A DNA stretch of 64,000 nt, taken from the NCBI GenBank assembly GCA_016195265.1, contig JACPZW010000068.1, positions 1-64,000 on the forward strand, in the 5' to 3' direction. Under the pieces are notes generated by a model. That model made no database searches, was not told the origin of the DNA, and was given only the letters and a program-made list of their open reading frames with translations. The first letter of the stretch is position 1. Each line of letters starts with the position of its first letter. The translations under genes and the position numbers were made by a program. The stretch comes from Acidobacteriota bacterium. GTDB taxonomy: Bacteria; Acidobacteriota; Vicinamibacteria; Vicinamibacterales; CAVVIG01. Of this stretch, positions 1 through 64,000 are shown piece after piece.

Positions 1-42
1 CGGCCGCTGCGTCGTGTATGCCTGGTCACGAAGACCATCGGT

Positions 43-98
43 AAGCCGTGTGCCGGAAATCGGCACGCACGGTTTGAAAGGGGGTCCTGCCCTTTCAC
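43..98 (+). ncRNA. group II intron 3' end (domains V and VI)
   Basis: Positions 43-75 fold into the catalytic domain V hairpin of a group II intron. The lower stem AAGCCGTG pairs with CACGGTTT, a two-base CG bulge lies on the 3' side, and the upper stem TGCCG/CGGCA is closed by a GAAA-containing loop; the AGC triad is at the 5' base. A second hairpin at 76-97 (GAAAGGG/CCCTTTC) is in the right place for domain VI. The loop is five bases (GAAAT) instead of a strict GAAA tetraloop, which is slightly unusual. Only the 3' end is in the window, so a reverse transcriptase/maturase is not visible and the intron may be complete or truncated upstream. Confidence 0.7.
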
Positions 99-138
99 CG
101 TTGATGTATTTCACTGTGTGAAGGGACAGGATCTACCA

Positions 139-1326
139 ATGCGTCGACGTACATTTCTTACGACGGGCAGCATGGTGGCGCTTGGCGCCGGCTTCGCCGC
201 GTGCGCCCCGAATCCCAAACCCGGCCTCACGCCGTTGCGACCGCGCGTCAACCTGGCGCCGGTCGATGCGTCCTGGGACCGGATCATCCGCACGACGGTC
301 GGCCTGCGGCCCCATCGCGACGCGGGCTTCGTGCTGAAGGCCGACAAGCTCGACGACAAGCTGCTCGTGCACAACTACGGGCACGGCGGCGCGGGCATGT
401 CCATCTCGTGGGGCACGGGACTGATGGCGGCGGAGTTTGCGAGCCAGCAGCCCGGCCGCCGCGCGGCCGTGATCGGCTCCGGCGCCGTCGGCCTCACCAC
501 CGCGCGTCAGCTGCAGCGGCGCGGCTTCGACGTCACGATCTACGCGCTGGCCGTGCCGCCGAACGTGACGTCGAACATGTCGCTCGCGGGCTTCACGCCG
601 TACTCCGGTCTGGTGGTCGAGGACCGGCGCACGCCCGAGTGGGACGCGCAGTTCACACGCGCGGCCGCCATCGCCTACCGTCAACTGCAACTGCTGACGG
701 GGGAGTCGCCGTACGGCGTGTCGTGGGTGGATTCGTATCAGCCAACCGACGAGCTGCCGCGCCCGCCGCAGAGCGCGCCGCCACGCCCGAATCTTCAGGC
801 CGGACTCATCATCGGCCCCGAGATCCTGCAGCCGGGCGAGCACCCGTTCCCGACGAAGTACGCGATCCGCCGGGCGGGCATCCGGATCGAGCCGTCGATT
901 TACCTCGACGCGCTCGTCCGCGACGTGCTCATGTTCGGCGGCCGGATCGTGATGAAGAAGTTCGATACGGCGCGCGACCTCATGGCGCTCGCCGAGCCGG
1001 TGGTGGTCAACTGTTCGGGCCTCGGCGCGCGCGATCTTTTCGGCGACCAGGAACTGGTGCCGCTCAAGGGGCAGCTGACGGTGATGGTCCCGCAGCCCGA
1101 GGTGAACTATCAGACCAACGGCGGCGTGCGGGACGAACAGCTGCCGCCGGGCAGCCTCGGGCTCCACATGATGCCCCGCAGCGACGGCATCATCCTCGGC
1201 GGCACGTCCGAACGCGGCGTGACGACCATGGAGCCCAACGAGGCGGAGCGCAAGCGGGTCGTGGACGGCCACATCGAGTTGTTCACCGCGATGCGAGCGC
1301 GGGGCCGCGCGGGCGTCCGCACCTGA
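139..1326 (+). CDS. FAD-dependent oxidoreductase, D-amino acid oxidase family, Tat lipoprotein
   Basis: The 395-residue product has a twin-arginine-like leader (RRRTFL at residues 2-7) followed by a hydrophobic stretch and a lipobox-like AAC (Cys22), so it is probably exported folded and lipid-anchored. The Rossmann dinucleotide-binding motif AVIGSGAVGLTTA lies near residues 109-121. Later blocks VVNCSGLGAR, PLKGQL and the Arg/Gly-rich GIILGGTSERG are typical of the DAO/glycine oxidase family, which deaminates amino acids with FAD and releases H2O2. An upstream in-frame ATG at 118 would add seven residues, but the start at 139 places the twin arginines at the N-terminus. The substrate cannot be predicted. 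Confidence 0.85.
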   Translation: MRRRTFLTTGSMVALGAGFAACAPNPKPGLTPLRPRVNLAPVDASWDRIIRTTVGLRPHRDAGFVLKADKLDDKLLVHNYGHGGAGMSISWGTGLMAAEFASQQPGRRAAVIGSGAVGLTTARQLQRRGFDVTIYALAVPPNVTSNMSLAGFTPYSGLVVEDRRTPEWDAQFTRAAAIAYRQLQLLTGESPYGVSWVDSYQPTDELPRPPQSAPPRPNLQAGLIIGPEILQPGEHPFPTKYAIRRAGIRIEPSIYLDALVRDVLMFGGRIVMKKFDTARDLMALAEPVVVNCSGLGARDLFGDQELVPLKGQLTVMVPQPEVNYQTNGGVRDEQLPPGSLGLHMMPRSDGIILGGTSERGVTTMEPNEAERKRVVDGHIELFTAMRARGRAGVRT

Positions 1327-1382
1327 GCGGAGCAGGGCGGTTCGCGCCGCGGCGGTTGTGTTACGATCTTCAACACTCGACG

Positions 1383-1619
1383 ATGGCCACTTGTCCCAAA
1401 TGCATGGGGTTCCTCGGGGAAAACCACAAGTGTCCCCGCGGGCCGTTTCATCGTCTTTTCGACGCGCTGTCGACGTTCGCCGTGGGCGCCGTGATCGGCG
1501 CGGTCCTGACCTACGCCGTCGATGACCGTCCGACCAACGCGCTGGTCCTGGCCGCCGCCGCGCTCGGCGCGGTTCTGGCCTCGGCCATCCGGCAAGCCGT
1601 CGGGGGCGCCCGCGCGTAG
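1383..1619 (+). CDS. small zinc-ribbon membrane protein
   Basis: A 78-residue protein. The N-terminus carries paired cysteines (CPKC at 4-7 and KCP near 17), a minimal metal-binding ribbon. Two hydrophobic helices follow (about residues 28-44 and 52-67), so it is predicted to be an inner-membrane hairpin with a cytoplasmic metal-binding head. Start ATG at 1383. It lies 57 bases after the oxidase gene and 51 bases before csaA on the same strand. I do not recognise a named family; the function is unknown. Confidence 0.6.
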   Translation: MATCPKCMGFLGENHKCPRGPFHRLFDALSTFAVGAVIGAVLTYAVDDRPTNALVLAAAALGAVLASAIRQAVGGARA

Positions 1620-1670
1620 TCGCCGCTCCTGTCCCGTGTGGTGAGCGCCACGCGTTCGCCTCCATTCCCC

Positions 1671-2009
1671 GTGTTGTCGTTGTCGTTCGCCGAGTTCGAG
1701 CGCGTGGACGTGCGCGTCGGCCGCATCATCGACGTGCAGGACTTTCCCGAAGCGCGCAAGCCTGCCTACAAGCTTCGCATCGACTTCGGTCCGGACCTCG
1801 GCATCCGCAAGTCGTCCGCGCAGGCGACGAAGCACTATCGCAAGGAAGATCTTCTCAACCGGCTCGTCGTCGCCGTGGTGAATTTCCCGCCGAAACAGAT
1901 CGGGCCTTCCATGTCGGAAGTTCTGACGCTGGGTGTGCCGGACGGCGAGGGCGGCGTCGTGCTGCTCGAGCCGGAGCGCGACGTGCCGATCGGCGGACGG
2001 ATGTTCTGA
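1671..2009 (+). CDS. csaA: CsaA-type tRNA-binding domain chaperone
   Basis: A single EMAP-II-like tRNA-binding OB fold (112 residues). It has the CsaA signatures FERVDVRVGRI, FPEARKPAYKL and the terminal PDGEGGVVLLEPE, and the length fits stand-alone CsaA (about 110 residues). CsaA is a small dimeric export-related chaperone with tRNA affinity. I chose GTG at 1671 because family members begin just before the FEDF-like segment; an in-frame GTG at 1638 would add 11 residues. The gene ends about ten bases before a palindromic repeat that separates it from the convergent kinase. Confidence 0.88.
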   Translation: MLSLSFAEFERVDVRVGRIIDVQDFPEARKPAYKLRIDFGPDLGIRKSSAQATKHYRKEDLLNRLVVAVVNFPPKQIGPSMSEVLTLGVPDGEGGVVLLEPERDVPIGGRMF

Positions 2010-2019
2010 ACCGGCTGGC

Positions 2020-2146
2020 TAGTGCCGTTTGCAGATCGCTGTAGTACGTGGGGCGGGTCCTTTTGGACCCGCCTGGCCGTGACTGCGAGCCGGGTCCGAA
2101 AGGACCCGGCCTACGTACGGCTACGCGGTTGTGGAAACCGCTCTAG
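2020..2146. repeat. composite palindromic repeat (full-length copy)
   Basis: Two hairpins lie in tandem: GGCGGGTCC-TTTT-GGACCCGCC at 2052-2073 and GCCGGGTCC-GAAA-GGACCCGGC at 2089-2110. They are flanked by TACGT(G/A) arms and by outer arms TGCCGTTTGCAGATCGC on the left and AAACCGCTCTAG on the right. Parts of these arms recur at 19652, 41845 and 55317. The element lies between convergent csaA and a kinase, and its right end coincides with the kinase stop codon (CTAG at 2143-2146). Either hairpin could also act as a bidirectional terminator. Confidence 0.85.
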
Positions 2147-3567
2147 TGGCTGATAGAGGGAGGCTGGGGACCCGGGCCCGTGAAAATCGGCAACCGTAAG
2201 CACGCGCAGCAGCCGCGGCGGTCCGTGCGGTTGTCGAGCGTCAGCGATCCGCCGTGCGCCTCGGCGATCTGCCGGGAGAGGACGAGCCCGATTCCGGATC
2301 CGCCGGGCTTGGTCGTGAAGAACGGCACGAACAGGTTCGACGCATTCGTCAGGCCCGCGCCTTCATCGTCCACCCATAACTCCAGCGCCGCGCCTTCGCG
2401 CCGCCAGCCGACGGTCACGTGGCCGCCGGTCTGCAACGCCGCGTCGCAGGCGTTGTGCACGAGGTTGATGAGCAGTTGTTCGAGCTGATCCGGATCGGCG
2501 CGCAGCGTCAGGTCGGGCCCGGCGTCGACGCGGATGCCGAGCCGCGTTTCGATGCCGACGACGCGGCGGACCAGCGGCGCCACCGCGACGCTATCCATCC
2601 GCGGCGCGGGCAGTTTCGCGAGCCGGGCGTACGCGGTGGTGAAGCGGCTGAGCGAATCGGACCGCGCGGCGATGACGGCGAGCCCGCGGCGCATGTCGTC
2701 CGCCCAGTCGTTAGGCATCGCGTCGGCGGCGAGCATCGACTCGAGACTGCCCGCGATCGATTTGATGGGCGCGAGCGAATTGTTGATCTCGTGGCCGATG
2801 ACGCGGATCAGGCGCTGCCAGGCCTGCCGCTCTTCGTCGCGCAGCGGACGGCTGACGTCGGCGAGCACGAGCAGCTGGTGCGGCCGGCCTTCCTGACGGA
2901 ACGTCGTCCGGCGCAGCTCGAACCGTCCGGACCCGCCGGGGAAGCTGAGGTCGGCCACGCGTGGCGACACGCCGTCGAGACACGCGCTCAGGCCGATGTG
3001 GCCGGCCGTCCGCCCGAGCAGGTGCTCGGCCGATTGCGCGAGCAGCCGCTCGCCGGCCTTGTTCACGAGGCGCAGCGTGAACGCGCCGTCGAACGTGAAG
3101 ACCGCGACGTCGATCTCGACCATTACTGTGCGCAGCAGCGCGCTGGCTTCGAGCGCGCCGAGGCGCTGGTCGTGCAGCGTCGAGGCGAGGACGTTGACTT
3201 CGAGCATCACGGCGTCGAGCGGGTCATCGGTCGGCGCCCCGGGGACACGGGCGGCGCGCGCGCGAATCGAGAAATCGCTCTCGCGCAGCGCCGCGAGGAG
3301 ATTCGCGAGTGTCTGCAGCGGCTGGACGACGCGGTGGCGGACGCTGAAGGAGCAGCCGGCCCAGACGCCGACGACGAGCACGCTCAGCGTCCACTGCACT
3401 TTCGGGGTGAGGTCGCCGGTCCAGAGCAGGACCAGCGCGACGACCGCGGCGGGCAAGCCGGCGGCCAGCGCCAGCAGCAGGAGTCGCTGATCGAATCTGA
3501 GTCGCGTACGCGGCCGGCCCGCGCGTGATTCCAGTCCGGCGGCGACGACGTCGGGGTGCGTGTCCAA
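2143..3567 (-). CDS. NtrY-like sensor histidine kinase
   Basis: A 474-residue kinase. Two N-terminal membrane helices (about residues 28-48 and 56-75) are followed by a linker, a PAS-like region (about 145-235), a HisKA segment with the phospho-acceptor in VIGHEINNSLAPIKS, and a HATPase domain with NLVHNACDA (N box), DDEGAGL and GSGIGLVLS (G boxes). This layout matches kinases that pair with NtrC-type regulators. The likely partner is the regulator at 4704-6104, from which it is now separated by an insertion sequence; only 68 bp remain between its start and the element's left end. Confidence 0.88.
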   Translation of the reverse strand: MDTHPDVVAAGLESRAGRPRTRLRFDQRLLLLALAAGLPAAVVALVLLWTGDLTPKVQWTLSVLVVGVWAGCSFSVRHRVVQPLQTLANLLAALRESDFSIRARAARVPGAPTDDPLDAVMLEVNVLASTLHDQRLGALEASALLRTVMVEIDVAVFTFDGAFTLRLVNKAGERLLAQSAEHLLGRTAGHIGLSACLDGVSPRVADLSFPGGSGRFELRRTTFRQEGRPHQLLVLADVSRPLRDEERQAWQRLIRVIGHEINNSLAPIKSIAGSLESMLAADAMPNDWADDMRRGLAVIAARSDSLSRFTTAYARLAKLPAPRMDSVAVAPLVRRVVGIETRLGIRVDAGPDLTLRADPDQLEQLLINLVHNACDAALQTGGHVTVGWRREGAALELWVDDEGAGLTNASNLFVPFFTTKPGGSGIGLVLSRQIAEAHGGSLTLDNRTDRRGCCACLRLPIFTGPGPQPPSISH

Positions 3568-3635
3568 TTTACAACTTACAAGTTGGGAATTAACAACCGG
3601 CTGCGAGCCCAGGCTTTGTTAATTGTGAATTCCCC

Positions 3636-4685
3636 AAGCTGGTTATCCACTTGACTCAGGTAACCCCCACCGGTAGCGTACCGGCGCGTGGCGGACGATT
3701 TTCCCCGGACGCAGCGCGAATTCGACGCCCGCTTCGGGACCGACGAGGCCTGCCGCGCCTACTTGGTTCAGCTGCGGTGGCCCGAGGGGTTCCGGTGTCC
3801 GAAGTGTGGGCACGCGAAGGCGTGGCCGGTGCGCGACGTGCGGTTCCAGTGCGCAGCCTGTGGCCGACAGACGTCCGTCACGGCCGGGACCGTGTTTCAG
3901 GACACGCGGACGCCGCTCACGCAATGGTTCCGGGCCATGTGGCTGGTCACGAGTCAGAAGACCGGAACGAGCGCCCGGACGTTGCACCAACTCTTGGGGC
4001 TGGGCAGCTACCAGACGGCCTGGGTGTGGTTGCACAAACTGCGGCGGGCGATGTGCGGCCCGGACGGGACCGCCTCGCGGGCCGCGTCGAAGTGGACGAG
4101 ACGTTCGTCGGCGCCCTCGAAGCGGGCGTACGGGGCCGCGGCGCGGTGAAAAAGGCGCTGATTGTCGTCGCCGCCGAAGAAGTGGGGCGAGGGATTGGCC
4201 GCATTCGCCTCCGGCGCGTCCCCGACGGCTCGGCCGACGGTCTGCAACGGTTTATCGACGAGGTCGTGGCGCCCGGCAGCGTGGTCCATACCGATGGCTG
4301 GGTGGGGTACGACCGCGTGAAGGCGCATGGCTACCGGCACAGGATCACGTTCCTCAGCGATCATCCCGAACCGGCGACCGAGTTGTTGCCCCGCGTGCAT
4401 CTGATCGTGTCCTTGCTCAAGCGCTGGTTGTTGGGCACCCACCAGGGCGCCGTGAGCCCGGCGCATCTGGACTACTACCTCGACGAGTTCACGTTCCGCT
4501 TCAACCGTCGGCGGTCGCGCCACCGAGGCATGCTGTTCTATCGCCTCGCGCAGCAGGCCGTCCAGGTCGACCCGGTCCCGTACCGGGCCATGGTCAAACG
4601 AGCTGGGCGCGGACGCCGACCCGGCCGCCACCGCAAGATGTAGGGGGTGGGACCGCGTTACCTGAGTCAAGTGGATAACCAGCTT
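3636..4685. mobile_element. IS1595-family (ISXO2-like) insertion sequence
   Basis: The element is bounded by perfect 29 bp inverted repeats at 3636-3664 and 4657-4685 (AAGCTGGTTATCC... ending TCAGGTAAC), each flanked outside by CCCC (3632-3635 and 4686-4689), a possible 4 bp target duplication. The enclosed transposase has the zinc-ribbon plus DDE structure of the IS1595 family, which usually makes 8 bp duplications, so the exact ends are slightly uncertain. AATTGTGAATT occurs just outside both ends. The insertion separates a response regulator gene from its sensor kinase gene. Confidence 0.88.
3688..4643 (+). pseudogene. IS1595/ISXO2-like transposase, frameshifted
   Basis: The first part (GTG 3688) encodes a zinc ribbon with CPKCGHAKAW and a second CAAC pair, then a helical region ending LHKLRRAM. 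The reading frame then fails. The catalytic part continues in the -1 frame, with RVEVDETFVG (first Asp), VVHTDGWVGY (second Asp) and YYLDEFTFRFNRR (Glu), to 4643. The shift lies at about 4053: rereading the G of ATG gives the expected GTG-CGG-CCC. No classic slippery heptamer is present, so a one-base deletion (or a base-calling error) is more likely than programmed frameshifting. Confidence 0.85.
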
Positions 4686-4703
4686 CCCCAATTGTGAATT
4701 GTT

Positions 4704-6104
4704 CTACAGGCCGTAGCGCTGCAGCCGTCGATAGAGCGCGCTGCGGCTGAGGCCAAGCGCCTTGGCCGCCTGGCTGACGTTGCCGTCGAAGCGCGCCATC
4801 GCCTTCTTGATCAGGAACCCTTCGACGTCCTCGAGGCTCATGTCCTCGATTCGCGACGTCGCGTCCCGGTCGATGCGGAGGCCGAGCTCGCCGGCGCGAA
4901 TCGTTCCCGCCTGCGCCATCAGCACGCCGCGCTCCACGGCGTGATCCAGCTCGCGAATGTTGCCGGGCCACGGATGATCGAGCAGCGTCTGCAGGGCGAT
5001 GGGTTCGAAGCCGGTGATCGCCTTGCGATACCGCTGCGCGTGCTGACGCAGGAAGTGCGTGGCGAGCGCGGGGATGTCCTCGCGGCGATCGCGGAGCGGC
5101 GGCAGGCGGATCTCGATCGTGTTCAGCCGGAAGAGCAGATCCTGCCGGAACCGGCCCGACGCGACCTCCTCGCCCAGCTGTGAGTTGGTGGCCGAAACGA
5201 TTCTGACGTTGACGTGCCGCGTGCGCGACGAGCCGACGCGCTCGAAGTCGCCGGTTTCCAGGACCCGCAGCAGCTTGGGCTGCAGGTTCAGCGGGACGTT
5301 GGCGATTTCGTCGAGGAACAGCGTCCCTCCGTCGGCAAGCTCGAACCGGCCGACGCGGTCGGTCTTGGCGTCCGTGAAGGCGCCCTTCACGTGGCCGAAG
5401 AGCTCACTCTCGAACACACCGTCCGACAGCCCGCCGGCGTTCACCGTGACCAGGCCGCGACCCGCGCGGCCCGAGACGGCGTGAATCGCCTGGGCGACAG
5501 TGCCTTTGCCCGTACCGTTTTCGCCGGTGACAAGGATGTTGGCTTCCGATGGGCCGACCCTGGCGATCAGCTCGAGCACCGGACGCATCGATGGCGCCTC
5601 GGCGATGAGCATCGGACGCGCGTCCGGCTTGAGCGAGCGGTTCTCCGCTTCGAGCCGCTGCTGGCGCCGCAGTGCGCGAGCCAGCTCGATCTGCGTGCGC
5701 AGGATCGTCAGGAGCCGGGCGTTCTCCCACGGCTTCTGCACGAAGTCGCGCGCGCCGCGGCGCATCGCTTCAACGGCGACTTCGACGCTGCCCCAGGCCG
5801 TCATCACGACAACGGGCAGCGTGGGATCGTGCGAGCGCAGCTGCGAGAGCAGGTCGAGGCCTTCCTGGCCCGACGTCGTGTCGCGCGCGTAATTGAGGTC
5901 CATCAGCACTGCGTCGAACTCGCTGACGTCGGTGGCTTCGAGGATTGCCGCAGGCGATCCGGCGGACTCGATCTTGTAGCCCTCGCCCTTGAGGAGCAGG
6001 CGCAGGGCTTCGAGGACGTCGGGCTGGTCGTCGGCGATCAGGACCCGCGGCAGCGCGGGCTCGGCACGCGGTGTCTGCGATTCCCCGTGATCAGCCGGCG
6101 CCAT
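4704..6104 (-). CDS. sigma-54-dependent response regulator (NtrC/NtrX type)
   Basis: Receiver domain at the N-terminus (VLIADDQPDVLEAL, phospho-Asp in VLMDLNYARD, Lys in FVQKPW), a central AAA+ domain with Walker A GENGTGKG and Walker B TLFLDEIANV, and a C-terminal Fis-type helix-turn-helix (NVSQAAKALGLSRSALYRRL). The sigma-54 contact loop reads GAFTDA instead of GAFTGA. An in-frame ATG at 6149 would add 15 residues; I prefer 6104. It follows the efflux genes on the same strand and precedes the kinase at 2143-3567, from which the insertion sequence now separates it. It probably activates the sigma-54 promoter upstream of the efflux adaptor gene. Confidence 0.9.
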   Translation of the reverse strand: MAPADHGESQTPRAEPALPRVLIADDQPDVLEALRLLLKGEGYKIESAGSPAAILEATDVSEFDAVLMDLNYARDTTSGQEGLDLLSQLRSHDPTLPVVVMTAWGSVEVAVEAMRRGARDFVQKPWENARLLTILRTQIELARALRRQQRLEAENRSLKPDARPMLIAEAPSMRPVLELIARVGPSEANILVTGENGTGKGTVAQAIHAVSGRAGRGLVTVNAGGLSDGVFESELFGHVKGAFTDAKTDRVGRFELADGGTLFLDEIANVPLNLQPKLLRVLETGDFERVGSSRTRHVNVRIVSATNSQLGEEVASGRFRQDLLFRLNTIEIRLPPLRDRREDIPALATHFLRQHAQRYRKAITGFEPIALQTLLDHPWPGNIRELDHAVERGVLMAQAGTIRAGELGLRIDRDATSRIEDMSLEDVEGFLIKKAMARFDGNVSQAAKALGLSRSALYRRLQRYGL

Positions 6105-6264
6105 CGTCGATTCCGCGGACTCTACGGGCCATCGGTGTGCAAATGCCACTTCGGTCTCCAGGAACGGCCGTCGGCGCCGCTCAGGTCGCCCCGAGCCATC
6201 GTCGAAGGGCGAAAACGGCCGCCGTTTGGACGCTCACGCGCGGCCTTTGGTTGGACGGCGGGCG

Positions 6265-6933
6265 CTAGTCGTCCACGACCCAGCCGTCGCGCAGTTGAAT
6301 GATGCGCGTCCCATAAGACGCATTGACCTCGGAATGCGTTACTTGGACGATGGTCGCTCCGCTCTCGTTCAGGGATCGGAACAGCTCCATGATTTCCTTG
6401 CCCTGCGCGGTGTGCAGATTTCCCGTCGGCTCGTCGGCCAGAATAACTTGCGGATTCGCGATCACCGCGCGCGCCACGCCGACCAGCTGTTGTTGTCCGC
6501 CGGAGAGCTGATTCGGATAGAGATCTTTCTTGCCGACAATCTGAAAGCGGTCGAGGATGTCGCCCACCATGCTCTGCCGATCCTTACGGCTGACGTTGCG
6601 GTACGAGAGCGGAATTTCCAGATTCTCGTACACGGTCAGGTTGTCGAGCAGGTGATAGCTCTGAAACACGAACCCGATGTGCTTCTTGTGCAGTTCCGAA
6701 CGCTGTTTCGGATTGAGACGATGAACCGGCTGGTCCATGAAGTAGTACTCGCCGGACCAGGCGCTGTCGTGCATGCCGAGAATGTGGAGCAGCGTCGACT
6801 TGCTGGCGCCGGACGGGCCCATGATCGAAACGAATTCGCCCTCCTTGATATCGACATTCACGCGCCGCATGACGTACGTGCGGCCGACACCGTGCGGGTA
6901 GGACTTTTCGACGCCGCGAAGCGAGATAAGCAT
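6265..6933 (-). CDS. ABC transporter ATP-binding protein (MacB/LolD-like), divergent motifs
   Basis: A 222-residue ATPase of the MacB/LolD/FtsE group. Several motifs are off consensus. Walker A reads GPSGASKST (Ser in place of the Gly before Lys), the signature is LSGGQQQLVGVARA, and the segment after Walker B reads DEPTGNLHTAQG with His where Asp is usual. The Q-loop FVFQSYHLL and H-loop VTHSEVN are present. Start ATG at 6933; 34 bases separate it from the upstream ATPase. It could be a functional paralogue or a degenerate half of a heterodimeric pair with the consensus ATPase next door. Confidence 0.87.
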   Translation of the reverse strand: MLISLRGVEKSYPHGVGRTYVMRRVNVDIKEGEFVSIMGPSGASKSTLLHILGMHDSAWSGEYYFMDQPVHRLNPKQRSELHKKHIGFVFQSYHLLDNLTVYENLEIPLSYRNVSRKDRQSMVGDILDRFQIVGKKDLYPNQLSGGQQQLVGVARAVIANPQVILADEPTGNLHTAQGKEIMELFRSLNESGATIVQVTHSEVNASYGTRIIQLRDGWVVDD

Positions 6934-6967
6934 GGATACGCCGGGCGTGCCGGCCAGTGTGCCCGGC

Positions 6968-7684
6968 CTATTCGGTAACGGCCATTTCCATGCGCTCTTC
7001 GACGACGCGGCCGTCGAAGAGGTGGATGCTTCGATCCGCGTGCCGCGCATACCGCGGGTCGTGGGTGACCATGCAGATCGTCGCGCCGGCCTTGTGCAGC
7101 TCGCGCAACAGATCCATGACGGCTTCGCCGCTGCGCGAATCGAGGTTGCCGGTCGGTTCGTCCGCGAGGAGGATCAGCGGCTCGCCGGCGACCGCGCGCG
7201 CGACGGCCACGCGCTGCTGCTGACCGCCCGAGAGCTGGCTCGGCAGGTGCTTCGCGCGATGGGCCATGCCGACGCGCTCGAGCGCCGCCTCGACGCGCTG
7301 CTTGCGCTCGGCGGCTTTCATGCCGCGATAGGTGAGCGGCAGCTCGACGTTCTCGAAGACCGTCAGGTCGCCGATCAGGTTGAAGCTCTGGAAGATGAAC
7401 CCGATCTCGCGGTTCCGCACGCGCGCGCGCTCGGAGGCGGGCAGCTCCGCGACGGGACGATTGTTCAGGAGGTACTGACCTTCGGTGGGCGAGTCGAGCA
7501 GGCCGAGAATCGACAGGAGCGTGGACTTGCCGCAGCCCGACGGCCCGGCAATCGACACGTACTCACCCTTGCCGATCTCCATGTGAATGCCGGAGAGGGC
7601 GTGCGTTTCGACTTCGTCCGTGAAGAAGACTTTCGTCACGCCATCCAGCTTGATCAGCGCCTGACCGTTCTCAGCCATCGTCAT
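6968..7684 (-). CDS. ABC transporter ATP-binding protein (MacB/LolD-like)
   Basis: A 238-residue ATPase with all canonical motifs: Walker A GPSGCGKST, Q-loop FIFQSFNLI, signature LSGGQQQRVAVARA, Walker B LILLADEPTGNLDS and H-loop VTHDPRYA. It lies 19 bp after the HlyD-type adaptor gene and 34 bp before the second ATPase gene, so it is probably co-transcribed with both. Such ATPases energise MacB/FtsX-like permeases that hand substrates to a periplasmic adaptor. No permease gene is present in this cluster. Start at 7684 (a second Met two codons later is possible). Confidence 0.93.
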   Translation of the reverse strand: MTMAENGQALIKLDGVTKVFFTDEVETHALSGIHMEIGKGEYVSIAGPSGCGKSTLLSILGLLDSPTEGQYLLNNRPVAELPASERARVRNREIGFIFQSFNLIGDLTVFENVELPLTYRGMKAAERKQRVEAALERVGMAHRAKHLPSQLSGGQQQRVAVARAVAGEPLILLADEPTGNLDSRSGEAVMDLLRELHKAGATICMVTHDPRYARHADRSIHLFDGRVVEERMEMAVTE

Positions 7685-7703
7685 CTCCTTCTGAAAGCCC
7701 GCA

Positions 7704-8957
7704 CTACTTCAGCCTGATCCGATCGTAGGCGTCGTACGCCGACATGTCGGACAGGATCACTTGCTCGCCGACCTTGAGCCCGGACAGGATTTCCATCGTG
7801 TTGACCGAGCTGCGGCCCAGCTTCACCTGCACGCGTTCCGCGCTCACGCCGTCGCTGAGAATCTTGAAGAGCCCGACGACGCTCTGCTCCTGGCCGAATG
7901 CCGGGCGGCCCATGAACAGGACGTCGTTCAGCCGCTCGAGCTCGATCGTGCCGTCCACGCTCAAGTCGGGCACGGCGCCCTTCGGCAGCTCGTTGGTCAG
8001 GGTCACGTCCACCGTCCGCGTGCCGTTCTGCACCGAGGGATCGATGCGGGCGACGAGCCCCTGGACGATGCCGTTGCGCGTGTCGACTTCCGCCTTCTGT
8101 CCGATTTGAATGTCCTTGGCCTGGGTTTCCGCAATCTTGATCTCGGCTTTCAGCCGCTTCGGGTTGGCGACGCGGGCGAGGTTCGTGCCGGGCGCCACCT
8201 GCTGACCTTCTTCAACAGGCACGAGCTGAAGCACTCCGTCGAGACCGGCCCGAACCCGCAGTTCGTCGCGCTGCTGCCGCGTCAAACGCAACAACGCCCG
8301 GGCCTGGTCGACCGAGGATTGCTGGACAGCGAGCTGCGCGCGCATCGAATCCGCCTTGCTCGCGAGCTGATCTCTGGAAATCTGATTGCGGACGCCAAGG
8401 GAGTCGGCGTCCACCTGGGACTGCTTCAGGACCAGCTCCGAGACCAGCTGGTCCTTGGCGAGCGCCTCGTTCATCTGGGCCTGCATCTTGGCTTTGTTGT
8501 AATCCGCTTCGATGTTCGCCGATGCCGCGCGCTGCTGCAGCAGATCGTTCTGCAGCTGCACCCGCAGGTTGGCGAGACCCGCCTCGGCCGCCGCCAGCTT
8601 CAGTTCGGCGTCCTGCAGCTGCTGTTCAAGCGTCGGGTTGCTCAACTCGAGAATCACGTCGCCGCGCTTGACCGTTGTGCCGGGCCTCAGCACGATTTTC
8701 TCGACCCGGCCCTGCGTGGTCGCGGGAATCCACCTGATGTCTTCCGGCGTCAGCGTGCCGAGGCCACGCACCTGCCGGACCATGGGTCCGCGCTTTACCG
8801 TGTCGGGCCAGACGACGGCGCGTTCGACGGTGGGCGCCGCGGGCCGCAGCCGCGAGAGCCCGACGCTGACGAGAACGACGACGAGGAGACCAACGCCGGC
8901 GTAGATCGCCTGCTTGATCCGCTTCTTTCTGGCGTTGGACGGACGAGCAATATCCAT
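7704..8957 (-). CDS. HlyD/RND-type efflux periplasmic adaptor subunit
   Basis: A 417-residue membrane-fusion protein. One N-terminal helix (AIYAGVGLLVVVLVSVGLS) anchors it. A biotinyl-lipoyl half motif (GRVEKIVLRPGTTVKRGDVILEL) leads into a long coiled-coil hairpin (about residues 105-215), and the second lipoyl half is at LDGVLQLVPVEEGQQVAPG. Beta-barrel and membrane-proximal domains complete the fold. It would bridge an inner-membrane ABC permease to an outer-membrane factor. First gene of the minus-strand cluster, preceded by a strong sigma-54 promoter match. Confidence 0.93.
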   Translation of the reverse strand: MDIARPSNARKKRIKQAIYAGVGLLVVVLVSVGLSRLRPAAPTVERAVVWPDTVKRGPMVRQVRGLGTLTPEDIRWIPATTQGRVEKIVLRPGTTVKRGDVILELSNPTLEQQLQDAELKLAAAEAGLANLRVQLQNDLLQQRAASANIEADYNKAKMQAQMNEALAKDQLVSELVLKQSQVDADSLGVRNQISRDQLASKADSMRAQLAVQQSSVDQARALLRLTRQQRDELRVRAGLDGVLQLVPVEEGQQVAPGTNLARVANPKRLKAEIKIAETQAKDIQIGQKAEVDTRNGIVQGLVARIDPSVQNGTRTVDVTLTNELPKGAVPDLSVDGTIELERLNDVLFMGRPAFGQEQSVVGLFKILSDGVSAERVQVKLGRSSVNTMEILSGLKVGEQVILSDMSAYDAYDRIRLK

Positions 8958-9015
8958 GGTTGTAGTCTGTGGTTAGACGGAATCAAAACTGAAAACGATC
9001 GTTGATCCAGCCAAG

Positions 9016-9030
9016 GCAAAGTAGGGGCCA
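9016..9030 (-). promoter_or_regulatory. sigma-54 promoter of the efflux operon
   Basis: On the minus strand the sequence reads TGGCCCCTACTTTGC. This has the obligatory GG-N10-GC spacing of -24/-12 promoters and matches the TGGCNCN5TTGC consensus at 9 or 10 of 11 informative positions. Transcription would begin near 9004, about 47 bases before the adaptor ATG at 8957. An NtrC-type activator and kinase gene follow in the same cluster. A sigma-70-like TATAAT (9053-9058, minus strand) also lies upstream, without a convincing -35. Confidence 0.65.
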
Positions 9031-9116
9031 GATTCAACGCCGTTTGTAAATCATTATATAGCTGATGGTTAGACGGGGCTGGCGAACGCGAGGTTGGGAG
9101 CAAAAGTGACCGGTTC

Positions 9117-9134
9117 TGGGACGACCCAGTCCCA
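9117..9134. promoter_or_regulatory. dyad, candidate enhancer site for NtrC-type activator
   Basis: TGGGAC-GACCCA-GTCCCA is a perfect 6+6 inverted repeat with a six-base centre. It lies about 95-105 bp upstream of the sigma-54 promoter at 9016-9030, the usual distance for an upstream activator site, and between two same-strand genes. Binding by the regulator encoded at 4704-6104 is inference. Confidence 0.45.
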
Positions 9135-9144
9135 CGGATGCGCT

Positions 9145-10164
9145 CTAGTGCCTGCCGATCGTAGACAGGAAGCCCGCGACGACGTCGGGGTCGAACTGCG
9201 ATCGCCGGCAGCGCAACAGCTCGGCAACGGCGTCGGCCGAGTCGAGCCGGACGCGGTAGACGCTGTCCTGCGTCATGGCGTCGTAGGCGTCGACCACCGC
9301 GATGATGCGGCTGCCCAGAGGGATATCGGAGCCCGCGAGCCTCAGCGGATAGCCGCCGCCTCCGAACCACTCGTGGGAGGCCATCACGATCGGAGCGGCC
9401 GCGCCAAGCGTCCGGGTCGAGTGGAGGATCTCGGCCCCGGCGCTGACGTGGCGTCGCATGATGGCCATCTCGCCGGCGGTAAACGGGGACGGCTTGGTGA
9501 GCAGCGCTTCCGGCATCGCAATCTTCCCGACGTCGTGCAGGCGCGCCGCGGTCTCGAGCCCGGCCCCGAGCTCATTGTCGACGCCGAGCTCGCGGGCGAG
9601 CGAGCGGGCGTAGCGGGCGACACGTTCGCCGTGGGCCGTCATCTCGGGCGCCCGTTCCTGGCTGATCGCGATGAGCGCCCGCTCTTCGGAGTCCGCGGCG
9701 GCCGCGCGGTCCGCGAGCCTGGCGATGACTTGCGTGGTCCGATCCTGGAGCTCGGTCGCCAGGCGCGCATGCCACTCGACCTCTTCGATCGCGCGCTGCC
9801 GCCACTGCCGGCCGCGATCGACTGCCAGCGCGAAGCGCTCGCGCTGAAACGGCTTGACCAGGAAATCGGCGACTGGGCGCTGCTGTGCGTTCTCGTCGAT
9901 GAGCGCCGTGTATGCCGTGGCAATGACGACCGCGGTGTGCGGATGATCCCGTTGCAGTTCGGTCGCCAGCCACAAGCCGTCGTGCCCAGGCATCATGACG
10001 TCGATGACCGCGAGGTCGTAGTGGTGGGTGCGCATCGTGGCCAGCGCCTCGTCGGCGTTGGACGCGGTTGCCGGCTGCAGGCCGAGAGAGGACACCCAGC
10101 GCGACATGATGTCGCGAACCGCCGGCTCGTCATCGACGATGAGGACCGAAGTGAGAGAGGTCAC
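9145..10164 (-). CDS. response regulator with HD-GYP phosphodiesterase domain
   Basis: The N-terminal receiver (VLIVDDEPAVRDIM, phospho-Asp in AVIDVMMPGHDG, Lys in FLVKPF) is joined by a coiled-coil linker to an HD-GYP domain: HGERVARYARSLA, the metal motif RLHDVGKIAMPE, HVSAGAEIL and HEWFGGGGYPLRL. HD-GYP enzymes degrade cyclic di-GMP. The family form of the last motif is usually HHExxDGxGYP; here Phe-Gly-Gly replaces part of it, so activity should not be assumed. GTG at 10164 is the last start that keeps the receiver intact. Divergent from the regulator operon at 10469. Confidence 0.88.
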   Translation of the reverse strand: MTSLTSVLIVDDEPAVRDIMSRWVSSLGLQPATASNADEALATMRTHHYDLAVIDVMMPGHDGLWLATELQRDHPHTAVVIATAYTALIDENAQQRPVADFLVKPFQRERFALAVDRGRQWRQRAIEEVEWHARLATELQDRTTQVIARLADRAAAADSEERALIAISQERAPEMTAHGERVARYARSLARELGVDNELGAGLETAARLHDVGKIAMPEALLTKPSPFTAGEMAIMRRHVSAGAEILHSTRTLGAAAPIVMASHEWFGGGGYPLRLAGSDIPLGSRIIAVVDAYDAMTQDSVYRVRLDSADAVAELLRCRRSQFDPDVVAGFLSTIGRH

Positions 10165-10468
10165 GGCCAGTCCGGTGGGAGGCAAGACTATTGCCAAGGC
10201 GACGGTCCGCCGATGATTGCGGCAAAGGCGACGAACGATTTTCGCTTGTGCGTTTCCGCACAGTAACGCACACTAGCGGAGTCGTAAACGCACACGACCG
10301 CGGGATCGAGTGCGATTCTCCGGGCTCGCGCCGGGCTTTCTCGGTACGGTTCTTGGACCTGCCGCGTGACAGGTTCCAGGCATGGGCGAGCCGGTTGACG
10401 CGACGGCGGAGTGGGGCGGAGAGATCTCCGCGCTCCGATGTCCCCGCTGTGGGGTGATTCCGACTGCC
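10165..10468. promoter_or_regulatory. divergent control region with sigma-54 promoter and dyad
   Basis: This 304-base gap separates divergent signalling genes. On the minus strand TGGCAATAGTCTTGC (10182-10196) has GG-N10-GC spacing and matches TGGCA and TTGC of the sigma-54 consensus, but its start point would lie only about 7 bases before the GTG at 10164. At 10247-10262 there is a perfect TGTGCG-TTTC-CGCACA inverted repeat, and two further CGCACA half-sites follow within about 30 bases. The arrangement resembles an enhancer region bound by the divergent NtrC-type activator. I see no clear plus-strand promoter. Confidence 0.5.
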
Positions 10469-11902
10469 ATGTCCGGACCCAAACCGCCGGCCGTCCGTCC
10501 GCTGCTGCTCGTCGTCGACGACGAGCCGGCGGTCCTGAAGATCGTCGAGCGGCTCGCCGGCAAAGCGGGCTTCGAGGTCATCACGTGCGCCAGCGGCGCC
10601 GAGGCGCTGCGGACGTTGATGCGCCGACCCGCGGATCTGGCGATGGTCGATCTGCGCATGCCCGACGTCAACGGCCTCGATCTGCTGCGGCAGATTCGGC
10701 GGAGCGTGCCGGGCTGCGAAGTGATTTTGATGACGGGGTACGCCGCGGTCGACAGCGCCGTGGAGGCGATCAAGCTCGGCGCGCGCGACTACCTGACCAA
10801 ACCGTTCGATTTCGATCGCCTGCGCGAACTGCTGCTGGACATCCGGCTCGAGATGGAGCGCCGCGCGCACGTCGTGGCCCTTGAGAGCCAGGTCGCGCGT
10901 CAGCTCGAATTCTGCGGCATGCTGGGCCGCAGCCCGCTGATGCAGGAAGTGTTCAGCCTCATCCAGCGACTGGCGCCGCACGCCAAGGTCGTGCTGATCA
11001 GCGGCGAAACGGGGACCGGCAAGGAGCTGGCCGCGCGCGCGTTTCATCAGGCCGGCCCGCGGCGCACGCGTCCCTTCGTGACGATCAACTGTTCCGCGGT
11101 CGTCGACACGTTGTTCGAGAGCGAGCTCTTCGGCCACGTGCGCGGCGCGTTCACCGGCGCCGTGGAATCCAAGCCCGGCCTCTTCGAAGCCGCGCAGGGC
11201 GGCATGCTGTTCCTCGACGAAGTGGGTGAATTGCCGCTCTCGGTGCAGGCGAAGCTGCTGCGCGCGCTCGAACTGGGCGAAGTGCAGCGCGTCGGGTCGC
11301 TGCAATCCAAGCGCGTCGACGTCAGCGTGATTGCAGCCACGAACCGCGATCTGCGGGCCGAGGTCGCGGCGGGACGGTTCCGCGGCGACCTGTTCTACCG
11401 GCTGAACGTCGTCGAGGTCGCGCTGCCGCCGCTGCGGGACCGCCGGGAGGATATTCCGTACCTGACCGCGGCGTTCATGCGCGACGCGGCGCAGCGGATG
11501 GGGAAGCCGCTCAACGGTCTGACCCCGGCCGCGGAGCGCGTCCTGCTGTCGGCGCGCTGGGACGGCAACGTCCGCGAGCTGAAGAACGTGATCGAGCGCG
11601 CGTGCATGCTGACCGACGGCACGCTCGTGTCGGATCGCGAGCTCGCGGGCGCGTTCGGTCCCGAAGCGCCCTCGACGGGACGGCCGCGCGCCGCGGCGCC
11701 CATGCGGACCAACGGCGATCCCGCCCCGCTCGAAGCCGTGGAGCGCGTCCATATCCTCGAAGTCCTGCGGCAGGTGAATGGCAACCGGATGGCGGCGGCC
11801 AAGGTGCTGGGCATCAGCCGGCGCGCGCTGTACCGGCGGCTCGATCGCCATCGGCTGATCGACGAGGCGCCGCGGCCATCGCTGGCGAGGCGCACGTCAT
11901 GA
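10469..11902 (+). CDS. sigma-54-dependent response regulator (NtrC family)
   Basis: Receiver ([19 protein letters not shown], phospho-Asp in [12 protein letters not shown], Lys in LTKPFDF), AAA+ domain with Walker [10 protein letters not shown], an intact GAFTGA loop (VRGAFTGAV) and [10 protein letters not shown], then a Fis-type helix-turn-helix ([20 protein letters not shown]). It should activate sigma-54 promoters when phosphorylated. Start ATG 10469 chosen because it sits just ahead of the receiver; an upstream ATG at 10382 gives a Cys-containing extension without family support. The stop overlaps the next gene by ATGA. Confidence 0.92.
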
Positions 11903-13443
11903 GCGAGTCGCTGGCGCCGGCCGCGTCGGTCGCGCAGCAGTTCCAGGCGGTCTTTGCCGACGCTGCGGATGCCATGTTGATGCTCGACGACCGCCGGGCG
12001 ATCGTCGACGCGAACGCCGCGGCGTGCGCCGTGTTTGGTGTGCCGTTGGCGTCGATCGTCGGCGAGTCGCTGGACGCAATCGTGCTGGAGGCCGCCGACG
12101 ATCTGGCGGCGGCGTGGCGCGAGCTCCTGGCGCTCGGACAGGCAACGCGCGAGCATCGCGTCCGAGCAGGCCGTGACGACACTCGCGTGCTCGAGTGCAG
12201 CTTTCGCGCGCGCGCGTACGGGGACCTGCACCTCTGCATCGCCCGTGACGTGACCGCCCGCCGCGCGCTCGAAGAGCGGCTGATGCAATCCGAGAAGATC
12301 GAAAGCATCGGCCGGCTCGCCGGCGGCATCGCGCACGACTTCAACAACCTGCTGACGGCGATTCTGGGCTACGCCGAACTGCTGCTCGATCGCCACAGCG
12401 AGGGCGATCCGGACCATCAGGATCTCGGCGAGATTCAGAAAGCCGGACAGCGCGCGGCGTCGCTGACGCAGCAACTGCTTGCCTTCAGCCGAAAACAGAT
12501 GCTGTTGCCGAAGGACGTCGACCTCAATGAGACCGTGGCGGGTCTACGGAGCATGCTGGCGCGTCTCATCCGCGAGGACATTACGCTGAGTTGCGTCCCG
12601 GCGCCCGAGCCGGCAATCGTGCGCGTCGACCCGGTGCAGATCGAGCAGGCCATTCTCAATCTTGTGCTGAACGCGCGCGATGCGCTGCCGGGCGGCGGTT
12701 TCATTCGTCTCGAGGTCGCGCGGGTGATTCCGCCGCGGCTGGAGACCGGTATCGACCCGGCGGCGGCGCTGGGGAGCGGCGAGTGCATCCGCCTGCGTGT
12801 CATCGACAATGGCGTCGGCATCTCCGCTGAAGCGTGCAAGCACCTGTTCGAGCCGTTCTACACGACCAAAGCCCTCGGGAAGGGCACAGGACTCGGGCTG
12901 GCGTCGGTCTACGGCATCGTGCGGCAGAGCAACGGCTTCATCGTCGTGGACAGCCAGCCGGGGGCGGGTAGCACGTTCACGATGTACTTCCCGGCCGTGA
13001 CTGCGGCGGAGCCGGTCGTGGAGCCGCTGCGTGCGGCGGGACGAATCTCCGACCGGACCGCCACCGTGCTGCTCGTCGAGGACGACGAAGCGGTCCGGCT
13101 GATCATCAGCACGGTCCTGCAGCGGGAAGGGTTCCGCGTGCTGGAAGCGCCGACGGTGGGCGCGGCCTGCGACGTCTTCGATCGGCAGGCGGCGGAGATC
13201 GACTTACTGCTGACCGACGTGATCATGCCCGCGATGAACGGCCCGGCGCTCGCCCAGCGGCTCATCGCCGCGCGTCCGGAACTGCGCGTGCTGTTCATCT
13301 CGGGCTACGCTCACCAGTCGATGTCGCCCGGGCCGGAGCACTCGAACGTCAGCTTTCTCAGCAAGCCGTTTCATGCGTCGATGCTCGTCCAGCGCGTGCG
13401 ACAGATGCTCGCGGGCCAGGTCGTCGCGGCGGGACGACGATGA
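11899..13443 (+). CDS. hybrid sensor histidine kinase with PAS and C-terminal receiver
   Basis: A 514-residue soluble protein with no membrane helix. A PAS domain (about residues 12-125) is followed by HisKA with GGIAHDFNNLLTAILGYAELL, a HATPase domain (ILNLVLNARDAL, VIDNGVGIS, GKGTGLGLASVYG) and a receiver (VLLVEDDEAVRLII, phospho-Asp in LLTDVIMPAMNG, Lys in FLSKPF). It overlaps the preceding regulator and the following receiver by four bases each (ATGA), so the three are translationally coupled. It probably feeds phosphate to the NtrC-type regulator and to the single-domain receiver. Confidence 0.93.
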   Translation: MSESLAPAASVAQQFQAVFADAADAMLMLDDRRAIVDANAAACAVFGVPLASIVGESLDAIVLEAADDLAAAWRELLALGQATREHRVRAGRDDTRVLECSFRARAYGDLHLCIARDVTARRALEERLMQSEKIESIGRLAGGIAHDFNNLLTAILGYAELLLDRHSEGDPDHQDLGEIQKAGQRAASLTQQLLAFSRKQMLLPKDVDLNETVAGLRSMLARLIREDITLSCVPAPEPAIVRVDPVQIEQAILNLVLNARDALPGGGFIRLEVARVIPPRLETGIDPAAALGSGECIRLRVIDNGVGISAEACKHLFEPFYTTKALGKGTGLGLASVYGIVRQSNGFIVVDSQPGAGSTFTMYFPAVTAAEPVVEPLRAAGRISDRTATVLLVEDDEAVRLIISTVLQREGFRVLEAPTVGAACDVFDRQAAEIDLLLTDVIMPAMNGPALAQRLIAARPELRVLFISGYAHQSMSPGPEHSNVSFLSKPFHASMLVQRVRQMLAGQVVAAGRR

Positions 13444-13853
13444 CAGGCACGTGGCGCCAGCCGGTATGGGCGCTCGTGGTCGACGACGAGGAATCGGTGC
13501 GGCGGTTCGTCGAGCGCGCGCTCAGGGAAGCCGGGTATCAAACTGCCGTGGCGTCCGATGGTCCCGAAGCGATCGAGGTCGCCTCGACGCTGAAGGGCGT
13601 CAACATCCTCGTCACCGACGTCGTGATGCCCAAGATGACCGGCGACGAATTGGCGCGGCGGCTGCGCCAGGCGGAGTCCGGATTGAAGGTGCTCTACCTC
13701 ACCGGGTTCAGCGATCGGCTCTTCAAGGAGAAGGTCACGCTCTGGCAGGACGAAGCGTTTCTCGACAAGCCGTGCAGCGTCAAGGGCCTGCTCGAGGCCG
13801 TCTCGCTGCTGCTGTTCGGCCACCTGGGCCCTGAAGCACGCGCGACGTCCTGA
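13440..13853 (+). CDS. single-domain response regulator
   Basis: A 137-residue protein that is a receiver domain only: ALVVDDEESVRRF, phospho-Asp in ILVTDVVMPKMTGDE, conserved Thr in YLTGFSD and Lys in FLDKPC. With no output domain it probably acts as a phosphate shuttle or sink for the hybrid kinase upstream, with which it overlaps by ATGA. The gene ends four bases before the convergent moaA stop codon. Confidence 0.9.
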   Translation: MTGTWRQPVWALVVDDEESVRRFVERALREAGYQTAVASDGPEAIEVASTLKGVNILVTDVVMPKMTGDELARRLRQAESGLKVLYLTGFSDRLFKEKVTLWQDEAFLDKPCSVKGLLEAVSLLLFGHLGPEARATS

Positions 13854-13857
13854 CGCG

Positions 13858-14889
13858 CTATCCGCCGCGCGTGTGCATCTCCAGGTGCGGATCCTTCCGC
13901 AGGAGATCCTGCACCGGCACGAACGCGCGCTGCGGGCCGAGCGCCAGCCGGGCCTCCGCGCCTCGATCGTCCCTCGCCGCCCAGCCGCCCGAGACGAGAT
14001 CCTTCAACGCATCCACTGACGCACCCTGTCGCAGCGGCGCGCGCAGGTCGAGACCGCGCGTCGCGTAGAGACAGAGATACCACATGCCGTCGGCGGTCAG
14101 GCGGCTGCGGTCGCACGACCGGCAGAACGGCTCGGTCGTGGACGCAATGATGCCGAACACGGTGCCGTCACTCAGACTGAATTGCTTTGCCGGCGCCGAG
14201 CTGACATTGGTGCCGGGGACGATCGGCGCGATCGGCCCGTAGCGCCGCGTCAGGACCTCGAGCATCTCCCGCCGTGACACCACGCGATCGGGCGACCAGC
14301 GGCTCGCGCCGCCGACGTCCATGTACTCGATGAAGCGCACTTCGCCGTTCACCGTGCGCCCGTACTCGATCAGGTCGACGAGTTCGTCGTCGTTGACGCC
14401 GCGAATGACGACCGTGTCCAGTTTGAGCGTGCCGTAGACGCGATGCGCGGACGCGATCCCGGCGTGCACGGCCTCGAGCTGATCGAATCGCGTCAGCGTC
14501 CTGAAGCGATCGGGTCGCAGCGTGTCGAGACTCACCGTGATGCGGCCCAGGCCCGCGGCCTTCAGCGCGTCGATTTGATCGGCAAGCAGCACGCCATTGG
14601 TCGTGAGCGCGAGATCCTTCAACCCCTGCTTGGCCGACAGCATCCTGACGAGCGCCGGCACGTCACGCCGGAGCAGCGGTTCACCGCCCGTGAGCCGGAC
14701 CTTGTCCACACCCAGCGACAAAAAGACGTCAACGAGCGCGGACGTCTCTTCGAAATGCAGCACGTCCTCGCGGGGCAACCAGACGTAATCGTCCTCCGGC
14801 ATGCAGTATTCGCAGCGCAGATTGCAGCGGTCGGTGACCGACAGCCGCAGGTTGCGAAGGGGACGAGCGAAGGTGTCGCGGAGGACCAC
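13858..14889 (-). CDS. moaA: GTP 3',8-cyclase MoaA
   Basis: Radical SAM enzyme for the first step of molybdenum cofactor synthesis, converting GTP to 3',8-cyclo-GTP. The N-terminal cluster motif is [19 protein letters not shown] follows. The C-terminal second cluster is seen as [15 protein letters not shown] plus the Cys in WYLCLYA. The chain ends in the required Gly-Gly. GTG at 14889 starts at the typical [20 protein letters not shown] block; longer upstream frames run into GC-rich spacer. The molybdenum hydroxylase at 19734-22491 is a possible user of the cofactor. Confidence 0.93.
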
Positions 14890-14941
14890 TTGGGGATTAT
14901 AGCGGGCCAGTGGGGCGTGTGCGGCCGGTGGGGCGGATAAG

Positions 14942-16054
14942 TCAGGTGGGGCGGGCGGGTCGGGTGAGACGGATGGGGTAAGACGCGAGTTGGCCCTCGA
15001 AGCGGTCGCTCCAACGACCCGGGACGAGCGCCGCGCAGGACGGACAGCGCCCGCCTGGCAGCAGGCGGTACTCGCGGATGTGGTAGCCACGCCGCGCAAT
15101 CACGGTCTCCCCGCACGACGCGCACCGCGTGTTCTCGAGCTCGCCGACGGCCCCGGGAATGTTGCCGGCGTAGACGTACCGCAGGCCGCTCGATCGCGCG
15201 ATGTCGGCCGCGTCCAGCAGCATGTCGACGGTCGTGTCCTCCGGGTCCGTCATCTTGTAGTCACCGTGAAACGCCGTGACGTGCCACGGGATGTCCGGCG
15301 ACACGCCGGCGACGAATGACGTCAATCGCGCCAGCTCGTCGCGTGAATCGTTGAAGCCTGGAATCAGCAGCGTGACGATCTCCAGCCACACGCCCATCGC
15401 GTGCAACCGGCGGATCGTGTCGAGGATCGGCTCGAGACGGCCGCCGAGCTGGCGGTAGTGCCGGTCGTCGAAGCTCTTGAGGTCGACCTTGTAGAAATCG
15501 ATCCACGGTCGCAGATACTCGAGCACCTGCGGCGTACCGTTTCCGTTGGAGACGAACGCCGTCGCCAGGCCCGCGGCCCGCGCCGCCTTGAAGACCGCGA
15601 CGGCCCATTCGCTCGTGATGAGCGGTTCGTTGTAGGTACTGACGACGACCCGCGCGCGCTGACGCAGGGCCTCCCGGACGAGATCGTCTGGCGACGTGCG
15701 AAGCGGCGGCACCACCGCGGCCGGATCGCGCAGCGCCTGGGATGTCACCCAGTTCTGGCAATACGCACAGTGGAGATCGCAGCCGAGCATCCCGAAGCTG
15801 TACGCGAGGGCGCCGGGGTAGGCGTGGAAGAACGGCTTCTTCTCGATCGGATCGCACTGCACGCCGCCCACGTAGCCCCATGGTACGCGCAGCGTTCCGC
15901 CCTCGTTGAAGCGCACCTTGCAGACGCCGACGGCGCCCTCCGGCAGGGGACAGCAGTGGCCGCACGCGTAGCAGCGCAGCCGGCCGTCCGGCAGCACGTC
16001 GTATAACTCGCCCTCGCGCGTCTCTCGCGAGAGGACGTCGCCGAGTGTGGACAT
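14942..16054 (-). CDS. amrS: AmmeMemoRadiSam-system radical SAM enzyme
   Basis: A 370-residue radical SAM protein with the PFL-activase-like motif [13 protein letters not shown]. An N-terminal Cys block ([18 protein letters not shown]) and a C-terminal CASC/CPSC zinc-ribbon-like tail are both present. The blocks [16 protein letters not shown] and FVSNGNG are hallmarks of the radical SAM component of the three-part AMMECR1-Memo-RadicalSAM set. The AMMECR1 and Memo partners are not in the window. It lies 52 bases upstream of moaA on the same strand and may be co-transcribed with it. Confidence 0.88.
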
Positions 16055-16213
16055 GGGGCGGCTTCATTGTACAGACTGTCCGCGTGCGGAGCGAACCGGT
16101 CCGAATCGATCCTTGCCCTGATGTACGAACTGTGCGACGTGATGTACCGGCGGAAGATCGTGCTCACGGCCTGAGAAGGGGGCCGGACCGGGCGCTATAC
16201 TGATGAGCCTGAC

Positions 16214-16999
16214 ATGCGACGCATTCTTGTCACCAACGACGACGGCTACCGGTCGGAGGGTATTCACGCGCTGGCGCTCGCGCTGCGCGAGCTGGGCGCC
16301 GTCACGATCGTGGCGCCGACCCAGGAAGCAAGCGCGATCGGCCACGCGCTGACGCTTCGGCGGCCCCTGCGCCTCGAAGAGATCGACGAGGCCGACGACC
16401 GGACCTACGCCGTGGACGGGACGCCGACCGACTGCGTCAACGTCGCCGTCGCCCATATCTTCAAGGGCCTGCCCGATCTCGTGGTGTCCGGCATTAATAA
16501 AGGATGGAACCTGGGCGACGACATCACTTATTCCGGCACCGTCGCCGGCGCTCTCGAAGGCGCGCTGCTGGGGATTCCCGCTGTGGCAATCTCGCTGCGG
16601 CAGACGCGAGGCGATTACGATTTCACCTACGCCGCGCGCGCGGCGACGGTGATGGCCGGCGCGATCCTGCAGCATCCACTGCCGGGCCGGACGTTCCTGA
16701 ATCTCAACGTGCCGAAGGGACAGCCGAAGGGCTACCGCGTGACAGTGCAAGCCAAACGGAATCACGTGACGTCGGTGGCCGAGCGGCACGACCCGAAGGG
16801 CCGCGCATACTACTGGATCGAAGAAGGGCAGAACGACTGGGAGCCGCACGATCGCTCCGACTACCAGGCCGTGAGGGACGGCTACGTGTCCGTGACGCCG
16901 TTGCATCCGGACCTGACGGCGCACGCCGCCCTGAGCGCAGTCGAAGGGCTTGCGTTCGAGACTCCCGCCCAACTGAACGAAATGAACGGAGTGAAGTAG
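16214..16999 (+). CDS. surE: 5'/3'-nucleotidase SurE
   Basis: A 261-residue acid phosphatase acting on nucleoside monophosphates. The N-terminal ILVTNDDGY supplies the metal-binding Asp-Asp; APTQEASAIGHALT and VSGINKGWNLGDDITYSGTV complete the active site (Ser and Asn ligands). The last part of the chain (about residues 239-261) is unlike the family: it is encoded across a dispersed CCTGAGCGCAGTCGAAGG-type repeat at 16929-16948, so the tail is probably repeat-derived. Start ATG at 16214. Confidence 0.93.
   Translation: MRRILVTNDDGYRSEGIHALALALRELGAVTIVAPTQEASAIGHALTLRRPLRLEEIDEADDRTYAVDGTPTDCVNVAVAHIFKGLPDLVVSGINKGWNLGDDITYSGTVAGALEGALLGIPAVAISLRQTRGDYDFTYAARAATVMAGAILQHPLPGRTFLNLNVPKGQPKGYRVTVQAKRNHVTSVAERHDPKGRAYYWIEEGQNDWEPHDRSDYQAVRDGYVSVTPLHPDLTAHAALSAVEGLAFETPAQLNEMNGVK
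16929..16948. repeat. dispersed CCTGAGC/GTCGAAGG repeat in surE tail
   Basis: The sequence CCCTGAGCGCAGTCGAAGGG lies near the 3' end of surE. This short word resembles one often seen scattered through GC-rich soil bacterial genomes, including inside predicted genes; that is recollection, not a search result. Here it is read as part of ALSAVEGL. Confidence 0.4.
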
Positions 17000-17002
17000 G
17001 GC

Positions 17003-17031
17003 TTGACTAACTATGACCGCCGTCATATGAG
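17003..17031 (+). promoter_or_regulatory. sigma-70 promoter with overlapping operator dyad
   Basis: TTGACT (17003-17008), a 17-base spacer and TATGAG (17026-17031) form a good sigma-70 promoter starting near 17039, 23 bases before the oxidase ATG. The spacer carries the perfect dyad TATGAC-CGCC-GTCATA (17012-17027), which covers the space between the boxes and enters the -10. A bound repressor would block RNA polymerase. No regulator gene is adjacent. Confidence 0.6.
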
Positions 17032-17061
17032 GGCCGGCCGGGACGATCTTCAATAGTCGGG

Positions 17062-18609
17062 ATGGCCACAAATCGGTTGCGTCGGCGGACGGCGATAGCG
17101 GGAACGCTGGGCCTGTACACGCTCTTCGCGGCGCACGACGGAACCACTGTCGCGCGAGCCTTCCAGGCGAGCGAGTCGGCGCGGACGGACGTCGCGCGAA
17201 CCCTTCCGGCTCCGCGCGAAGCGTCGGCGGACCGCCGCAGCCTTGGCGAAGGCGGTCAGGCGAACGCCAAGCTCGCGCTGCCTGAAGCCGTCGATCTCAA
17301 TCCCGATCCCCGCATCGTCGAGATCAACCTTGAAGCGCGTGTGGCGCAGGTTGAAATCTCGCCGGGCACGAGGGTGGACGCGTGGACGTACGATGGTGGT
17401 CTGCCCGGACCGCTGATTCGCGTGCACGTCGGCGATCGCCTCGTCGTGCACTTCTCCAACAAGCTGCCCAAGCCGACAACGATTCACTGGCACGGATTGC
17501 GGGTGCCGATTCAGATGGACGGTGTGCCCGAGCACTCGCAGCCGGAGGTCCAGCCGGGCGAATCGTTCACGTACGACTTCACTGTGCCCGATGCCGGGCT
17601 GTTCTGGTACCACCCGCACGTGATGTCAGCCGCGCAGGTCGGCTTCGGTCTCTACGGGGCGCTGCTCGTCGAGGATCCGGCCGACCGCGTCGGCGTCAGT
17701 GACGAACTGGTCCTGGTCCTGAGCGACATCGGGATTGACAGTCACGGCACGCTCGAGTCGCCAGAGAGCGGCGGCACGACGGGCATGGTGTTCGGACGCG
17801 AAGGCAATCATCTTCTGGTCAACGGTCGCGAGCATCCGACGCTCGTCATGCGTGGAGGCGCGCCGCAGCGCTGGCGTGTCGTCAACGCGGCGAAGAGCCG
17901 GTACTTCGAGCTCGAGCTGGGCGACGAGACGTTCACGCAGATTGGCGGCGACGGCGGGCTTCAGGAGCGCGCGACGACGCGGGAGACGGTCGTGCTCGCC
18001 GCCGGTGAACGCGCGGACCTGATCGTGACGCCGCGGGCTGGGCCGGGAAAGGAGCTGACGCTGCGCGCGCTGCTGTTCGATCGCGGGTACGGCAGCGTCG
18101 AGTACCGGCAGCCGGAAGACCTGGTGACCGTGAAGATGGCAAGCATGCCGCCCCAGGCGGCAGGGACTCTCCCCGAGGTGCGGCGCGCGATCGAGCCGTT
18201 GTCGACCGAGGGCGCCACGAAGGTGAACATCGACCTGACGCTGGGCCAGCGCAGCGACGGGAAGTTCGAGTACGGGATCAACGGCGTGCCGTTCTCGAAG
18301 GGGCGGCCGGTGCCGGCGAGGCTCGGCGAAACCCAGGTCTGGACCGTGACGAACAAGACCAAGTGGTCGCATCCGTTCCACCTGCACGGGTTCTTCTTCC
18401 AGCTGCTGGATGAGCGCGGGGCGCCGGTGCGCCCGCTGCAATGGAAGGACACGGTCAACGTACCGTACGGCCAGACGGTGCGCTTTGTGGTCCGTTTCGA
18501 CGACCGCGCGGGGAGCTGGATGTTCCACTGCCACATCCTCGATCACGCGGACGGCGGGCTGATGGGCATGGTGGAGCTGGGGATGGCCCATCATGGAAAA
18601 CTGGAGTAA
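17062..18609 (+). CDS. multicopper oxidase
   Basis: A 515-residue secreted oxidase with an N-terminal Arg-rich, Tat-like leader (LRRRTAIAG). All four copper-binding blocks are present: IHWHGLR (near 142), FWYHPHVMS (near 180), HPFHLHGFFF (near 437) and MFHCHILDHADGGLMGM (near 486), the last giving the type 1 copper ligands. It is therefore likely active on metals or phenolics with O2. Residues about 50-65, between the leader and the first cupredoxin domain, are encoded by a GC-rich palindromic sequence (17214-17256) and look like a repeat-derived linker. A tRNA-Pro gene follows. Confidence 0.92.
   Translation: MATNRLRRRTAIAGTLGLYTLFAAHDGTTVARAFQASESARTDVARTLPAPREASADRRSLGEGGQANAKLALPEAVDLNPDPRIVEINLEARVAQVEISPGTRVDAWTYDGGLPGPLIRVHVGDRLVVHFSNKLPKPTTIHWHGLRVPIQMDGVPEHSQPEVQPGESFTYDFTVPDAGLFWYHPHVMSAAQVGFGLYGALLVEDPADRVGVSDELVLVLSDIGIDSHGTLESPESGGTTGMVFGREGNHLLVNGREHPTLVMRGGAPQRWRVVNAAKSRYFELELGDETFTQIGGDGGLQERATTRETVVLAAGERADLIVTPRAGPGKELTLRALLFDRGYGSVEYRQPEDLVTVKMASMPPQAAGTLPEVRRAIEPLSTEGATKVNIDLTLGQRSDGKFEYGINGVPFSKGRPVPARLGETQVWTVTNKTKWSHPFHLHGFFFQLLDERGAPVRPLQWKDTVNVPYGQTVRFVVRFDDRAGSWMFHCHILDHADGGLMGMVELGMAHHGKLE
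17214..17256. repeat. palindromic repeat in the multicopper oxidase linker
   Basis: The core CGGCGG-A-CCGCCG (17225-17237) is a perfect palindrome, followed by CTTGGCGAAGGCGG. It is read in frame as part of the low-complexity linker (REASADRRSLGEGG). Similarity to dispersed repeats of this kind elsewhere in such genomes is recollection. Confidence 0.4.
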
Positions 18610-18627
18610 GATCACAGTTCGCCCGGT

Positions 18628-18705
<78 letters not shown>

Positions 18706-18721
18706 TATTTATTCAAATCCC

Positions 18722-18752
18722 GAGAACGGCCCGCAACCCGCGGGCCGTTCTG
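18722..18752 (+). terminator. rho-independent terminator after tRNA-Pro
   Basis: The stem GAACGGCCCGC pairs with GCGGGCCGTTC around a short AACCC-containing loop, followed by TGTTGT. The stem is strong and the T-tract weak. It lies 18 bases downstream of the tRNA. Confidence 0.75.
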
Positions 18753-18931
18753 TTGTACGGCGCTCATCGTCCTGTCGCCGCCAATCGTCCCCATCCGGAT
18801 CGCAGAAATCGCCGACGTCAGCTTCGCAATCGATCGCAGATCCTGCCTGTTGATCGGTCGTCTCGACGATGCCATCGTCGTCGCCGATGGCGTACAAGCA
18901 CGGCGACAAGTTCCGCGCCAGAAAAAGTGTA

Positions 18932-18961
18932 TTGACAATGTGGCCGCGGTGTCCATACACT
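18932..18961 (+). promoter_or_regulatory. sigma-70 promoter of the toxin-antitoxin pair
   Basis: TTGACA (18932-18937), an 18-base spacer and TACACT (18956-18961). The predicted start point, about seven bases after the -10, coincides with the ATG at 18969, so the transcript would be leaderless or nearly so. No Shine-Dalgarno sequence fits in the gap. Confidence 0.6.
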
Positions 18962-18968
18962 GCAGGCG

Positions 18969-19196
18969 ATGGCCTCGACGAAACGCACCCTCGTGATGAC
19001 GCGGCATCCTCGCGTGTCCCGGACGTACCGGCTGCCGCTGAAGAAGATCAGCGCGGCGCAGCGGGCGATGGGGACGAAGACTGCAACCGAGACGATCGAG
19101 CGGGCGCTGGACCTGGCGACGTTCCAGCGCGCGCTCGTCGATGGTACGGCCGCCATGTTCGGCGTGAAGATCGCCTCGCCGGACCCGGACCGGTGA
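18969..19196 (+). CDS. VapB-like antitoxin
   Basis: A 75-residue basic protein upstream of, and overlapping, a PIN-domain gene. The middle (AAQRAMGTKTATETIERALDLATFQRAL) resembles the helical segment of VapB-type antitoxins paired with PIN toxins. The basic N-terminus may contact DNA for autoregulation. Start ATG at 18969, directly after a TTGACA/TACACT promoter. The antitoxin role is inferred from size, order and the GTGA overlap with the toxin gene. Confidence 0.75.
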   Translation: MASTKRTLVMTRHPRVSRTYRLPLKKISAAQRAMGTKTATETIERALDLATFQRALVDGTAAMFGVKIASPDPDR

Positions 19197-19651
19197 GGCG
19201 GTCGCCTCCAAAGTACGTTCTCGACACGCACCTCTTCATCGACGGCTTCCGCGATCGCGAGGCGAACGCGGCGCTGCAGCGCTTCCATTCCGGCTTCGCG
19301 CCGTTCGAGTACTTGAGCGTAGTCGTCGCGCAGGAACTGCGCGCCGGCATCCGTCGCGCAGTGGATCTTCGGTTGCTGGAGCGCCTGGTGCTCGACGTGT
19401 TCGAACGGACAGGGAGGACGATTGTCCCGTCGGCAGGGGCGTGGTTGAAGTCGGGCGACGTCCTCTCAGAGATGGCGCGCAAAGACGGACTCGAAGTCGG
19501 GCGCGTGTCCAAGGCGTTCGCGAACGACGTGCTGCTCGCGCTGTCGTGCCGCGAGGCGGGGTGCATCCTCGTGACGGACAACGCGCGCGATTTTCAGCGC
19601 ATTCGCGCGCACGTCGCCTTCGAGTTCACGAAACCGTGGCCTGGGACCTAA
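19193..19651 (+). CDS. VapC-like PIN-domain ribonuclease toxin
   Basis: A 152-residue PIN protein. The acidic residues of the metal site are seen at YVLDTHLFIDGF (first Asp), VVAQELRAG (Glu), KAFANDVLLALSCREAG (Asp) and LVTDNARDF (Asp), the expected VapC pattern. VapC toxins cut structured RNA such as initiator tRNA or rRNA loops. The GTG start at 19193 overlaps the antitoxin stop (GTGA), which implies translational coupling. The gene ends directly before a palindromic repeat. Confidence 0.85.
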   Translation: MRRSPPKYVLDTHLFIDGFRDREANAALQRFHSGFAPFEYLSVVVAQELRAGIRRAVDLRLLERLVLDVFERTGRTIVPSAGAWLKSGDVLSEMARKDGLEVGRVSKAFANDVLLALSCREAGCILVTDNARDFQRIRAHVAFEFTKPWPGT

Positions 19652-19728
19652 AGCGTTTTCACCGCGGCCCGGCGGGTCCAAAAAGGACCCGCCCTACGTA
19701 CTACAGCGATCTGCAAACCGCTCTAACC
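19652..19728. repeat. composite palindromic repeat, partial copy
   Basis: One hairpin, GGCGGGTCC-AAAAA-GGACCCGCC (19671-19693), followed by CCTACGTACTACAGCGATC and TGCAAACCGCTCTA, the same arm as at 41923-41945 and, inverted, at 2020-2050. It lies between the convergent toxin gene and the molybdenum hydroxylase gene. Confidence 0.85.
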
Positions 19729-19733
19729 GAGCT

Positions 19734-22019
19734 CTATCCGGCGGCGTCGCCCGCGGATGACCCCTTGCTCGCGCTCGCGATCGCGCCTTTTACGCGATCC
19801 GGCGTGAACGGCACGGTGCGCAGTCTGACGCCGGTCGCGTCGAAGACGGCGTTGCCGATGGCGGCGGCGACCGGCGCGGTCGCGGCTTCGCCGGCGCCCA
19901 TCAGCGGCTGATCCGGACGATCAATAAGGATGACCTCGACCGCCGGCGCTTCGGGGAACCTCAGGATCGGATAGCTCGCGAAGTCGTCGCTGATGACGCG
20001 CGACCGATCGAACTTCACTTCCTCGTGCAGCGTGCGGCTGATCGTCTGGACGATGCAGCCTTCGATCTGATTCTTCAGCGCATCGGGATTCACGATCAGG
20101 CCGCAGTCGTGCGCGCACACGACACGCGTGACGGCGATCCGGCCGCTCGCGGGATCGACGGTCACGTCCATCGCCATGGCGACGTAGTTCTCCGCCTGCT
20201 TGTAGCGCATGTAGGCGACGCCGCGTCCCGCGAGCAGGGTGCCCTGCTTCGCGGCGGAATTCGGCGACGGCCGTTCCTTCCAGCCGAATGCCTGCGCGGT
20301 GCGCGTCACGACCTCGACCGCGCGCGCATCGCTCAGTCGCTTCAACCGGAATGCGACAGGATCGACGCCGGCCGCCGCCGCGATCTCGTCCGTGAAGCTC
20401 TCGACGGCGAACACGTTCGCGATTTTTCCGGGCGCGCGCAGATTCGACGGCACGAGCGGCGTCTCTTTCAGCCAGTGCGCGACGACGCGGACACGCTCCG
20501 TTTCGTACGGCGGATCGCCGTTCTGCGACAACAGGCCGGAGCTCATGCCGTGCTCCTGCGCGATGCCAGCCGCGTCTGCCGCCAGGAACGCCCGCGCGCC
20601 CGGCCTTGTTGTGGGCAGCCACATCTGCGTGTCCCAGGCCACGATGCGGCCGCTCGCGTCCAGACCGGCGCGCAGATCGAGCAGCTGTTGCGGGCCTTTC
20701 GGATCCCAGCGCAGCTCGTCCTGCCGCGACCATTGCACGCGGACGGGCTGGCCGACAGTCTTCGAGAGCAGCACCGCGTCGGCGGCGGCGTGGTCGTAGC
20801 CGCTCGTGCCATACGATCCTGATCCCTCGAGGAAGACGACGCGGACCTTGCTCGGCTCCAGGCCGAAGACCTTCGCGAGATTCGCGCGCAGGCCGTGCGT
20901 TCCCTGTGACGATGACCAAACGGTCGCGCCGTCATCGCGGACGTCGGCAACGGCGCACGACGGCCCCAATGGCGCATGACTCTGATTCGGCCAGAAGTAC
21001 GTCGCCGAGAGCGTTTTCACGGCGCCGCGCAACGCGTCGGCCGTGTCGCCCGTGTTGACGATGTCCTGATCGCGATCGATCGCGCCTTCCCGCACGTGTC
21101 GCGCCAACTCGGCGTGGCCCGAAAGCGTCTGGGCGTCGGTCCATGTCGCTTTCAGCACGGCTGCGGCGCGCACGGCCGCCCACTCATCCTTGGCGACGAC
21201 GCCAAGAAAGTTCTCGATCCGGACGATGCGGACGTCCGGAATGCCGAAGAGCGACGCGGCCTCGATCGATTCGAGCGTCGCGCCGACCGCCGGGGGGCGG
21301 ATGACGCGGCCGTGCAGCATGCCCGGCAGACGGAAATCCTGGACGTAGACGTGGCGCGCCGTGCACTTGTCGACGACGTCTGGCCGCGGCAGCGGCTTGC
21401 CGATGACGGTGTGCTTCGCCGGGGCGACGAGCGTCACGTTCGGGTCCACGTTCACCGACAACTGCCGATCGCCGACGAGTGACACGATCGAGACGCCGGC
21501 GCCGCCGGCAAGCGGACGGACCTGGCCGTCTTCGATCGTCAGATCCGCGGCGGGCCGCTGCAGTCGATCGGCGCCCATCGTCAGCAGCGCGCGACGCGCG
21601 GTCGCGGCCGCGCGGCGGATCTCCATGCCGCCCCGCGTCAGGCCGTTGCTGCCGCCGGTCCCCCCTTGATCGGGACAGAGGCCCGTATCGCCGTCGATGA
21701 CGGAGATGCGCGCCACCGGAAGGCCGATCTCTTCGGCGACCATCTGGGCGACGGCGATGCGCATGCCGGTGCCGATGTCCACCTTGCCGGAGTAGACCGT
21801 CGCCGAACCGTCGGCGTGAATGGCGAGGAAGCTGTCCACGATCGCGGGATCGAGCGGCTTCGAGGGATCGGTCGTGGCACCGCGGCTCTGCGCCGTCAGC
21901 GTACGCGGGAGCGCGGCGTCGAACACGAAGCCGACGACGAGCGCCCCTCCCGCCTTTAGAAGATGGCGGCGGGAGAGTGCGGAGTGAGGAATGCGGATCG
22001 CGGAGGAGTCTGGATTCAC
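19734..22019 (-). CDS. molybdopterin-binding subunit of a xanthine-dehydrogenase-family hydroxylase (IorB/aldehyde-type)
   Basis: A 761-residue large subunit. A Tat-like leader (LSRRHLLKAGGALVVGF) implies folded export. The body has the fused layout of isoquinoline 1-oxidoreductase beta / periplasmic aldehyde dehydrogenase subunits: DIGTGMRIAVAQMVAEE, GGTGGSNGLTRGG, SQGTHGLRANLAKVFGL, EGSGSYG and the terminal PLMGAGEAATAPVAAAIGNAV, whose Glu is the catalytic base. It binds the Mo-cytosine dinucleotide type of cofactor. The 2Fe-2S partner gene lies ten bases upstream. Start GTG at 22019. The substrate is unknown. Confidence 0.9.
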   Translation of the reverse strand: MNPDSSAIRIPHSALSRRHLLKAGGALVVGFVFDAALPRTLTAQSRGATTDPSKPLDPAIVDSFLAIHADGSATVYSGKVDIGTGMRIAVAQMVAEEIGLPVARISVIDGDTGLCPDQGGTGGSNGLTRGGMEIRRAAATARRALLTMGADRLQRPAADLTIEDGQVRPLAGGAGVSIVSLVGDRQLSVNVDPNVTLVAPAKHTVIGKPLPRPDVVDKCTARHVYVQDFRLPGMLHGRVIRPPAVGATLESIEAASLFGIPDVRIVRIENFLGVVAKDEWAAVRAAAVLKATWTDAQTLSGHAELARHVREGAIDRDQDIVNTGDTADALRGAVKTLSATYFWPNQSHAPLGPSCAVADVRDDGATVWSSSQGTHGLRANLAKVFGLEPSKVRVVFLEGSGSYGTSGYDHAAADAVLLSKTVGQPVRVQWSRQDELRWDPKGPQQLLDLRAGLDASGRIVAWDTQMWLPTTRPGARAFLAADAAGIAQEHGMSSGLLSQNGDPPYETERVRVVAHWLKETPLVPSNLRAPGKIANVFAVESFTDEIAAAAGVDPVAFRLKRLSDARAVEVVTRTAQAFGWKERPSPNSAAKQGTLLAGRGVAYMRYKQAENYVAMAMDVTVDPASGRIAVTRVVCAHDCGLIVNPDALKNQIEGCIVQTISRTLHEEVKFDRSRVISDDFASYPILRFPEAPAVEVILIDRPDQPLMGAGEAATAPVAAAIGNAVFDATGVRLRTVPFTPDRVKGAIASASKGSSAGDAAG

Positions 22020-22029
22020 TGGCGTCCCC

Positions 22030-22491
22030 CTACATCTGCGCCGCGCGCAAGGCAGCGCGCAGAATGCGGGTGTGAGTGCCGCAGCGGCACAGGTTGCCGG
22101 CGAGTCCCTGCTTCACCTGATCGAGCGTCGGTTTCGGCGTGCGCGCAAGCAGGGCGGTCGTGACCATGATCATGCCGCTCGTGCAGTACCCGCACTGCGC
22201 CGCCTGTTCGGCCACAAATGCGGCCTGGACACGGCTCGGCCGCTCGGGAGTCCCCAGGCCCTCGAGCGTAGTGACGGCGCGGCCGGCGGCGCGGCTCACG
22301 GGGGTCGTGCAGGAGCGCGTCGCCTGTCCATCGACGAGCACGGTGCAGGCGCCACACTGTCCGAGGCCGCAGCCGAACTTCGGTCCGTGCAGGCCAAGCG
22401 CGCCGCGCAGGACGTACAACAGCGGCTGATTCGCGTCCCACGACTCGACGGAAACCGCCCGGTTGTTGAGTCGAAAACCGTGGGTGGGCAT
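22030..22491 (-). CDS. 2Fe-2S subunit of the molybdenum hydroxylase (IorA-like)
   Basis: A 153-residue iron-sulfur protein with the plant-ferredoxin cluster (CGLGQCGACTVLVDG plus Cys in TRSCTTP) and the C-terminal alpha-helical cluster (QCGYCTSGMIM, CRCGTHTRI). It passes electrons from the molybdenum subunit encoded immediately downstream; no FAD subunit is present, as in IorAB-type enzymes, which use cytochromes. A TAGAAT -10 box on the minus strand (22519-22524) lies about 28 bases upstream of the ATG. Confidence 0.92.
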   Translation of the reverse strand: MPTHGFRLNNRAVSVESWDANQPLLYVLRGALGLHGPKFGCGLGQCGACTVLVDGQATRSCTTPVSRAAGRAVTTLEGLGTPERPSRVQAAFVAEQAAQCGYCTSGMIMVTTALLARTPKPTLDQVKQGLAGNLCRCGTHTRILRAALRAAQM

Positions 22492-22642
22492 GGCGCAGTC
22501 TCCCCGAATGATCGGGCGATTCTAGCAGCATTAAGAGGGCGCAATGACCGCGCTGCGGCGGCCTTCCAGCCTGACGGGAGGAATCGCTCTACGCTGTGCC
22601 GTTACGCAGGAACCATCCGCGCAATGCAAGAAAATAGTAGAA

Positions 22643-22668
22643 AGGCCCCGATGATTCCGGGGCCCTTC
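22643..22668 (-). terminator. rho-independent terminator of the FG-GAP gene
   Basis: On the minus strand GGCCCCG pairs with CGGGGCC across GAATCAT, followed by TTTCT. It lies about 20 bases beyond the stop of the gene ending at 22689. Confidence 0.75.
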
Positions 22669-22688
22669 CACCTGATCGACGACTCCTT

Positions 22689-24812
22689 CTACTTTCCCTG
22701 GCTCTTCGGCACGAACACGGTCGTGCTCCTGGTGGTGGCATTGCCGGCTGAGTCCCGGGCCTCGACGGTAATCGTGTAGGTTCGCCCGTTTCCACCACCA
22801 CTGCGCTCGGCGCGGAGATTGACGGTGAGCGGCCCGCTGATGACGATGTCGCCGGCGGTGTCGCCATCGCCGAGGCCGTTGTCGGGCTCGCTGCTCGTGG
22901 CGTTCACGATCTTGAGCTGGGTCACGCCGACGTTGTCGGTCGCCACGGCTGTGAGCGTGATCGCAACCATCTGATGGTTCGGCGGCCAGAGCGCCGACCG
23001 TGACGGCGTGAGCTGGCTGATGTCCGGCGGCGTCGTGTCGCGCACGGCGACAGTGAATGAGCCATGGGCGGTGTTGCCGGCCGCGTCCGAAGCTGAGCAG
23101 TTCACCGTCGTCGTGCCGAGCTGGAACGTGCTCCCGCTTGTGGGCGAACACGCGACTGCGACGGCTCCCGAGACAAGATCGGACGCCGAACCGCTGTACG
23201 AGACCGTTGCGCCAGCCGCATTGGTCGCTTCCACGGTCAGCGGTACCGGGAGACTCAGCACGGGAGGCGTGGTATCGCCGACGGTGACGTTAAACGACGC
23301 GATGGTCTGGCCTCCCGCATTCGTCGCCGAGCACGTCACGGTCGTCACGCCGAGCGCAAACGTCGATCCGGACGCCGGAGAGCAATTCACCGGTACCGGT
23401 CCGCTGTCGTCGGAGGCAGACGCCGCGAAGGTCACAATCGCCCCGGAGCGACTCGTTGCTTCGGCGGTGAGATTGCTGGGAACCGTCACGACAGGCGGAG
23501 TCGCCAGGCCGAAGTTCGCGAACAGGTAGGCGCCGCGATACCCGCCGCCGGCGAGCGCGGGGCGCCCGTTGTACTTGATGATGCTCAAGGTGTCGACGAC
23601 CACGTTGGCGCCGGTGTCCGTCCAGGCCAGCGTGAAGTTCCCCGTGCCGTCGCCGGCCCAGACCTCCGGATGCTGAGAAGCGGAAGGATCTCCGTTCGAA
23701 ACCGCGAAGACCATGTCCGCAAAGCCGTCGCCGTTGAGGTCCCCGGCGTCCAGGCCGACGACGTAATGGCTCGAGTCCACGCTGTACACCTTCGACACGG
23801 TGAAGCTGATGTTCCCGCCGGCGCTGGTGTTCGTGAACAGATAGACACCGCCCGAGCCAGGGATGGTGTTGCCCGTCCCGTCGTCTTCGCCGAAAGCGGA
23901 AACAAAGACATCCGGTTTGCCGTCGCCGTTCGCGTCAGCGACCCCCAAGCTCGTCACGCTGAGATTCTTGGGCAGGCTGAACCCGGTGAACGTCCCGTCG
24001 CCGTTGTTTCTGTAGACGTTGTACGTGGCCGCGGGCGAGTTCGGGTCAATAAGCTTCGTGAACACGATGTCGAGCCTGCCGTCTCCGTCGAAGTCCGCGA
24101 GCCTGACGCCGGTTCCATCCCAGTCGCCTCCCGGGTACCGGATGATCGCCCCTGGGACCAAAGCGCCTCCTTGGTTGTAGAACACCCGGACAAACGGATT
24201 GAAACGGTTGCCGATCGCCACGACGTCCGTGTTGCCGTCGCCGTCGATGTCACCCACGTCGAGGTACGAGAGCTGGCCATACCTCGGTGATCCATCCCAA
24301 TTGCAGCTCGCGCACCATTGGACGGGAACCTGCTGCTCACCCGATGGGTCGAGTCCGCCTGCGGTCCTGTCTCGGTAGACGAGCCCGACATCACCGTCCG
24401 TCGCGACGTAGCCGTAGTAACCGTCGCTGTTGCCGTCCCAGAACCTGACATGCTGACGGTGGAAGCCTTGGGAGGACGGGAAGAGTCTGGGCGTCCCGTC
24501 GGGATTTGTGTATCCGTCGGCGGCCCCGTTCGTGATGAACATCAACGCGTTGCCGCCGCCCGAGTTGGCGAGACCCATGAAGTCGACGTCCCCGTCCTTG
24601 TCCTGGTCCTGAGCGACGATGAACCAGCTCGAGAGGTTGTTGTAGTCGTCGTGCATGTGCCAGGTAGTGAACGAGATCGGCGGCGCCGTCTGTGCTGTGA
24701 GAGTCGGGCCAGCGTGAAACGTCGCTAGGGCCATGATCAGACCAACGGCCGTCACGAACATCTTCCGGCGAACGCCCCTGGTTGAGGCGTTCAAATTTCC
24801 ATGGAAACTCAT
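22689..24812 (-). CDS. secreted FG-GAP repeat and HYR-domain protein
   Basis: A 707-residue exported protein with an N-terminal signal peptide (KMFVTAVGLIMALATFHAG). The first about 450 residues contain FG-GAP/VCBS-like calcium-binding repeats (for example DVGDIDGDGNTDVVAIGN, ADFDGDGRLDIVF, GDLNGDGFADMVF) that build a beta-propeller. Two HYR (immunoglobulin-like) domains follow, each starting VP-LTVEAT and ending in paired Cys (CSPxSGSTF..GTTTVxCSA), then a last domain with WPPNHQMV. Such proteins bind surfaces or matrices. A strong RBS (GGAGG) precedes ATG 24812. Divergent from a winged-helix/TPR regulator. Confidence 0.87.
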   Translation of the reverse strand: MSFHGNLNASTRGVRRKMFVTAVGLIMALATFHAGPTLTAQTAPPISFTTWHMHDDYNNLSSWFIVAQDQDKDGDVDFMGLANSGGGNALMFITNGAADGYTNPDGTPRLFPSSQGFHRQHVRFWDGNSDGYYGYVATDGDVGLVYRDRTAGGLDPSGEQQVPVQWCASCNWDGSPRYGQLSYLDVGDIDGDGNTDVVAIGNRFNPFVRVFYNQGGALVPGAIIRYPGGDWDGTGVRLADFDGDGRLDIVFTKLIDPNSPAATYNVYRNNGDGTFTGFSLPKNLSVTSLGVADANGDGKPDVFVSAFGEDDGTGNTIPGSGGVYLFTNTSAGGNISFTVSKVYSVDSSHYVVGLDAGDLNGDGFADMVFAVSNGDPSASQHPEVWAGDGTGNFTLAWTDTGANVVVDTLSIIKYNGRPALAGGGYRGAYLFANFGLATPPVVTVPSNLTAEATSRSGAIVTFAASASDDSGPVPVNCSPASGSTFALGVTTVTCSATNAGGQTIASFNVTVGDTTPPVLSLPVPLTVEATNAAGATVSYSGSASDLVSGAVAVACSPTSGSTFQLGTTTVNCSASDAAGNTAHGSFTVAVRDTTPPDISQLTPSRSALWPPNHQMVAITLTAVATDNVGVTQLKIVNATSSEPDNGLGDGDTAGDIVISGPLTVNLRAERSGGGNGRTYTITVEARDSAGNATTRSTTVFVPKSQGK

Positions 24813-24944
24813 ATGACCTCCTTCAACGAAGCTAGGGTTGAACAGGCCCAGTAATACAAATGGTGCGCTTGTGTCGTCCTTTGTCCTAGATGTAGACTGT
24901 CTTTGTTTTTGATTTAGTGAGCTAGTCCGTCCCCCAATCGATCA

Positions 24945-26843
24945 ATGGACCTCCTGGACCAGCAGACCGACGACGTTTACGAGTTCGGGCCGTACCTTCT
25001 CGAACCGAAGCAGTGGCGGCTGCGGCATGGCGATGGGGTTGTCGCTCTCCCTCCCAAGGCTTTCGCTCTGCTTCTGCTGCTCCTCGAGAAGCATGGTGAG
25101 CTCGTGACCAAGAACGAGGTCCTGGCGAGAGTGTGGGCGGACACGTTTGTCGAGGAAGGCAACGTCGCGTTTTATGTGGCGATGCTTCGGAAGGCACTTT
25201 CCGAACCGGCGAACACGATCTACATCGAGACCATCAAGACGCGCGGCTATCGCTTCGTGGCACCGGTCATCGTCCGTTCCTGTGGACAGGACATTGCGCA
25301 GGAACCGCCGCCCGTGGCACGAGACGCAACCGGCCGCGCCGTGCCGCCGGTCGCATTACGCGGGCGACGTTACCGGTTCGCGGCGCTTGCGGCCACGGTG
25401 CTTCTCGCCGCGCTTGCCTCCGGGGTCGTTGTCGCGCGTTTCCGGAATGAGCCGATCGATTCGGTGGTCGTCATGCCGTTCCACGCCATCGCGCCGGTGG
25501 GCGACCAGGCGTACCTGGAATCCGGGATGGCGGAATCGATCGCGTTGCGGCTCGGCAATCTGCCGGCGCTGCGCGTTCCGCCTCTCGCGGCGGTGCGGCG
25601 CGACGAGGATCCGTTCGAGGCGGGAAAGCGCTTGGGCACGCAAGCGGTTCTCACCGGCGCCATCCAGCGAGCGGGGGAGCGGCTGCTCATCACGACGGAA
25701 CTCTCCCGCGTCAACGGCGGTGGCCGGCTGTGGTCGTGGAGTTTCGACACGACGAGCGGCGAAATCCTCACCGTGCAGAACGAAATCGCCGAGCGCATCG
25801 CGGTCCGTCTCGGGCGAGAACTGAAGGACGCCGACCGCGCGCGTCTGTCGCGGCGGGATACCGCGAGCGGCCAGGCGTACGATCTGTTCCTGCAAGGGCG
25901 GGAGCGCTGGCGGATGCGGACGCCGGAGTCGATCAAGCAGGCGATTGGGTTGTACGAACGGGCGATCACGATCGATCCGCAGTTCAGTCGCGCCTACGCG
26001 GGGCTCGCCGACTGCTACAACATCGCGATGTCTGGATTGCCGCCAGAGTATCGCTACCCGCGGGCCAAGGAGAACGCGGAGAAGGCGATCGGCCTCGACC
26101 CGGACTCGGCCGAGGCTCACACCTCGCTGGCGTTCATGCGCTACAAGTTCGAATGGCGTTGGCAGGATGCCGACGATGAATTCAGGCGCGCCATCAAGTT
26201 GAACCCGCGCTACCAATTGGCGCACCACTGGTATGGCGAGTTTCTCGGCTTGATGGACCGGACAGACGAGGCGATCGCCGAGCTGAAGACGGCACTGGAA
26301 CTGGATCCCTTGTCACTGGCGGTTCGGTCCGACATGGCGCGCCCGTTGATGCGTGCGAGACGCTTGTCGGACGCGCGCGCCGTCCTCGAGGACGGTCTTC
26401 GGATTGACCCGGCCTGGTACGGGTCTTCGTCGGTGATGGCTGAAATCCTGGCGCTGGAAGGCCGTGATCGCGAGAGCGCCGGGCAGACCTGGCGCACCCT
26501 GACGCTGCGCGGTGTGCCGGACGGTCAGATCGAGGAACTGCGAACCGCCTTCGAAAAAGGCGGGATGCCAGATATGATTCGGGCGCAGATTCGCCAGTGG
26601 CTTCGTCAAGATCCGGCGCACAAGTCATCGGCGTCGTTTTTCACCGCGCAGTACCTGTCGTTCGCGTACGCCCGGCTGGGCGAGCGCGAGGACGCGCTGC
26701 GATGGCTTGAAACCTCCATCGACCGCCGCGAGGATGCGCCCCTTCACATGTTGACGAACTGGGCCTATGAATCGATTCGCGACGACCCCAGGTTCGCTCA
26801 GACACTCGAACGGCTGAATCTCACGCAAGGCTTGAAGCGATAG
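24945..26843 (+). CDS. CadC-like winged-helix transcriptional regulator with TPR repeats
   Basis: A 632-residue one-component regulator. The N-terminal OmpR/PhoB-type winged helix (YEFGPYLLEPKQWRL, LPPKAFALLLLLLEKHGELVTK, TIKTRGYRFVAPV) is followed by one membrane helix (about residues 145-168), a FlgO/TolB-like periplasmic region (VVMPFHAIAP, QAVLTGAIQRAGERLLI) and TPR repeats (from about residue 310, including AIGLYERAITIDPQFSRAYAG). DNA binding is cytoplasmic and sensing periplasmic. It lies 132 bases from the divergent secreted FG-GAP gene, a plausible target. Confidence 0.88.
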   Translation: MDLLDQQTDDVYEFGPYLLEPKQWRLRHGDGVVALPPKAFALLLLLLEKHGELVTKNEVLARVWADTFVEEGNVAFYVAMLRKALSEPANTIYIETIKTRGYRFVAPVIVRSCGQDIAQEPPPVARDATGRAVPPVALRGRRYRFAALAATVLLAALASGVVVARFRNEPIDSVVVMPFHAIAPVGDQAYLESGMAESIALRLGNLPALRVPPLAAVRRDEDPFEAGKRLGTQAVLTGAIQRAGERLLITTELSRVNGGGRLWSWSFDTTSGEILTVQNEIAERIAVRLGRELKDADRARLSRRDTASGQAYDLFLQGRERWRMRTPESIKQAIGLYERAITIDPQFSRAYAGLADCYNIAMSGLPPEYRYPRAKENAEKAIGLDPDSAEAHTSLAFMRYKFEWRWQDADDEFRRAIKLNPRYQLAHHWYGEFLGLMDRTDEAIAELKTALELDPLSLAVRSDMARPLMRARRLSDARAVLEDGLRIDPAWYGSSSVMAEILALEGRDRESAGQTWRTLTLRGVPDGQIEELRTAFEKGGMPDMIRAQIRQWLRQDPAHKSSASFFTAQYLSFAYARLGEREDALRWLETSIDRREDAPLHMLTNWAYESIRDDPRFAQTLERLNLTQGLKR

Positions 26844-27065
26844 CTGTCCCGTAGTTGTGCTACTGCTCGGTCGGAGCGACGCCCATCTGCGCTGTCCATC
26901 CGGTGGCCTGCGCGTAGCGGAAGCGTTTCGACATCGACCACATTTGGCGAACAGACCGAAGGCCACATGTACCCTGCGGCTGCACGAGGATCCCAGACAA
27001 ATCGACCGGCTTTGGTCGCATAATAGGGCGCTGTCGCCGCCTGTTCGCGGCAACGGGAGGAAGAG
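26844..27065. other. intergenic region without a clear gene
   Basis: About 220 bases between two plus-strand genes. A 53-codon minus-strand frame (26860-27021, ATG start) is open but has no recognised family, and its RBS is weak; it may be a gene remnant. The GGAGGAAGAG directly before 27066 is the ribosome binding site of the next gene. Confidence 0.35.
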
Positions 27066-28199
27066 ATGGATCGAACCGCGGGCGCCGTTGCGGTGTTGTC
27101 ATCGTGCCTCGGGACCTGCCTGATCGTCGCGACGCTCGGCGCGCAAGCGCCGGCGCCGGCCGCGTGGAGCGCGAAGACCGCGGGCGCGTACCTCGACGCC
27201 CGACAGGTCTGGTGGCAGAACTGGCCCAACGCGAGCCGGGACCACGAGACGTTCTGCGTGTCCTGCCACACGGCCGTGCCGTACGCGATCGCGCGGTCAA
27301 CGCTGCGCACCGCCTTGCACGAGAGCGGGCCCTCCGAGGCGGAGAAGGCGCTGATCGCGAACGTCACCAAGCGCGTGCGCATGTGGAAAGAGGTCGAGCC
27401 GTTCTATCCCGATCAACTGAGGGGACTGCCGAAAACGAGTGAGTCGCGCGGGACCGAGTCCGTGATGAACGCGCTGATCCTCACGTCCCGCGACGTCGAG
27501 GCCGGTTCGCTCTCGGACGATGCGCGGCTGGCGCTCGACAACATGTGGGCGCTGCAGTTCAAGACGGGCGAGCAGAGCGGCGCGTGGGCATGGCTCAACT
27601 TCACGTACCAGCCGTGGGAGTCCGCCGATTCGCCGCTGTTCGGCGCTTCGCTGGCGGCCGTCGCGATCGGGACCGCTCCGGGCGGGTACGCGTCCACGCC
27701 GGCAATTCAAGATCGGGTGAAAGCGCTGCGCGCGTACCTGCACAAGGGCGCCGATACGCCGAACCTCTTCAACCGCGCGATGCTGCTGTGGGGATCGTCG
27801 AAGCTGAGCGGCGTCCTGTCGGCGGCGGAGCGTCAGGCGTCGATCGACGCGCTCGTCGCCAAACAGCAGAGCGACGGCGGTTGGTCGATTGCCACGCTCG
27901 CGCCCAACTACAAGCGGCAGGACAACAGTGCGCTCGACATGAACAGCGATGGGTACGGCACCGCGGTGGTGACGTTTGCGCTCGAGCAGGCCGGCGTCGC
28001 GCGCTCGCAGACGAACGTCTCGCGCGGACTCGCGTGGCTCAACCAGCACCAGGACCGCACTGACGGACGCTGGGTCGCCTCGTCGCTGAACAAGCAGCGG
28101 GATCCGGCGTCGGACGCGGGCAAGTTCATGAGCGACGCCGCGACGGCGTTCGCCGTGCTGGCGTTGACGGACACGTCGCACACTCAGGGCTCGCGGTAA
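27066..28199 (+). CDS. secreted c-type cytochrome with squalene-cyclase-like alpha-toroid
   Basis: A 377-residue exported protein. A signal peptide (residues 1-28) is followed by one heme c site, CVSCHT (near residue 65), and then a terpenoid-cyclase/prenyltransferase-like alpha/alpha repeat region with a QW-type motif (KQQSDGGWSIATL) and a related block GLAWLNQHQDRTDGRW. The cyclase catalytic DxDD motif is not seen, so enzymatic cyclisation is doubtful; a heme protein built on the toroid scaffold is more likely. It precedes a PQQ-type dehydrogenase by 120 bases, which suggests a role in electron transfer from it. Confidence 0.75.
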   Translation: MDRTAGAVAVLSSCLGTCLIVATLGAQAPAPAAWSAKTAGAYLDARQVWWQNWPNASRDHETFCVSCHTAVPYAIARSTLRTALHESGPSEAEKALIANVTKRVRMWKEVEPFYPDQLRGLPKTSESRGTESVMNALILTSRDVEAGSLSDDARLALDNMWALQFKTGEQSGAWAWLNFTYQPWESADSPLFGASLAAVAIGTAPGGYASTPAIQDRVKALRAYLHKGADTPNLFNRAMLLWGSSKLSGVLSAAERQASIDALVAKQQSDGGWSIATLAPNYKRQDNSALDMNSDGYGTAVVTFALEQAGVARSQTNVSRGLAWLNQHQDRTDGRWVASSLNKQRDPASDAGKFMSDAATAFAVLALTDTSHTQGSR

Positions 28200-28202
28200 C
28201 CT

Positions 28203-28305
28203 TGCCGGGTCCAAAAGGACCCGGCCTACGTGGTTGGCGGTAACTCCGCCGGGTCCAAAAGGACCCGGCCTACAAACCGGGTCCGAAAGAACCCGGCCTA
28301 CGTGA
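28203..28305. repeat. three tandem GCCGGGTCC palindromes
   Basis: Hairpins at 28204-28225, 28248-28269 and 28276-28297, each GCCGGGTCC-NNNN-GGACCCGGC or a close variant, followed twice by CCTACGTG. They fill the gap between the cytochrome gene and the PQQ dehydrogenase gene and could attenuate transcription between them. Confidence 0.85.
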
Positions 28306-28319
28306 TCAGGGGAGGGGCG

Positions 28320-30353
28320 ATGATGCGCTTAGGACAGACGTGCCTAGCGACGGTCATGGTGATCTCGGCGAGCGCGCTGCTGCTCGGCCAATCGGGCGCG
28401 ACCAACGGCGAGTGGCCCACCTACGGCGGTGATCTCGGCCACACACGCTACTCGTCGCTCGCGCAGATCGACGCGTCGAACTTCAACAAGCTCGAAATCG
28501 CGTGGCGCTTCAAGACCGACAGCCTCGGTCCACGTCCCGAGTATCAGTTCGAGTCCACGCCGCTGATGGCGAAGGGCGTCCTGTATTCAACCGCGGGATC
28601 GCGCCGCGCCGTCGTCGCGCTCGACGCCGGGACGGGCGAGATGCTGTGGATGCACAGCGAGAACGAGGGCGCGCGCGGCGCCAACGCGCCACGTCAGCTT
28701 TCCGGCCGCGGCCTTGCGTACTGGACCGATGGCCGCGACGCGCGGATTCTCTACGTCACGCCCGGCTATCGCTTGATCGCGCTCGACGCGAAGACCGGCG
28801 TGCCGATCGCCGGCTTCGGCAAGAACGGCGTCGTCGATCTGAAGCTGGACGACGACCAGGAGATGGACCTGATCACCGGCGAGGTCGGCCTGCATTCGAC
28901 GCCGACGGTCGCGAAGAACGTCGTCATCATCGGCGCGGCGCACAAGACGGGCGCGAATCCCAAGAGCCGGCGGAATGAAAAAGGCTACGTGCGCGGCTTC
29001 GACGTCCGCACGGGCAAGCGGCTGTGGATCTTCCACACGATTCCGCAGGCGGGCGAGTTCGGCAACAACACGTGGGAGAAGGACTCGTGGTCCTACACCG
29101 GCAACGCCGGCGTGTGGGCGCAGATCTCGGTCGATGAAGAGCTCGGCCTCGCGTACTTGCCCGTCGAACTGCCGACCGGCGACTACTACGGCGGTCATCG
29201 TCCGGGCAACGGGCTGTTCGGCGAGAGTCTCGTCGCCGTCGATCTTCAGACAGGAAAGCGGAAGTGGCACTACCAGCTCGTGCACCACGGGATCTGGGAC
29301 TTCGACATTTCGTGCGCGCCGATTCTCGTCGACATCACGGTCAACGGCCGGCCGATCAAGGCCGTCGCGCAGCCCACGAAGCAGGCGTTCCTGTATGTGT
29401 TCAATCGCGAGACCGGCGAACCGGTGTGGCCGATCGAGGAGCGGCCCGTCGCGAAGGGTGATGTCCCCGGCGAGTGGTACGCGCCGACGCAGCCGTTTCC
29501 GACGAAGCCGCCAGCGTACGATCGCCAGGGCGTGTCTGTGGACGATCTGATCGACTTCACTGCAGACCTGCGGGCCGAGGCGCTGAAGGTGGTCGAGCGC
29601 TACAAGATCGGACCGATCTTCACGCCGCCGGTAGTAAGTAAGGTGGAGGGGCCGCTGGCGACGCTGACGTCGGGGTTCGCCACCAACTGGCCCGGCGGCT
29701 CGTACGATCCGGAAACGCACATCGCGTACATCTACTCGCAGAGCGGTGCGAGCCCCCTCGGTCTGGTGCCGCCGCCCGACAACATGTCGGACATGAACTT
29801 CATTCAGGGCAACGCGCTGAGCGGCGCGCGACGCACGGGCGGATCCGGATCCGCAGCCGGCGGCGGACGCACGGGCGATGCACCTGCAGCGGCGGCGCCT
29901 GCGGCTGAAGGCGGTGGAGGCGGCGTGAACGTGCGCGGTCTTCCGCTGCTGAAGCCGCCGTACGCGCGCATCTCCGCGATCGATCTGAACAAGGGTGAAA
30001 TCCTCTGGCAGATCGCGCACGGCGAGACGCCGGACAACGTCCGCAACAATCCCGCGTTGAAGGGGCTGACGATTCCACGCACGGGCCGGCCGGGGCTTAT
30101 CAGTCCGCTCGTCACCAAGACGCTCGTCATCGCCGGCGAGGGTGGCGTGTTCATGACGCCCACCGGCCAGCGCGGCGCGATGCTGCGCGCGTACAGCAAG
30201 GTGGACGGAACGGACGCCGGCGCCGTGTACATGCCCGCGCCGCAAAGCGGATCGCCGATGACGTACTCGCTCAACGGCAAGCAGTACATCGTCGTTGCGA
30301 CCAGCGGCGGGAATTATTCCGGCGAGCTGCTGGCATTCAAGTTGCCTGGGTAG
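28320..30353 (+). CDS. PQQ-dependent dehydrogenase (quinoprotein beta-propeller)
   Basis: A 677-residue periplasmic protein with a signal peptide (about residues 1-26). Eight-bladed propeller motifs recur with tryptophan-docking ends such as ALDAGTGEMLWMH, FDVRTGKRLWIFH, VDLQTGKRKWHYQ and IDLNKGEILWQ, plus QLVHHGIWDFDISCAPIL typical of quinoprotein glucose dehydrogenases. A Gly/Ala-rich insert (nucleotides about 29815-29935) interrupts one blade. It probably oxidises a sugar or alcohol, with the c-type cytochrome upstream as a possible acceptor. Tandem ATG codons at 28320/28323 follow GGGAGGGGCG. Confidence 0.87.
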   Translation: MMRLGQTCLATVMVISASALLLGQSGATNGEWPTYGGDLGHTRYSSLAQIDASNFNKLEIAWRFKTDSLGPRPEYQFESTPLMAKGVLYSTAGSRRAVVALDAGTGEMLWMHSENEGARGANAPRQLSGRGLAYWTDGRDARILYVTPGYRLIALDAKTGVPIAGFGKNGVVDLKLDDDQEMDLITGEVGLHSTPTVAKNVVIIGAAHKTGANPKSRRNEKGYVRGFDVRTGKRLWIFHTIPQAGEFGNNTWEKDSWSYTGNAGVWAQISVDEELGLAYLPVELPTGDYYGGHRPGNGLFGESLVAVDLQTGKRKWHYQLVHHGIWDFDISCAPILVDITVNGRPIKAVAQPTKQAFLYVFNRETGEPVWPIEERPVAKGDVPGEWYAPTQPFPTKPPAYDRQGVSVDDLIDFTADLRAEALKVVERYKIGPIFTPPVVSKVEGPLATLTSGFATNWPGGSYDPETHIAYIYSQSGASPLGLVPPPDNMSDMNFIQGNALSGARRTGGSGSAAGGGRTGDAPAAAAPAAEGGGGGVNVRGLPLLKPPYARISAIDLNKGEILWQIAHGETPDNVRNNPALKGLTIPRTGRPGLISPLVTKTLVIAGEGGVFMTPTGQRGAMLRAYSKVDGTDAGAVYMPAPQSGSPMTYSLNGKQYIVVATSGGNYSGELLAFKLPG

Positions 30354-30360
30354 AGGTTGC

Positions 30361-30391
30361 GCCGGGTCCGGAAGGACCCGGCCTACGTCCC
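30361..30391. repeat. single GCCGGGTCC palindrome
   Basis: GCCGGGTCC-GGAA-GGACCCGGC (30361-30382) followed by CTACGTCCC. It lies eight bases after the PQQ dehydrogenase stop, before a convergent small gene, and may act as a terminator. Confidence 0.8.
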
Positions 30392-30521
30392 ATGTCGGGC
30401 GGGCCCTTACCGCAGCCGGGATCTCCGTGCGGCGTGCCACAGCCAATGATGGGGCGATGTCGACGATGGCGGATGTGACCGTCGCGGGTCGACCAGGGGA
30501 TGACTTCAGGACGCCAGCGGA

Positions 30522-30728
30522 CTACTCGGCGTCGACCTTCTGCCAGTCTTCCAGCGGCTGCGGTCCCGGTTTGATGCCTTCGAGATCCGGATCGTAGCCG
30601 TCCGCGCGCGCGGGCTGGTTGGCCTTCTGCGCCGCCGCTTCCTGGCGGCGGGCCTGCTTTTCCGTGCGGCGTTCCTGGCGCTGGCGTTCCCGCTGGCGCT
30701 TCTGTTGTGATGGCCGGGATTTGTTCAC
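30522..30728 (-). CDS. small Lys/Arg/Gln-rich protein, unknown function
   Basis: A 68-residue protein. The N-terminal two thirds are strongly basic and predicted helical (QKRQRERQRQERRTEKQAR), and the C-terminus is acidic and proline-rich (DPDLEGIKPGPQPLEDWQ). It has no membrane helix. Small proteins of this kind recur in acidobacterial genomes, but I know no assigned function. Start GTG 30728. It is divergent from the DEAD-box helicase gene (43 bases between starts), so a link to RNA metabolism is possible but unproven. Confidence 0.65.
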   Translation of the reverse strand: MNKSRPSQQKRQRERQRQERRTEKQARRQEAAAQKANQPARADGYDPDLEGIKPGPQPLEDWQKVDAE

Positions 30729-30771
30729 AGACCAATTGTACGACGACCTGACCGTCCGGGCATAATGGTCT

Positions 30772-32076
30772 GTGCCATTTACTGTTTTCGGACTGCATCC
30801 CAGCCTGCTCAAAGGCCTCAAGGACCTCGGCTTCACCCGGCCCACGGCCATTCAAACCGACGCGATTCCGAAAGTGCTGGAGGGACACGACCTTCTGGCC
30901 TGCGCCATGACCGGCAGCGGCAAGACCGCGGCGTTCCTGCTGCCCATCCTCCATCGGCTGATGGACAAATCGCGCGGCACGACGCGCGCGCTCGTGCTGA
31001 CGCCCACGCGCGAGCTCGCCGCGCAGATCGTCGAGGACCTCAACGATCTGGCCGTGCACACGCCGCTGACGGCGGCGGCCGTGTTCGGCGGCGTCGGCAT
31101 GGGCCCGCAGGAGCACGCGTTCCGCAGCGGCGTCGACGTGATCGTCGGCACGCCGGGCCGGCTGCTGGATCATTTCCGCGCGCCGTACGCGAAGCTCGCC
31201 GGACTCCAGCACCTGGTGCTCGATGAAGCGGACCGGATGCTCGACATGGGATTCCTTCCCGACATCCGTCGCGTGCTGCGGCACCTGCCGGCGAAGCGCC
31301 AGACGCTCTTCTTCAGCGCGACGATGCCGCCGCCGATCGTGCAGCTGTCGAAGGAGATGCTGCGCACGCCGGCGACGATCAATCTCGAGCGGCGCTCGGC
31401 ACCTGCGGTCGGGATCACACACGCGATTTATCCCGTGGCGCAGCACTTGAAACCGACGCTCATGCTGCACCTGCTGCGCGGCCCGGACATGAACGACGCG
31501 CTGGTGTTCACGCGCACGAAGCACCGGGCGAATCGCCTGGCGAAGTTCCTGGGCGAGAACGGCGTGCAGGTGGAGCGGATTCACGGCAACCGGTCGCAGA
31601 ACCAGCGCACCGAAGCGCTCGCCGGATTCAAGAGCGGCAAGTACAAAGTACTGGTTGCGACCGACATCGCCGTGCGCGGCATCGACGTGACGGCGCTCGG
31701 CCACGTCGTCAACTTCGATCTGCCGCTCGTGCCCGAGGATTACATCCATCGCGTGGGCCGGACGGCGCGCGCCGAATTGACGGGCGCCGCGTACTCGCTG
31801 GTGTGCCCGGAAGAAGAGGGCAGCCTGCGCGACATCGAGAAAGCCATCGGCAACCGGCTGCCGCGCGTGACGCTGCCCGACTTCGACTATGCCGGCCGGC
31901 CGCCGGCGAATCTCGATCACCGGCCGCCGCGTCCGCCGCACGGCCGCCCGCGGAGGCCGTCTGGGCACTCCGGGCAGGCTGGCCGTTCAAGTCACCTCGG
32001 CCGTTCCAGCGGCCCAGGGCATTCCAGCCACCCCGGCCGCCGGCCGTGGTCTGGTCCAGGCCGCCGGTATTCATGA
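30772..32076 (+). CDS. DEAD-box ATP-dependent RNA helicase (RhlE-like)
   Basis: A 434-residue helicase with the full motif set: Q motif (GFTRPTAIQTDAIP), motif I AMTGSGKT, Ia PTRELA, Ib TPGRLLD, II LVLDEADRM, III FSATMPP, and C-terminal VATDIAVRGIDV and HRVGRTAR. A basic Ser/Gly/His/Arg-rich tail (about residues 375-434) is typical of RhlE proteins and aids RNA binding. Start GTG 30772. The stop overlaps the next gene (ATGA), so the two are translationally coupled. Confidence 0.93.
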   Translation: MPFTVFGLHPSLLKGLKDLGFTRPTAIQTDAIPKVLEGHDLLACAMTGSGKTAAFLLPILHRLMDKSRGTTRALVLTPTRELAAQIVEDLNDLAVHTPLTAAAVFGGVGMGPQEHAFRSGVDVIVGTPGRLLDHFRAPYAKLAGLQHLVLDEADRMLDMGFLPDIRRVLRHLPAKRQTLFFSATMPPPIVQLSKEMLRTPATINLERRSAPAVGITHAIYPVAQHLKPTLMLHLLRGPDMNDALVFTRTKHRANRLAKFLGENGVQVERIHGNRSQNQRTEALAGFKSGKYKVLVATDIAVRGIDVTALGHVVNFDLPLVPEDYIHRVGRTARAELTGAAYSLVCPEEEGSLRDIEKAIGNRLPRVTLPDFDYAGRPPANLDHRPPRPPHGRPRRPSGHSGQAGRSSHLGRSSGPGHSSHPGRRPWSGPGRRYS

Positions 32077-33215
32077 CGACGCCGGCGTACGCTGCGGCGC
32101 GCGCGGTCGCACCGGCCGTCGAGGCGCACTTCGCGCAGCACATCGCCGAGGCCCGGCGGCGGCATCAGACGAAGCTCGCGATGACCCCCGATGCCGCGAC
32201 GATCGAAGCGATCATCGACGCGGCGTTCTGGGCCAGCCTGCGGCGCGAAGAGAGTTTCGTCCCCAAGATCTCGCTCGCGTACGTCTCGCCTGAGGCCACC
32301 GATCATCCGCTCGTGTTCGAGCGCCGCCTGAAACTGGATCCCGGCGCGCTGGCTAAAGTCGCGCCGGCGGTCGAGCGCGCGGGCATTCACCTCGGCGTCT
32401 GGCCGGGTGACGATGGCACGCTGTCGGTCTGGGGCACCGTGCGCGCGATTCCGCCGCTCTGTCTCGTGGTCGAAGTGGCGGCGCCCGGGCTCCTCGTCGT
32501 GAAGCACCATCGCGGCGACGAGGCGGGAAAGTTCGTCAACGTCGCCGTCATCGAGGGCGATCAGATCAAGGTCGTCGACGAGCGCGCGTCGAGCCTGCCC
32601 GACTGTCCGCCGCTGCTGACGTCGCTGCTCGGCTTCGATTCACCGGCCTCGTGGGTCGACTCGGTCAACGTCCTCGTGCAGCTCGCGGTCTCGATGCGCG
32701 GACACGGCCGCGGCGGGTCGCTGCTCGTCGTGCCGGACGCGAGCGAGACGTGGCAGGAGTCGATCGTCCGGCCGATTCCGTACGCCGTCGTGCCGGCGTT
32801 CGCCGAGCTGGCGCAGCTCAGCCGCGAGACGCCGGAGGCGTCACGCAGGCGCGTGTGGCGCGAGGCGCTGCAGCGGGCGGTGAGCGCGGTGGCCGGGCTG
32901 ACGGCGGTGGACGGCGCGACGATCGTGACGGCGGGGTTCGACCTGCTCGCCTTCGGCGCCAAGATCTCGCGCCGGCGCGGCACGCCGCAGGTCGAGCAGG
33001 TGACGATGACGGAGCCGATCGTCGGCGGGACCGCGGCGGTGCTCAATCCGGCGCAGCTCGGCGGGACGCGGCATCTGTCGGCCGCGCAGTTCGTCCACGA
33101 TCAGCACGACGCGATTGCGCTCGTGGCGTCGCAGGACGGGCGGTTCACCGTGTTCGCGTGGTCGCCGTGCGAAGACATGGTCCACGCGCACCGCGTGGAA
33201 GCGTTGTTGCTCTGA
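32073..33215 (+). CDS. diadenylate-cyclase-like (DACNV-type) protein
   Basis: A 380-residue protein. The C-terminal domain (about residues 275-380) resembles the DisA_N/CdaA nucleotidyltransferase: VDGATIVTAGFDLLAFGA contains the DGA motif, LGGTRHLSAAQF matches the GTRHR loop, and DAIALVASQDGRFTVF matches the following strand. The usual RHR is RHL, so the ATP contacts differ and activity is uncertain. The N-terminal about 270 residues form a separate alpha/beta region with no named family that I recognise. It overlaps the helicase gene by four bases. I think it senses or makes a nucleotide messenger; that is inference. Confidence 0.75.
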   Translation: MTTPAYAAARAVAPAVEAHFAQHIAEARRRHQTKLAMTPDAATIEAIIDAAFWASLRREESFVPKISLAYVSPEATDHPLVFERRLKLDPGALAKVAPAVERAGIHLGVWPGDDGTLSVWGTVRAIPPLCLVVEVAAPGLLVVKHHRGDEAGKFVNVAVIEGDQIKVVDERASSLPDCPPLLTSLLGFDSPASWVDSVNVLVQLAVSMRGHGRGGSLLVVPDASETWQESIVRPIPYAVVPAFAELAQLSRETPEASRRRVWREALQRAVSAVAGLTAVDGATIVTAGFDLLAFGAKISRRRGTPQVEQVTMTEPIVGGTAAVLNPAQLGGTRHLSAAQFVHDQHDAIALVASQDGRFTVFAWSPCEDMVHAHRVEALLL

Positions 33216-33230
33216 CCCATAATCCTCACG

Positions 33231-34850
33231 ATGCGAATCGCGCTGATGGCCGTGCTGCTGTTCGTCGTGCTGTTCTTTCGTCTTGGCGCGCCGACGTTCT
33301 GGGATCCCGACGAGGCGCACTACGCCGAGACGTCGCGCGAGATGATCGCGACCGGCGACTGGTGGGCGCCGTATTACAACGCCGAGCCGTTCTTCGACAA
33401 GCCGGTGTTGTTCCATCAGCTCCAGGGCGCCGCGATGATCGTCTTCGGGCCGACGGAGTTTTCCGCGCGGCTCGTGCCGGCGGTGGCCGCGCTCGGGCTC
33501 ATCGCAATCACGACGGCGTTCGGCGTCGCCGCGCTGTCGGCCGAGGCCGGTCTCGTGGCGGGCGTGCTCCTCGCGGCGAGCCTCGGCGTGTTCGCGCTCG
33601 CGCGCTACGCCATCCTCGACACGCTCTTCACGATGTTCCTGTTCGGCGGCGCCGCCGCAGTGGCGTTCGCCGCGCTGCGGGATCGCCCGCGCTGGCAGTG
33701 GGCCGGGTACGCGGGCCTCGCGCTGGCCATCATGACGAAGGGACCGGTCGCGCTCGTGCTGTGCGGCCTGACGTTCGGCCTCGCGGTCGGCGTGTCGGCC
33801 GACCTTCGGCGCCGGCTGCTCGGGCTGCGATGGGGCGCGGGCCTCGCGCTCGTCGTGCTCGTGACCGCGCCGTGGTTCATCTATATGTACGTGCGGTTCG
33901 GGCAGGCCTTCGTGGACGGCTACTTCCTCGACGAGAACGTCCGGCTGTTCGGATCGAACCGCTTCGCGAACCAGCCGGGCATCTTCTTCTACGTGCAGAT
34001 TCTCGCGAGCGGCCTGCTGCCGTGGACCGGCGTGCTCGTCGGCCGGCTGGCCGATGACGTCCGTCGCGTCGTCACGGGCGTGCGGCTCGACAACGTGGAC
34101 GTGCTCCTGTGGACGTGGATGGCCGCGATCGTTGGATTCTTTTCGCTCGCGACCTTCAAACTGGATCACTACATCTTTCCCGCGGCGCCCGCGGCCTGCC
34201 TCCTGTGCGCGCGCGCGTTGACGGCGCTCGACGATCCGGCGCGCGTCGGCGATCACACGTGGTCGCGGCTCGGGCTCCTGCTGGTCGGGCCGCTGCTCAC
34301 GGTGCTCGGCCTCGGCGTCGGGTACGCCGTCGTGCAGCGGCTCTCGCTGCCCGGCGTGGCGATTCTGGCGCCGCTCGCGTTGACGACGGTTGGCGCCGCG
34401 ATGACGCTGTCGTTGCACGCGAGGCGGCAGGCGCCGTGGATGGTGGCGGGCGCGATGCTCGTCACGTATGCCGTGGTCGTCGCCGCCGTGGTCCCCGCGG
34501 TCGAGCGGCAGAAAGTCGTCGCCGATGTCGCGCGTCTGGTCGCGGCTCGCGCCGGCGCAGACGACCGCATCGCGAGCTATCGCCTGAACCGCTGGAATCC
34601 GTCATTCCGCTTCTACGTCGATCGGCAGACGACGTTCCTCGATGACCCGGCGACCGCGGCGGCGTTCTTTGCCGGCACGCCCTCATTCCATGCCGTGATG
34701 CTGCGGCAGGGCTACGACGAACTGATGGCGCGCGGTGCGCCGTTGAAGATCGTGGCCGAGCGTGACGGCCTGTGGATCACGACCGGCCGGGTCCTGTGGC
34801 GCACCTTCACGCCGGACGCGCGCTTCGTCGTCGTGACCAAAGCACAGTAA
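33231..34850 (+). CDS. ArnT-like glycosyltransferase (GT39/GT83 family)
   Basis: A 539-residue polytopic protein with about 10-12 membrane helices. The first periplasmic loop has the catalytic signature FWDPDEAHYAETSREM, followed by WWAPYYNAEPFFDKPVLFHQL, typical of ArnT and related lipid-linked sugar transferases. The C-terminal soluble part starts near residue 430. It probably transfers a polyprenyl-linked sugar to lipid A, protein or a glycan; the acceptor is unknown. Start ATG 33231, 15 bases after the preceding gene. Confidence 0.85.
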   Translation: MRIALMAVLLFVVLFFRLGAPTFWDPDEAHYAETSREMIATGDWWAPYYNAEPFFDKPVLFHQLQGAAMIVFGPTEFSARLVPAVAALGLIAITTAFGVAALSAEAGLVAGVLLAASLGVFALARYAILDTLFTMFLFGGAAAVAFAALRDRPRWQWAGYAGLALAIMTKGPVALVLCGLTFGLAVGVSADLRRRLLGLRWGAGLALVVLVTAPWFIYMYVRFGQAFVDGYFLDENVRLFGSNRFANQPGIFFYVQILASGLLPWTGVLVGRLADDVRRVVTGVRLDNVDVLLWTWMAAIVGFFSLATFKLDHYIFPAAPAACLLCARALTALDDPARVGDHTWSRLGLLLVGPLLTVLGLGVGYAVVQRLSLPGVAILAPLALTTVGAAMTLSLHARRQAPWMVAGAMLVTYAVVVAAVVPAVERQKVVADVARLVAARAGADDRIASYRLNRWNPSFRFYVDRQTTFLDDPATAAAFFAGTPSFHAVMLRQGYDELMARGAPLKIVAERDGLWITTGRVLWRTFTPDARFVVVTKAQ

Positions 34851-34876
34851 GCGTAGCGCGCGGTAAAATGGCACCC

Positions 34877-38062
<3,186 letters not shown>

Positions 38063-38094
38063 CGCGAGCGTTTCGACGATATAATCGCGGGCCC

Positions 38095-38376
38095 ATGCGC
38101 GTCGCACGACGCTACCTGATCACCGGCCGCGTGCAGGGCGTCGGGTTCCGTGTGTTCACCGAGGCGGCGGCGTGCCGAGAAGGCATCCACGGCTGGGTGC
38201 GGAATCTGACGGACGGCCCTGGAGAGGGCGTCGAGGCCGTCGCGGAAGGCGAGGCCGACGCGATCGAGCGCTTCGAGCGTTCGATTCGCCAGGGCCCGCG
38301 CGGCGCGCGCGTCGATCGCGTCGAGATCGAGATCACGGTGCCGAATGGACACGCCGTCGGCTTCGCCATCAAATGA
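38095..38376 (+). CDS. acylphosphatase
   Basis: A 93-residue enzyme with the acylphosphatase signature [16 protein letters not shown], which contains the catalytic Arg, and [20 protein letters not shown], which carries the Asn. It hydrolyses acyl-phosphate bonds. The start ATG at 38095 is preceded by a gap of only 32 bases from the VPS10-type gene. The stop overlaps apt by ATGA. Confidence 0.93.
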
Positions 38377-38894
38377 CCATGGATGATCTGAAAAAGAAGA
38401 TACGCCACGTGCCGGACTTTCCGAAGGCCGGCATTCTGTTCTACGACATCACGACGCTGCTGCAGGATCGCGCGGGCCTCAAGTCGGCCATCGACCACCT
38501 GACGAAGCCGTTCCTCGATCAGCGGATCGATCTCGTCGTCGGGATCGAGAGCCGCGGCTTCATCTTCGGCTCCGCCGTCGCGGACCGGCTGGGCGCGGGA
38601 TTCTCGCCGGTGCGCAAGCCGGGCAAGCTGCCGTCCACGACCGTCAGCGCGAGCTACGCGCTCGAGTACGGCACGGACACGCTCGAGATGCACGACGACG
38701 CCGTGCGCAAAGGCCAGCGCGTGTTGATCGTGGACGATCTGCTCGCGACGGGCGGCACGGCGCGCGCGACCATGGACCTCGTGAAGCGCCTCGGCGGCGA
38801 GGTGCTGGCGCTGGCGTTCCTGATCGAGCTCGTGGCGCTGAGCGGCCGCGCGAAGCTGCCGGGCGAGACTGTCCACGCCGTCCTGCAGTACTGA
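38373..38894 (+). CDS. apt: adenine phosphoribosyltransferase
   Basis: A 173-residue purine-salvage enzyme making AMP from adenine and PRPP. Family blocks: [52 protein letters not shown] and the PRPP-binding [19 protein letters not shown] 38373 overlaps the acylphosphatase stop; a second ATG at 38379 is possible. Confidence 0.96.
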
Positions 38895-38911
38895 GCGCGG
38901 ATTCCCGCGAC

Positions 38912-39424
38912 ATGATCATCCTGATTGCGGCGCTGGTGATGGCCGGCGCGGCGTACTTCGCCGGCATGCAGATCGCCGGAGAGCTGCGCGCCGCGCGCGA
39001 AGAAGCCTCGCGCGGCCGGACGGCCGCGCTGCTGCAGACGTTCGCGCCCGCGCAGGCCGCCGCTCAGGCGGATCCCCGCGCGCTGCTGGCGTGGCAGCCG
39101 GTCGCGAAGACCGCGCGCGGACTGTTCCCCGAGGAGTTCGCCGCGCTCGACCGCGCCGCGGGCGGAACGTTTCCATTCACGAAAGCGCAATTCCAGGCCG
39201 CCCATGATCGGTGGACGGCCGATTGGCTCGCGTGGGAGCGTACGCACGATGCCGAGTACAAATTGAAGGCGGCCGTCGCCGAGCAGGAATTGACGGCGTC
39301 GGGCGGATCGGCGCTCGGCCGCAGCAAGCTCGAGGCCGTCGACCGCGAGAAGCTGGACCTGTACCAGCGGCGCTACCAGGAGTACGTGCGGGTCGCGAAA
39401 GCGCTGCAGGCGCTGATCAGCTAA
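38912..39424 (+). CDS. membrane-anchored protein of unknown function
   Basis: A 170-residue protein. One N-terminal helix (residues 2-22, IILIAALVMAGAAYFAGMQI) anchors it, and the rest is largely alpha-helical and rich in Ala, Arg and Glu. The motif GLFPEEFAALDRAAGGTFPFTKAQ stands out, and the C-terminus (LYQRRYQEYVRVAKALQAL) looks coiled. I recognise no family. It lies 17 bases after apt on the same strand and may share its transcript. The tRNA-Arg gene follows. Confidence 0.65.
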   Translation: MIILIAALVMAGAAYFAGMQIAGELRAAREEASRGRTAALLQTFAPAQAAAQADPRALLAWQPVAKTARGLFPEEFAALDRAAGGTFPFTKAQFQAAHDRWTADWLAWERTHDAEYKLKAAVAEQELTASGGSALGRSKLEAVDREKLDLYQRRYQEYVRVAKALQALIS

Positions 39425-39485
39425 CCCGCCTCAGTGCGGTTTGAGCGACTTCCCGCTTGAGGTACACTGACGAGTCCGCTGTCGG

Positions 39486-39561
39486 GCGCCCGTAGCTCAG
39501 CGGATAGAGCACCCGCCTCCTAAGCGGGGGGCCGCCGGTTCAATTCCGGCCGGGCGCGCCA
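39486..39561 (+). tRNA. tRNA-Arg (anticodon CCT)
   Basis: A 76-base cloverleaf. Acceptor GCGCCCG pairs with CGGGCGC, D arm TAGCTCAGCGGATAGAGC, anticodon stem CCCGC/GCGGG with loop CTCCTAA (anticodon CCT), T arm GGTTCAATTCC. The 3' CCA is encoded. It decodes the AGG codon. Confidence 0.95.
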
Positions 39562-39737
39562 TATTCTGAGCGTCTTGGACCCGCGGGATACTGGTTGGCC
39601 GCGCAAGGACAGGCCGCGACCGCCGCCTGTTTGTCTGTCCGTGGCGGCGCACGGCGGCGCAGTTGAAGCCAAGAACGGCGGCAGACCAAGCTCGTGCGAC
39701 ATCCTCCCTGACCTGGACGCAATTGACACGCCGAAGG

Positions 39738-41030
39738 ATGATCCGCGACGTTTCTCTACACCAGCGCCTGACGATCTCGACGGTCAAAATGACCGTGGCT
39801 CTGCTCCTGGGCGGCATGGCGGTGTGGGGCCTCCGCTTCACCCTGCTGGAAGGATTCATCTACGAATCCCGCCTCGGTTTCGGCGGCGACTTCTATGCGG
39901 TCATGTACCGGATCCAGTCGTGGGACGGGACCGGCATCATGTACGGTCCGCTGACGGTGATGGAACGCTGGCTGGTCAACGCCTGGCCGCGGCTCTTCAC
40001 CATCCGATTCTTCGCGCTGGCCAACATTCCGGTCGCGGCCGCTGCCTTCGGGCTGAGCCTCAGCGCATCGCGTATCGGCCGGTTCAGGATGCTTGGGGTG
40101 CTTGCCGCGCTCTCGCTCTGGCTGTGCTACTGGTACCTGGCCTACGCGTTCTCGGTCGCCGCGCACTCTGAGTTGCTCGAGATGCTGCTGATCACCGCGG
40201 CCTGGTGGGCCGCGGCGCGAGGGAAACACGCGGCGGCGTGGAGCGCCCTGGTGCTCGCCACGCTCACCAAGGCCATTCCTATCATCTTCGCGCCGCTGCT
40301 CCTGCTGCGCGGCTCGCGCCGCGCGGTCATCGTCGGAGCCGCCACAGCCATCTGCATGGTCGGGATCGTGGGCATCGGGCAGCGCATGTCGCCCGTCGAG
40401 CTCGTGAAGGCGATCGTTGTGCCTGCTCAGAACGCGGAAGGCGTCTCGTTCCGCCAAGTGAGGCACATCTGGCCCGTGCCTTCAGGCCACCTTGCCGACG
40501 GTCTGAATAGCGCCACGGCGCGACTGCTGGGCCTTGGGGATCACGATCCCGCGCTCGGCCGGGTCCAGACAGCCACCAATGCGGCGACTGTTATGATTTA
40601 TGTGGCGCTGCTCCCGGTCGCGTGGTTTGTGCTGTGCGGACGGCACGCCCTTCCGGAGGCCGTTCGACTGGCGCTCGTGTACGGCCTGTTCTGCGCGCTG
40701 ATGCCCTTGATGACGTTTCACACGCACCCGCACACGTTTGTCTTCCTTCTGCCGGCCTGGACGGCGGCGCTTGCCGTCATCTCCGACGATTCGCGCCGAC
40801 GGCGTGCGGCGGCGTTCGGCGCCGTCTTCCTGCTGACGTACGTGGTCGCCGGGCTGCCAACAGCAGCCTTGCGCGTCGGCCGCCTCTTTGGCGTGGCGCG
40901 TCTCGACGCCATGAACCTCTTCGCCGATCCGATGTGGGCGAACCTGGTCTTGATCGCCGGTCTGGCGATCTACGCGATTCTGCGTGCGCGTGAGGCGGGT
41001 GAGCCGCACCCTGACTTGATGTTTGGCTGA
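39738..41030 (+). CDS. GT87-like polyprenol-phosphate-sugar mannosyltransferase
   Basis: A membrane protein of about 430 residues with some ten helices. The first loop has GGDFYAVMYRIQSWDGTGIMYGPL, and later TLTKAIPIIFAPLLLL is typical of DUF2029/GT87 proteins, which transfer sugars from polyprenol-phosphate donors on the outer side of the membrane. Start ATG 39738 chosen ahead of the first helix (VALLLGGMAVWGLRF); an open frame extends to 39663. It lies 177 bases after tRNA-Arg. Confidence 0.75.
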   Translation: MIRDVSLHQRLTISTVKMTVALLLGGMAVWGLRFTLLEGFIYESRLGFGGDFYAVMYRIQSWDGTGIMYGPLTVMERWLVNAWPRLFTIRFFALANIPVAAAAFGLSLSASRIGRFRMLGVLAALSLWLCYWYLAYAFSVAAHSELLEMLLITAAWWAAARGKHAAAWSALVLATLTKAIPIIFAPLLLLRGSRRAVIVGAATAICMVGIVGIGQRMSPVELVKAIVVPAQNAEGVSFRQVRHIWPVPSGHLADGLNSATARLLGLGDHDPALGRVQTATNAATVMIYVALLPVAWFVLCGRHALPEAVRLALVYGLFCALMPLMTFHTHPHTFVFLLPAWTAALAVISDDSRRRRAAAFGAVFLLTYVVAGLPTAALRVGRLFGVARLDAMNLFADPMWANLVLIAGLAIYAILRAREAGEPHPDLMFG

Positions 41031-41090
41031 CAAATCGCTGACAATCGCCAGGGGCTCGGGACTGTCGAGAGTGGTTCGGTTGGGAGATAC

Positions 41091-41816
41091 ATGAAGAGAA
41101 CAGAGCGGCGACATCTGAAGGAAAACGAGGTTCAGAATTTCGTGCGCGTGGCGCGCGAGATGTTCGAAACGCGTCGTGGCGAGAGCACGTTGGTCATCGG
41201 CCTGGTCGCGGCCCTGCTTCTGGGCGCCCTCGCGTATTACGGGTGGCGCGAGCACGTCCAGTCGCGCGCGACGGCGCTGCTGGCCGACGCGATGACCGTG
41301 CAGGACGCGCGCATCGGGCCGCCGCCGGCGCCGGGCACGCCGGCCAACGGCATCTATTTCCCGACTGAGCGCGAGCGCGCGCAAGCGGCGCTGACCAAGT
41401 TCAAGATCGCCGCGGACGCGTATCCGTCCGCAGACGCGGGCATCTACGCGCGCTATCAGCTGGCGTCGACCTACATGACGCTCGGCCAGCCGGCGCAGGC
41501 GGCGACGGCGTATCAGCAGGTGATCGACGCGGCGGGCACGGGCATCTACGGACAGATGGCGCGGCTCGGGCTCGCGGAGGCGCAGGCGCGCGCCGGCCAG
41601 TACGATCAGGCGATCAACACCTTCAAGGATCTCTCGCTGCGCAAGGACGGCCCGCTGCCGGTTGACGGGATTCTCATGCAGCTCGGCCGCGTGTATCTCA
41701 ACGCCGGTAAGCGTACGGAAGCGCAGCAGACCTTCAACCGCCTCGTGGACGAGTTCCCCGAGTCGCCGTTCACCGGCGACGCGCGCAAAGAGCTCGACAA
41801 CCTGAAGAAGATTTAG
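41091..41816 (+). CDS. YfgM-like TPR protein, membrane-anchored
   Basis: A 241-residue protein. A basic N-terminus is followed by one membrane helix (about residues 35-52, TLVIGLVAALLLGALAYY) and TPR repeats (KFKIAADAYPSADAGIYARYQLA, MARLGLAEAQARAGQYDQAI, RVYLNAGKRTEAQQTFNRLVDEFPESP). This layout is that of YfgM/TPR_21 proteins attached to the periplasmic face of the inner membrane, near SecYEG and BamB. The stop TAG is the first codon of a 31 bp direct repeat shared with the end of aguA. Confidence 0.83.
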   Translation: MKRTERRHLKENEVQNFVRVAREMFETRRGESTLVIGLVAALLLGALAYYGWREHVQSRATALLADAMTVQDARIGPPPAPGTPANGIYFPTERERAQAALTKFKIAADAYPSADAGIYARYQLASTYMTLGQPAQAATAYQQVIDAAGTGIYGQMARLGLAEAQARAGQYDQAINTFKDLSLRKDGPLPVDGILMQLGRVYLNAGKRTEAQQTFNRLVDEFPESPFTGDARKELDNLKKI

Positions 41817-41976
41817 ATCGCGGGCTCCTGCTGCGTCAGGCAGTCAGTACGTAGGCCGGGTCCTTTCGGACCCGGCTCGCAATCGCCGCCAGGCGGGTCC
41901 AAAAAAGGACCCGCCCTACGTACTACAGCGATCTGCAAACCGATCTAGATCGCGGGCTCCTGCTGCGTCAGGCAGT
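41814..41976. repeat. composite palindromic repeat flanked by a 31 bp direct repeat
   Basis: The insert at 41845-41945 holds two hairpins: GCCGGGTCC-TTTC-GGACCCGGC and GGCGGGTCC-AAAAAA-GGACCCGCC, with outer TACGTAG arms and TGCAAACCGATC at the right end. It is bracketed by identical 31-base copies (41814-41844 and 41946-41976; each begins TAGATCGCGGGC and ends GCGTCAGGCAGT). The right copy is the coding end of aguA (HCLTQQEPAI and stop); the left copy starts at the stop codon of the convergent TPR gene. This looks like an insertion with a long target duplication. Confidence 0.9.
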
Positions 41977-43009
41977 GGAGCGTGCCCAGCCCCCACACCA
42001 GATCGACCGCGTGGATGCCGACGATCCGGTGTCGCGGCATCAACTCGGCCAGCAGGTTCAGCGCGATCCGATCGTTCAGGTCGTTGAACGTGGGCACGAT
42101 CACCAATCCATTCGCGATATAGAAGTTGGCGTAGCTGGCCGGCAGGCGTTCGCCCGCCATCACGACCCGGCGCGGGTACGGCAGGCGGACGATCCGTAGC
42201 GGGCCGATCCCGGGATCGCGCGAGGCGGACTCGAGCCGGTGCAGGTTGTCGATCGACTTGGCGTGATTGTCATCGGTCGGATCGTCCTCGACGGCGAGCA
42301 CGACCACATCAGGCGCGACGAAGCGCGCAATGTCGTCCACGTGGCCGTGCGTGTCGTCGCCGACGCAGCCCTCGCCGAGCCAGATCGTGCGCCGCACGCC
42401 AAGCCAGTCGCGGAAGATCTGCTCGTAGCCCTCCCGCGAGAGTCCCGGGTTTCTGACCTGCACGCTGCTCAGCAGCCATTCTTCCGTCGTCAGCAGCAGC
42501 CCGCGGCCGTTGACCTCGATCCCGCCGCCTTCGAGGACGACCCGCTCACCGTTGTCGGTGCGGCGGGGCTCGAGACGCGGGTGGCCGGTGATCCCGGCGA
42601 TGGCCCGGCCGATGTTCGCGTCCTGCTCCCAGTTCGAATACTTCGCCCAGCCGCTGAAGCCCCAGTTGACGAGCGACAGTTTCCCGTCGGCGCCGAGGAC
42701 GCCGGTCGGCGCGCTGTCGCGCAGCCAGGCCCGGTCGAGCGGGACGAGATGCAGCCGGACGCGGTCCTTCCGCACGTCGTGCGCCGCGAGGATCTTCTGG
42801 GCGCTCTCGCGCACGGCGTCCGAATTGCAGAGGATCTCGACCGGTTCGACGCCGGCGAGCGCGCGGGCGATCTCGGCGTACACCCACGGAATCGGCTCGA
42901 GCTTGCCCGGCCAGTCCGGTTCGAAATGCGGCCACGCGATCCACGTGGCGCGGTGCGGTTCCCATTCGGCCGGCATCCGCCGGCGGGGAAGCTGGGCGGG
43001 GTCGGTCAT
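41945..43009 (-). CDS. aguA: agmatine deiminase
   Basis: A 354-residue peptidyl-arginine-deiminase-family enzyme that converts agmatine to N-carbamoylputrescine. Family blocks: MPAEWEPHRATWIAWP, DRAWLRDSAPTGVL, VLEGGGIEVNGRGLLLTTEEWLL, GDDTHGHVDDIARFV and the catalytic Cys in LGTLHCLTQQEPA close to the C-terminus. The start overlaps the stop of the amidase gene by one base (TGATG). Its last 10 codons are the source of the 31 bp duplication found next to the TPR gene. Confidence 0.94.
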   Translation of the reverse strand: MTDPAQLPRRRMPAEWEPHRATWIAWPHFEPDWPGKLEPIPWVYAEIARALAGVEPVEILCNSDAVRESAQKILAAHDVRKDRVRLHLVPLDRAWLRDSAPTGVLGADGKLSLVNWGFSGWAKYSNWEQDANIGRAIAGITGHPRLEPRRTDNGERVVLEGGGIEVNGRGLLLTTEEWLLSSVQVRNPGLSREGYEQIFRDWLGVRRTIWLGEGCVGDDTHGHVDDIARFVAPDVVVLAVEDDPTDDNHAKSIDNLHRLESASRDPGIGPLRIVRLPYPRRVVMAGERLPASYANFYIANGLVIVPTFNDLNDRIALNLLAELMPRHRIVGIHAVDLVWGLGTLHCLTQQEPAI

Positions 43010-43902
43010 CAGGCGAGGTAGCGGTTCAGGATGGGTCCGTAAGCGTCGATGCGCCGATCGCGCAGGAACGGCCAGTTGCGGCGCGCCGCTTCGACCATCG
43101 CGGGATCGCAGCGCGCGACGAGAATCTCTTCGGCCTCGCCGGCTTCGGCGACGTACCGCCCGTACGGATCGGCGATGAACGAGTGCCCGAAGAAATCGAG
43201 GCCGTCGGTGCCGGGCTCGTCTTCATGGCCGATGCGGTTCGGCGCGGCGACGTAGAGTCCGTTGGCGATCGCGTGAGAGCGCTGAATCGTCCGCCACGAG
43301 TCGACCTGCGCGGCGCCCCATTCCTGCCGCTCCGACGGATGCCAGCCAATGGCCGTGGGATAGAAAAGGATCTGCGCGCCGAGCAGGCTGGTGATGCGCG
43401 CCGCCTCCGGATACCACTGGTCCCAGCAGATGAGCACGCCGATGGTCGCGTAGCGCGTCGTCCAGACGCGAAAGCCCGGGGCGTCGCCGGGCGCGAAGTA
43501 GTACTTCTCGTTGAACAGCGGATCGTCCGGAATGTGCATCTTCCGGTAGGCGCCGAGCAGGCTTCCGTCGGCGTCGATCACGGCCGCCGCGTTCCGGTAG
43601 ACGCCGGGCCCCTGCCGCTCGAAAAGGGGCACGACGAGGACGACGGCGAGCTCCTCGGCGAGGCGCTGCATGCGGGCGGTCGTCGGACCGGGAATCGGCT
43701 CGGCGAGGTCGAAACGCTCGGCCTGCTGCGACTTGCAGAAGTACGGCGCGTTGAAAAGTTCCTTCAGACAGATGATCTGTGCGCCACGCTTCGCCGCGTC
43801 GCGGATCAGCCGCTCGGCGCGCACGTTGTTGGCCGCGAGATCCGCCGTCGCCGAGTCCTGAATCACACCGATGGTGAAGGGCTCTGCGCTGATCGGAGGC
43901 AT
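43009..43902 (-). CDS. aguB: N-carbamoylputrescine amidase
   Basis: A 297-residue nitrilase-superfamily enzyme that releases CO2 and NH3 from N-carbamoylputrescine to give putrescine. The Glu-Lys-Cys triad is seen: Glu in the first block (AVVLVVPLFER region and preceding CLKELF), Lys in YRKMHIPDDP and Cys in VLICWDQWYPEAAR. Other family hallmarks are NEKYYFAPGD and NRIGHE. I chose ATG 43902; a TTG at 43920 would add six residues. It lies 25 bases after the deoxyhypusine-synthase-like gene and overlaps aguA. Confidence 0.94.
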   Translation of the reverse strand: MPPISAEPFTIGVIQDSATADLAANNVRAERLIRDAAKRGAQIICLKELFNAPYFCKSQQAERFDLAEPIPGPTTARMQRLAEELAVVLVVPLFERQGPGVYRNAAAVIDADGSLLGAYRKMHIPDDPLFNEKYYFAPGDAPGFRVWTTRYATIGVLICWDQWYPEAARITSLLGAQILFYPTAIGWHPSERQEWGAAQVDSWRTIQRSHAIANGLYVAAPNRIGHEDEPGTDGLDFFGHSFIADPYGRYVAEAGEAEEILVARCDPAMVEAARRNWPFLRDRRIDAYGPILNRYLA

Positions 43903-43927
43903 GGAATCCTGTCCGGGCAAGGCTGGG

Positions 43928-44995
43928 CTACTCGAGGAAACGATCGCTCGGCACCGTACGGCCGTCGACCCTCATCGGGCCGGGCTCCATCGTGAACGCC
44001 GGCTTCTTGCGCTTCTTGAGGAGTCCGGCGCTGCTGGTGGCGAGCGCCGTCGCGAGCAGCGGCAGCGCGAGCGTCGCGTCGGCCTGCACTGAAACGCGCG
44101 GCGAATCGGTCGCCAGCTTGCCCCAGCTCTGCGCCTCTTCCAGGCTCGAGCCAGACGCGCCGCCGAACGCCGGCGTGTCGGTGACAATCTGGAGTGCGAA
44201 ACGGTGTCCGTGGACCCTGTCGCTGTAGAACTCGGCCTGGACACTTGCCTGGTTGATGAAGTTCTTCGGCGTGCCGCCGCCGAGGACGACCGACGCGGTC
44301 CGCGGCCGCCGGATGATGAGGTTCGCCGACTCGACGATGTCGCCGATGATGTCGATGTGGCCGGCACCGCTCACCTTCTGGCGCGCCTGCGACAGGCCCA
44401 TGCCGATCGACGAATCGGCGATCGCCGGGCAGAAGATCGGGACGCCGGCGCGATAGGCCGCGGTCAGGATCCCCTCGCGCTTCGTCGTCTTCCATAAATG
44501 TCCGCCCAGCAGGTACAGCATTTCGCGCGACGTGTAGGGCCGCCTCTCGAGCGTGGACGCGAAGTCCGCGATCCAGTTGTCGTTCGAAATGAATTCTTCC
44601 TCGCTTGCGTACGTGTCGTACACGCGATCGATCCGATCCTTGGCCAGCGCGGCATCGTCGGCGTGCGGCGAGCCGAGGTAGTGGTGACGGCCGCGCGTCT
44701 CGTGGAGGTCGTGGTACAGGTTCGCGCCGGTCGAGACGAGGCAGTCGACGTAGCGGTGCAGAATCAGATGGGCGACGACCATGCGCAATCCGCCGGCCGA
44801 GAGCGCGCCCGCCATCCCCATAAAGATCGTGACATCGTCGCGCAGCATCTTCTGCCACACGCGATGCGCGGTCGCGAGATTGCGGCCCTGAAACGAGATG
44901 CGCTCCATCCGCGTGAGGACGTCCTCGGCCGTGGCGCCCGCATCGACCGTGAACGGCACGATCGGCGTCCGCAGGAAGCGCGATTGTTTCTTCAT
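43928..44995 (-). CDS. deoxyhypusine-synthase-like enzyme (polyamine transferase)
   Basis: A 355-residue member of the DHS family. NAD-site and catalytic blocks are present: MGMAGALSAGGLRM, STGANLYHDLHE, PIFCPAIADSSIGMG, DIIGDIVESANL and SVVLGGGTPKNFINQA, where the Lys is in the position expected for the catalytic residue. Bacteria lack eIF5A, so the substrate must differ; DHS-like proteins in bacteria are proposed to make homospermidine or a related polyamine. Location directly upstream of aguB-aguA supports the use of putrescine made by those enzymes. Confidence 0.85.
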   Translation of the reverse strand: MKKQSRFLRTPIVPFTVDAGATAEDVLTRMERISFQGRNLATAHRVWQKMLRDDVTIFMGMAGALSAGGLRMVVAHLILHRYVDCLVSTGANLYHDLHETRGRHHYLGSPHADDAALAKDRIDRVYDTYASEEEFISNDNWIADFASTLERRPYTSREMLYLLGGHLWKTTKREGILTAAYRAGVPIFCPAIADSSIGMGLSQARQKVSGAGHIDIIGDIVESANLIIRRPRTASVVLGGGTPKNFINQASVQAEFYSDRVHGHRFALQIVTDTPAFGGASGSSLEEAQSWGKLATDSPRVSVQADATLALPLLATALATSSAGLLKKRKKPAFTMEPGPMRVDGRTVPSDRFLE

Positions 44996-45031
44996 GCGGG
45001 TGTCATTACATCACAAAAGATTCTTTGCTAC

Positions 45032-45056
45032 CACGGAGGACACGGAGGACACGGCG
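45032..45056. repeat. short ACGGAGGAC tandem repeat
   Basis: The nine-base word ACGGAGGAC is repeated about 2.5 times (CACGGAGGACACGGAGGAC, then ACGGCGG) in the gap between the surface protein gene and the DHS-like gene. Similar words occur in intergenic DNA of many large bacterial genomes. Confidence 0.6.
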
Positions 45057-45083
45057 GAAGAAACATTCTGGTGGGGACGTCGA

Positions 45084-48065
45084 TCAGAATCCACGGCCCA
45101 GACGGATGTACCACGTCGTCTGATTTGGTGCCGAGCCGCTGCCGTCGCGCCCCCGCGCGACGCCGACCGTCAGTGTGACTGGCAGAAAGTAGCCGGCGAC
45201 GGCGTCCACCGAGAGCTCCGCGCCGAGCGAGACCTTCATGTCGCTCGCGCGGAAGATGTTCGTCCAGGCGTGGCCCGCGTCGGCGAACGCCGCGGCGTGT
45301 ACGGTCTGGAGGAACGCCGGCCAGGTGCCGAGGCCGCGCTGAGGACGCGCAAGCGGAATTCGATACTCCAGGTTCATCAGTGCCGCGTGGGTGCCGCCGA
45401 AGGTGTCGCTGGGAAATCCCCGCATGAGCGTCGTCGGCGCCGTGCCGAAGTCGATCAGGCTCGTGTCCCTCGTTGCGCCGCCCATGAGGAACGTGCGCGC
45501 CACCGACAGATCGCCGCCGACGGCGGCGCCCACCGCACGGACCGCCAGCACCTGATGGGCGCCGAGTCCCGGCACGTACGCGCGGACGTCCGCCGTCACG
45601 CGCGTGGCGTCCGCCGCCGCGCCCAGCTCGTGACGCGTGAGCTCGGCCGTGAAGCCGGCGGCGAGGCCGTCCTCGGAACTGATGGAGTAGCCGTAGCGGT
45701 GCGCCGACGTCCAGGCGCCCGCCATGCGGGCTGACGTCCGATTGCGGGCGACGTTCTGACCGGCCAGCGTGTAGTCGTCTATCGCCCGGATGATCGACAG
45801 CCTTCCCACATACGACTGCCGGACGTGAAGGACCGGAAGCTGGACACCGCCTTCGACCTGCCGCTCGCGCAACGTGATCGGCAGCGGCCGGCCGGTCGCG
45901 CCGTCCAGTCCATTGAAGAACGTCGTTTCCGTCGAAGCGCTCGCAAACGGTGCGAGACGCCACCGGTTATAGAGGTAGAAGAGCTGCCAGTCCGGCACCG
46001 CAGCTCCCGGCGCGAGCGACGCGGCGGGTGCGGAGACGAGCCACGTGGCCGTGGCCGAGTAGAAGTGATAGCCGAGCACGTCGGAGCCGAACACCGATGC
46101 GCCCGCGCGGATCTGGTCGCTCGAGTTCTCGATGACGGGCGACCACGACGTCGGCCGGAGTGTCGGGAGCGGCGAATACGCCCTCGACGTGGGGCCGACC
46201 GTTGTCGACGTGTCCGGAAGGACCTGGGTGTCGGCCCGACCGCCCGCGGATGCCCCCGAGGGTTGGATACGCGTGCCCGCCAGCTCGCTTTGCTGCGGAT
46301 ACGGCAGCGAGAAGAGCTCGATGCCATCGGTCGTGTAGCCGGCAAAGACCAGCGTTTTCCCGTCGGGCGAGACGTCCGGCCACGTCGCGCCTCCGGTGGT
46401 GTGCGTGAGCTGCCGCGTCGTGCCGGATTCGCCGACCGCGATCTCGTACAGGTTGAACGGCGTGTCTTCATGCGCCATGGCGACGACAATGGCGCGCCCG
46501 TCCGGCCGCCATGTGGGCGTGACGACGCGGCCGTTGGAATCGGAGGCGACAACGCGTACGGCTTTCGAGGCGGCGTCCACGAGCACGACCTCCGCCATGG
46601 CGCCGAGCCGATGCCGCTCGACCGCGATCGTCCGTCCATCGGGCGACCACCGCGGCGCGTTGAACTGCGTGTCGGGCTCAGCGATAAGCGTTTTGACTGC
46701 GACGGTCCGCCTGAAGGCGGACCCCACGGCAAAGGGTCCGGTTATCGTGACGTCTGCGGGTCCGGTTGTCGTGGCGTCCGGCTTTAGCCGGACCAGAACG
46801 AGATCGCGCTGGCCGGGCCGGCTCTGGACCGCGACGATCGTCTGCTCGTCCGGCGAGAGGTCCGGCTCGAGCAGGCGCGCTTCGGACGTCAGCTGCTCGA
46901 CGCGTCCCGTCGTGCGCGACAGCTTGTAGAGGTCGCCGTAGTAGCCGGCGTTGCGCTGCAGTTCCACCTGATCGAAGTAGATCGCGTCGCGGCCGATCGC
47001 GGACGTGGTCCCGAGGATGCGCAATGTCAGCGGCTGCGAGCCGCCGCCGTCGAGGCGCAGGCGATTCAGCGTCGGCAGCGAGTGCGGCGTCTGCACCGAG
47101 TACACGATCTCCGGCGGACACGCGGCGCACGCAAAACGGTCGAACCGCGGGCCCGCGACGGTGAACCAATGGCGCGTGAGACGCGTGAGTCCCGGGTCGA
47201 CCGGGACGTCCCCGACGCGGCCGCTGAGCGATGCCTCGTAGTCGCGCCACAAGTCGCCGAGGGATTCGCCGTATATGCGCTTGAAGACGCGCGAGCCGGT
47301 GTACGGCACGCGTCTCGCCGTGGCGCCGGCGAGCGTGGCGAGCGTCGAGGCGCCGAAGCGGTCGGCGAGGTACTGATGGAAACCGAGGCCGTACGCGTAT
47401 GCGCCGAGACCGCCCGGCCAGTCCACCAGACCCCCGCTGACGCGGTCGAGCCGGGCCGGCGCGTGCGCGCGCACGGACTCGTCGACGATGGCGCGGAAGC
47501 TCCCGTCGTGCTCCCGCCCTTTGCCGGTAATGGCGCTCTCTTCGTAGGTCGCCAGGCCCTCGATCTGCCAGACGGGGAGATAGAGATTGGGAAAGACGAA
47601 CGGCTGCCGCCCGAACACGGTTCTCAGGGCGTGCGCCCAGCTTTCGGACCGGTCGAGGTGCGCGATATGCGTGAACTCGTGCGTGAACACGAGCCGCAGC
47701 CAGTCGTCGAGGTTCCCGATGAATTCCGAGCCGGCGGGCCAGACGGCGTTGATGACGATCGTGTCGTACGGGACCGGGGTCGCGCTGCCATTGGGCTGTT
47801 CGGTCTGATCGGCGAGCACGACGTGCGTGAGCGGCGGCGGCCGCACGCCGAGGGGCGTCCGCAGGGCTTGCCAGGCGTCCTCGGCGATGACGGCCAGGCG
47901 GGCCGCGAGGCGATCCTCGCCCTGGTGAAAATAGATGACGAAGTGCGGCGTTCGCAGCGTGCGGAAGCGCAGCGCCGGGTCGAATGGCGGCGCCGCCTCC
48001 GCCGGCGCGGTATGGAGCGCGGCGCTAACGAGCAGCGCGCTGATCAGCCGGCGTCCGGGCGACAT
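45084..48065 (-). CDS. surface protein: peptidase-MA-like N-terminus, TolB-like propeller, outer-membrane barrel
   Basis: A 993-residue exported protein. The N-terminus has a signal peptide and a gluzincin-like HEFTHIAHLDR motif (near residue 130) with a downstream Glu-rich segment (IEGLATYEES), matching the peptidase MA family. A TolB/WD40-like propeller follows (SPDGRTIAVER, WRPDGRAIVVAMA, SPDGKTLVFAGY). The C-terminal third (from about 640) is beta-rich and ends in Phe, like BamA-type barrels. About 40 residues near 418-460 are encoded by unrelated palindromic repeats. The start overlaps the peptide-binding gene by 41 bases. Confidence 0.82.
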   Translation of the reverse strand: MSPGRRLISALLVSAALHTAPAEAAPPFDPALRFRTLRTPHFVIYFHQGEDRLAARLAVIAEDAWQALRTPLGVRPPPLTHVVLADQTEQPNGSATPVPYDTIVINAVWPAGSEFIGNLDDWLRLVFTHEFTHIAHLDRSESWAHALRTVFGRQPFVFPNLYLPVWQIEGLATYEESAITGKGREHDGSFRAIVDESVRAHAPARLDRVSGGLVDWPGGLGAYAYGLGFHQYLADRFGASTLATLAGATARRVPYTGSRVFKRIYGESLGDLWRDYEASLSGRVGDVPVDPGLTRLTRHWFTVAGPRFDRFACAACPPEIVYSVQTPHSLPTLNRLRLDGGGSQPLTLRILGTTSAIGRDAIYFDQVELQRNAGYYGDLYKLSRTTGRVEQLTSEARLLEPDLSPDEQTIVAVQSRPGQRDLVLVRLKPDATTTGPADVTITGPFAVGSAFRRTVAVKTLIAEPDTQFNAPRWSPDGRTIAVERHRLGAMAEVVLVDAASKAVRVVASDSNGRVVTPTWRPDGRAIVVAMAHEDTPFNLYEIAVGESGTTRQLTHTTGGATWPDVSPDGKTLVFAGYTTDGIELFSLPYPQQSELAGTRIQPSGASAGGRADTQVLPDTSTTVGPTSRAYSPLPTLRPTSWSPVIENSSDQIRAGASVFGSDVLGYHFYSATATWLVSAPAASLAPGAAVPDWQLFYLYNRWRLAPFASASTETTFFNGLDGATGRPLPITLRERQVEGGVQLPVLHVRQSYVGRLSIIRAIDDYTLAGQNVARNRTSARMAGAWTSAHRYGYSISSEDGLAAGFTAELTRHELGAAADATRVTADVRAYVPGLGAHQVLAVRAVGAAVGGDLSVARTFLMGGATRDTSLIDFGTAPTTLMRGFPSDTFGGTHAALMNLEYRIPLARPQRGLGTWPAFLQTVHAAAFADAGHAWTNIFRASDMKVSLGAELSVDAVAGYFLPVTLTVGVARGRDGSGSAPNQTTWYIRLGRGF
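46683..46810. repeat. second palindromic repeat family inside a coding region
   Basis: Two hairpins, GGTCCGCC-TGAA-GGCGGACC (46704-46723) and GTCCGGC-TTTA-GCCGGAC (46776-46793), enclose a 24 bp direct repeat (two copies of GGGTCCGGTT-TCGTG-CGTC). All are read in frame in the surface protein as segments VRLKPDAT, TTGPADVTITGP and VGSAFRRTVAV, between two propeller blades. Confidence 0.75.
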
Positions 48066-49641
48066 TTTTCAGGAAGATGAAGTCCAGCGTGGGCAGGAGG
48101 GTGAAACCGGTCAGCGTGCGCTGCGCGACGATGACATTCGTCTTGCACCAGAGGCTGATGTAGGGCACGTCAAGGGCGACCCGCCGCTGGACATCGCTGT
48201 ACATCGCGCGCGCCATGCGCACATCGTCCTGCGCCGCCGCACGGTCGAGTACCTGGTCGATGTAGGCGTCGTGGAAGAAGCCGCGATTGAACCCGTTCGG
48301 CGGCACCTGCGCCGAATGGAACACGCGGCGGAGGATGTCCGGATCCGCCACGGCGCCGCCGACCCATTGCAGCGTGAAGACCTGAAAGTTGCCCTTCAGC
48401 ACGTCGGCGTAGAACGTCGCGAACTCGTAGGTGCGGATGTCGAGTGCGATCCCGACGTCGCGCAGGTTCTGCTGGATGACGGATGACTGCAGCCGGTTGA
48501 ATTCCAGGTTCGAGACTTTCAGCGTCAGGCGGAATCGCACGCCATCGACCGCCGGATGTCCGGCCTCGTCGAGCAGGACGCGCGCCTTCGCGGGATCGTA
48601 TGCGTACGTCGCAACACCGGGCTCGAATGCCCACGACATCGGCGGCAGCATGCCCGCGGCGGGAATCGCCAGCCCGCGCCGGAGGTGCGTGATGATCGCG
48701 TCACGGTCAATCGCGTACGCGATCGCCTGACGGACGCGGACGTCCTGCAGGATCGGGTCGCGCAAATTCACGCCGATGTACTGATAGTCGGTGCCGGCCG
48801 ACTTCACGAGCTGCAGCCGCGGGTCCTGTCCGAGCTGATACACAATATCGGGCGCGAGGTCGTTGATGACGACGTCGATCGTGCCCTTGCGCAGTTCGAG
48901 GCCGCGCATGATGTCGTCCGGCACGACGCGGAGGACGACGCCGTCGTTGGCCGGCCGCCCGCCGAAGTACTCCTTGAACGTCTCGAGCTCGACGCGGTCG
49001 TCCACGACGTTCTTCACGAAGCGATACGGTCCAGTGCCGACGGGATGCTCGCGAAACGCCGGGCCGGCACCGTCAGGCACGATCGGCAGCACGAGCTGCG
49101 CCGGAAACGATCCAAAAGGCTCTTTGAGCGTAAAGACGACGGTGTCGCGATCGCGCGCGTCAACCGCCTGGACCATCCGGTACGCGCCTTTGCGGGGCGA
49201 GAGCAGCTTCGGATCGAGCAGGCTGCGGAACGTGTAGACGACATCGGCCGACGTCAGCTCGTGGCCATCGTGAAACCGCACGCCCCGGCGCAGCGTCGCG
49301 ACCCACGTCGTTGGATCCGGATGGTCGAGCCGTTCCGCGAGATCCGGCACGACCTGCAGGTGTTCGTCGAGGGTCATCAGGTTATTGAAGACGAGCTGCG
49401 AGATCTTGCCGGACACATCGTCGGTGCCGATGCGCGGGTCGAGATTGTTGGGGCCGCTCGTCACGCCGACCACGATGACGTTGGGGTTGTCGGTCGGCCG
49501 GTGGAGGCAGCCGCTCGCGAGGAGCGCGAGTGCGCAGAGCACTGCGGTTGTAGGCCGGGGCCTTTGGACCCGGCACTGCTCAGGCGGGTCCGAAAGGACC
49601 CGCCCTACACCCGCGGGTCTCACGACATCCGCTGGCCTCAC
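48025..49641 (-). CDS. ABC transporter substrate-binding lipoprotein, peptide type (SBP_bac_5)
   Basis: A solute-binding protein of about 500 mature residues. The lipobox is LLASGC, followed by VGVTSGPNNLDPRIGTDDVSGKISQLVFNNL, typical of peptide/nickel-binding DppA/OppA-like proteins, then LRRGVRFHDGHELTSADVVYTF. The start is uncertain. A GTG at 49641 overlaps the mutS stop (GTGA), but then the first 25 or so residues come from a palindromic repeat (49550-49610); the GTG right at LCALALLASGC gives a bare leader. No permease or ATPase genes adjoin, so it may work with an unlinked transporter. Confidence 0.85.
   Translation of the reverse strand: MRPADVVRPAGVGRVLSDPPEQCRVQRPRPTTAVLCALALLASGCLHRPTDNPNVIVVGVTSGPNNLDPRIGTDDVSGKISQLVFNNLMTLDEHLQVVPDLAERLDHPDPTTWVATLRRGVRFHDGHELTSADVVYTFRSLLDPKLLSPRKGAYRMVQAVDARDRDTVVFTLKEPFGSFPAQLVLPIVPDGAGPAFREHPVGTGPYRFVKNVVDDRVELETFKEYFGGRPANDGVVLRVVPDDIMRGLELRKGTIDVVINDLAPDIVYQLGQDPRLQLVKSAGTDYQYIGVNLRDPILQDVRVRQAIAYAIDRDAIITHLRRGLAIPAAGMLPPMSWAFEPGVATYAYDPAKARVLLDEAGHPAVDGVRFRLTLKVSNLEFNRLQSSVIQQNLRDVGIALDIRTYEFATFYADVLKGNFQVFTLQWVGGAVADPDILRRVFHSAQVPPNGFNRGFFHDAYIDQVLDRAAAQDDVRMARAMYSDVQRRVALDVPYISLWCKTNVIVAQRTLTGFTLLPTLDFIFLKNVARTPADQRAAR
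49550..49610. repeat. paired palindromic repeat at the lipoprotein start
   Basis: Two opposed hairpins: TAGGCCGGGGCC-TTT-GGACCCGGC-type (49551-49574) and GGCGGGTCC-GAAA-GGACCCGCC (49583-49604), with outward TGTAG/CTACA arms. This is the same composite design as at 2020 and 41845. It lies where the lipoprotein leader is translated, just after mutS. Confidence 0.8.
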
Positions 49642-52265
49642 TCGTGTGCCTCCCGCTTCAACTCGGCCAGCATCGCGAGCGCTTCGATCGGCGTCATGCG
49701 ATCGAGATCGAGCGCGGTGATCCTGTCGCGCAGACGGGTGTCGGGCGCCCCAGGTTGGAACAAGCCGAGCTGCTGCTGCGGCTCGGACGGCGTCCCGCTG
49801 ACCGACGGCCGCCCGCCGCGCGTCAGCTCGTCGCGTTCGAGCGCGGTCAGGATCTCGCGGGCGCGGTCGATCACGGGCTGTGGCAGCCCGGCGAGGCGCG
49901 CCACCTGAATGCAGTAGCTGCGGTCGGACCGGCCGGGCACGATCTTGCGGAGGAAAATGATGTCGTCCTTCCACTCGCGCGCCGCGACGTGGAAATTCAC
50001 GACGCCCGGCGTCGCGTCCGCCAGATCCGTCAGCTCGTGATAGTGCGTGGCGAACAGCGTCTTGGGCCGCAGGCGCGGATTGGTCGCCAGAAACTCCGCC
50101 ACGGCCCACGCGATGCTCAGGCCGTCGAACGTCGCCGTGCCGCGGCCGATCTCGTCGAGAACGACGAGGCTGCGCGACGTCGCCGTGTGCAGAATGTTCG
50201 CGGTCTCCTGCATCTCGACCATGAACGTCGAGTGCCCCTTGGCGATGTTGTCCGACGCGCCGACGCGGGCGAAGATGCGATCCACGAGCGGCAGCTTGGC
50301 CTCGCGCGCCGGCACGAACGATCCCGCTTGCGCGATGACCGCCAGCAGCGCGGTCTGGCGCAGGTAGGTGGACTTGCCGCCCATGTTCGGGCCGGTGAGG
50401 ATGATCAATTGGGAAGCGGCACCGTTGAGCGTGACGTCGTTCGGCACGAACGGCTCGCCGGCCTCGGCCGTACGGCGCTCGACGACCGGGTGGCGCGACT
50501 CGAGCACCGTCATTTCGTCGCCGTCGTGCATGTGCGGCTTGATGTAGTTGTTGACGGCAGCGTCCTCGGCGAACGTGGCGAGCACGTCGAGCATGGCGAG
50601 CGCGCGCGCCGACGCCTGAATCCGCGGGGACTCGGCGGCGACTGCGGCTCTTAGCGCTTCGAACAGGTCAAGCTCGCGTTCGAGGATCTTCTCGTCGGCG
50701 CCGAGGACCTTCTCTTCGTACTCCTTCAGCGCTGGCGTGATGTAGCGCTCGCCGCCGGCGATCGTCTGCTTGCGATGGTAGTCGGACGGCACCGCGTGGA
50801 GGTTGGACTTCGACACCTCGATGTAGTACCCGAAGACGTGGTTGAAGCGAATCTTGAGCGAGCTGATGCCGGTGCGCGCCCGCTCGCGCTCTTCCATTTC
50901 GGCGATGACCTGCTTCCCCGACCGGCTGATCGTGCGGAGCTCGTCGAGCTCGCGGTCCACGCCGTCGCGGGCGAACCCGCCATCCCTCGCGAGCGCCGGC
51001 GGTTCGTCGATGAGCGTCGCTTCGATGCGGGCCCGCGTGTCCGGAACGTCGTCGAGCTCGGCGACGAGCGAACGAACGAGCGGCGCCTGCAGCTCGCCGA
51101 GGATGGTCCGCACGCGCGGAATGACCCCGAGCGAGTGCTTCAGGCCGACGAGATCGCGCGGGCCGGCGGTGCCGAGAGCGGCGCGCGCGACGAGCCGCTC
51201 GAGATCCTGGACGGCTTTGATGGCGTCGCGGAATTTACCGCGCTCCGTCGTGCGAAAGGCCAGCTCTTCAACGGCGTCGAGCCGATCGCGGATCGGTTCG
51301 AGCGCGACGAGCGGCCGCAGCAGCCATGCGCGGAGCAGCCGACTGCCGCCCGACGTCACCGTGCGATCGAGTTCATCGAGCAGCGACCCGTCGCGACCGC
51401 CCTCGGCGCCTTCCAGTATCTCGAGATGCTTGAGCGTCGTCGGATCGATCAGCAGCGCGTCCGCGCGCTCGCGGAACGTGATCGAGCGGACATGGGCGAG
51501 ATCCACCTTCTGCGTCGACCGCAGGTAGTGCACGAGCGCACCCGCGGCGGAGACGGCGGCGGGCCGCCGGTCGAGGCCGAAGCCCTCGAGACCTCCGGCG
51601 CGCAGCTGATCGAGCAGGGTGCGCCGCGCCGTTTCGAGCTCGAACGTCCATCCGTCGACGGACGTCGTCGGCAGACCCGACGCGATGATCTCGGCGATCT
51701 GCGTCGGCCCGCCCGCATCGCCGCCCGGCGCGACGATCTCGCGCGGCCTGAGGACCGCAAGCTCGTCCGCCAGCGCCTGCCGGCCGTCCGCGCCCGCGTA
51801 CTCGGCCGCGCTGAATTCACCGGTCGAGAGATCGAGCAGCGCCGCGCCCAGCGTGCCGTTCGACGGCGCAATCGCCATCAGGAACGCCGGCTCGCGCGCG
51901 TCGAGATAGTTGGCGTCGGTCAGCGTGCCCGGCGAGACGACGCGGACGACTTCGCGCTTGACGATCCCTTTGGCCTTGCGCGGATCCTCGACCTGATCGC
52001 AGATCGCGACGCGGAAGCCCTTCTTGACGAGCCGCGCGATGTAGCCATCCACCGCGTGGAACGGCACGCCGCACATGGGGATGCCGCCGCCGTTCGAATC
52101 CTTGGCGCGCGACGTCAGCGTGAGATCCAGGGCGCGCGCCGCGACGAGCGCATCTTCGTAGAACATCTCGTAGAAGTCGCCCATCCGGAAGAGAAGGATC
52201 GCGTCGCGATGCTGCTGCTTGGCGTCCAGGTACTGACGCATCGCGGGCGTCGCTGCCGCTGACAT
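49638..52265 (-). CDS. mutS: DNA mismatch repair protein MutS
   Basis: An 875-residue ATPase that recognises mismatches. N-terminal mismatch-binding domain with the Phe-x-Glu motif (GDFYEMFYEDA), connector, lever and clamp domains, then the ABC ATPase: Walker A TGPNMGGKSTYLRQ, the segment STFMVEMQETANIL, Walker B LVVLDEIGRGTATFDG and the final FATHYHEL. Length matches the family (about 860). The stop overlaps a possible GTG start of the lipoprotein gene. Divergent from tsaB, 17 bases between starts. Confidence 0.97.
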   Translation of the reverse strand: MSAAATPAMRQYLDAKQQHRDAILLFRMGDFYEMFYEDALVAARALDLTLTSRAKDSNGGGIPMCGVPFHAVDGYIARLVKKGFRVAICDQVEDPRKAKGIVKREVVRVVSPGTLTDANYLDAREPAFLMAIAPSNGTLGAALLDLSTGEFSAAEYAGADGRQALADELAVLRPREIVAPGGDAGGPTQIAEIIASGLPTTSVDGWTFELETARRTLLDQLRAGGLEGFGLDRRPAAVSAAGALVHYLRSTQKVDLAHVRSITFRERADALLIDPTTLKHLEILEGAEGGRDGSLLDELDRTVTSGGSRLLRAWLLRPLVALEPIRDRLDAVEELAFRTTERGKFRDAIKAVQDLERLVARAALGTAGPRDLVGLKHSLGVIPRVRTILGELQAPLVRSLVAELDDVPDTRARIEATLIDEPPALARDGGFARDGVDRELDELRTISRSGKQVIAEMEERERARTGISSLKIRFNHVFGYYIEVSKSNLHAVPSDYHRKQTIAGGERYITPALKEYEEKVLGADEKILERELDLFEALRAAVAAESPRIQASARALAMLDVLATFAEDAAVNNYIKPHMHDGDEMTVLESRHPVVERRTAEAGEPFVPNDVTLNGAASQLIILTGPNMGGKSTYLRQTALLAVIAQAGSFVPAREAKLPLVDRIFARVGASDNIAKGHSTFMVEMQETANILHTATSRSLVVLDEIGRGTATFDGLSIAWAVAEFLATNPRLRPKTLFATHYHELTDLADATPGVVNFHVAAREWKDDIIFLRKIVPGRSDRSYCIQVARLAGLPQPVIDRAREILTALERDELTRGGRPSVSGTPSEPQQQLGLFQPGAPDTRLRDRITALDLDRMTPIEALAMLAELKREAHE

Positions 52266-52282
52266 ATGCTTAAGTCTAACGC

Positions 52283-53011
52283 ATGAAAGTGCTTGCTCTG
52301 GACACGACGACGCGCGTGGGAAGCGTCGCGCTGGTCGTCGACGATCGCGTCGTCGACGAGCGGACCGGCGACGGGTCGCGCACGCAGACCGAGCGTTTGC
52401 CGGGCGAGATCACCGATCTCCTGGCCTCGCATCGGCTCGCGATCGCGGATGTCGATCTGTTCGCCGTCGCGTCGGGCCCGGGATCGTTCACCGGCCTCCG
52501 CACGGGCATCGCGACGATGCAGGGACTCGCGTTCGTGCGCCGGCGTCCGCTGCTCGGCGTCTCCGCGCTCGATGCGCTCGCGGAGTTGGGCAGCCGTGGG
52601 CTGGCGGAGGGCGCGGGCGTCGCGGTCTGGATGGATGCGCATCGGCATGAAGTGTTCGCCGCCCTGTACCGCGTCGAGGCGGCACCGGGCGGCGCCGCGG
52701 CGAGGCCGGGCAGGCTCGGTGAAGTCGAAGGCGCCACGGTCGGCGCGCCCGACGCGACGCTCACGCGATGGCTCGCCAACGGCGCGCGGGCCGACGTGTT
52801 CATCGGCGAGGGCGCTGTGATGTACGCCGGGGCGATTTCGAAGGGCCTGCGTGCAGCGCGTGTGATGCCAGCGCCGCCGCTGGCCGGCGCGCTCGGGCGG
52901 CTTGCCGCGGCACGCGCGGCGCGCGGCGTGGTCGCGGGTCCGGCGGCGATTCAGCCTCTGTACGTGCGGCGCCCGGACGTCGAGCTGGCGAGGCACGAAA
53001 AAATACGTTGA
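52283..53011 (+). CDS. tsaB: tRNA threonylcarbamoyladenosine synthesis protein TsaB
   Basis: A 242-residue ASKHA-fold protein, the scaffold partner of TsaD in t6A37 modification of tRNAs reading ANN codons. Typical N-terminus MKVLALDTTTRVGSVALV and the conserved VASGPGSFTGLRTGIATMQGLA. It lies before rimI, the common bacterial arrangement. Confidence 0.94.
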   Translation: MKVLALDTTTRVGSVALVVDDRVVDERTGDGSRTQTERLPGEITDLLASHRLAIADVDLFAVASGPGSFTGLRTGIATMQGLAFVRRRPLLGVSALDALAELGSRGLAEGAGVAVWMDAHRHEVFAALYRVEAAPGGAAARPGRLGEVEGATVGAPDATLTRWLANGARADVFIGEGAVMYAGAISKGLRAARVMPAPPLAGALGRLAAARAARGVVAGPAAIQPLYVRRPDVELARHEKIR

Positions 53012-53055
53012 TGCCATCCATCAGCCAAGGGACACTAGGACAGTCCCATTAGCAC
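53012..53055. other. tsaB-rimI spacer with a small hairpin
   Basis: The 44-base gap contains GGGAC-ACTAGGACA-GTCCC, a possible hairpin with a nine-base loop. It may be a dispersed repeat or a weak processing site. Confidence 0.35.
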
Positions 53056-53529
53056 GTGGCCACCTGCCGGATCGAGCTGCTGACGACTGCGGATCAAATC
53101 GACGGCGTGCTGGCAATTGAGCAGGCCTCGTTCACGAACCCGTGGACGCGTGAGATGTACCTGGCCGAGCTCGAGAATCGCGGCGTCTCGTACTGCTTCC
53201 TGGCGCGTGATGCGCGCGGCCAGGCGGTCGGGTTTTGTTCCTTCTGGCGCATTCTCGACGAGCTGCACATCAACAATCTTGCGGTGCTGCCCGATCGCCG
53301 CAGGGCCGGAGTCGGGTCGACGCTGCTGGCGCACGTCCTGTCGGAGGGCGTCAGGCTGGGCGCAGGGCGCGCCACGCTCGAAGTGCGCCGGTCCAACGAG
53401 GCGGCGCGGTTGCTGTACGAGCGATTCGGTTTCACGGTGCGGGGTGTCCGGCAAGCCTACTACACGGGTCCGGTTGAGGACGCGCTGGTCCTGTGGCGCG
53501 AGGGCCTGAGCGACGTCGCGACGTCTTGA
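53056..53529 (+). CDS. rimI: ribosomal protein S18 alanine N-acetyltransferase RimI
   Basis: A 157-residue GNAT acetyltransferase. The acetyl-CoA loop is LPDRRRAGVGSTLLAHVL, preceded by ELHINNLAV; the C-terminus has the RimI-type block EVRRSNEAARLLYERFGF and GVRQAYY. It acetylates the N-terminal Ala of S18. Start GTG 53056. Confidence 0.93.
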   Translation: MATCRIELLTTADQIDGVLAIEQASFTNPWTREMYLAELENRGVSYCFLARDARGQAVGFCSFWRILDELHINNLAVLPDRRRAGVGSTLLAHVLSEGVRLGAGRATLEVRRSNEAARLLYERFGFTVRGVRQAYYTGPVEDALVLWREGLSDVATS

Positions 53530-53581
53530 AACCCACCGGACCTTGTGGTACGTTCCGCAGCAATGACGAAGGAGGTGCAGC

Positions 53582-53812
53582 ATGAATGCGCAGACGCAGG
53601 ATCTGAAGGCGCGGTTGCTCCAGACCGACGGTGAGTACCACGATCTGGCTGCCAAGCACCACGAACTTGAAGATCGCCTGCACCAACTAACCACGAAGCC
53701 CTACCTTTCCGAGCCCGAACAGGTCGAAGAAGTCACCCTCAAGAAACGCAAACTGCAGCTCAAAGACCGGATGGAAGACATCGAGCGCCGCCACCGGCAG
53801 GCGATCGGATAA
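53582..53812 (+). CDS. YdcH-like DUF465 protein
   Basis: A 76-residue, almost wholly helical protein of the YdcH/DUF465 family, with the recurrent block HHELEDRLHQLTTKPYLSEPEQVEE and KKRKLQLKDRMEDIERRHR. Family function is unknown; a helical hairpin or dimer is expected. A strong GGAGG sits eight bases before ATG 53582. It ends one base before the psd start. Confidence 0.87.
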   Translation: MNAQTQDLKARLLQTDGEYHDLAAKHHELEDRLHQLTTKPYLSEPEQVEEVTLKKRKLQLKDRMEDIERRHRQAIG

Positions 53813-53813
53813 A

Positions 53814-54461
53814 TTGCGCCTGGACCGGGCGGGGTGGCCGTTCATCAGCGGCGCCTTGTTCCTCGCGCTCGCATCGGCAGTGGCCGTCGGCTGGGGGCTC
53901 GCGCTCCCGCTGGCGGCGCTGGCCGCGTTCTTCGCGTTCTTCTTCCGCGATCCGTCGCGCACGCCGCCCACTGACGCGCATCTGGTGTTGTCGCCGGCGG
54001 ATGGCCGCGTGCTCGTGGCCGGCGCCGCCAACGCGGACGCCGCGCCCCCGGGCGCGTGGCAGCAGATCAGCATCTTCCTCTCGCCGATGGACGTGCACGT
54101 GAATCGCATCCCCGCGTCCGGACGCGTGACGCGCGTCAGCTACACGCCCGGGAAGTTCCTGCCGGCGTACCGGCCCGACGCGGCAACGGCCAACGAACGC
54201 AGCGAAATCTGGATCGACCACGACGGCCAGGCCGTCGTCGCGCGGCAGATCGTCGGCATCCTGGCCCGCCGCGTGGTGTGCCGCGTGCAATCCGGTGCAG
54301 AGGTGCGTGCCGGCGACCGTTTCGGCATCATGAAGTTCGGCTCGCGCATGGATGTCTTCCTGCCGATCAATGCGACGATCAAGGTCGCCGTGGGGCAGAT
54401 GGTGCGCGGAGGCGAAACGGTCATCGCGGTGTTAGAGTCCAAGGGTGAATCGGGTAGTTGA
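53814..54461 (+). CDS. psd: phosphatidylserine decarboxylase, short type
   Basis: A 215-residue membrane proenzyme that makes phosphatidylethanolamine from phosphatidylserine. A hydrophobic N-terminus (about residues 8-40) is followed by FFRDPSRTPP, VLSPADGRVLVAG, SIFLSPMDVHVNR and the Gly-Ser of FGSRMDVFLP, where self-cleavage creates the pyruvoyl group. Start TTG 53814. pssA follows after 24 bases, so the two consecutive steps are encoded together. Confidence 0.93.
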   Translation: MRLDRAGWPFISGALFLALASAVAVGWGLALPLAALAAFFAFFFRDPSRTPPTDAHLVLSPADGRVLVAGAANADAAPPGAWQQISIFLSPMDVHVNRIPASGRVTRVSYTPGKFLPAYRPDAATANERSEIWIDHDGQAVVARQIVGILARRVVCRVQSGAEVRAGDRFGIMKFGSRMDVFLPINATIKVAVGQMVRGGETVIAVLESKGESGS

Positions 54462-54485
54462 GTAATTGGGTAGTCGGGTAATTGC

Positions 54486-55319
54486 ATGTTGAATCATCAG
54501 GAAGGCCGGCTCCGCTTTCTGCGGCGCGCCACGGATCGCCCGCGGCCGCGATTCCGCCGCGGCGTGTACCTGCTGCCCAGCCTGTTGACGATGGCGCACA
54601 TGTTCTGCGGCTACGCGTGCGTCGTGTACGCGATGCGCGGTGAATACGACACGGCCGCGCCGTTCATCGGCTTCGCGATCGTGCTGGACGTGCTGGACGG
54701 CCGCATCGCGCGGATGACGGGCACGGCCAGCGCGTTCGGTGCGGAGTTCGATTCGCTCGCCGACATCATCTCGTTCGGCATGGCGCCGGCGATTCTGTCG
54801 TTCCAGTGGGGCCTGTCGTCGCTGGGCCGTCTGGGCTGGGCGGCGGGATTCCTGTACGTCGCGGCGGCCGCGATGCGGCTCGCGCGCTTCAACATTCAGA
54901 CCGCCGGTGGCGGGGACAAGCGCTACTTCGTCGGCATGCCGAGTCCGGCGGCGGCGGCGATTCCCGCGGCGACGGTGTTCGCCTACCCGTGGGGCCTGTA
55001 CGACTATCGCGAAGCGCTGCCGGCGCTCGCCATGGTCCTGGTCCCGGCCGTGCTCATGGTGAGCACGATCCGGTTCCGCTCGTTCAAGAACCTCGATTCG
55101 AAAAACCGGCGCCCGTACACCGTCCTCCTCTTCGTCGCGGCGGCCATCATGCTGATTGCGACGCACCCGCGCATTGCGCTCGTCGTCCTCGCCTACGGCT
55201 ACCTGTCGTCCGCGTTCATCGGGATGGCCGTCACGCGCTTCCGGCATCGCGGCGGCCACGGGGCCGACGCCGAGCAGCCAGCGGCCGACGACCCGCCACG
55301 CGACAGCGCCGCCCGTTAG
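54486..55319 (+). CDS. pssA: CDP-diacylglycerol-serine O-phosphatidyltransferase
   Basis: A 277-residue polytopic enzyme joining CDP-diacylglycerol and serine. The CDP-alcohol phosphotransferase motif is complete: D-G-x2-A-R-x8-G-x3-D-x3-D, seen in VLDGRIARM and SAFGAEFDSLADIIS. About seven membrane helices. The stop codon TAG is also the first three bases of a palindromic repeat (TAGAGCGGCTTTC). Confidence 0.94.
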   Translation: MLNHQEGRLRFLRRATDRPRPRFRRGVYLLPSLLTMAHMFCGYACVVYAMRGEYDTAAPFIGFAIVLDVLDGRIARMTGTASAFGAEFDSLADIISFGMAPAILSFQWGLSSLGRLGWAAGFLYVAAAAMRLARFNIQTAGGGDKRYFVGMPSPAAAAIPAATVFAYPWGLYDYREALPALAMVLVPAVLMVSTIRFRSFKNLDSKNRRPYTVLLFVAAAIMLIATHPRIALVVLAYGYLSSAFIGMAVTRFRHRGGHGADAEQPAADDPPRDSAAR

Positions 55320-55434
55320 AGCGGCTTTCACAACGGCGTAGCGGTACGTAGGCCGGGTCCTTTCGGACCCGGGTGATGGGAAATAAGTGTGAAGTCTGAA
55401 GGCAGAAGTCTGAAGGAGAACTTCGGCTCAGACT
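55317..55434. repeat. composite palindromic repeat and AAGTCTGAAG direct/inverted repeats
   Basis: The left part (55317-55375) is the TAGAGCGG-TTTC-ACAAC-GCGTAG arm plus CCGGGTCC-TTTC-GGACCCGG (55353-55372), an inverted match to 2089-2146. The right part (about 55391-55455) has AAGTCTGAAG twice and CAGACTTCAGAC twice inverted, and could form a long hairpin. It enters the end of the kinase gene, whose last residues ESLKSQV are encoded by this repeat. Confidence 0.8.
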
Positions 55435-58400
55435 TCAGACCTGAGACTTCAGACTTTCTATCGGCACGGTCATCGTCACGGTCGTGCCCACGCCGCGCGT
55501 GCTTCGCACCTCAATCGTCCCACCGTTGAGCTCCACGTTCCGCTTGGCGATCGTGAGGCCGAGGCCGGTGCCGGTCGTTCTCGTCGAGAAGTACGGCTCG
55601 AAGATTCGGTTCAGCGCATCCTGATCCATTCCGACGCCGGTGTCGGTGACCTCCACGACCAGGTGGCTGGTGGCTGGGAGACCAGTGGCTGGTGGCTGGT
55701 GGCTGGAGATGGTCAGCGTTCCAGTTCCAGGCATCGCGTGCAAGGCGTTCTCGATGACGTTGGTCAGCGCGCGCGCGAACAACGTGCGATCGACCAGCAC
55801 CGCCGGCAGGTCCGCCGGCGCCGATACGTGCATCGCAATGCGCCCGCTCAGTCCGGTGCGGTAGGGCTCGACGACCTCGTCAATGATCACCGGGAGCGAG
55901 GTGACCTCCGGCCGCGGCGTCGGCGAGGACGCGAAGCTCGAGAACTCCGCCGAGATCTGACGCAGCAGCTTCACCTGCGTGAGGATGGCGTTCACGCAGT
56001 CGTCGAGGACCGGCGACAGCGGCCGGCCGCGATCCAGGTTCACGCGGCGCGCGTGCTCGGCGGAGAGCTGGATCGGCGTCAGCGGATTCTTGATGTCGTG
56101 CGCCACCTGACGCGCCATGTCCGCCCACGCCTGGAGCCGTTGCGTGTGCTCGAGCTCGGCACGCTGGCGCTTCAGGTCCGCGGCCATCTGGTTGAAGTCG
56201 TCGACCAGGCGCCGCAGTTCATCGGACGAGGTCGCCGCGATCCGCGCATCGAGATCGCCGCGCGCGATGCGCCGCGTCGCGCGCGTGAGCCGGTTGACGG
56301 GATCCGCGATGCGTTCCGCGAGCCAGTAGCCGAGCGCCGCGCCCAGAAGACTGAACAGCACGATGGCGAACAGCACCTGGCGGTCGAGCTCGTCGATCTG
56401 CTGTTCGATTTCCCGCTGCCGGTTCGTGAGCGGCACCGCGACGATGGCTTCGCGCCCGCCGGCGCGCACCGTCGCGGCGGCGAGGCGATAGGGGTTCGTG
56501 CCGACGCGCTCCTCGCCGACGAACGTTGGACGCCGTTCGAGGAGCAGCGTGCGAAAGACCTCGGGCGGCGTCCGCGTCGACAGCAGGCCTTCGGCGAAAA
56601 GAGGCCGGACGCTCGTCGCCTGCAGGCGCTGCCGATCGAACAGGCTCACGTCTTCGTCGATCGCGCGGCGGACGAGGACCATGATCTGATCGTCGATGGC
56701 GCCGAGCGCGCCGGGCCCGCGCTGCTGCAGCGTGGCGTAATCCTCGACCAGACGCTGCGCGGTCGTCACCGTCTTGACAGCCGTGTCTTCCGCGCTGGCG
56801 AGAAGCTGGTTGATGAAGTACGTGCGCGTGGCGAACGCCAGAACGACGACCGGCACGATGGCGCCGGCCACGAACGTCAGCGACAGCTTGCGATAGAAGC
56901 TCGATCGGATTTCGTGCAGGAGCGTGCGCCCGCTGACGGGGCCGGGCGGCGAGACGGCGCGATAGATCCACCCGCCCGCGAGCAGCGCGGCGTAGAGGGC
57001 GCCGACGAGCAGGACGAGCTCGGTCAGATTGATCGACAGCCCCAGCCACGTGAGGACCGGATAGCCGAGCGCGTAGATGCCGCCGCGATCGCTCTGGAAG
57101 TACACGCGGAACGTCTGGCCGCCGCGATCGACGTCCGCCCAGAACGGCGCGCGGGCCTCGACGAGGCGATCGAACACGCCATCGGACAGCGTCCAGACGG
57201 TCGGGCCCGACTCGAAGATCGGCGCGCGGCTCCAGCCGTAGACGACGAACTCGACGTCGCGGCCCGAGATGCCTTCCGGGGGCGCCTCGCGATTCGAACG
57301 CAGCGACTCGAGGTACGGGCTCTGCGAGGAGATGAACGGCAGTGTCTGGTAGTCGAGAATCACGCGGACCAGCACGCTGCCGACGATCCGGCCGCCCTCG
57401 CAGATGCCTCGGCCCGTCCGCAGGACGTGCCGCTCGCTCGATCCGAGCGTCGATCCCTCGTCCACCGGCTGCTCCCACGTGCACGTCGCCGCACGGTAGG
57501 TCCCCGTGGCGTATTCCGGGAGCAGCGCGAAGCGGCTGACGAGGCGCCCGTCGGCGCGATAGAGCTCGACCGCCGACGTGAGGCGATACGCCGCGAGATC
57601 CGTGCGCGACCACACCAGGAAGGCGCGGTCCGTCGTCGGCGTCGAGACATCGCCGCCCACGACGAACTCGGCGAGCGACGGGAGCGCGTCGATCTGATCG
57701 ACGGCCTGCTGGAGCCGGCGCTGCAGATCTTCGCGCTGGCTCGCCGCCTGCGGGCCGTAGACCGACGCGACGAGCAGTTCCTTCGCGCTGCGCGCGTCGG
57801 CGAACAGCGACGGATACATCGCGAGAGCCGGCGCGAGCAGCGCCAGGAAGAAGACGCCGAGCCGCTGCGTCTGCGAGATGCGGCGGATGCGCCCGCTGAG
57901 GCGCCCGAGCGCCATCGCGCAGAGCGCGGCTGCGAACAGGGGAGCGCCCAGCGTCGACCACGGGACCGACGGCGCGGCGACACGCGCAAGGAGGGCCGCG
58001 ATGCCGGCGCCGGCGAGGGCGCCGCCCGCGATCCAGCCGCGCGCGATCCAGGTTCGCGGGGTGCGGACCAGCAGTCCCGCTGCGCGGAGTACAGCGACGG
58101 CGGACCACAGCACGGCCGCGTGGAGCAGGACGAGCGCGAAAGCCACGGCCAGTCGCGTCGCGCTCATCGGATGCAGCGAGAAGTGCAGCACGTCCAGCGA
58201 CGTGTGGGCGACGAGCCGCTTCAGCGCGTCCTGGTATGCGCCTACCAGGGTTGTGGCGACGACACCTGCGGCGAAATACGCCGCGCCGACGCTGATCCCG
58301 CCGGCATCGCCGATCAGGCGCAGCCGCGGCCGAGGCCGGCTCGATCGACGATGCTCGACGAGGTCGAGCAGCAGCCAAACGAACACGGCCGCCGCGAGCG

Positions 58401-59355
58401 CGGCCAGCAGGAGAAACGGCGGCGACGTCCACAATACGCCGGGGATCGCCCAGCGGACGGCGAGGGACAAGAGCAGGAACGCGGCGACCAGCAGACTCGC
58501 CACCCCCAAAGTCGCGGTGAGATAGGCGCGCGGCTGGTGCCGTTCGCGGCGGCGCGCGATGGCGGGGCCGGTGCAAAACAGGACGGTGACGCCCAGCACG
58601 CCGAGGACGAGCGCCCAGGTCTGACGCCGGCGGCCGGCGCGCGCCGCAGACAGATCGCCCCGCACGACGTCGGCCAGCGCGAGCGGCGTGCCGTCCCGGC
58701 CGGCGATGACGAATGTGAACGGCTCGTTCGACGCGGCCGAACCGCGCATCCACGGACGGAGCGTGACCGGCGCGAGCGACGTCGCCAGCCCGAACGTGTC
58801 GGCGAGGGCGGGCGCGTCCTCCGGGCGGCCGAGCAGTTGCTCGGCGATCACGGTCGCGAGGCGCTGTCCGGTCGATCGGCCGATGGTGTCGGAGAGGTGG
58901 GTGATGCGCACCAGGCGCGGACCGAGGGCGCCAGGCGCGACGAATGTCGCGTCGCGGCCGTCGATGCGCTCCTTGGGGAACTCCGAAACGCGGCCGGCCC
59001 ACGCGAGCGGCACGCCCGACGCGTCGAACACGGTGACGCCGGTTCGATCCGCGCCGGCGCGCGGCAGCGCGGCGTCCATCGCTTCGAAGAGCCGGCGCTG
59101 CTCGGCTTGATCGCGCGAGGCGATGCGGATCCGGTCCCGCTCCGCGGCCGCGCGCGCCGCGATGGCGCCGAGCGCCTCCGCGCTGGCGTCCAGGCGCTGC
59201 CGCAGTTCCCGCTCGACCCGGCGCGCCGCCGCGACATCGGAGGAGCCGAAACGGAACTGCTCGGCGCCCCATCCGGCCGCGCCGACCGCCACCGCCGCCA
59301 CGACGCCGGTCCGCAGGACGCGGAGAAGGGAAGTCACCCTGAAGACAGGATACAC
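55435..59355 (-). CDS. large multi-pass sensor histidine kinase
   Basis: A 1306-residue kinase. The N-terminus has one helix, an extracytoplasmic region (about 30-235), then roughly ten membrane helices (about 240-500), a second extracytoplasmic part, another helix, a HAMP linker (RIADPVNRLTRATRRIARGDLDARI), a HisKA segment with the phospho-acceptor in RQVAHDIKNPLTPIQLS, and a HATPase domain (NVIENALHAM, VTDTGVGMD, TGTGLGLTIAKRN). The loop before the last box (HQPPATGLPATSH) is encoded by a GGTGGCTGG repeat. Start GTG 59355; GTG 59337 is possible. No regulator gene adjoins. Confidence 0.88.
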   Translation of the reverse strand: MYPVFRVTSLLRVLRTGVVAAVAVGAAGWGAEQFRFGSSDVAAARRVERELRQRLDASAEALGAIAARAAAERDRIRIASRDQAEQRRLFEAMDAALPRAGADRTGVTVFDASGVPLAWAGRVSEFPKERIDGRDATFVAPGALGPRLVRITHLSDTIGRSTGQRLATVIAEQLLGRPEDAPALADTFGLATSLAPVTLRPWMRGSAASNEPFTFVIAGRDGTPLALADVVRGDLSAARAGRRRQTWALVLGVLGVTVLFCTGPAIARRRERHQPRAYLTATLGVASLLVAAFLLLSLAVRWAIPGVLWTSPPFLLLAALAAAVFVWLLLDLVEHRRSSRPRPRLRLIGDAGGISVGAAYFAAGVVATTLVGAYQDALKRLVAHTSLDVLHFSLHPMSATRLAVAFALVLLHAAVLWSAVAVLRAAGLLVRTPRTWIARGWIAGGALAGAGIAALLARVAAPSVPWSTLGAPLFAAALCAMALGRLSGRIRRISQTQRLGVFFLALLAPALAMYPSLFADARSAKELLVASVYGPQAASQREDLQRRLQQAVDQIDALPSLAEFVVGGDVSTPTTDRAFLVWSRTDLAAYRLTSAVELYRADGRLVSRFALLPEYATGTYRAATCTWEQPVDEGSTLGSSERHVLRTGRGICEGGRIVGSVLVRVILDYQTLPFISSQSPYLESLRSNREAPPEGISGRDVEFVVYGWSRAPIFESGPTVWTLSDGVFDRLVEARAPFWADVDRGGQTFRVYFQSDRGGIYALGYPVLTWLGLSINLTELVLLVGALYAALLAGGWIYRAVSPPGPVSGRTLLHEIRSSFYRKLSLTFVAGAIVPVVVLAFATRTYFINQLLASAEDTAVKTVTTAQRLVEDYATLQQRGPGALGAIDDQIMVLVRRAIDEDVSLFDRQRLQATSVRPLFAEGLLSTRTPPEVFRTLLLERRPTFVGEERVGTNPYRLAAATVRAGGREAIVAVPLTNRQREIEQQIDELDRQVLFAIVLFSLLGAALGYWLAERIADPVNRLTRATRRIARGDLDARIAATSSDELRRLVDDFNQMAADLKRQRAELEHTQRLQAWADMARQVAHDIKNPLTPIQLSAEHARRVNLDRGRPLSPVLDDCVNAILTQVKLLRQISAEFSSFASSPTPRPEVTSLPVIIDEVVEPYRTGLSGRIAMHVSAPADLPAVLVDRTLFARALTNVIENALHAMPGTGTLTISSHQPPATGLPATSHLVVEVTDTGVGMDQDALNRIFEPYFSTRTTGTGLGLTIAKRNVELNGGTIEVRSTRGVGTTVTMTVPIESLKSQV
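55663..55710. repeat. GGTGGCTGG tandem repeat inside the kinase gene
   Basis: GTGGCTGG occurs five times within 48 bases (starting GGTGGCTGGTGGCTGGGAG, then again after ACCA). On the minus strand it is read in frame as HQPPAT and PATSH in the ATPase loop, so array length would vary in steps that may shift the frame. Confidence 0.7.
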
Positions 59356-59375
59356 GGGTGCTATAGTGAAATCGA

Positions 59376-60365
59376 TTGGACCTGAAGCATCTGCTCAAGC
59401 GCGGCGCGCTGCTCGCGGCGGCCAACTGGCCGATTGTCGCGATTCAGTTCGTCGCCGAGACGACGTTCCAGGTCCTGCTGGTCGTGCCGATTCTCGGCGC
59501 GGCGATCCTCGTGGCCGTACTGCTCGGCGGCAACCTCGGGGACCTGTTGCACGGGAGCCCGCGCGACATGTTCACGGCCATCGCCAGCGCCCTGCTCGCG
59601 GAGCCGGTCGCGCTGTCCGCGTTCATCACATCGCTCGTGCTCGTGCTGCTCGGCGGCTCGGTGCTGACGTTCGCGGTCAAAGGCGGGACCGTCGAAGTGC
59701 TCGTCGCGGCGAACGCGGCGGCCGGACCCATCGAGAGCGAGCCGCTCACGTTCGACACGTTCCGCAGCGCGTCGAGTTTCACGCTCGATCGCTTCACGTC
59801 CGGCTGCGCGCGCCTCTTCCGTCCGTACCTCGCGCTCGGCTTCGTGCTGATGATCGTGTACGCGCTGTCGGTCGGCGGCTATCTCGCGTTCGTCGTGTAC
59901 GGCTATCGCGCACTCGAGGGCCGCGCGCTCCTCATCGGCTGGACCGTCATCGCCGCGATCGCCGCCGCCGGACTCGTCGCCTGGATCACGCTGGTGAACC
60001 TGCTGTATCTGCTGCTGCAGGTCGCGATGGCGATCGAAGGCGTCCGGCTCGGAGAGGCGTGCGGCGCGGCGGCGCGCTTCATTCGCGCGGAGTTTCGCGA
60101 GCTGGCCGGCGTCTTCGTGGTCGTGTTTGCGCTGGTGGTGGCGGCGACGCTGGCGTCTGCGCTGGCGTGGTCCGGCGTCGGACTGATTGCGTTCGTCCCG
60201 CTCGTCGGCCTCGCCGTGTTCCCGCTCCAGATCGCCGCGCTGCTCCTGCGCGGACTCGTGTTCGAGTACCTGGGGCTCACGGCGCTCGGCGCGTACGTGA
60301 CGCTCTATCAACGCCACGTCACGCGCGCGCCTAAGGCTGTCGCGGAGGTCCTGGCGACAGCGTGA
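59376..60365 (+). CDS. polytopic membrane protein, unknown function
   Basis: A 329-residue protein with about six to seven membrane helices (for example VLLVVPILGAAILVAVLLGG, FVLMIVYALSVGGYLAFVVY, LLIGWTVIAAIAAAGLVAWI). I recognise no named family. Start TTG 59376 directly upstream of the first amphipathic segment, 20 bases from the divergent kinase start. Its 3' end overlaps the convergent propeller gene by 35 bases. Confidence 0.7.
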   Translation: MDLKHLLKRGALLAAANWPIVAIQFVAETTFQVLLVVPILGAAILVAVLLGGNLGDLLHGSPRDMFTAIASALLAEPVALSAFITSLVLVLLGGSVLTFAVKGGTVEVLVAANAAAGPIESEPLTFDTFRSASSFTLDRFTSGCARLFRPYLALGFVLMIVYALSVGGYLAFVVYGYRALEGRALLIGWTVIAAIAAAGLVAWITLVNLLYLLLQVAMAIEGVRLGEACGAAARFIRAEFRELAGVFVVVFALVVAATLASALAWSGVGLIAFVPLVGLAVFPLQIAALLLRGLVFEYLGLTALGAYVTLYQRHVTRAPKAVAEVLATA

Positions 60366-61521
60366 CGAGGTTGGGCAGCGGGGCGACCGCCGGCAACAGC
60401 GCCGGCTCGATGCCGCGCGTGACGAGCCGCGTCGCCGCGCCCTTCGCGATATCCCGCGTCACCACCAGCAGCATCGGCAGCTGACTCGCCGGATCCTCGA
60501 ACGCGTGCATCGGCGCCGCGATCTCGCCGCCGGCGTCGATCGTGCCGGCCGCCGCGCCGTCTTTCACCGCAAACGCGCGCATGCCTGACGTCTGGCCGGC
60601 CACGACGACCGTCGAGCCCGCGCGCACGGCGCCCCACGCCGGCCGGAACGGGAGCGGACGGAACCAGATCTGCGCGCCGCTCACCGGGTGCATCGCGCGC
60701 ACGATGTTGTCGAGCGAGACGAAGTAGACGCGCTGTTCGTCGGCCGCCGGCCTGCCGATGACGTCGCCGCCGGTGCGCCAGCGCCAATCGATGCGGCCGT
60801 CGTTCGCCATCAGACAGTAGATGAATTGATCCGTCGAGCCGGCGAACAGCCGATCGCCGCGCACCAGAATCTCGTTGGGGGATCCCCCGGCGTGCTGCTC
60901 CCAGACTGGCGCGCCCGTCGCGGCGTCGAGCGCCACGATGCGGCCGTCGGTCATCGAGATGTAGACGCGGCCGCCGGCCGGCGCTGGCGTGGCGTGCACC
61001 GGCGCCGACAGATCTCGGCGCCACAGCACGCGACCGTCGGTCGCTCCGGCGGCGATGACCGCGCCGCTTTCCGTGCCGATGACGAGCGTGCCCGCCGACC
61101 ACGCGGCGCGCCCGACGATCGTCTCGGTCAGCGGCGCGCGCCACGCCGGTGAGCCGTCCTCGGCGTGACGCGCGACGAACGCGTCGCTGGTCGCGAAGAA
61201 CAGCAATCCGTCGCCGACAGTCAGTGCGGATCGAACGGGCGTCGAGATGATCCACGCCTGCTCGCCCGACGCGATCTCGTACGCAACGAGGCGGTCGTCG
61301 TCGATCGCGAAGTACGCACGAGCGGCGTCGAACGCGGGCTCGGCGGTGGCGCGCGCGTTGAGCGCGAGCGTCCACACGGGCTCGACGGGCACGAGGGCCG
61401 GCGGCGTGCGATCGTATTTCGTGAGCGGAGAAACCCGCGGCGTCTGCGCGGCAGCAGTCACCGAGCAGCACGCGATCAGGGCAACTGCACTACAACATCT
61501 TGTGGTCCGTGAGCGACCCAC
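60331..61521 (-). CDS. secreted PQQ-like beta-propeller protein (BamB-like)
   Basis: A 396-residue exported protein with a signal peptide containing [18 protein letters not shown]. Propeller repeats end in the quinoprotein style: [64 protein letters not shown]. This is the fold of BamB, the outer-membrane assembly lipoprotein, but whether this protein serves BAM is not shown. The start GTG 61521 lies 46 bases from the divergent guaA start; a longer open frame to 63087 is only antisense of guaA. Confidence 0.82.
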
Positions 61522-61566
61522 ACCGTTATAATAGCGTTTTATCCGTCTGGCCCGACCCTTCGACCC
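61522..61566. promoter_or_regulatory. divergent promoter region of guaA
   Basis: TATAAT (61527-61532, plus strand) would start guaA transcription near 61539, about 28 bases before its GTG. I see no good -35 at the right distance, so confidence is low. Confidence 0.35.
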
Positions 61567-63194
<1,628 letters not shown>

Positions 63195-63195
<1 letters not shown>

Positions 63196-64000
63196 TGGCG
63201 GACTTCGTTCACCTCCATCTGCACACCGAGTTCTCGCTGCTCGACGGCGCGTGCCGGATCGACGAGCTGCTGGATCAGGCGGCGCGGCTGAAGATGCCCG
63301 CCATCGGCGTCACCGAGCACGGGAACATGTTCTCGTCGGTGATGTTCCACGACCACGCGCGGCAGCGCGGGCTGAAGCCGATCCTCGGCTGCGAGGTCTA
63401 CGTCGCGCCGGGCAGCCGGCTCACCAAGAGCGGCAACCCGGGCGAGACCGCGAATCACCTCATCCTGCTTGCCGAAAACAATGAGGGCTACCACAACCTC
63501 ATCAAGGTCGTGTCGTCTGGTTACACCGAGGGCTTCTACTACAAGCCGCGAATCGACAAGGACCTGTTGGCGCAGCATTCGAGAGGACTGATCGGCCTCA
63601 GCAGCTGCCTGAAGGGCGAAGTCGCCGAGGGCCTGTCGCATCAGCAGGAGAAGAAGGCCCTCGACGCGGCCGCGGCGTATCGCGACATTCTGGGCACCGG
63701 CAATTTCTTTCTCGAAATGCAGTGGCACGGCATCGAGGAGCAGCGCATCGTCAATACCGGGTTGCCGGGGATGGCGAAGAACCTCGGTCTTCCGCTGGTC
63801 TGCACCAACGACGTCCATTACCTGCGCGAAACCGACTCGCATCCGCACGACGTGCTGCTGTGTATCGGCACGGGCAAGGCCTTCAGCGATCCCAAGCGGC
63901 TCCGGTACGACGCGAAGCAGTTCTTCCTGAAGACGCCCGAGGAAATGACCGAGGTCTTCAAGGACTTTCCGGACGCGCTGGCCAATACGGTGCGCATCGG
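63195..64000 (+). CDS. dnaE: DNA polymerase III subunit alpha, N-terminal part
   Basis: The first about 268 residues of the replicative polymerase, cut by the window edge. The N-terminal PHP domain begins FVHLHLHTEFSLLDGA, followed by IGVTEHGNMFSSVMFHDHA, LGCEVYVAPGSR, HLILLAENNEGYHNLIKVVS and LVCTNDVHYL, all typical of DnaE. ATG 63195 overlaps the guaA stop by one base. Confidence 0.96.

Follow-up and report, generated by a model that had tools for sequence, protein, structure and literature searches.

A duplicated aguA end beside a truncated REPIN-bearing element in an Acidobacteriota genome: a possible template-switch scar

In the 64-kb stretch of Acidobacteriota DNA analysed here (the window), the end of the agmatine deiminase gene aguA is present twice, once on each side of a truncated palindromic element. 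The duplication is real, derived and tied to the element. It is a minority aberration and not the usual route by which this element family spreads. We tentatively read it as a template-switch scar, in which a composite of a REPIN and a MITE, after a normal insertion at CTAG, may have exchanged one of its arms for flanking sequence; the probability given to this reading falls a little short of even. Throughout, G000 is the source genome and other G numbers are relatives; L001 is the window copy of the element and other L numbers are other loci.

Results

Duplication of the aguA end around the element

The sequence TAGATCGCGGGCTCCTGCTGCGTCAGGCAGT was found twice in the window, identical over 31 bp, at positions 41814-41844 and 41946-41976, as the first-pass annotation had reported. 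The two copies start 132 bp apart, with 101 bp between them. When one mismatch is allowed, the repeat lengthens to 35 bp, comprising 41810-41844 (GATTTAG...) and 41942-41976 (GATCTAG...). In 239 kb of G000, the only non-REP spaced direct repeats of at least 25 bp, at an offset of 60-400, were those of L001 and of L014, a second copy described below. At random control sites, 5 of 600 scored at least 14 and the best scored 26, compared with 32 for the L001 repeat, a level that chance would not be expected to give. The features of the locus are as follows.

41091-41816, forward strand: gene for a TPR-repeat protein (TPR_6/TPR_21, profile matches), the convergent neighbour of aguA
41810-41844, forward strand: left (derived) copy of the duplication, GATTTAGATCGCGGGCTCCTGCTGCGTCAGGCAGT, with its exact part at 41814-41844; it fills the place of the missing C arm, and the sequence is single copy in eight relatives
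41845-41923, no strand assigned: REPIN core, an inverted pair of GTAG-tagged REPs closed by GTACGTAG/CTACGTAC; the same hairpins flank the RAYT gene
41851-41876, forward strand: REP 1, GTAG followed by GCCGGGTCC-TTTC-GGACCCGGC, as read from the sequence
41892-41919, reverse strand: REP 2, GTAG followed by GGCGGGTCC-TTTTTT-GGACCCGCC, likewise
41924-41948, reverse strand: retained T arm, reverse complement CTAGATCGGTTTGCAGATCGCTGTA, family consensus CTAGAGCGGTTTGCAGATCGCTGTA, from family comparison
41942-41976, forward strand: right (ancestral) copy of the duplication, the aguA end, GATCTAGATCGCGGGCTCCTGCTGCGTCAGGCAGT, from sequence comparison and the relatives
41945-41948, no strand assigned: CTAG, element end and target site, containing the stop codon of aguA; in the ancestor the stops of the TPR gene and aguA probably overlapped here
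41945-43009, reverse strand: aguA, agmatine deiminase (PAD_porph, profile matches)

The ends of both genes are intact. The stop codon of the TPR gene is the TAG at 41814-41816, which opens the left copy, and the earlier statement that this copy begins at the stop of the convergent gene was correct. The aguA stop is the CTA at 41945-41947, and the exact repeat begins one base within it; the left copy has TAA in the frame of aguA.

The element contains a GTAG-headed, GC-rich short hairpin (GTAGGCCGGGTCC-TTTC-GGACCCGGC) and its inverted partner, and such inverted pairs with GTAG heads characterise GTAG-type REPs and REPINs (PMC3116915, PMC3733652). The DNA between the two copies forms a single long hairpin in which the REP pairs with the inverted REP, at -32.4 kcal/mol (z -7.6); a search of Rfam gave sub-threshold matches only. 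The 101-bp unit of two hairpins that had been described at first proved to be the truncated form of a longer element, of about 130 bp, and to fold as one hairpin rather than two. The T arm is kept and ends at the CTAG at 41945-41948, and the C arm is absent, the left copy of the aguA end standing in its place. Two bases (CA) at the inner junction are explained by neither the flank nor the consensus arm.

Ancestral state of the junction

The aguA end is single in eight relatives, namely the same-genus G001 and G002 together with G022, G007, G025, G033, G031 and G029, and the left copy is therefore derived. A single ancestral copy, which the first-pass annotation had envisaged, is thus what the aguA-TPR junctions of the relatives indicate, each of the eight having one copy of the 31 bp rather than two. 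In G002 the gap between the two genes is about 25 bp and lacks the element. From the two copies in the window, the ancestral junction was probably GAAGAT-CTAG-ATCGCGGG, in which one CTAG carried the stops of both genes. In G001, the same gap holds a different palindromic insert made of repeated GTGACTGCGCT units (L032, G001 C172, before position 1501).

CTAG is scarce in this DNA. The 64-kb window contains 13, three of them ends of armed elements, compared with 192 expected from base composition (a 15-fold depletion) and about 41 by a Markov estimate.

The element family and its arms

G000 holds 75 match segments to the core, some of which are one place matched on both strands. Its single RAYT gene (one PF01797 match; NF047646 at 114 bits, cutoff 80) lies within an array of the same hairpins. 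At that locus (L086, C37), the gene (158 aa; C37:131631-132107 on the contig) occupies 1453-1929 between hairpin arrays at about 1050-1420 and 1933-2085, and the upstream units repeat at about 40 bp. Islands with exactly two hairpin halves are the commonest class (62 of 124), 41 having more and 21 having one; these were counted from island tables of G000 and the relatives, and the inverted orientation was seen in sequence comparison. Ordinary REPINs of this sequence, measuring about 57 bp from GTAG to CTAC, are common in the relatives.

A subfamily of about 23 copies in G000 has a longer core, and its complete members carry two extra arms, the T arm (CTAGAGCGGTTTGCAGATCGCTGTA) and the C arm (CTAGAGCGGTTTTCACAACGGCGTAGCG), which both terminate outward in CTAG, with a 12-bp inverted repeat. 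Terminal inverted repeats are present in L002-type copies (CTAGAGCGGTTT/AAACCGCTCTAG), the arms form the base of the single hairpin into which a full copy folds, and in several complete copies each end is a CTAG-like site. Comparison with empty sites near L005 and L010 confirms insertion; a clean duplication of 2-4 bp is not visible there.

Searches of 27 family and 162 order genomes for the arm patterns outside G000 returned none except a weak match with two mismatches in G161, and an exact 19-mer of the arm was absent from GTDB contigs. No autonomous IS with the arm ends was found in G000 or the 162 order genomes; two DDE transposase matches in G000 (PF01609, PF13358), considered as a partner, are without these ends. 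G025 holds comparable REPIN-in-arms composites (L187, L188/L234), and their arms resemble the end at L240, in another Acidobacteria MAG, which is adjacent to an IS5-family transposase (NF033580, 120 bits). MITEPsy1, tentatively attributed to IS5, has a length of 100 nt, 18-nt repeats and a 4-nt duplication of CTAG or YTAA (PMC3189936), and in one survey most IS427-group elements produced 2-bp duplications (PMC3281130). On these grounds the arms are read as putative IS5-type MITE ends, the link for the arms of G000 being by resemblance only. The composites of G025 and L175 (G016) have REPIN cores within other arms, for example TTAGGGCATGTTGCGAAATGAC. These loci suggest that REPIN-MITE composites may have arisen more than once.

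Long duplications at other copies

Examination of the other copies for long flanking duplications, as the first-pass annotation had proposed, yielded two more, at L014 and L011. The duplication thus recurs, and the link to the element that had been supposed is upheld. Neither arm is present at L014 (C23:71552), and the repeat on its flanks measures 39-44 bp, the range depending on the assignment of junction bases shared by both copies, with one mismatch and with CTAG in the middle of the repeat. The orthologous junction of L014, sought as an empty site, was not found in the seven relatives searched. L011 (C67) lacks the C arm in a mirror arrangement and has a diverged duplication of about 33 bp (26/33 identical); the orthologous place is single-copy in G001 and G002.

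All three duplications are at copies without a C arm; each duplicated block has CTAG at its edge or within it, and the junctions are at the base of the inner GTACGTAG palindrome. On the truncated sides, the sequence passes the target CTAG and continues through 12-30 bases of the opposite flank before joining the element at the base of that palindrome. The chance of a CTAG inside the L014 block is about 1%; given the scarcity of CTAG, its presence there is unlikely to be fortuitous, which favours insertion at CTAG first and a switch later.

Long duplications were found at 3 of the 23 armed copies, all among the 7 of 23 without a C arm. Hypergeometric values were 0.006 for armed copies and 0.02 for C-armless copies; they are post hoc, assume independent copies and are descriptive. 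No long duplication was detected at about 100 other REP islands, comprising the non-armed islands of G000 and ordinary REPINs in 62 islands scanned in relatives, or at complete two-armed copies, and a sensitive search for diverged duplications found none at L009, L012, L015-L020 or L029. A 20-bp gapped match at L013, consisting largely of the arm ends themselves, and a 14-bp match at L006 (p 0.027) were not counted. The expectation that the duplication was the best clue to the spread of the family was not supported: complete copies use CTAG-like sites with at most short duplications, and the long ones are confined to the three copies above.

Origin of the duplication

In the template-switch reading, a two-armed copy would have inserted at the CTAG where the stops of the TPR gene and aguA overlapped, duplicating just CTAG or TA. 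During a later round of replication, the inserted copy would have folded into a hairpin with the CTAG/arm pair at its base, and the nascent strand would have jumped this hairpin from CTAG to CTAG, as in the first step of precise excision. Once about 27 bases of aguA had been copied, the strand would have switched back, near a few bases that match, to the foot of the inner REPIN hairpin and completed the element, and a second copy of the aguA end would thereby have taken the place of the C arm. We infer the order of these events and the switching of the polymerase. Precise excision of the Tn5/Tn10 type occurs by replication slippage at inverted repeats. The first step proposed here is the same, in that the strand bypasses a hairpin whose base is flanked by short direct repeats; the slip differs in being incomplete and reversed, and would leave a duplication rather than an excision.

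Several observations point to this reading: complete copies have CTAG-like sites at both ends and at most short duplications, and the window copy has flank where the C arm should be; the aguA end is single in eight relatives, as is the mirror case at L011 in G001 and G002, and CTAG lies midway in the L014 duplication; the junctions fall at the GTACGTAG base of an element whose full copy forms a hairpin; and the three duplications all fall among the C-armless copies. There are three cases only, one of them diverged (26/33), and the strongest statistics were computed once the pattern was seen. Against the reading, L014 requires a switch on each side or another history, and the CA at the inner junction of the window copy is unaccounted for. 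The final sequence is the same whether the arm was lost after insertion or the inserted copy never had it.

The main rival is one-ended insertion with a long target duplication, which we regard as possible but doubtful. The T end would be joined to CTAG, replication would halt at the inner hairpin and switch back to the target some tens of bases away, and 33-44 bp would be duplicated on insertion. A single event then accounts for each of L001 and L011, the T end being precise and the C end variable, and both are explained as well as by an arm swap; L014 would be a two-junction templated insertion with two switches instead of four, and the single-mismatch reading of 35 bp takes in the odd base at the end of the T arm as well. 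Long and variable target duplications are described for restriction-modification genes, sequenced products led to the inference of one-ended insertion for IS1 (PMC3031569), and IS427-group elements can make replicative co-integrates (PMC3281130). However, the CTAG in the L014 duplication becomes a coincidence (about 1%), and the C-armless copies L009, L012, L016 and L029 have no duplication. If L014 is instead taken as the pure case, REPIN cores might have a real low-frequency transposition route of their own, in which the hairpin-bounded core is copied to new sites with target duplications of 33-44 bp, independently of the CTAG arms; we consider this unlikely.

The first-pass annotation had suggested either a replication slip, which fits best, or a staggered nick. 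In the latter, a transposase or the RAYT would cut at nicks 30-40 bp apart and the element would be placed between the filled-in ends, which agrees with the similar lengths of the duplications (35, about 33 and 39-44 bp). It is very unlikely, since about 100 other REP islands lack such duplications, the known IS200/IS605 relatives of RAYT do not generate larger target duplications (PMC2817692), the lengths vary among copies, and the replacement of the missing arm by flank and the placement at CTAG are left unexplained. The genome is metagenome-assembled, in 87 contigs, and the exact stretch of 31 bp is a common k-mer length, as might be expected of an assembly artefact at a palindromic repeat; the one-base difference between copies in L001 and in L014, the unequal lengths, the intact gene ends and the existence of an older, diverged case make an artefact highly improbable. 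That the two copies represent an ancient gene-end repeat with no connection to the element, which the annotation had named as a counter-reading, is contradicted by the single copy in eight relatives, and nothing was found in its favour; we give it almost no credence.

Relation to known systems

The family resembles REPINs and BIMEs, the REP doublets mobilised by RAYT (Bertels and Rainey 2011, PMC3116915), in its inverted GTAG hairpin pairs, its many copies and its one RAYT gene in an array of the same hairpins. It differs in the longer core of the G000 subfamily and in two outer CTAG-ended arms that are absent from the classic REPIN. Its size, short terminal inverted repeats and CTAG/YTAA-like target are those of an IS5-type MITE such as MITEPsy1 (PMC3189936), whereas the interior in G000 is a REPIN, no autonomous partner was found in G000, and the arms are species-restricted. 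Long, variable direct copies of the target, with single-copy empty sites in relatives, also mark the insertions with long target duplication of Nobusato et al. 2000 (cited in PMC3031569), and such single-copy sites are seen here for L001 and L011; the inserts described there are restriction-modification genes and not palindromic miniature elements, and here the duplication goes with the loss of one arm.

How REP sequences disseminate is an unresolved question (PMC8266576). REPINs inside MITE-like arms may offer REPs a second, transposase-driven way to move, and the duplications show that the elements also rearrange their own ends, probably in replication. Should one-ended insertion be correct, these three loci would instead illustrate, in nature, how a palindrome inserts with a long target duplication.

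Other copies in the window

A complete two-armed copy with CTAG at both ends lies at 2019-2146 and is an insertion relative to G001 and G002. An armed copy at 19650-19725 has an internal deletion on the C-arm side and ends in CTAA...CTCTAA, and a half element at 55316-55376 consists of the C arm and one REP, followed by unrelated sequence. The other REPs of the window form a three-REP cluster (28203-28301), a single REP (30374), a REPIN (49550-49608) and a direct pair (61925-61970).
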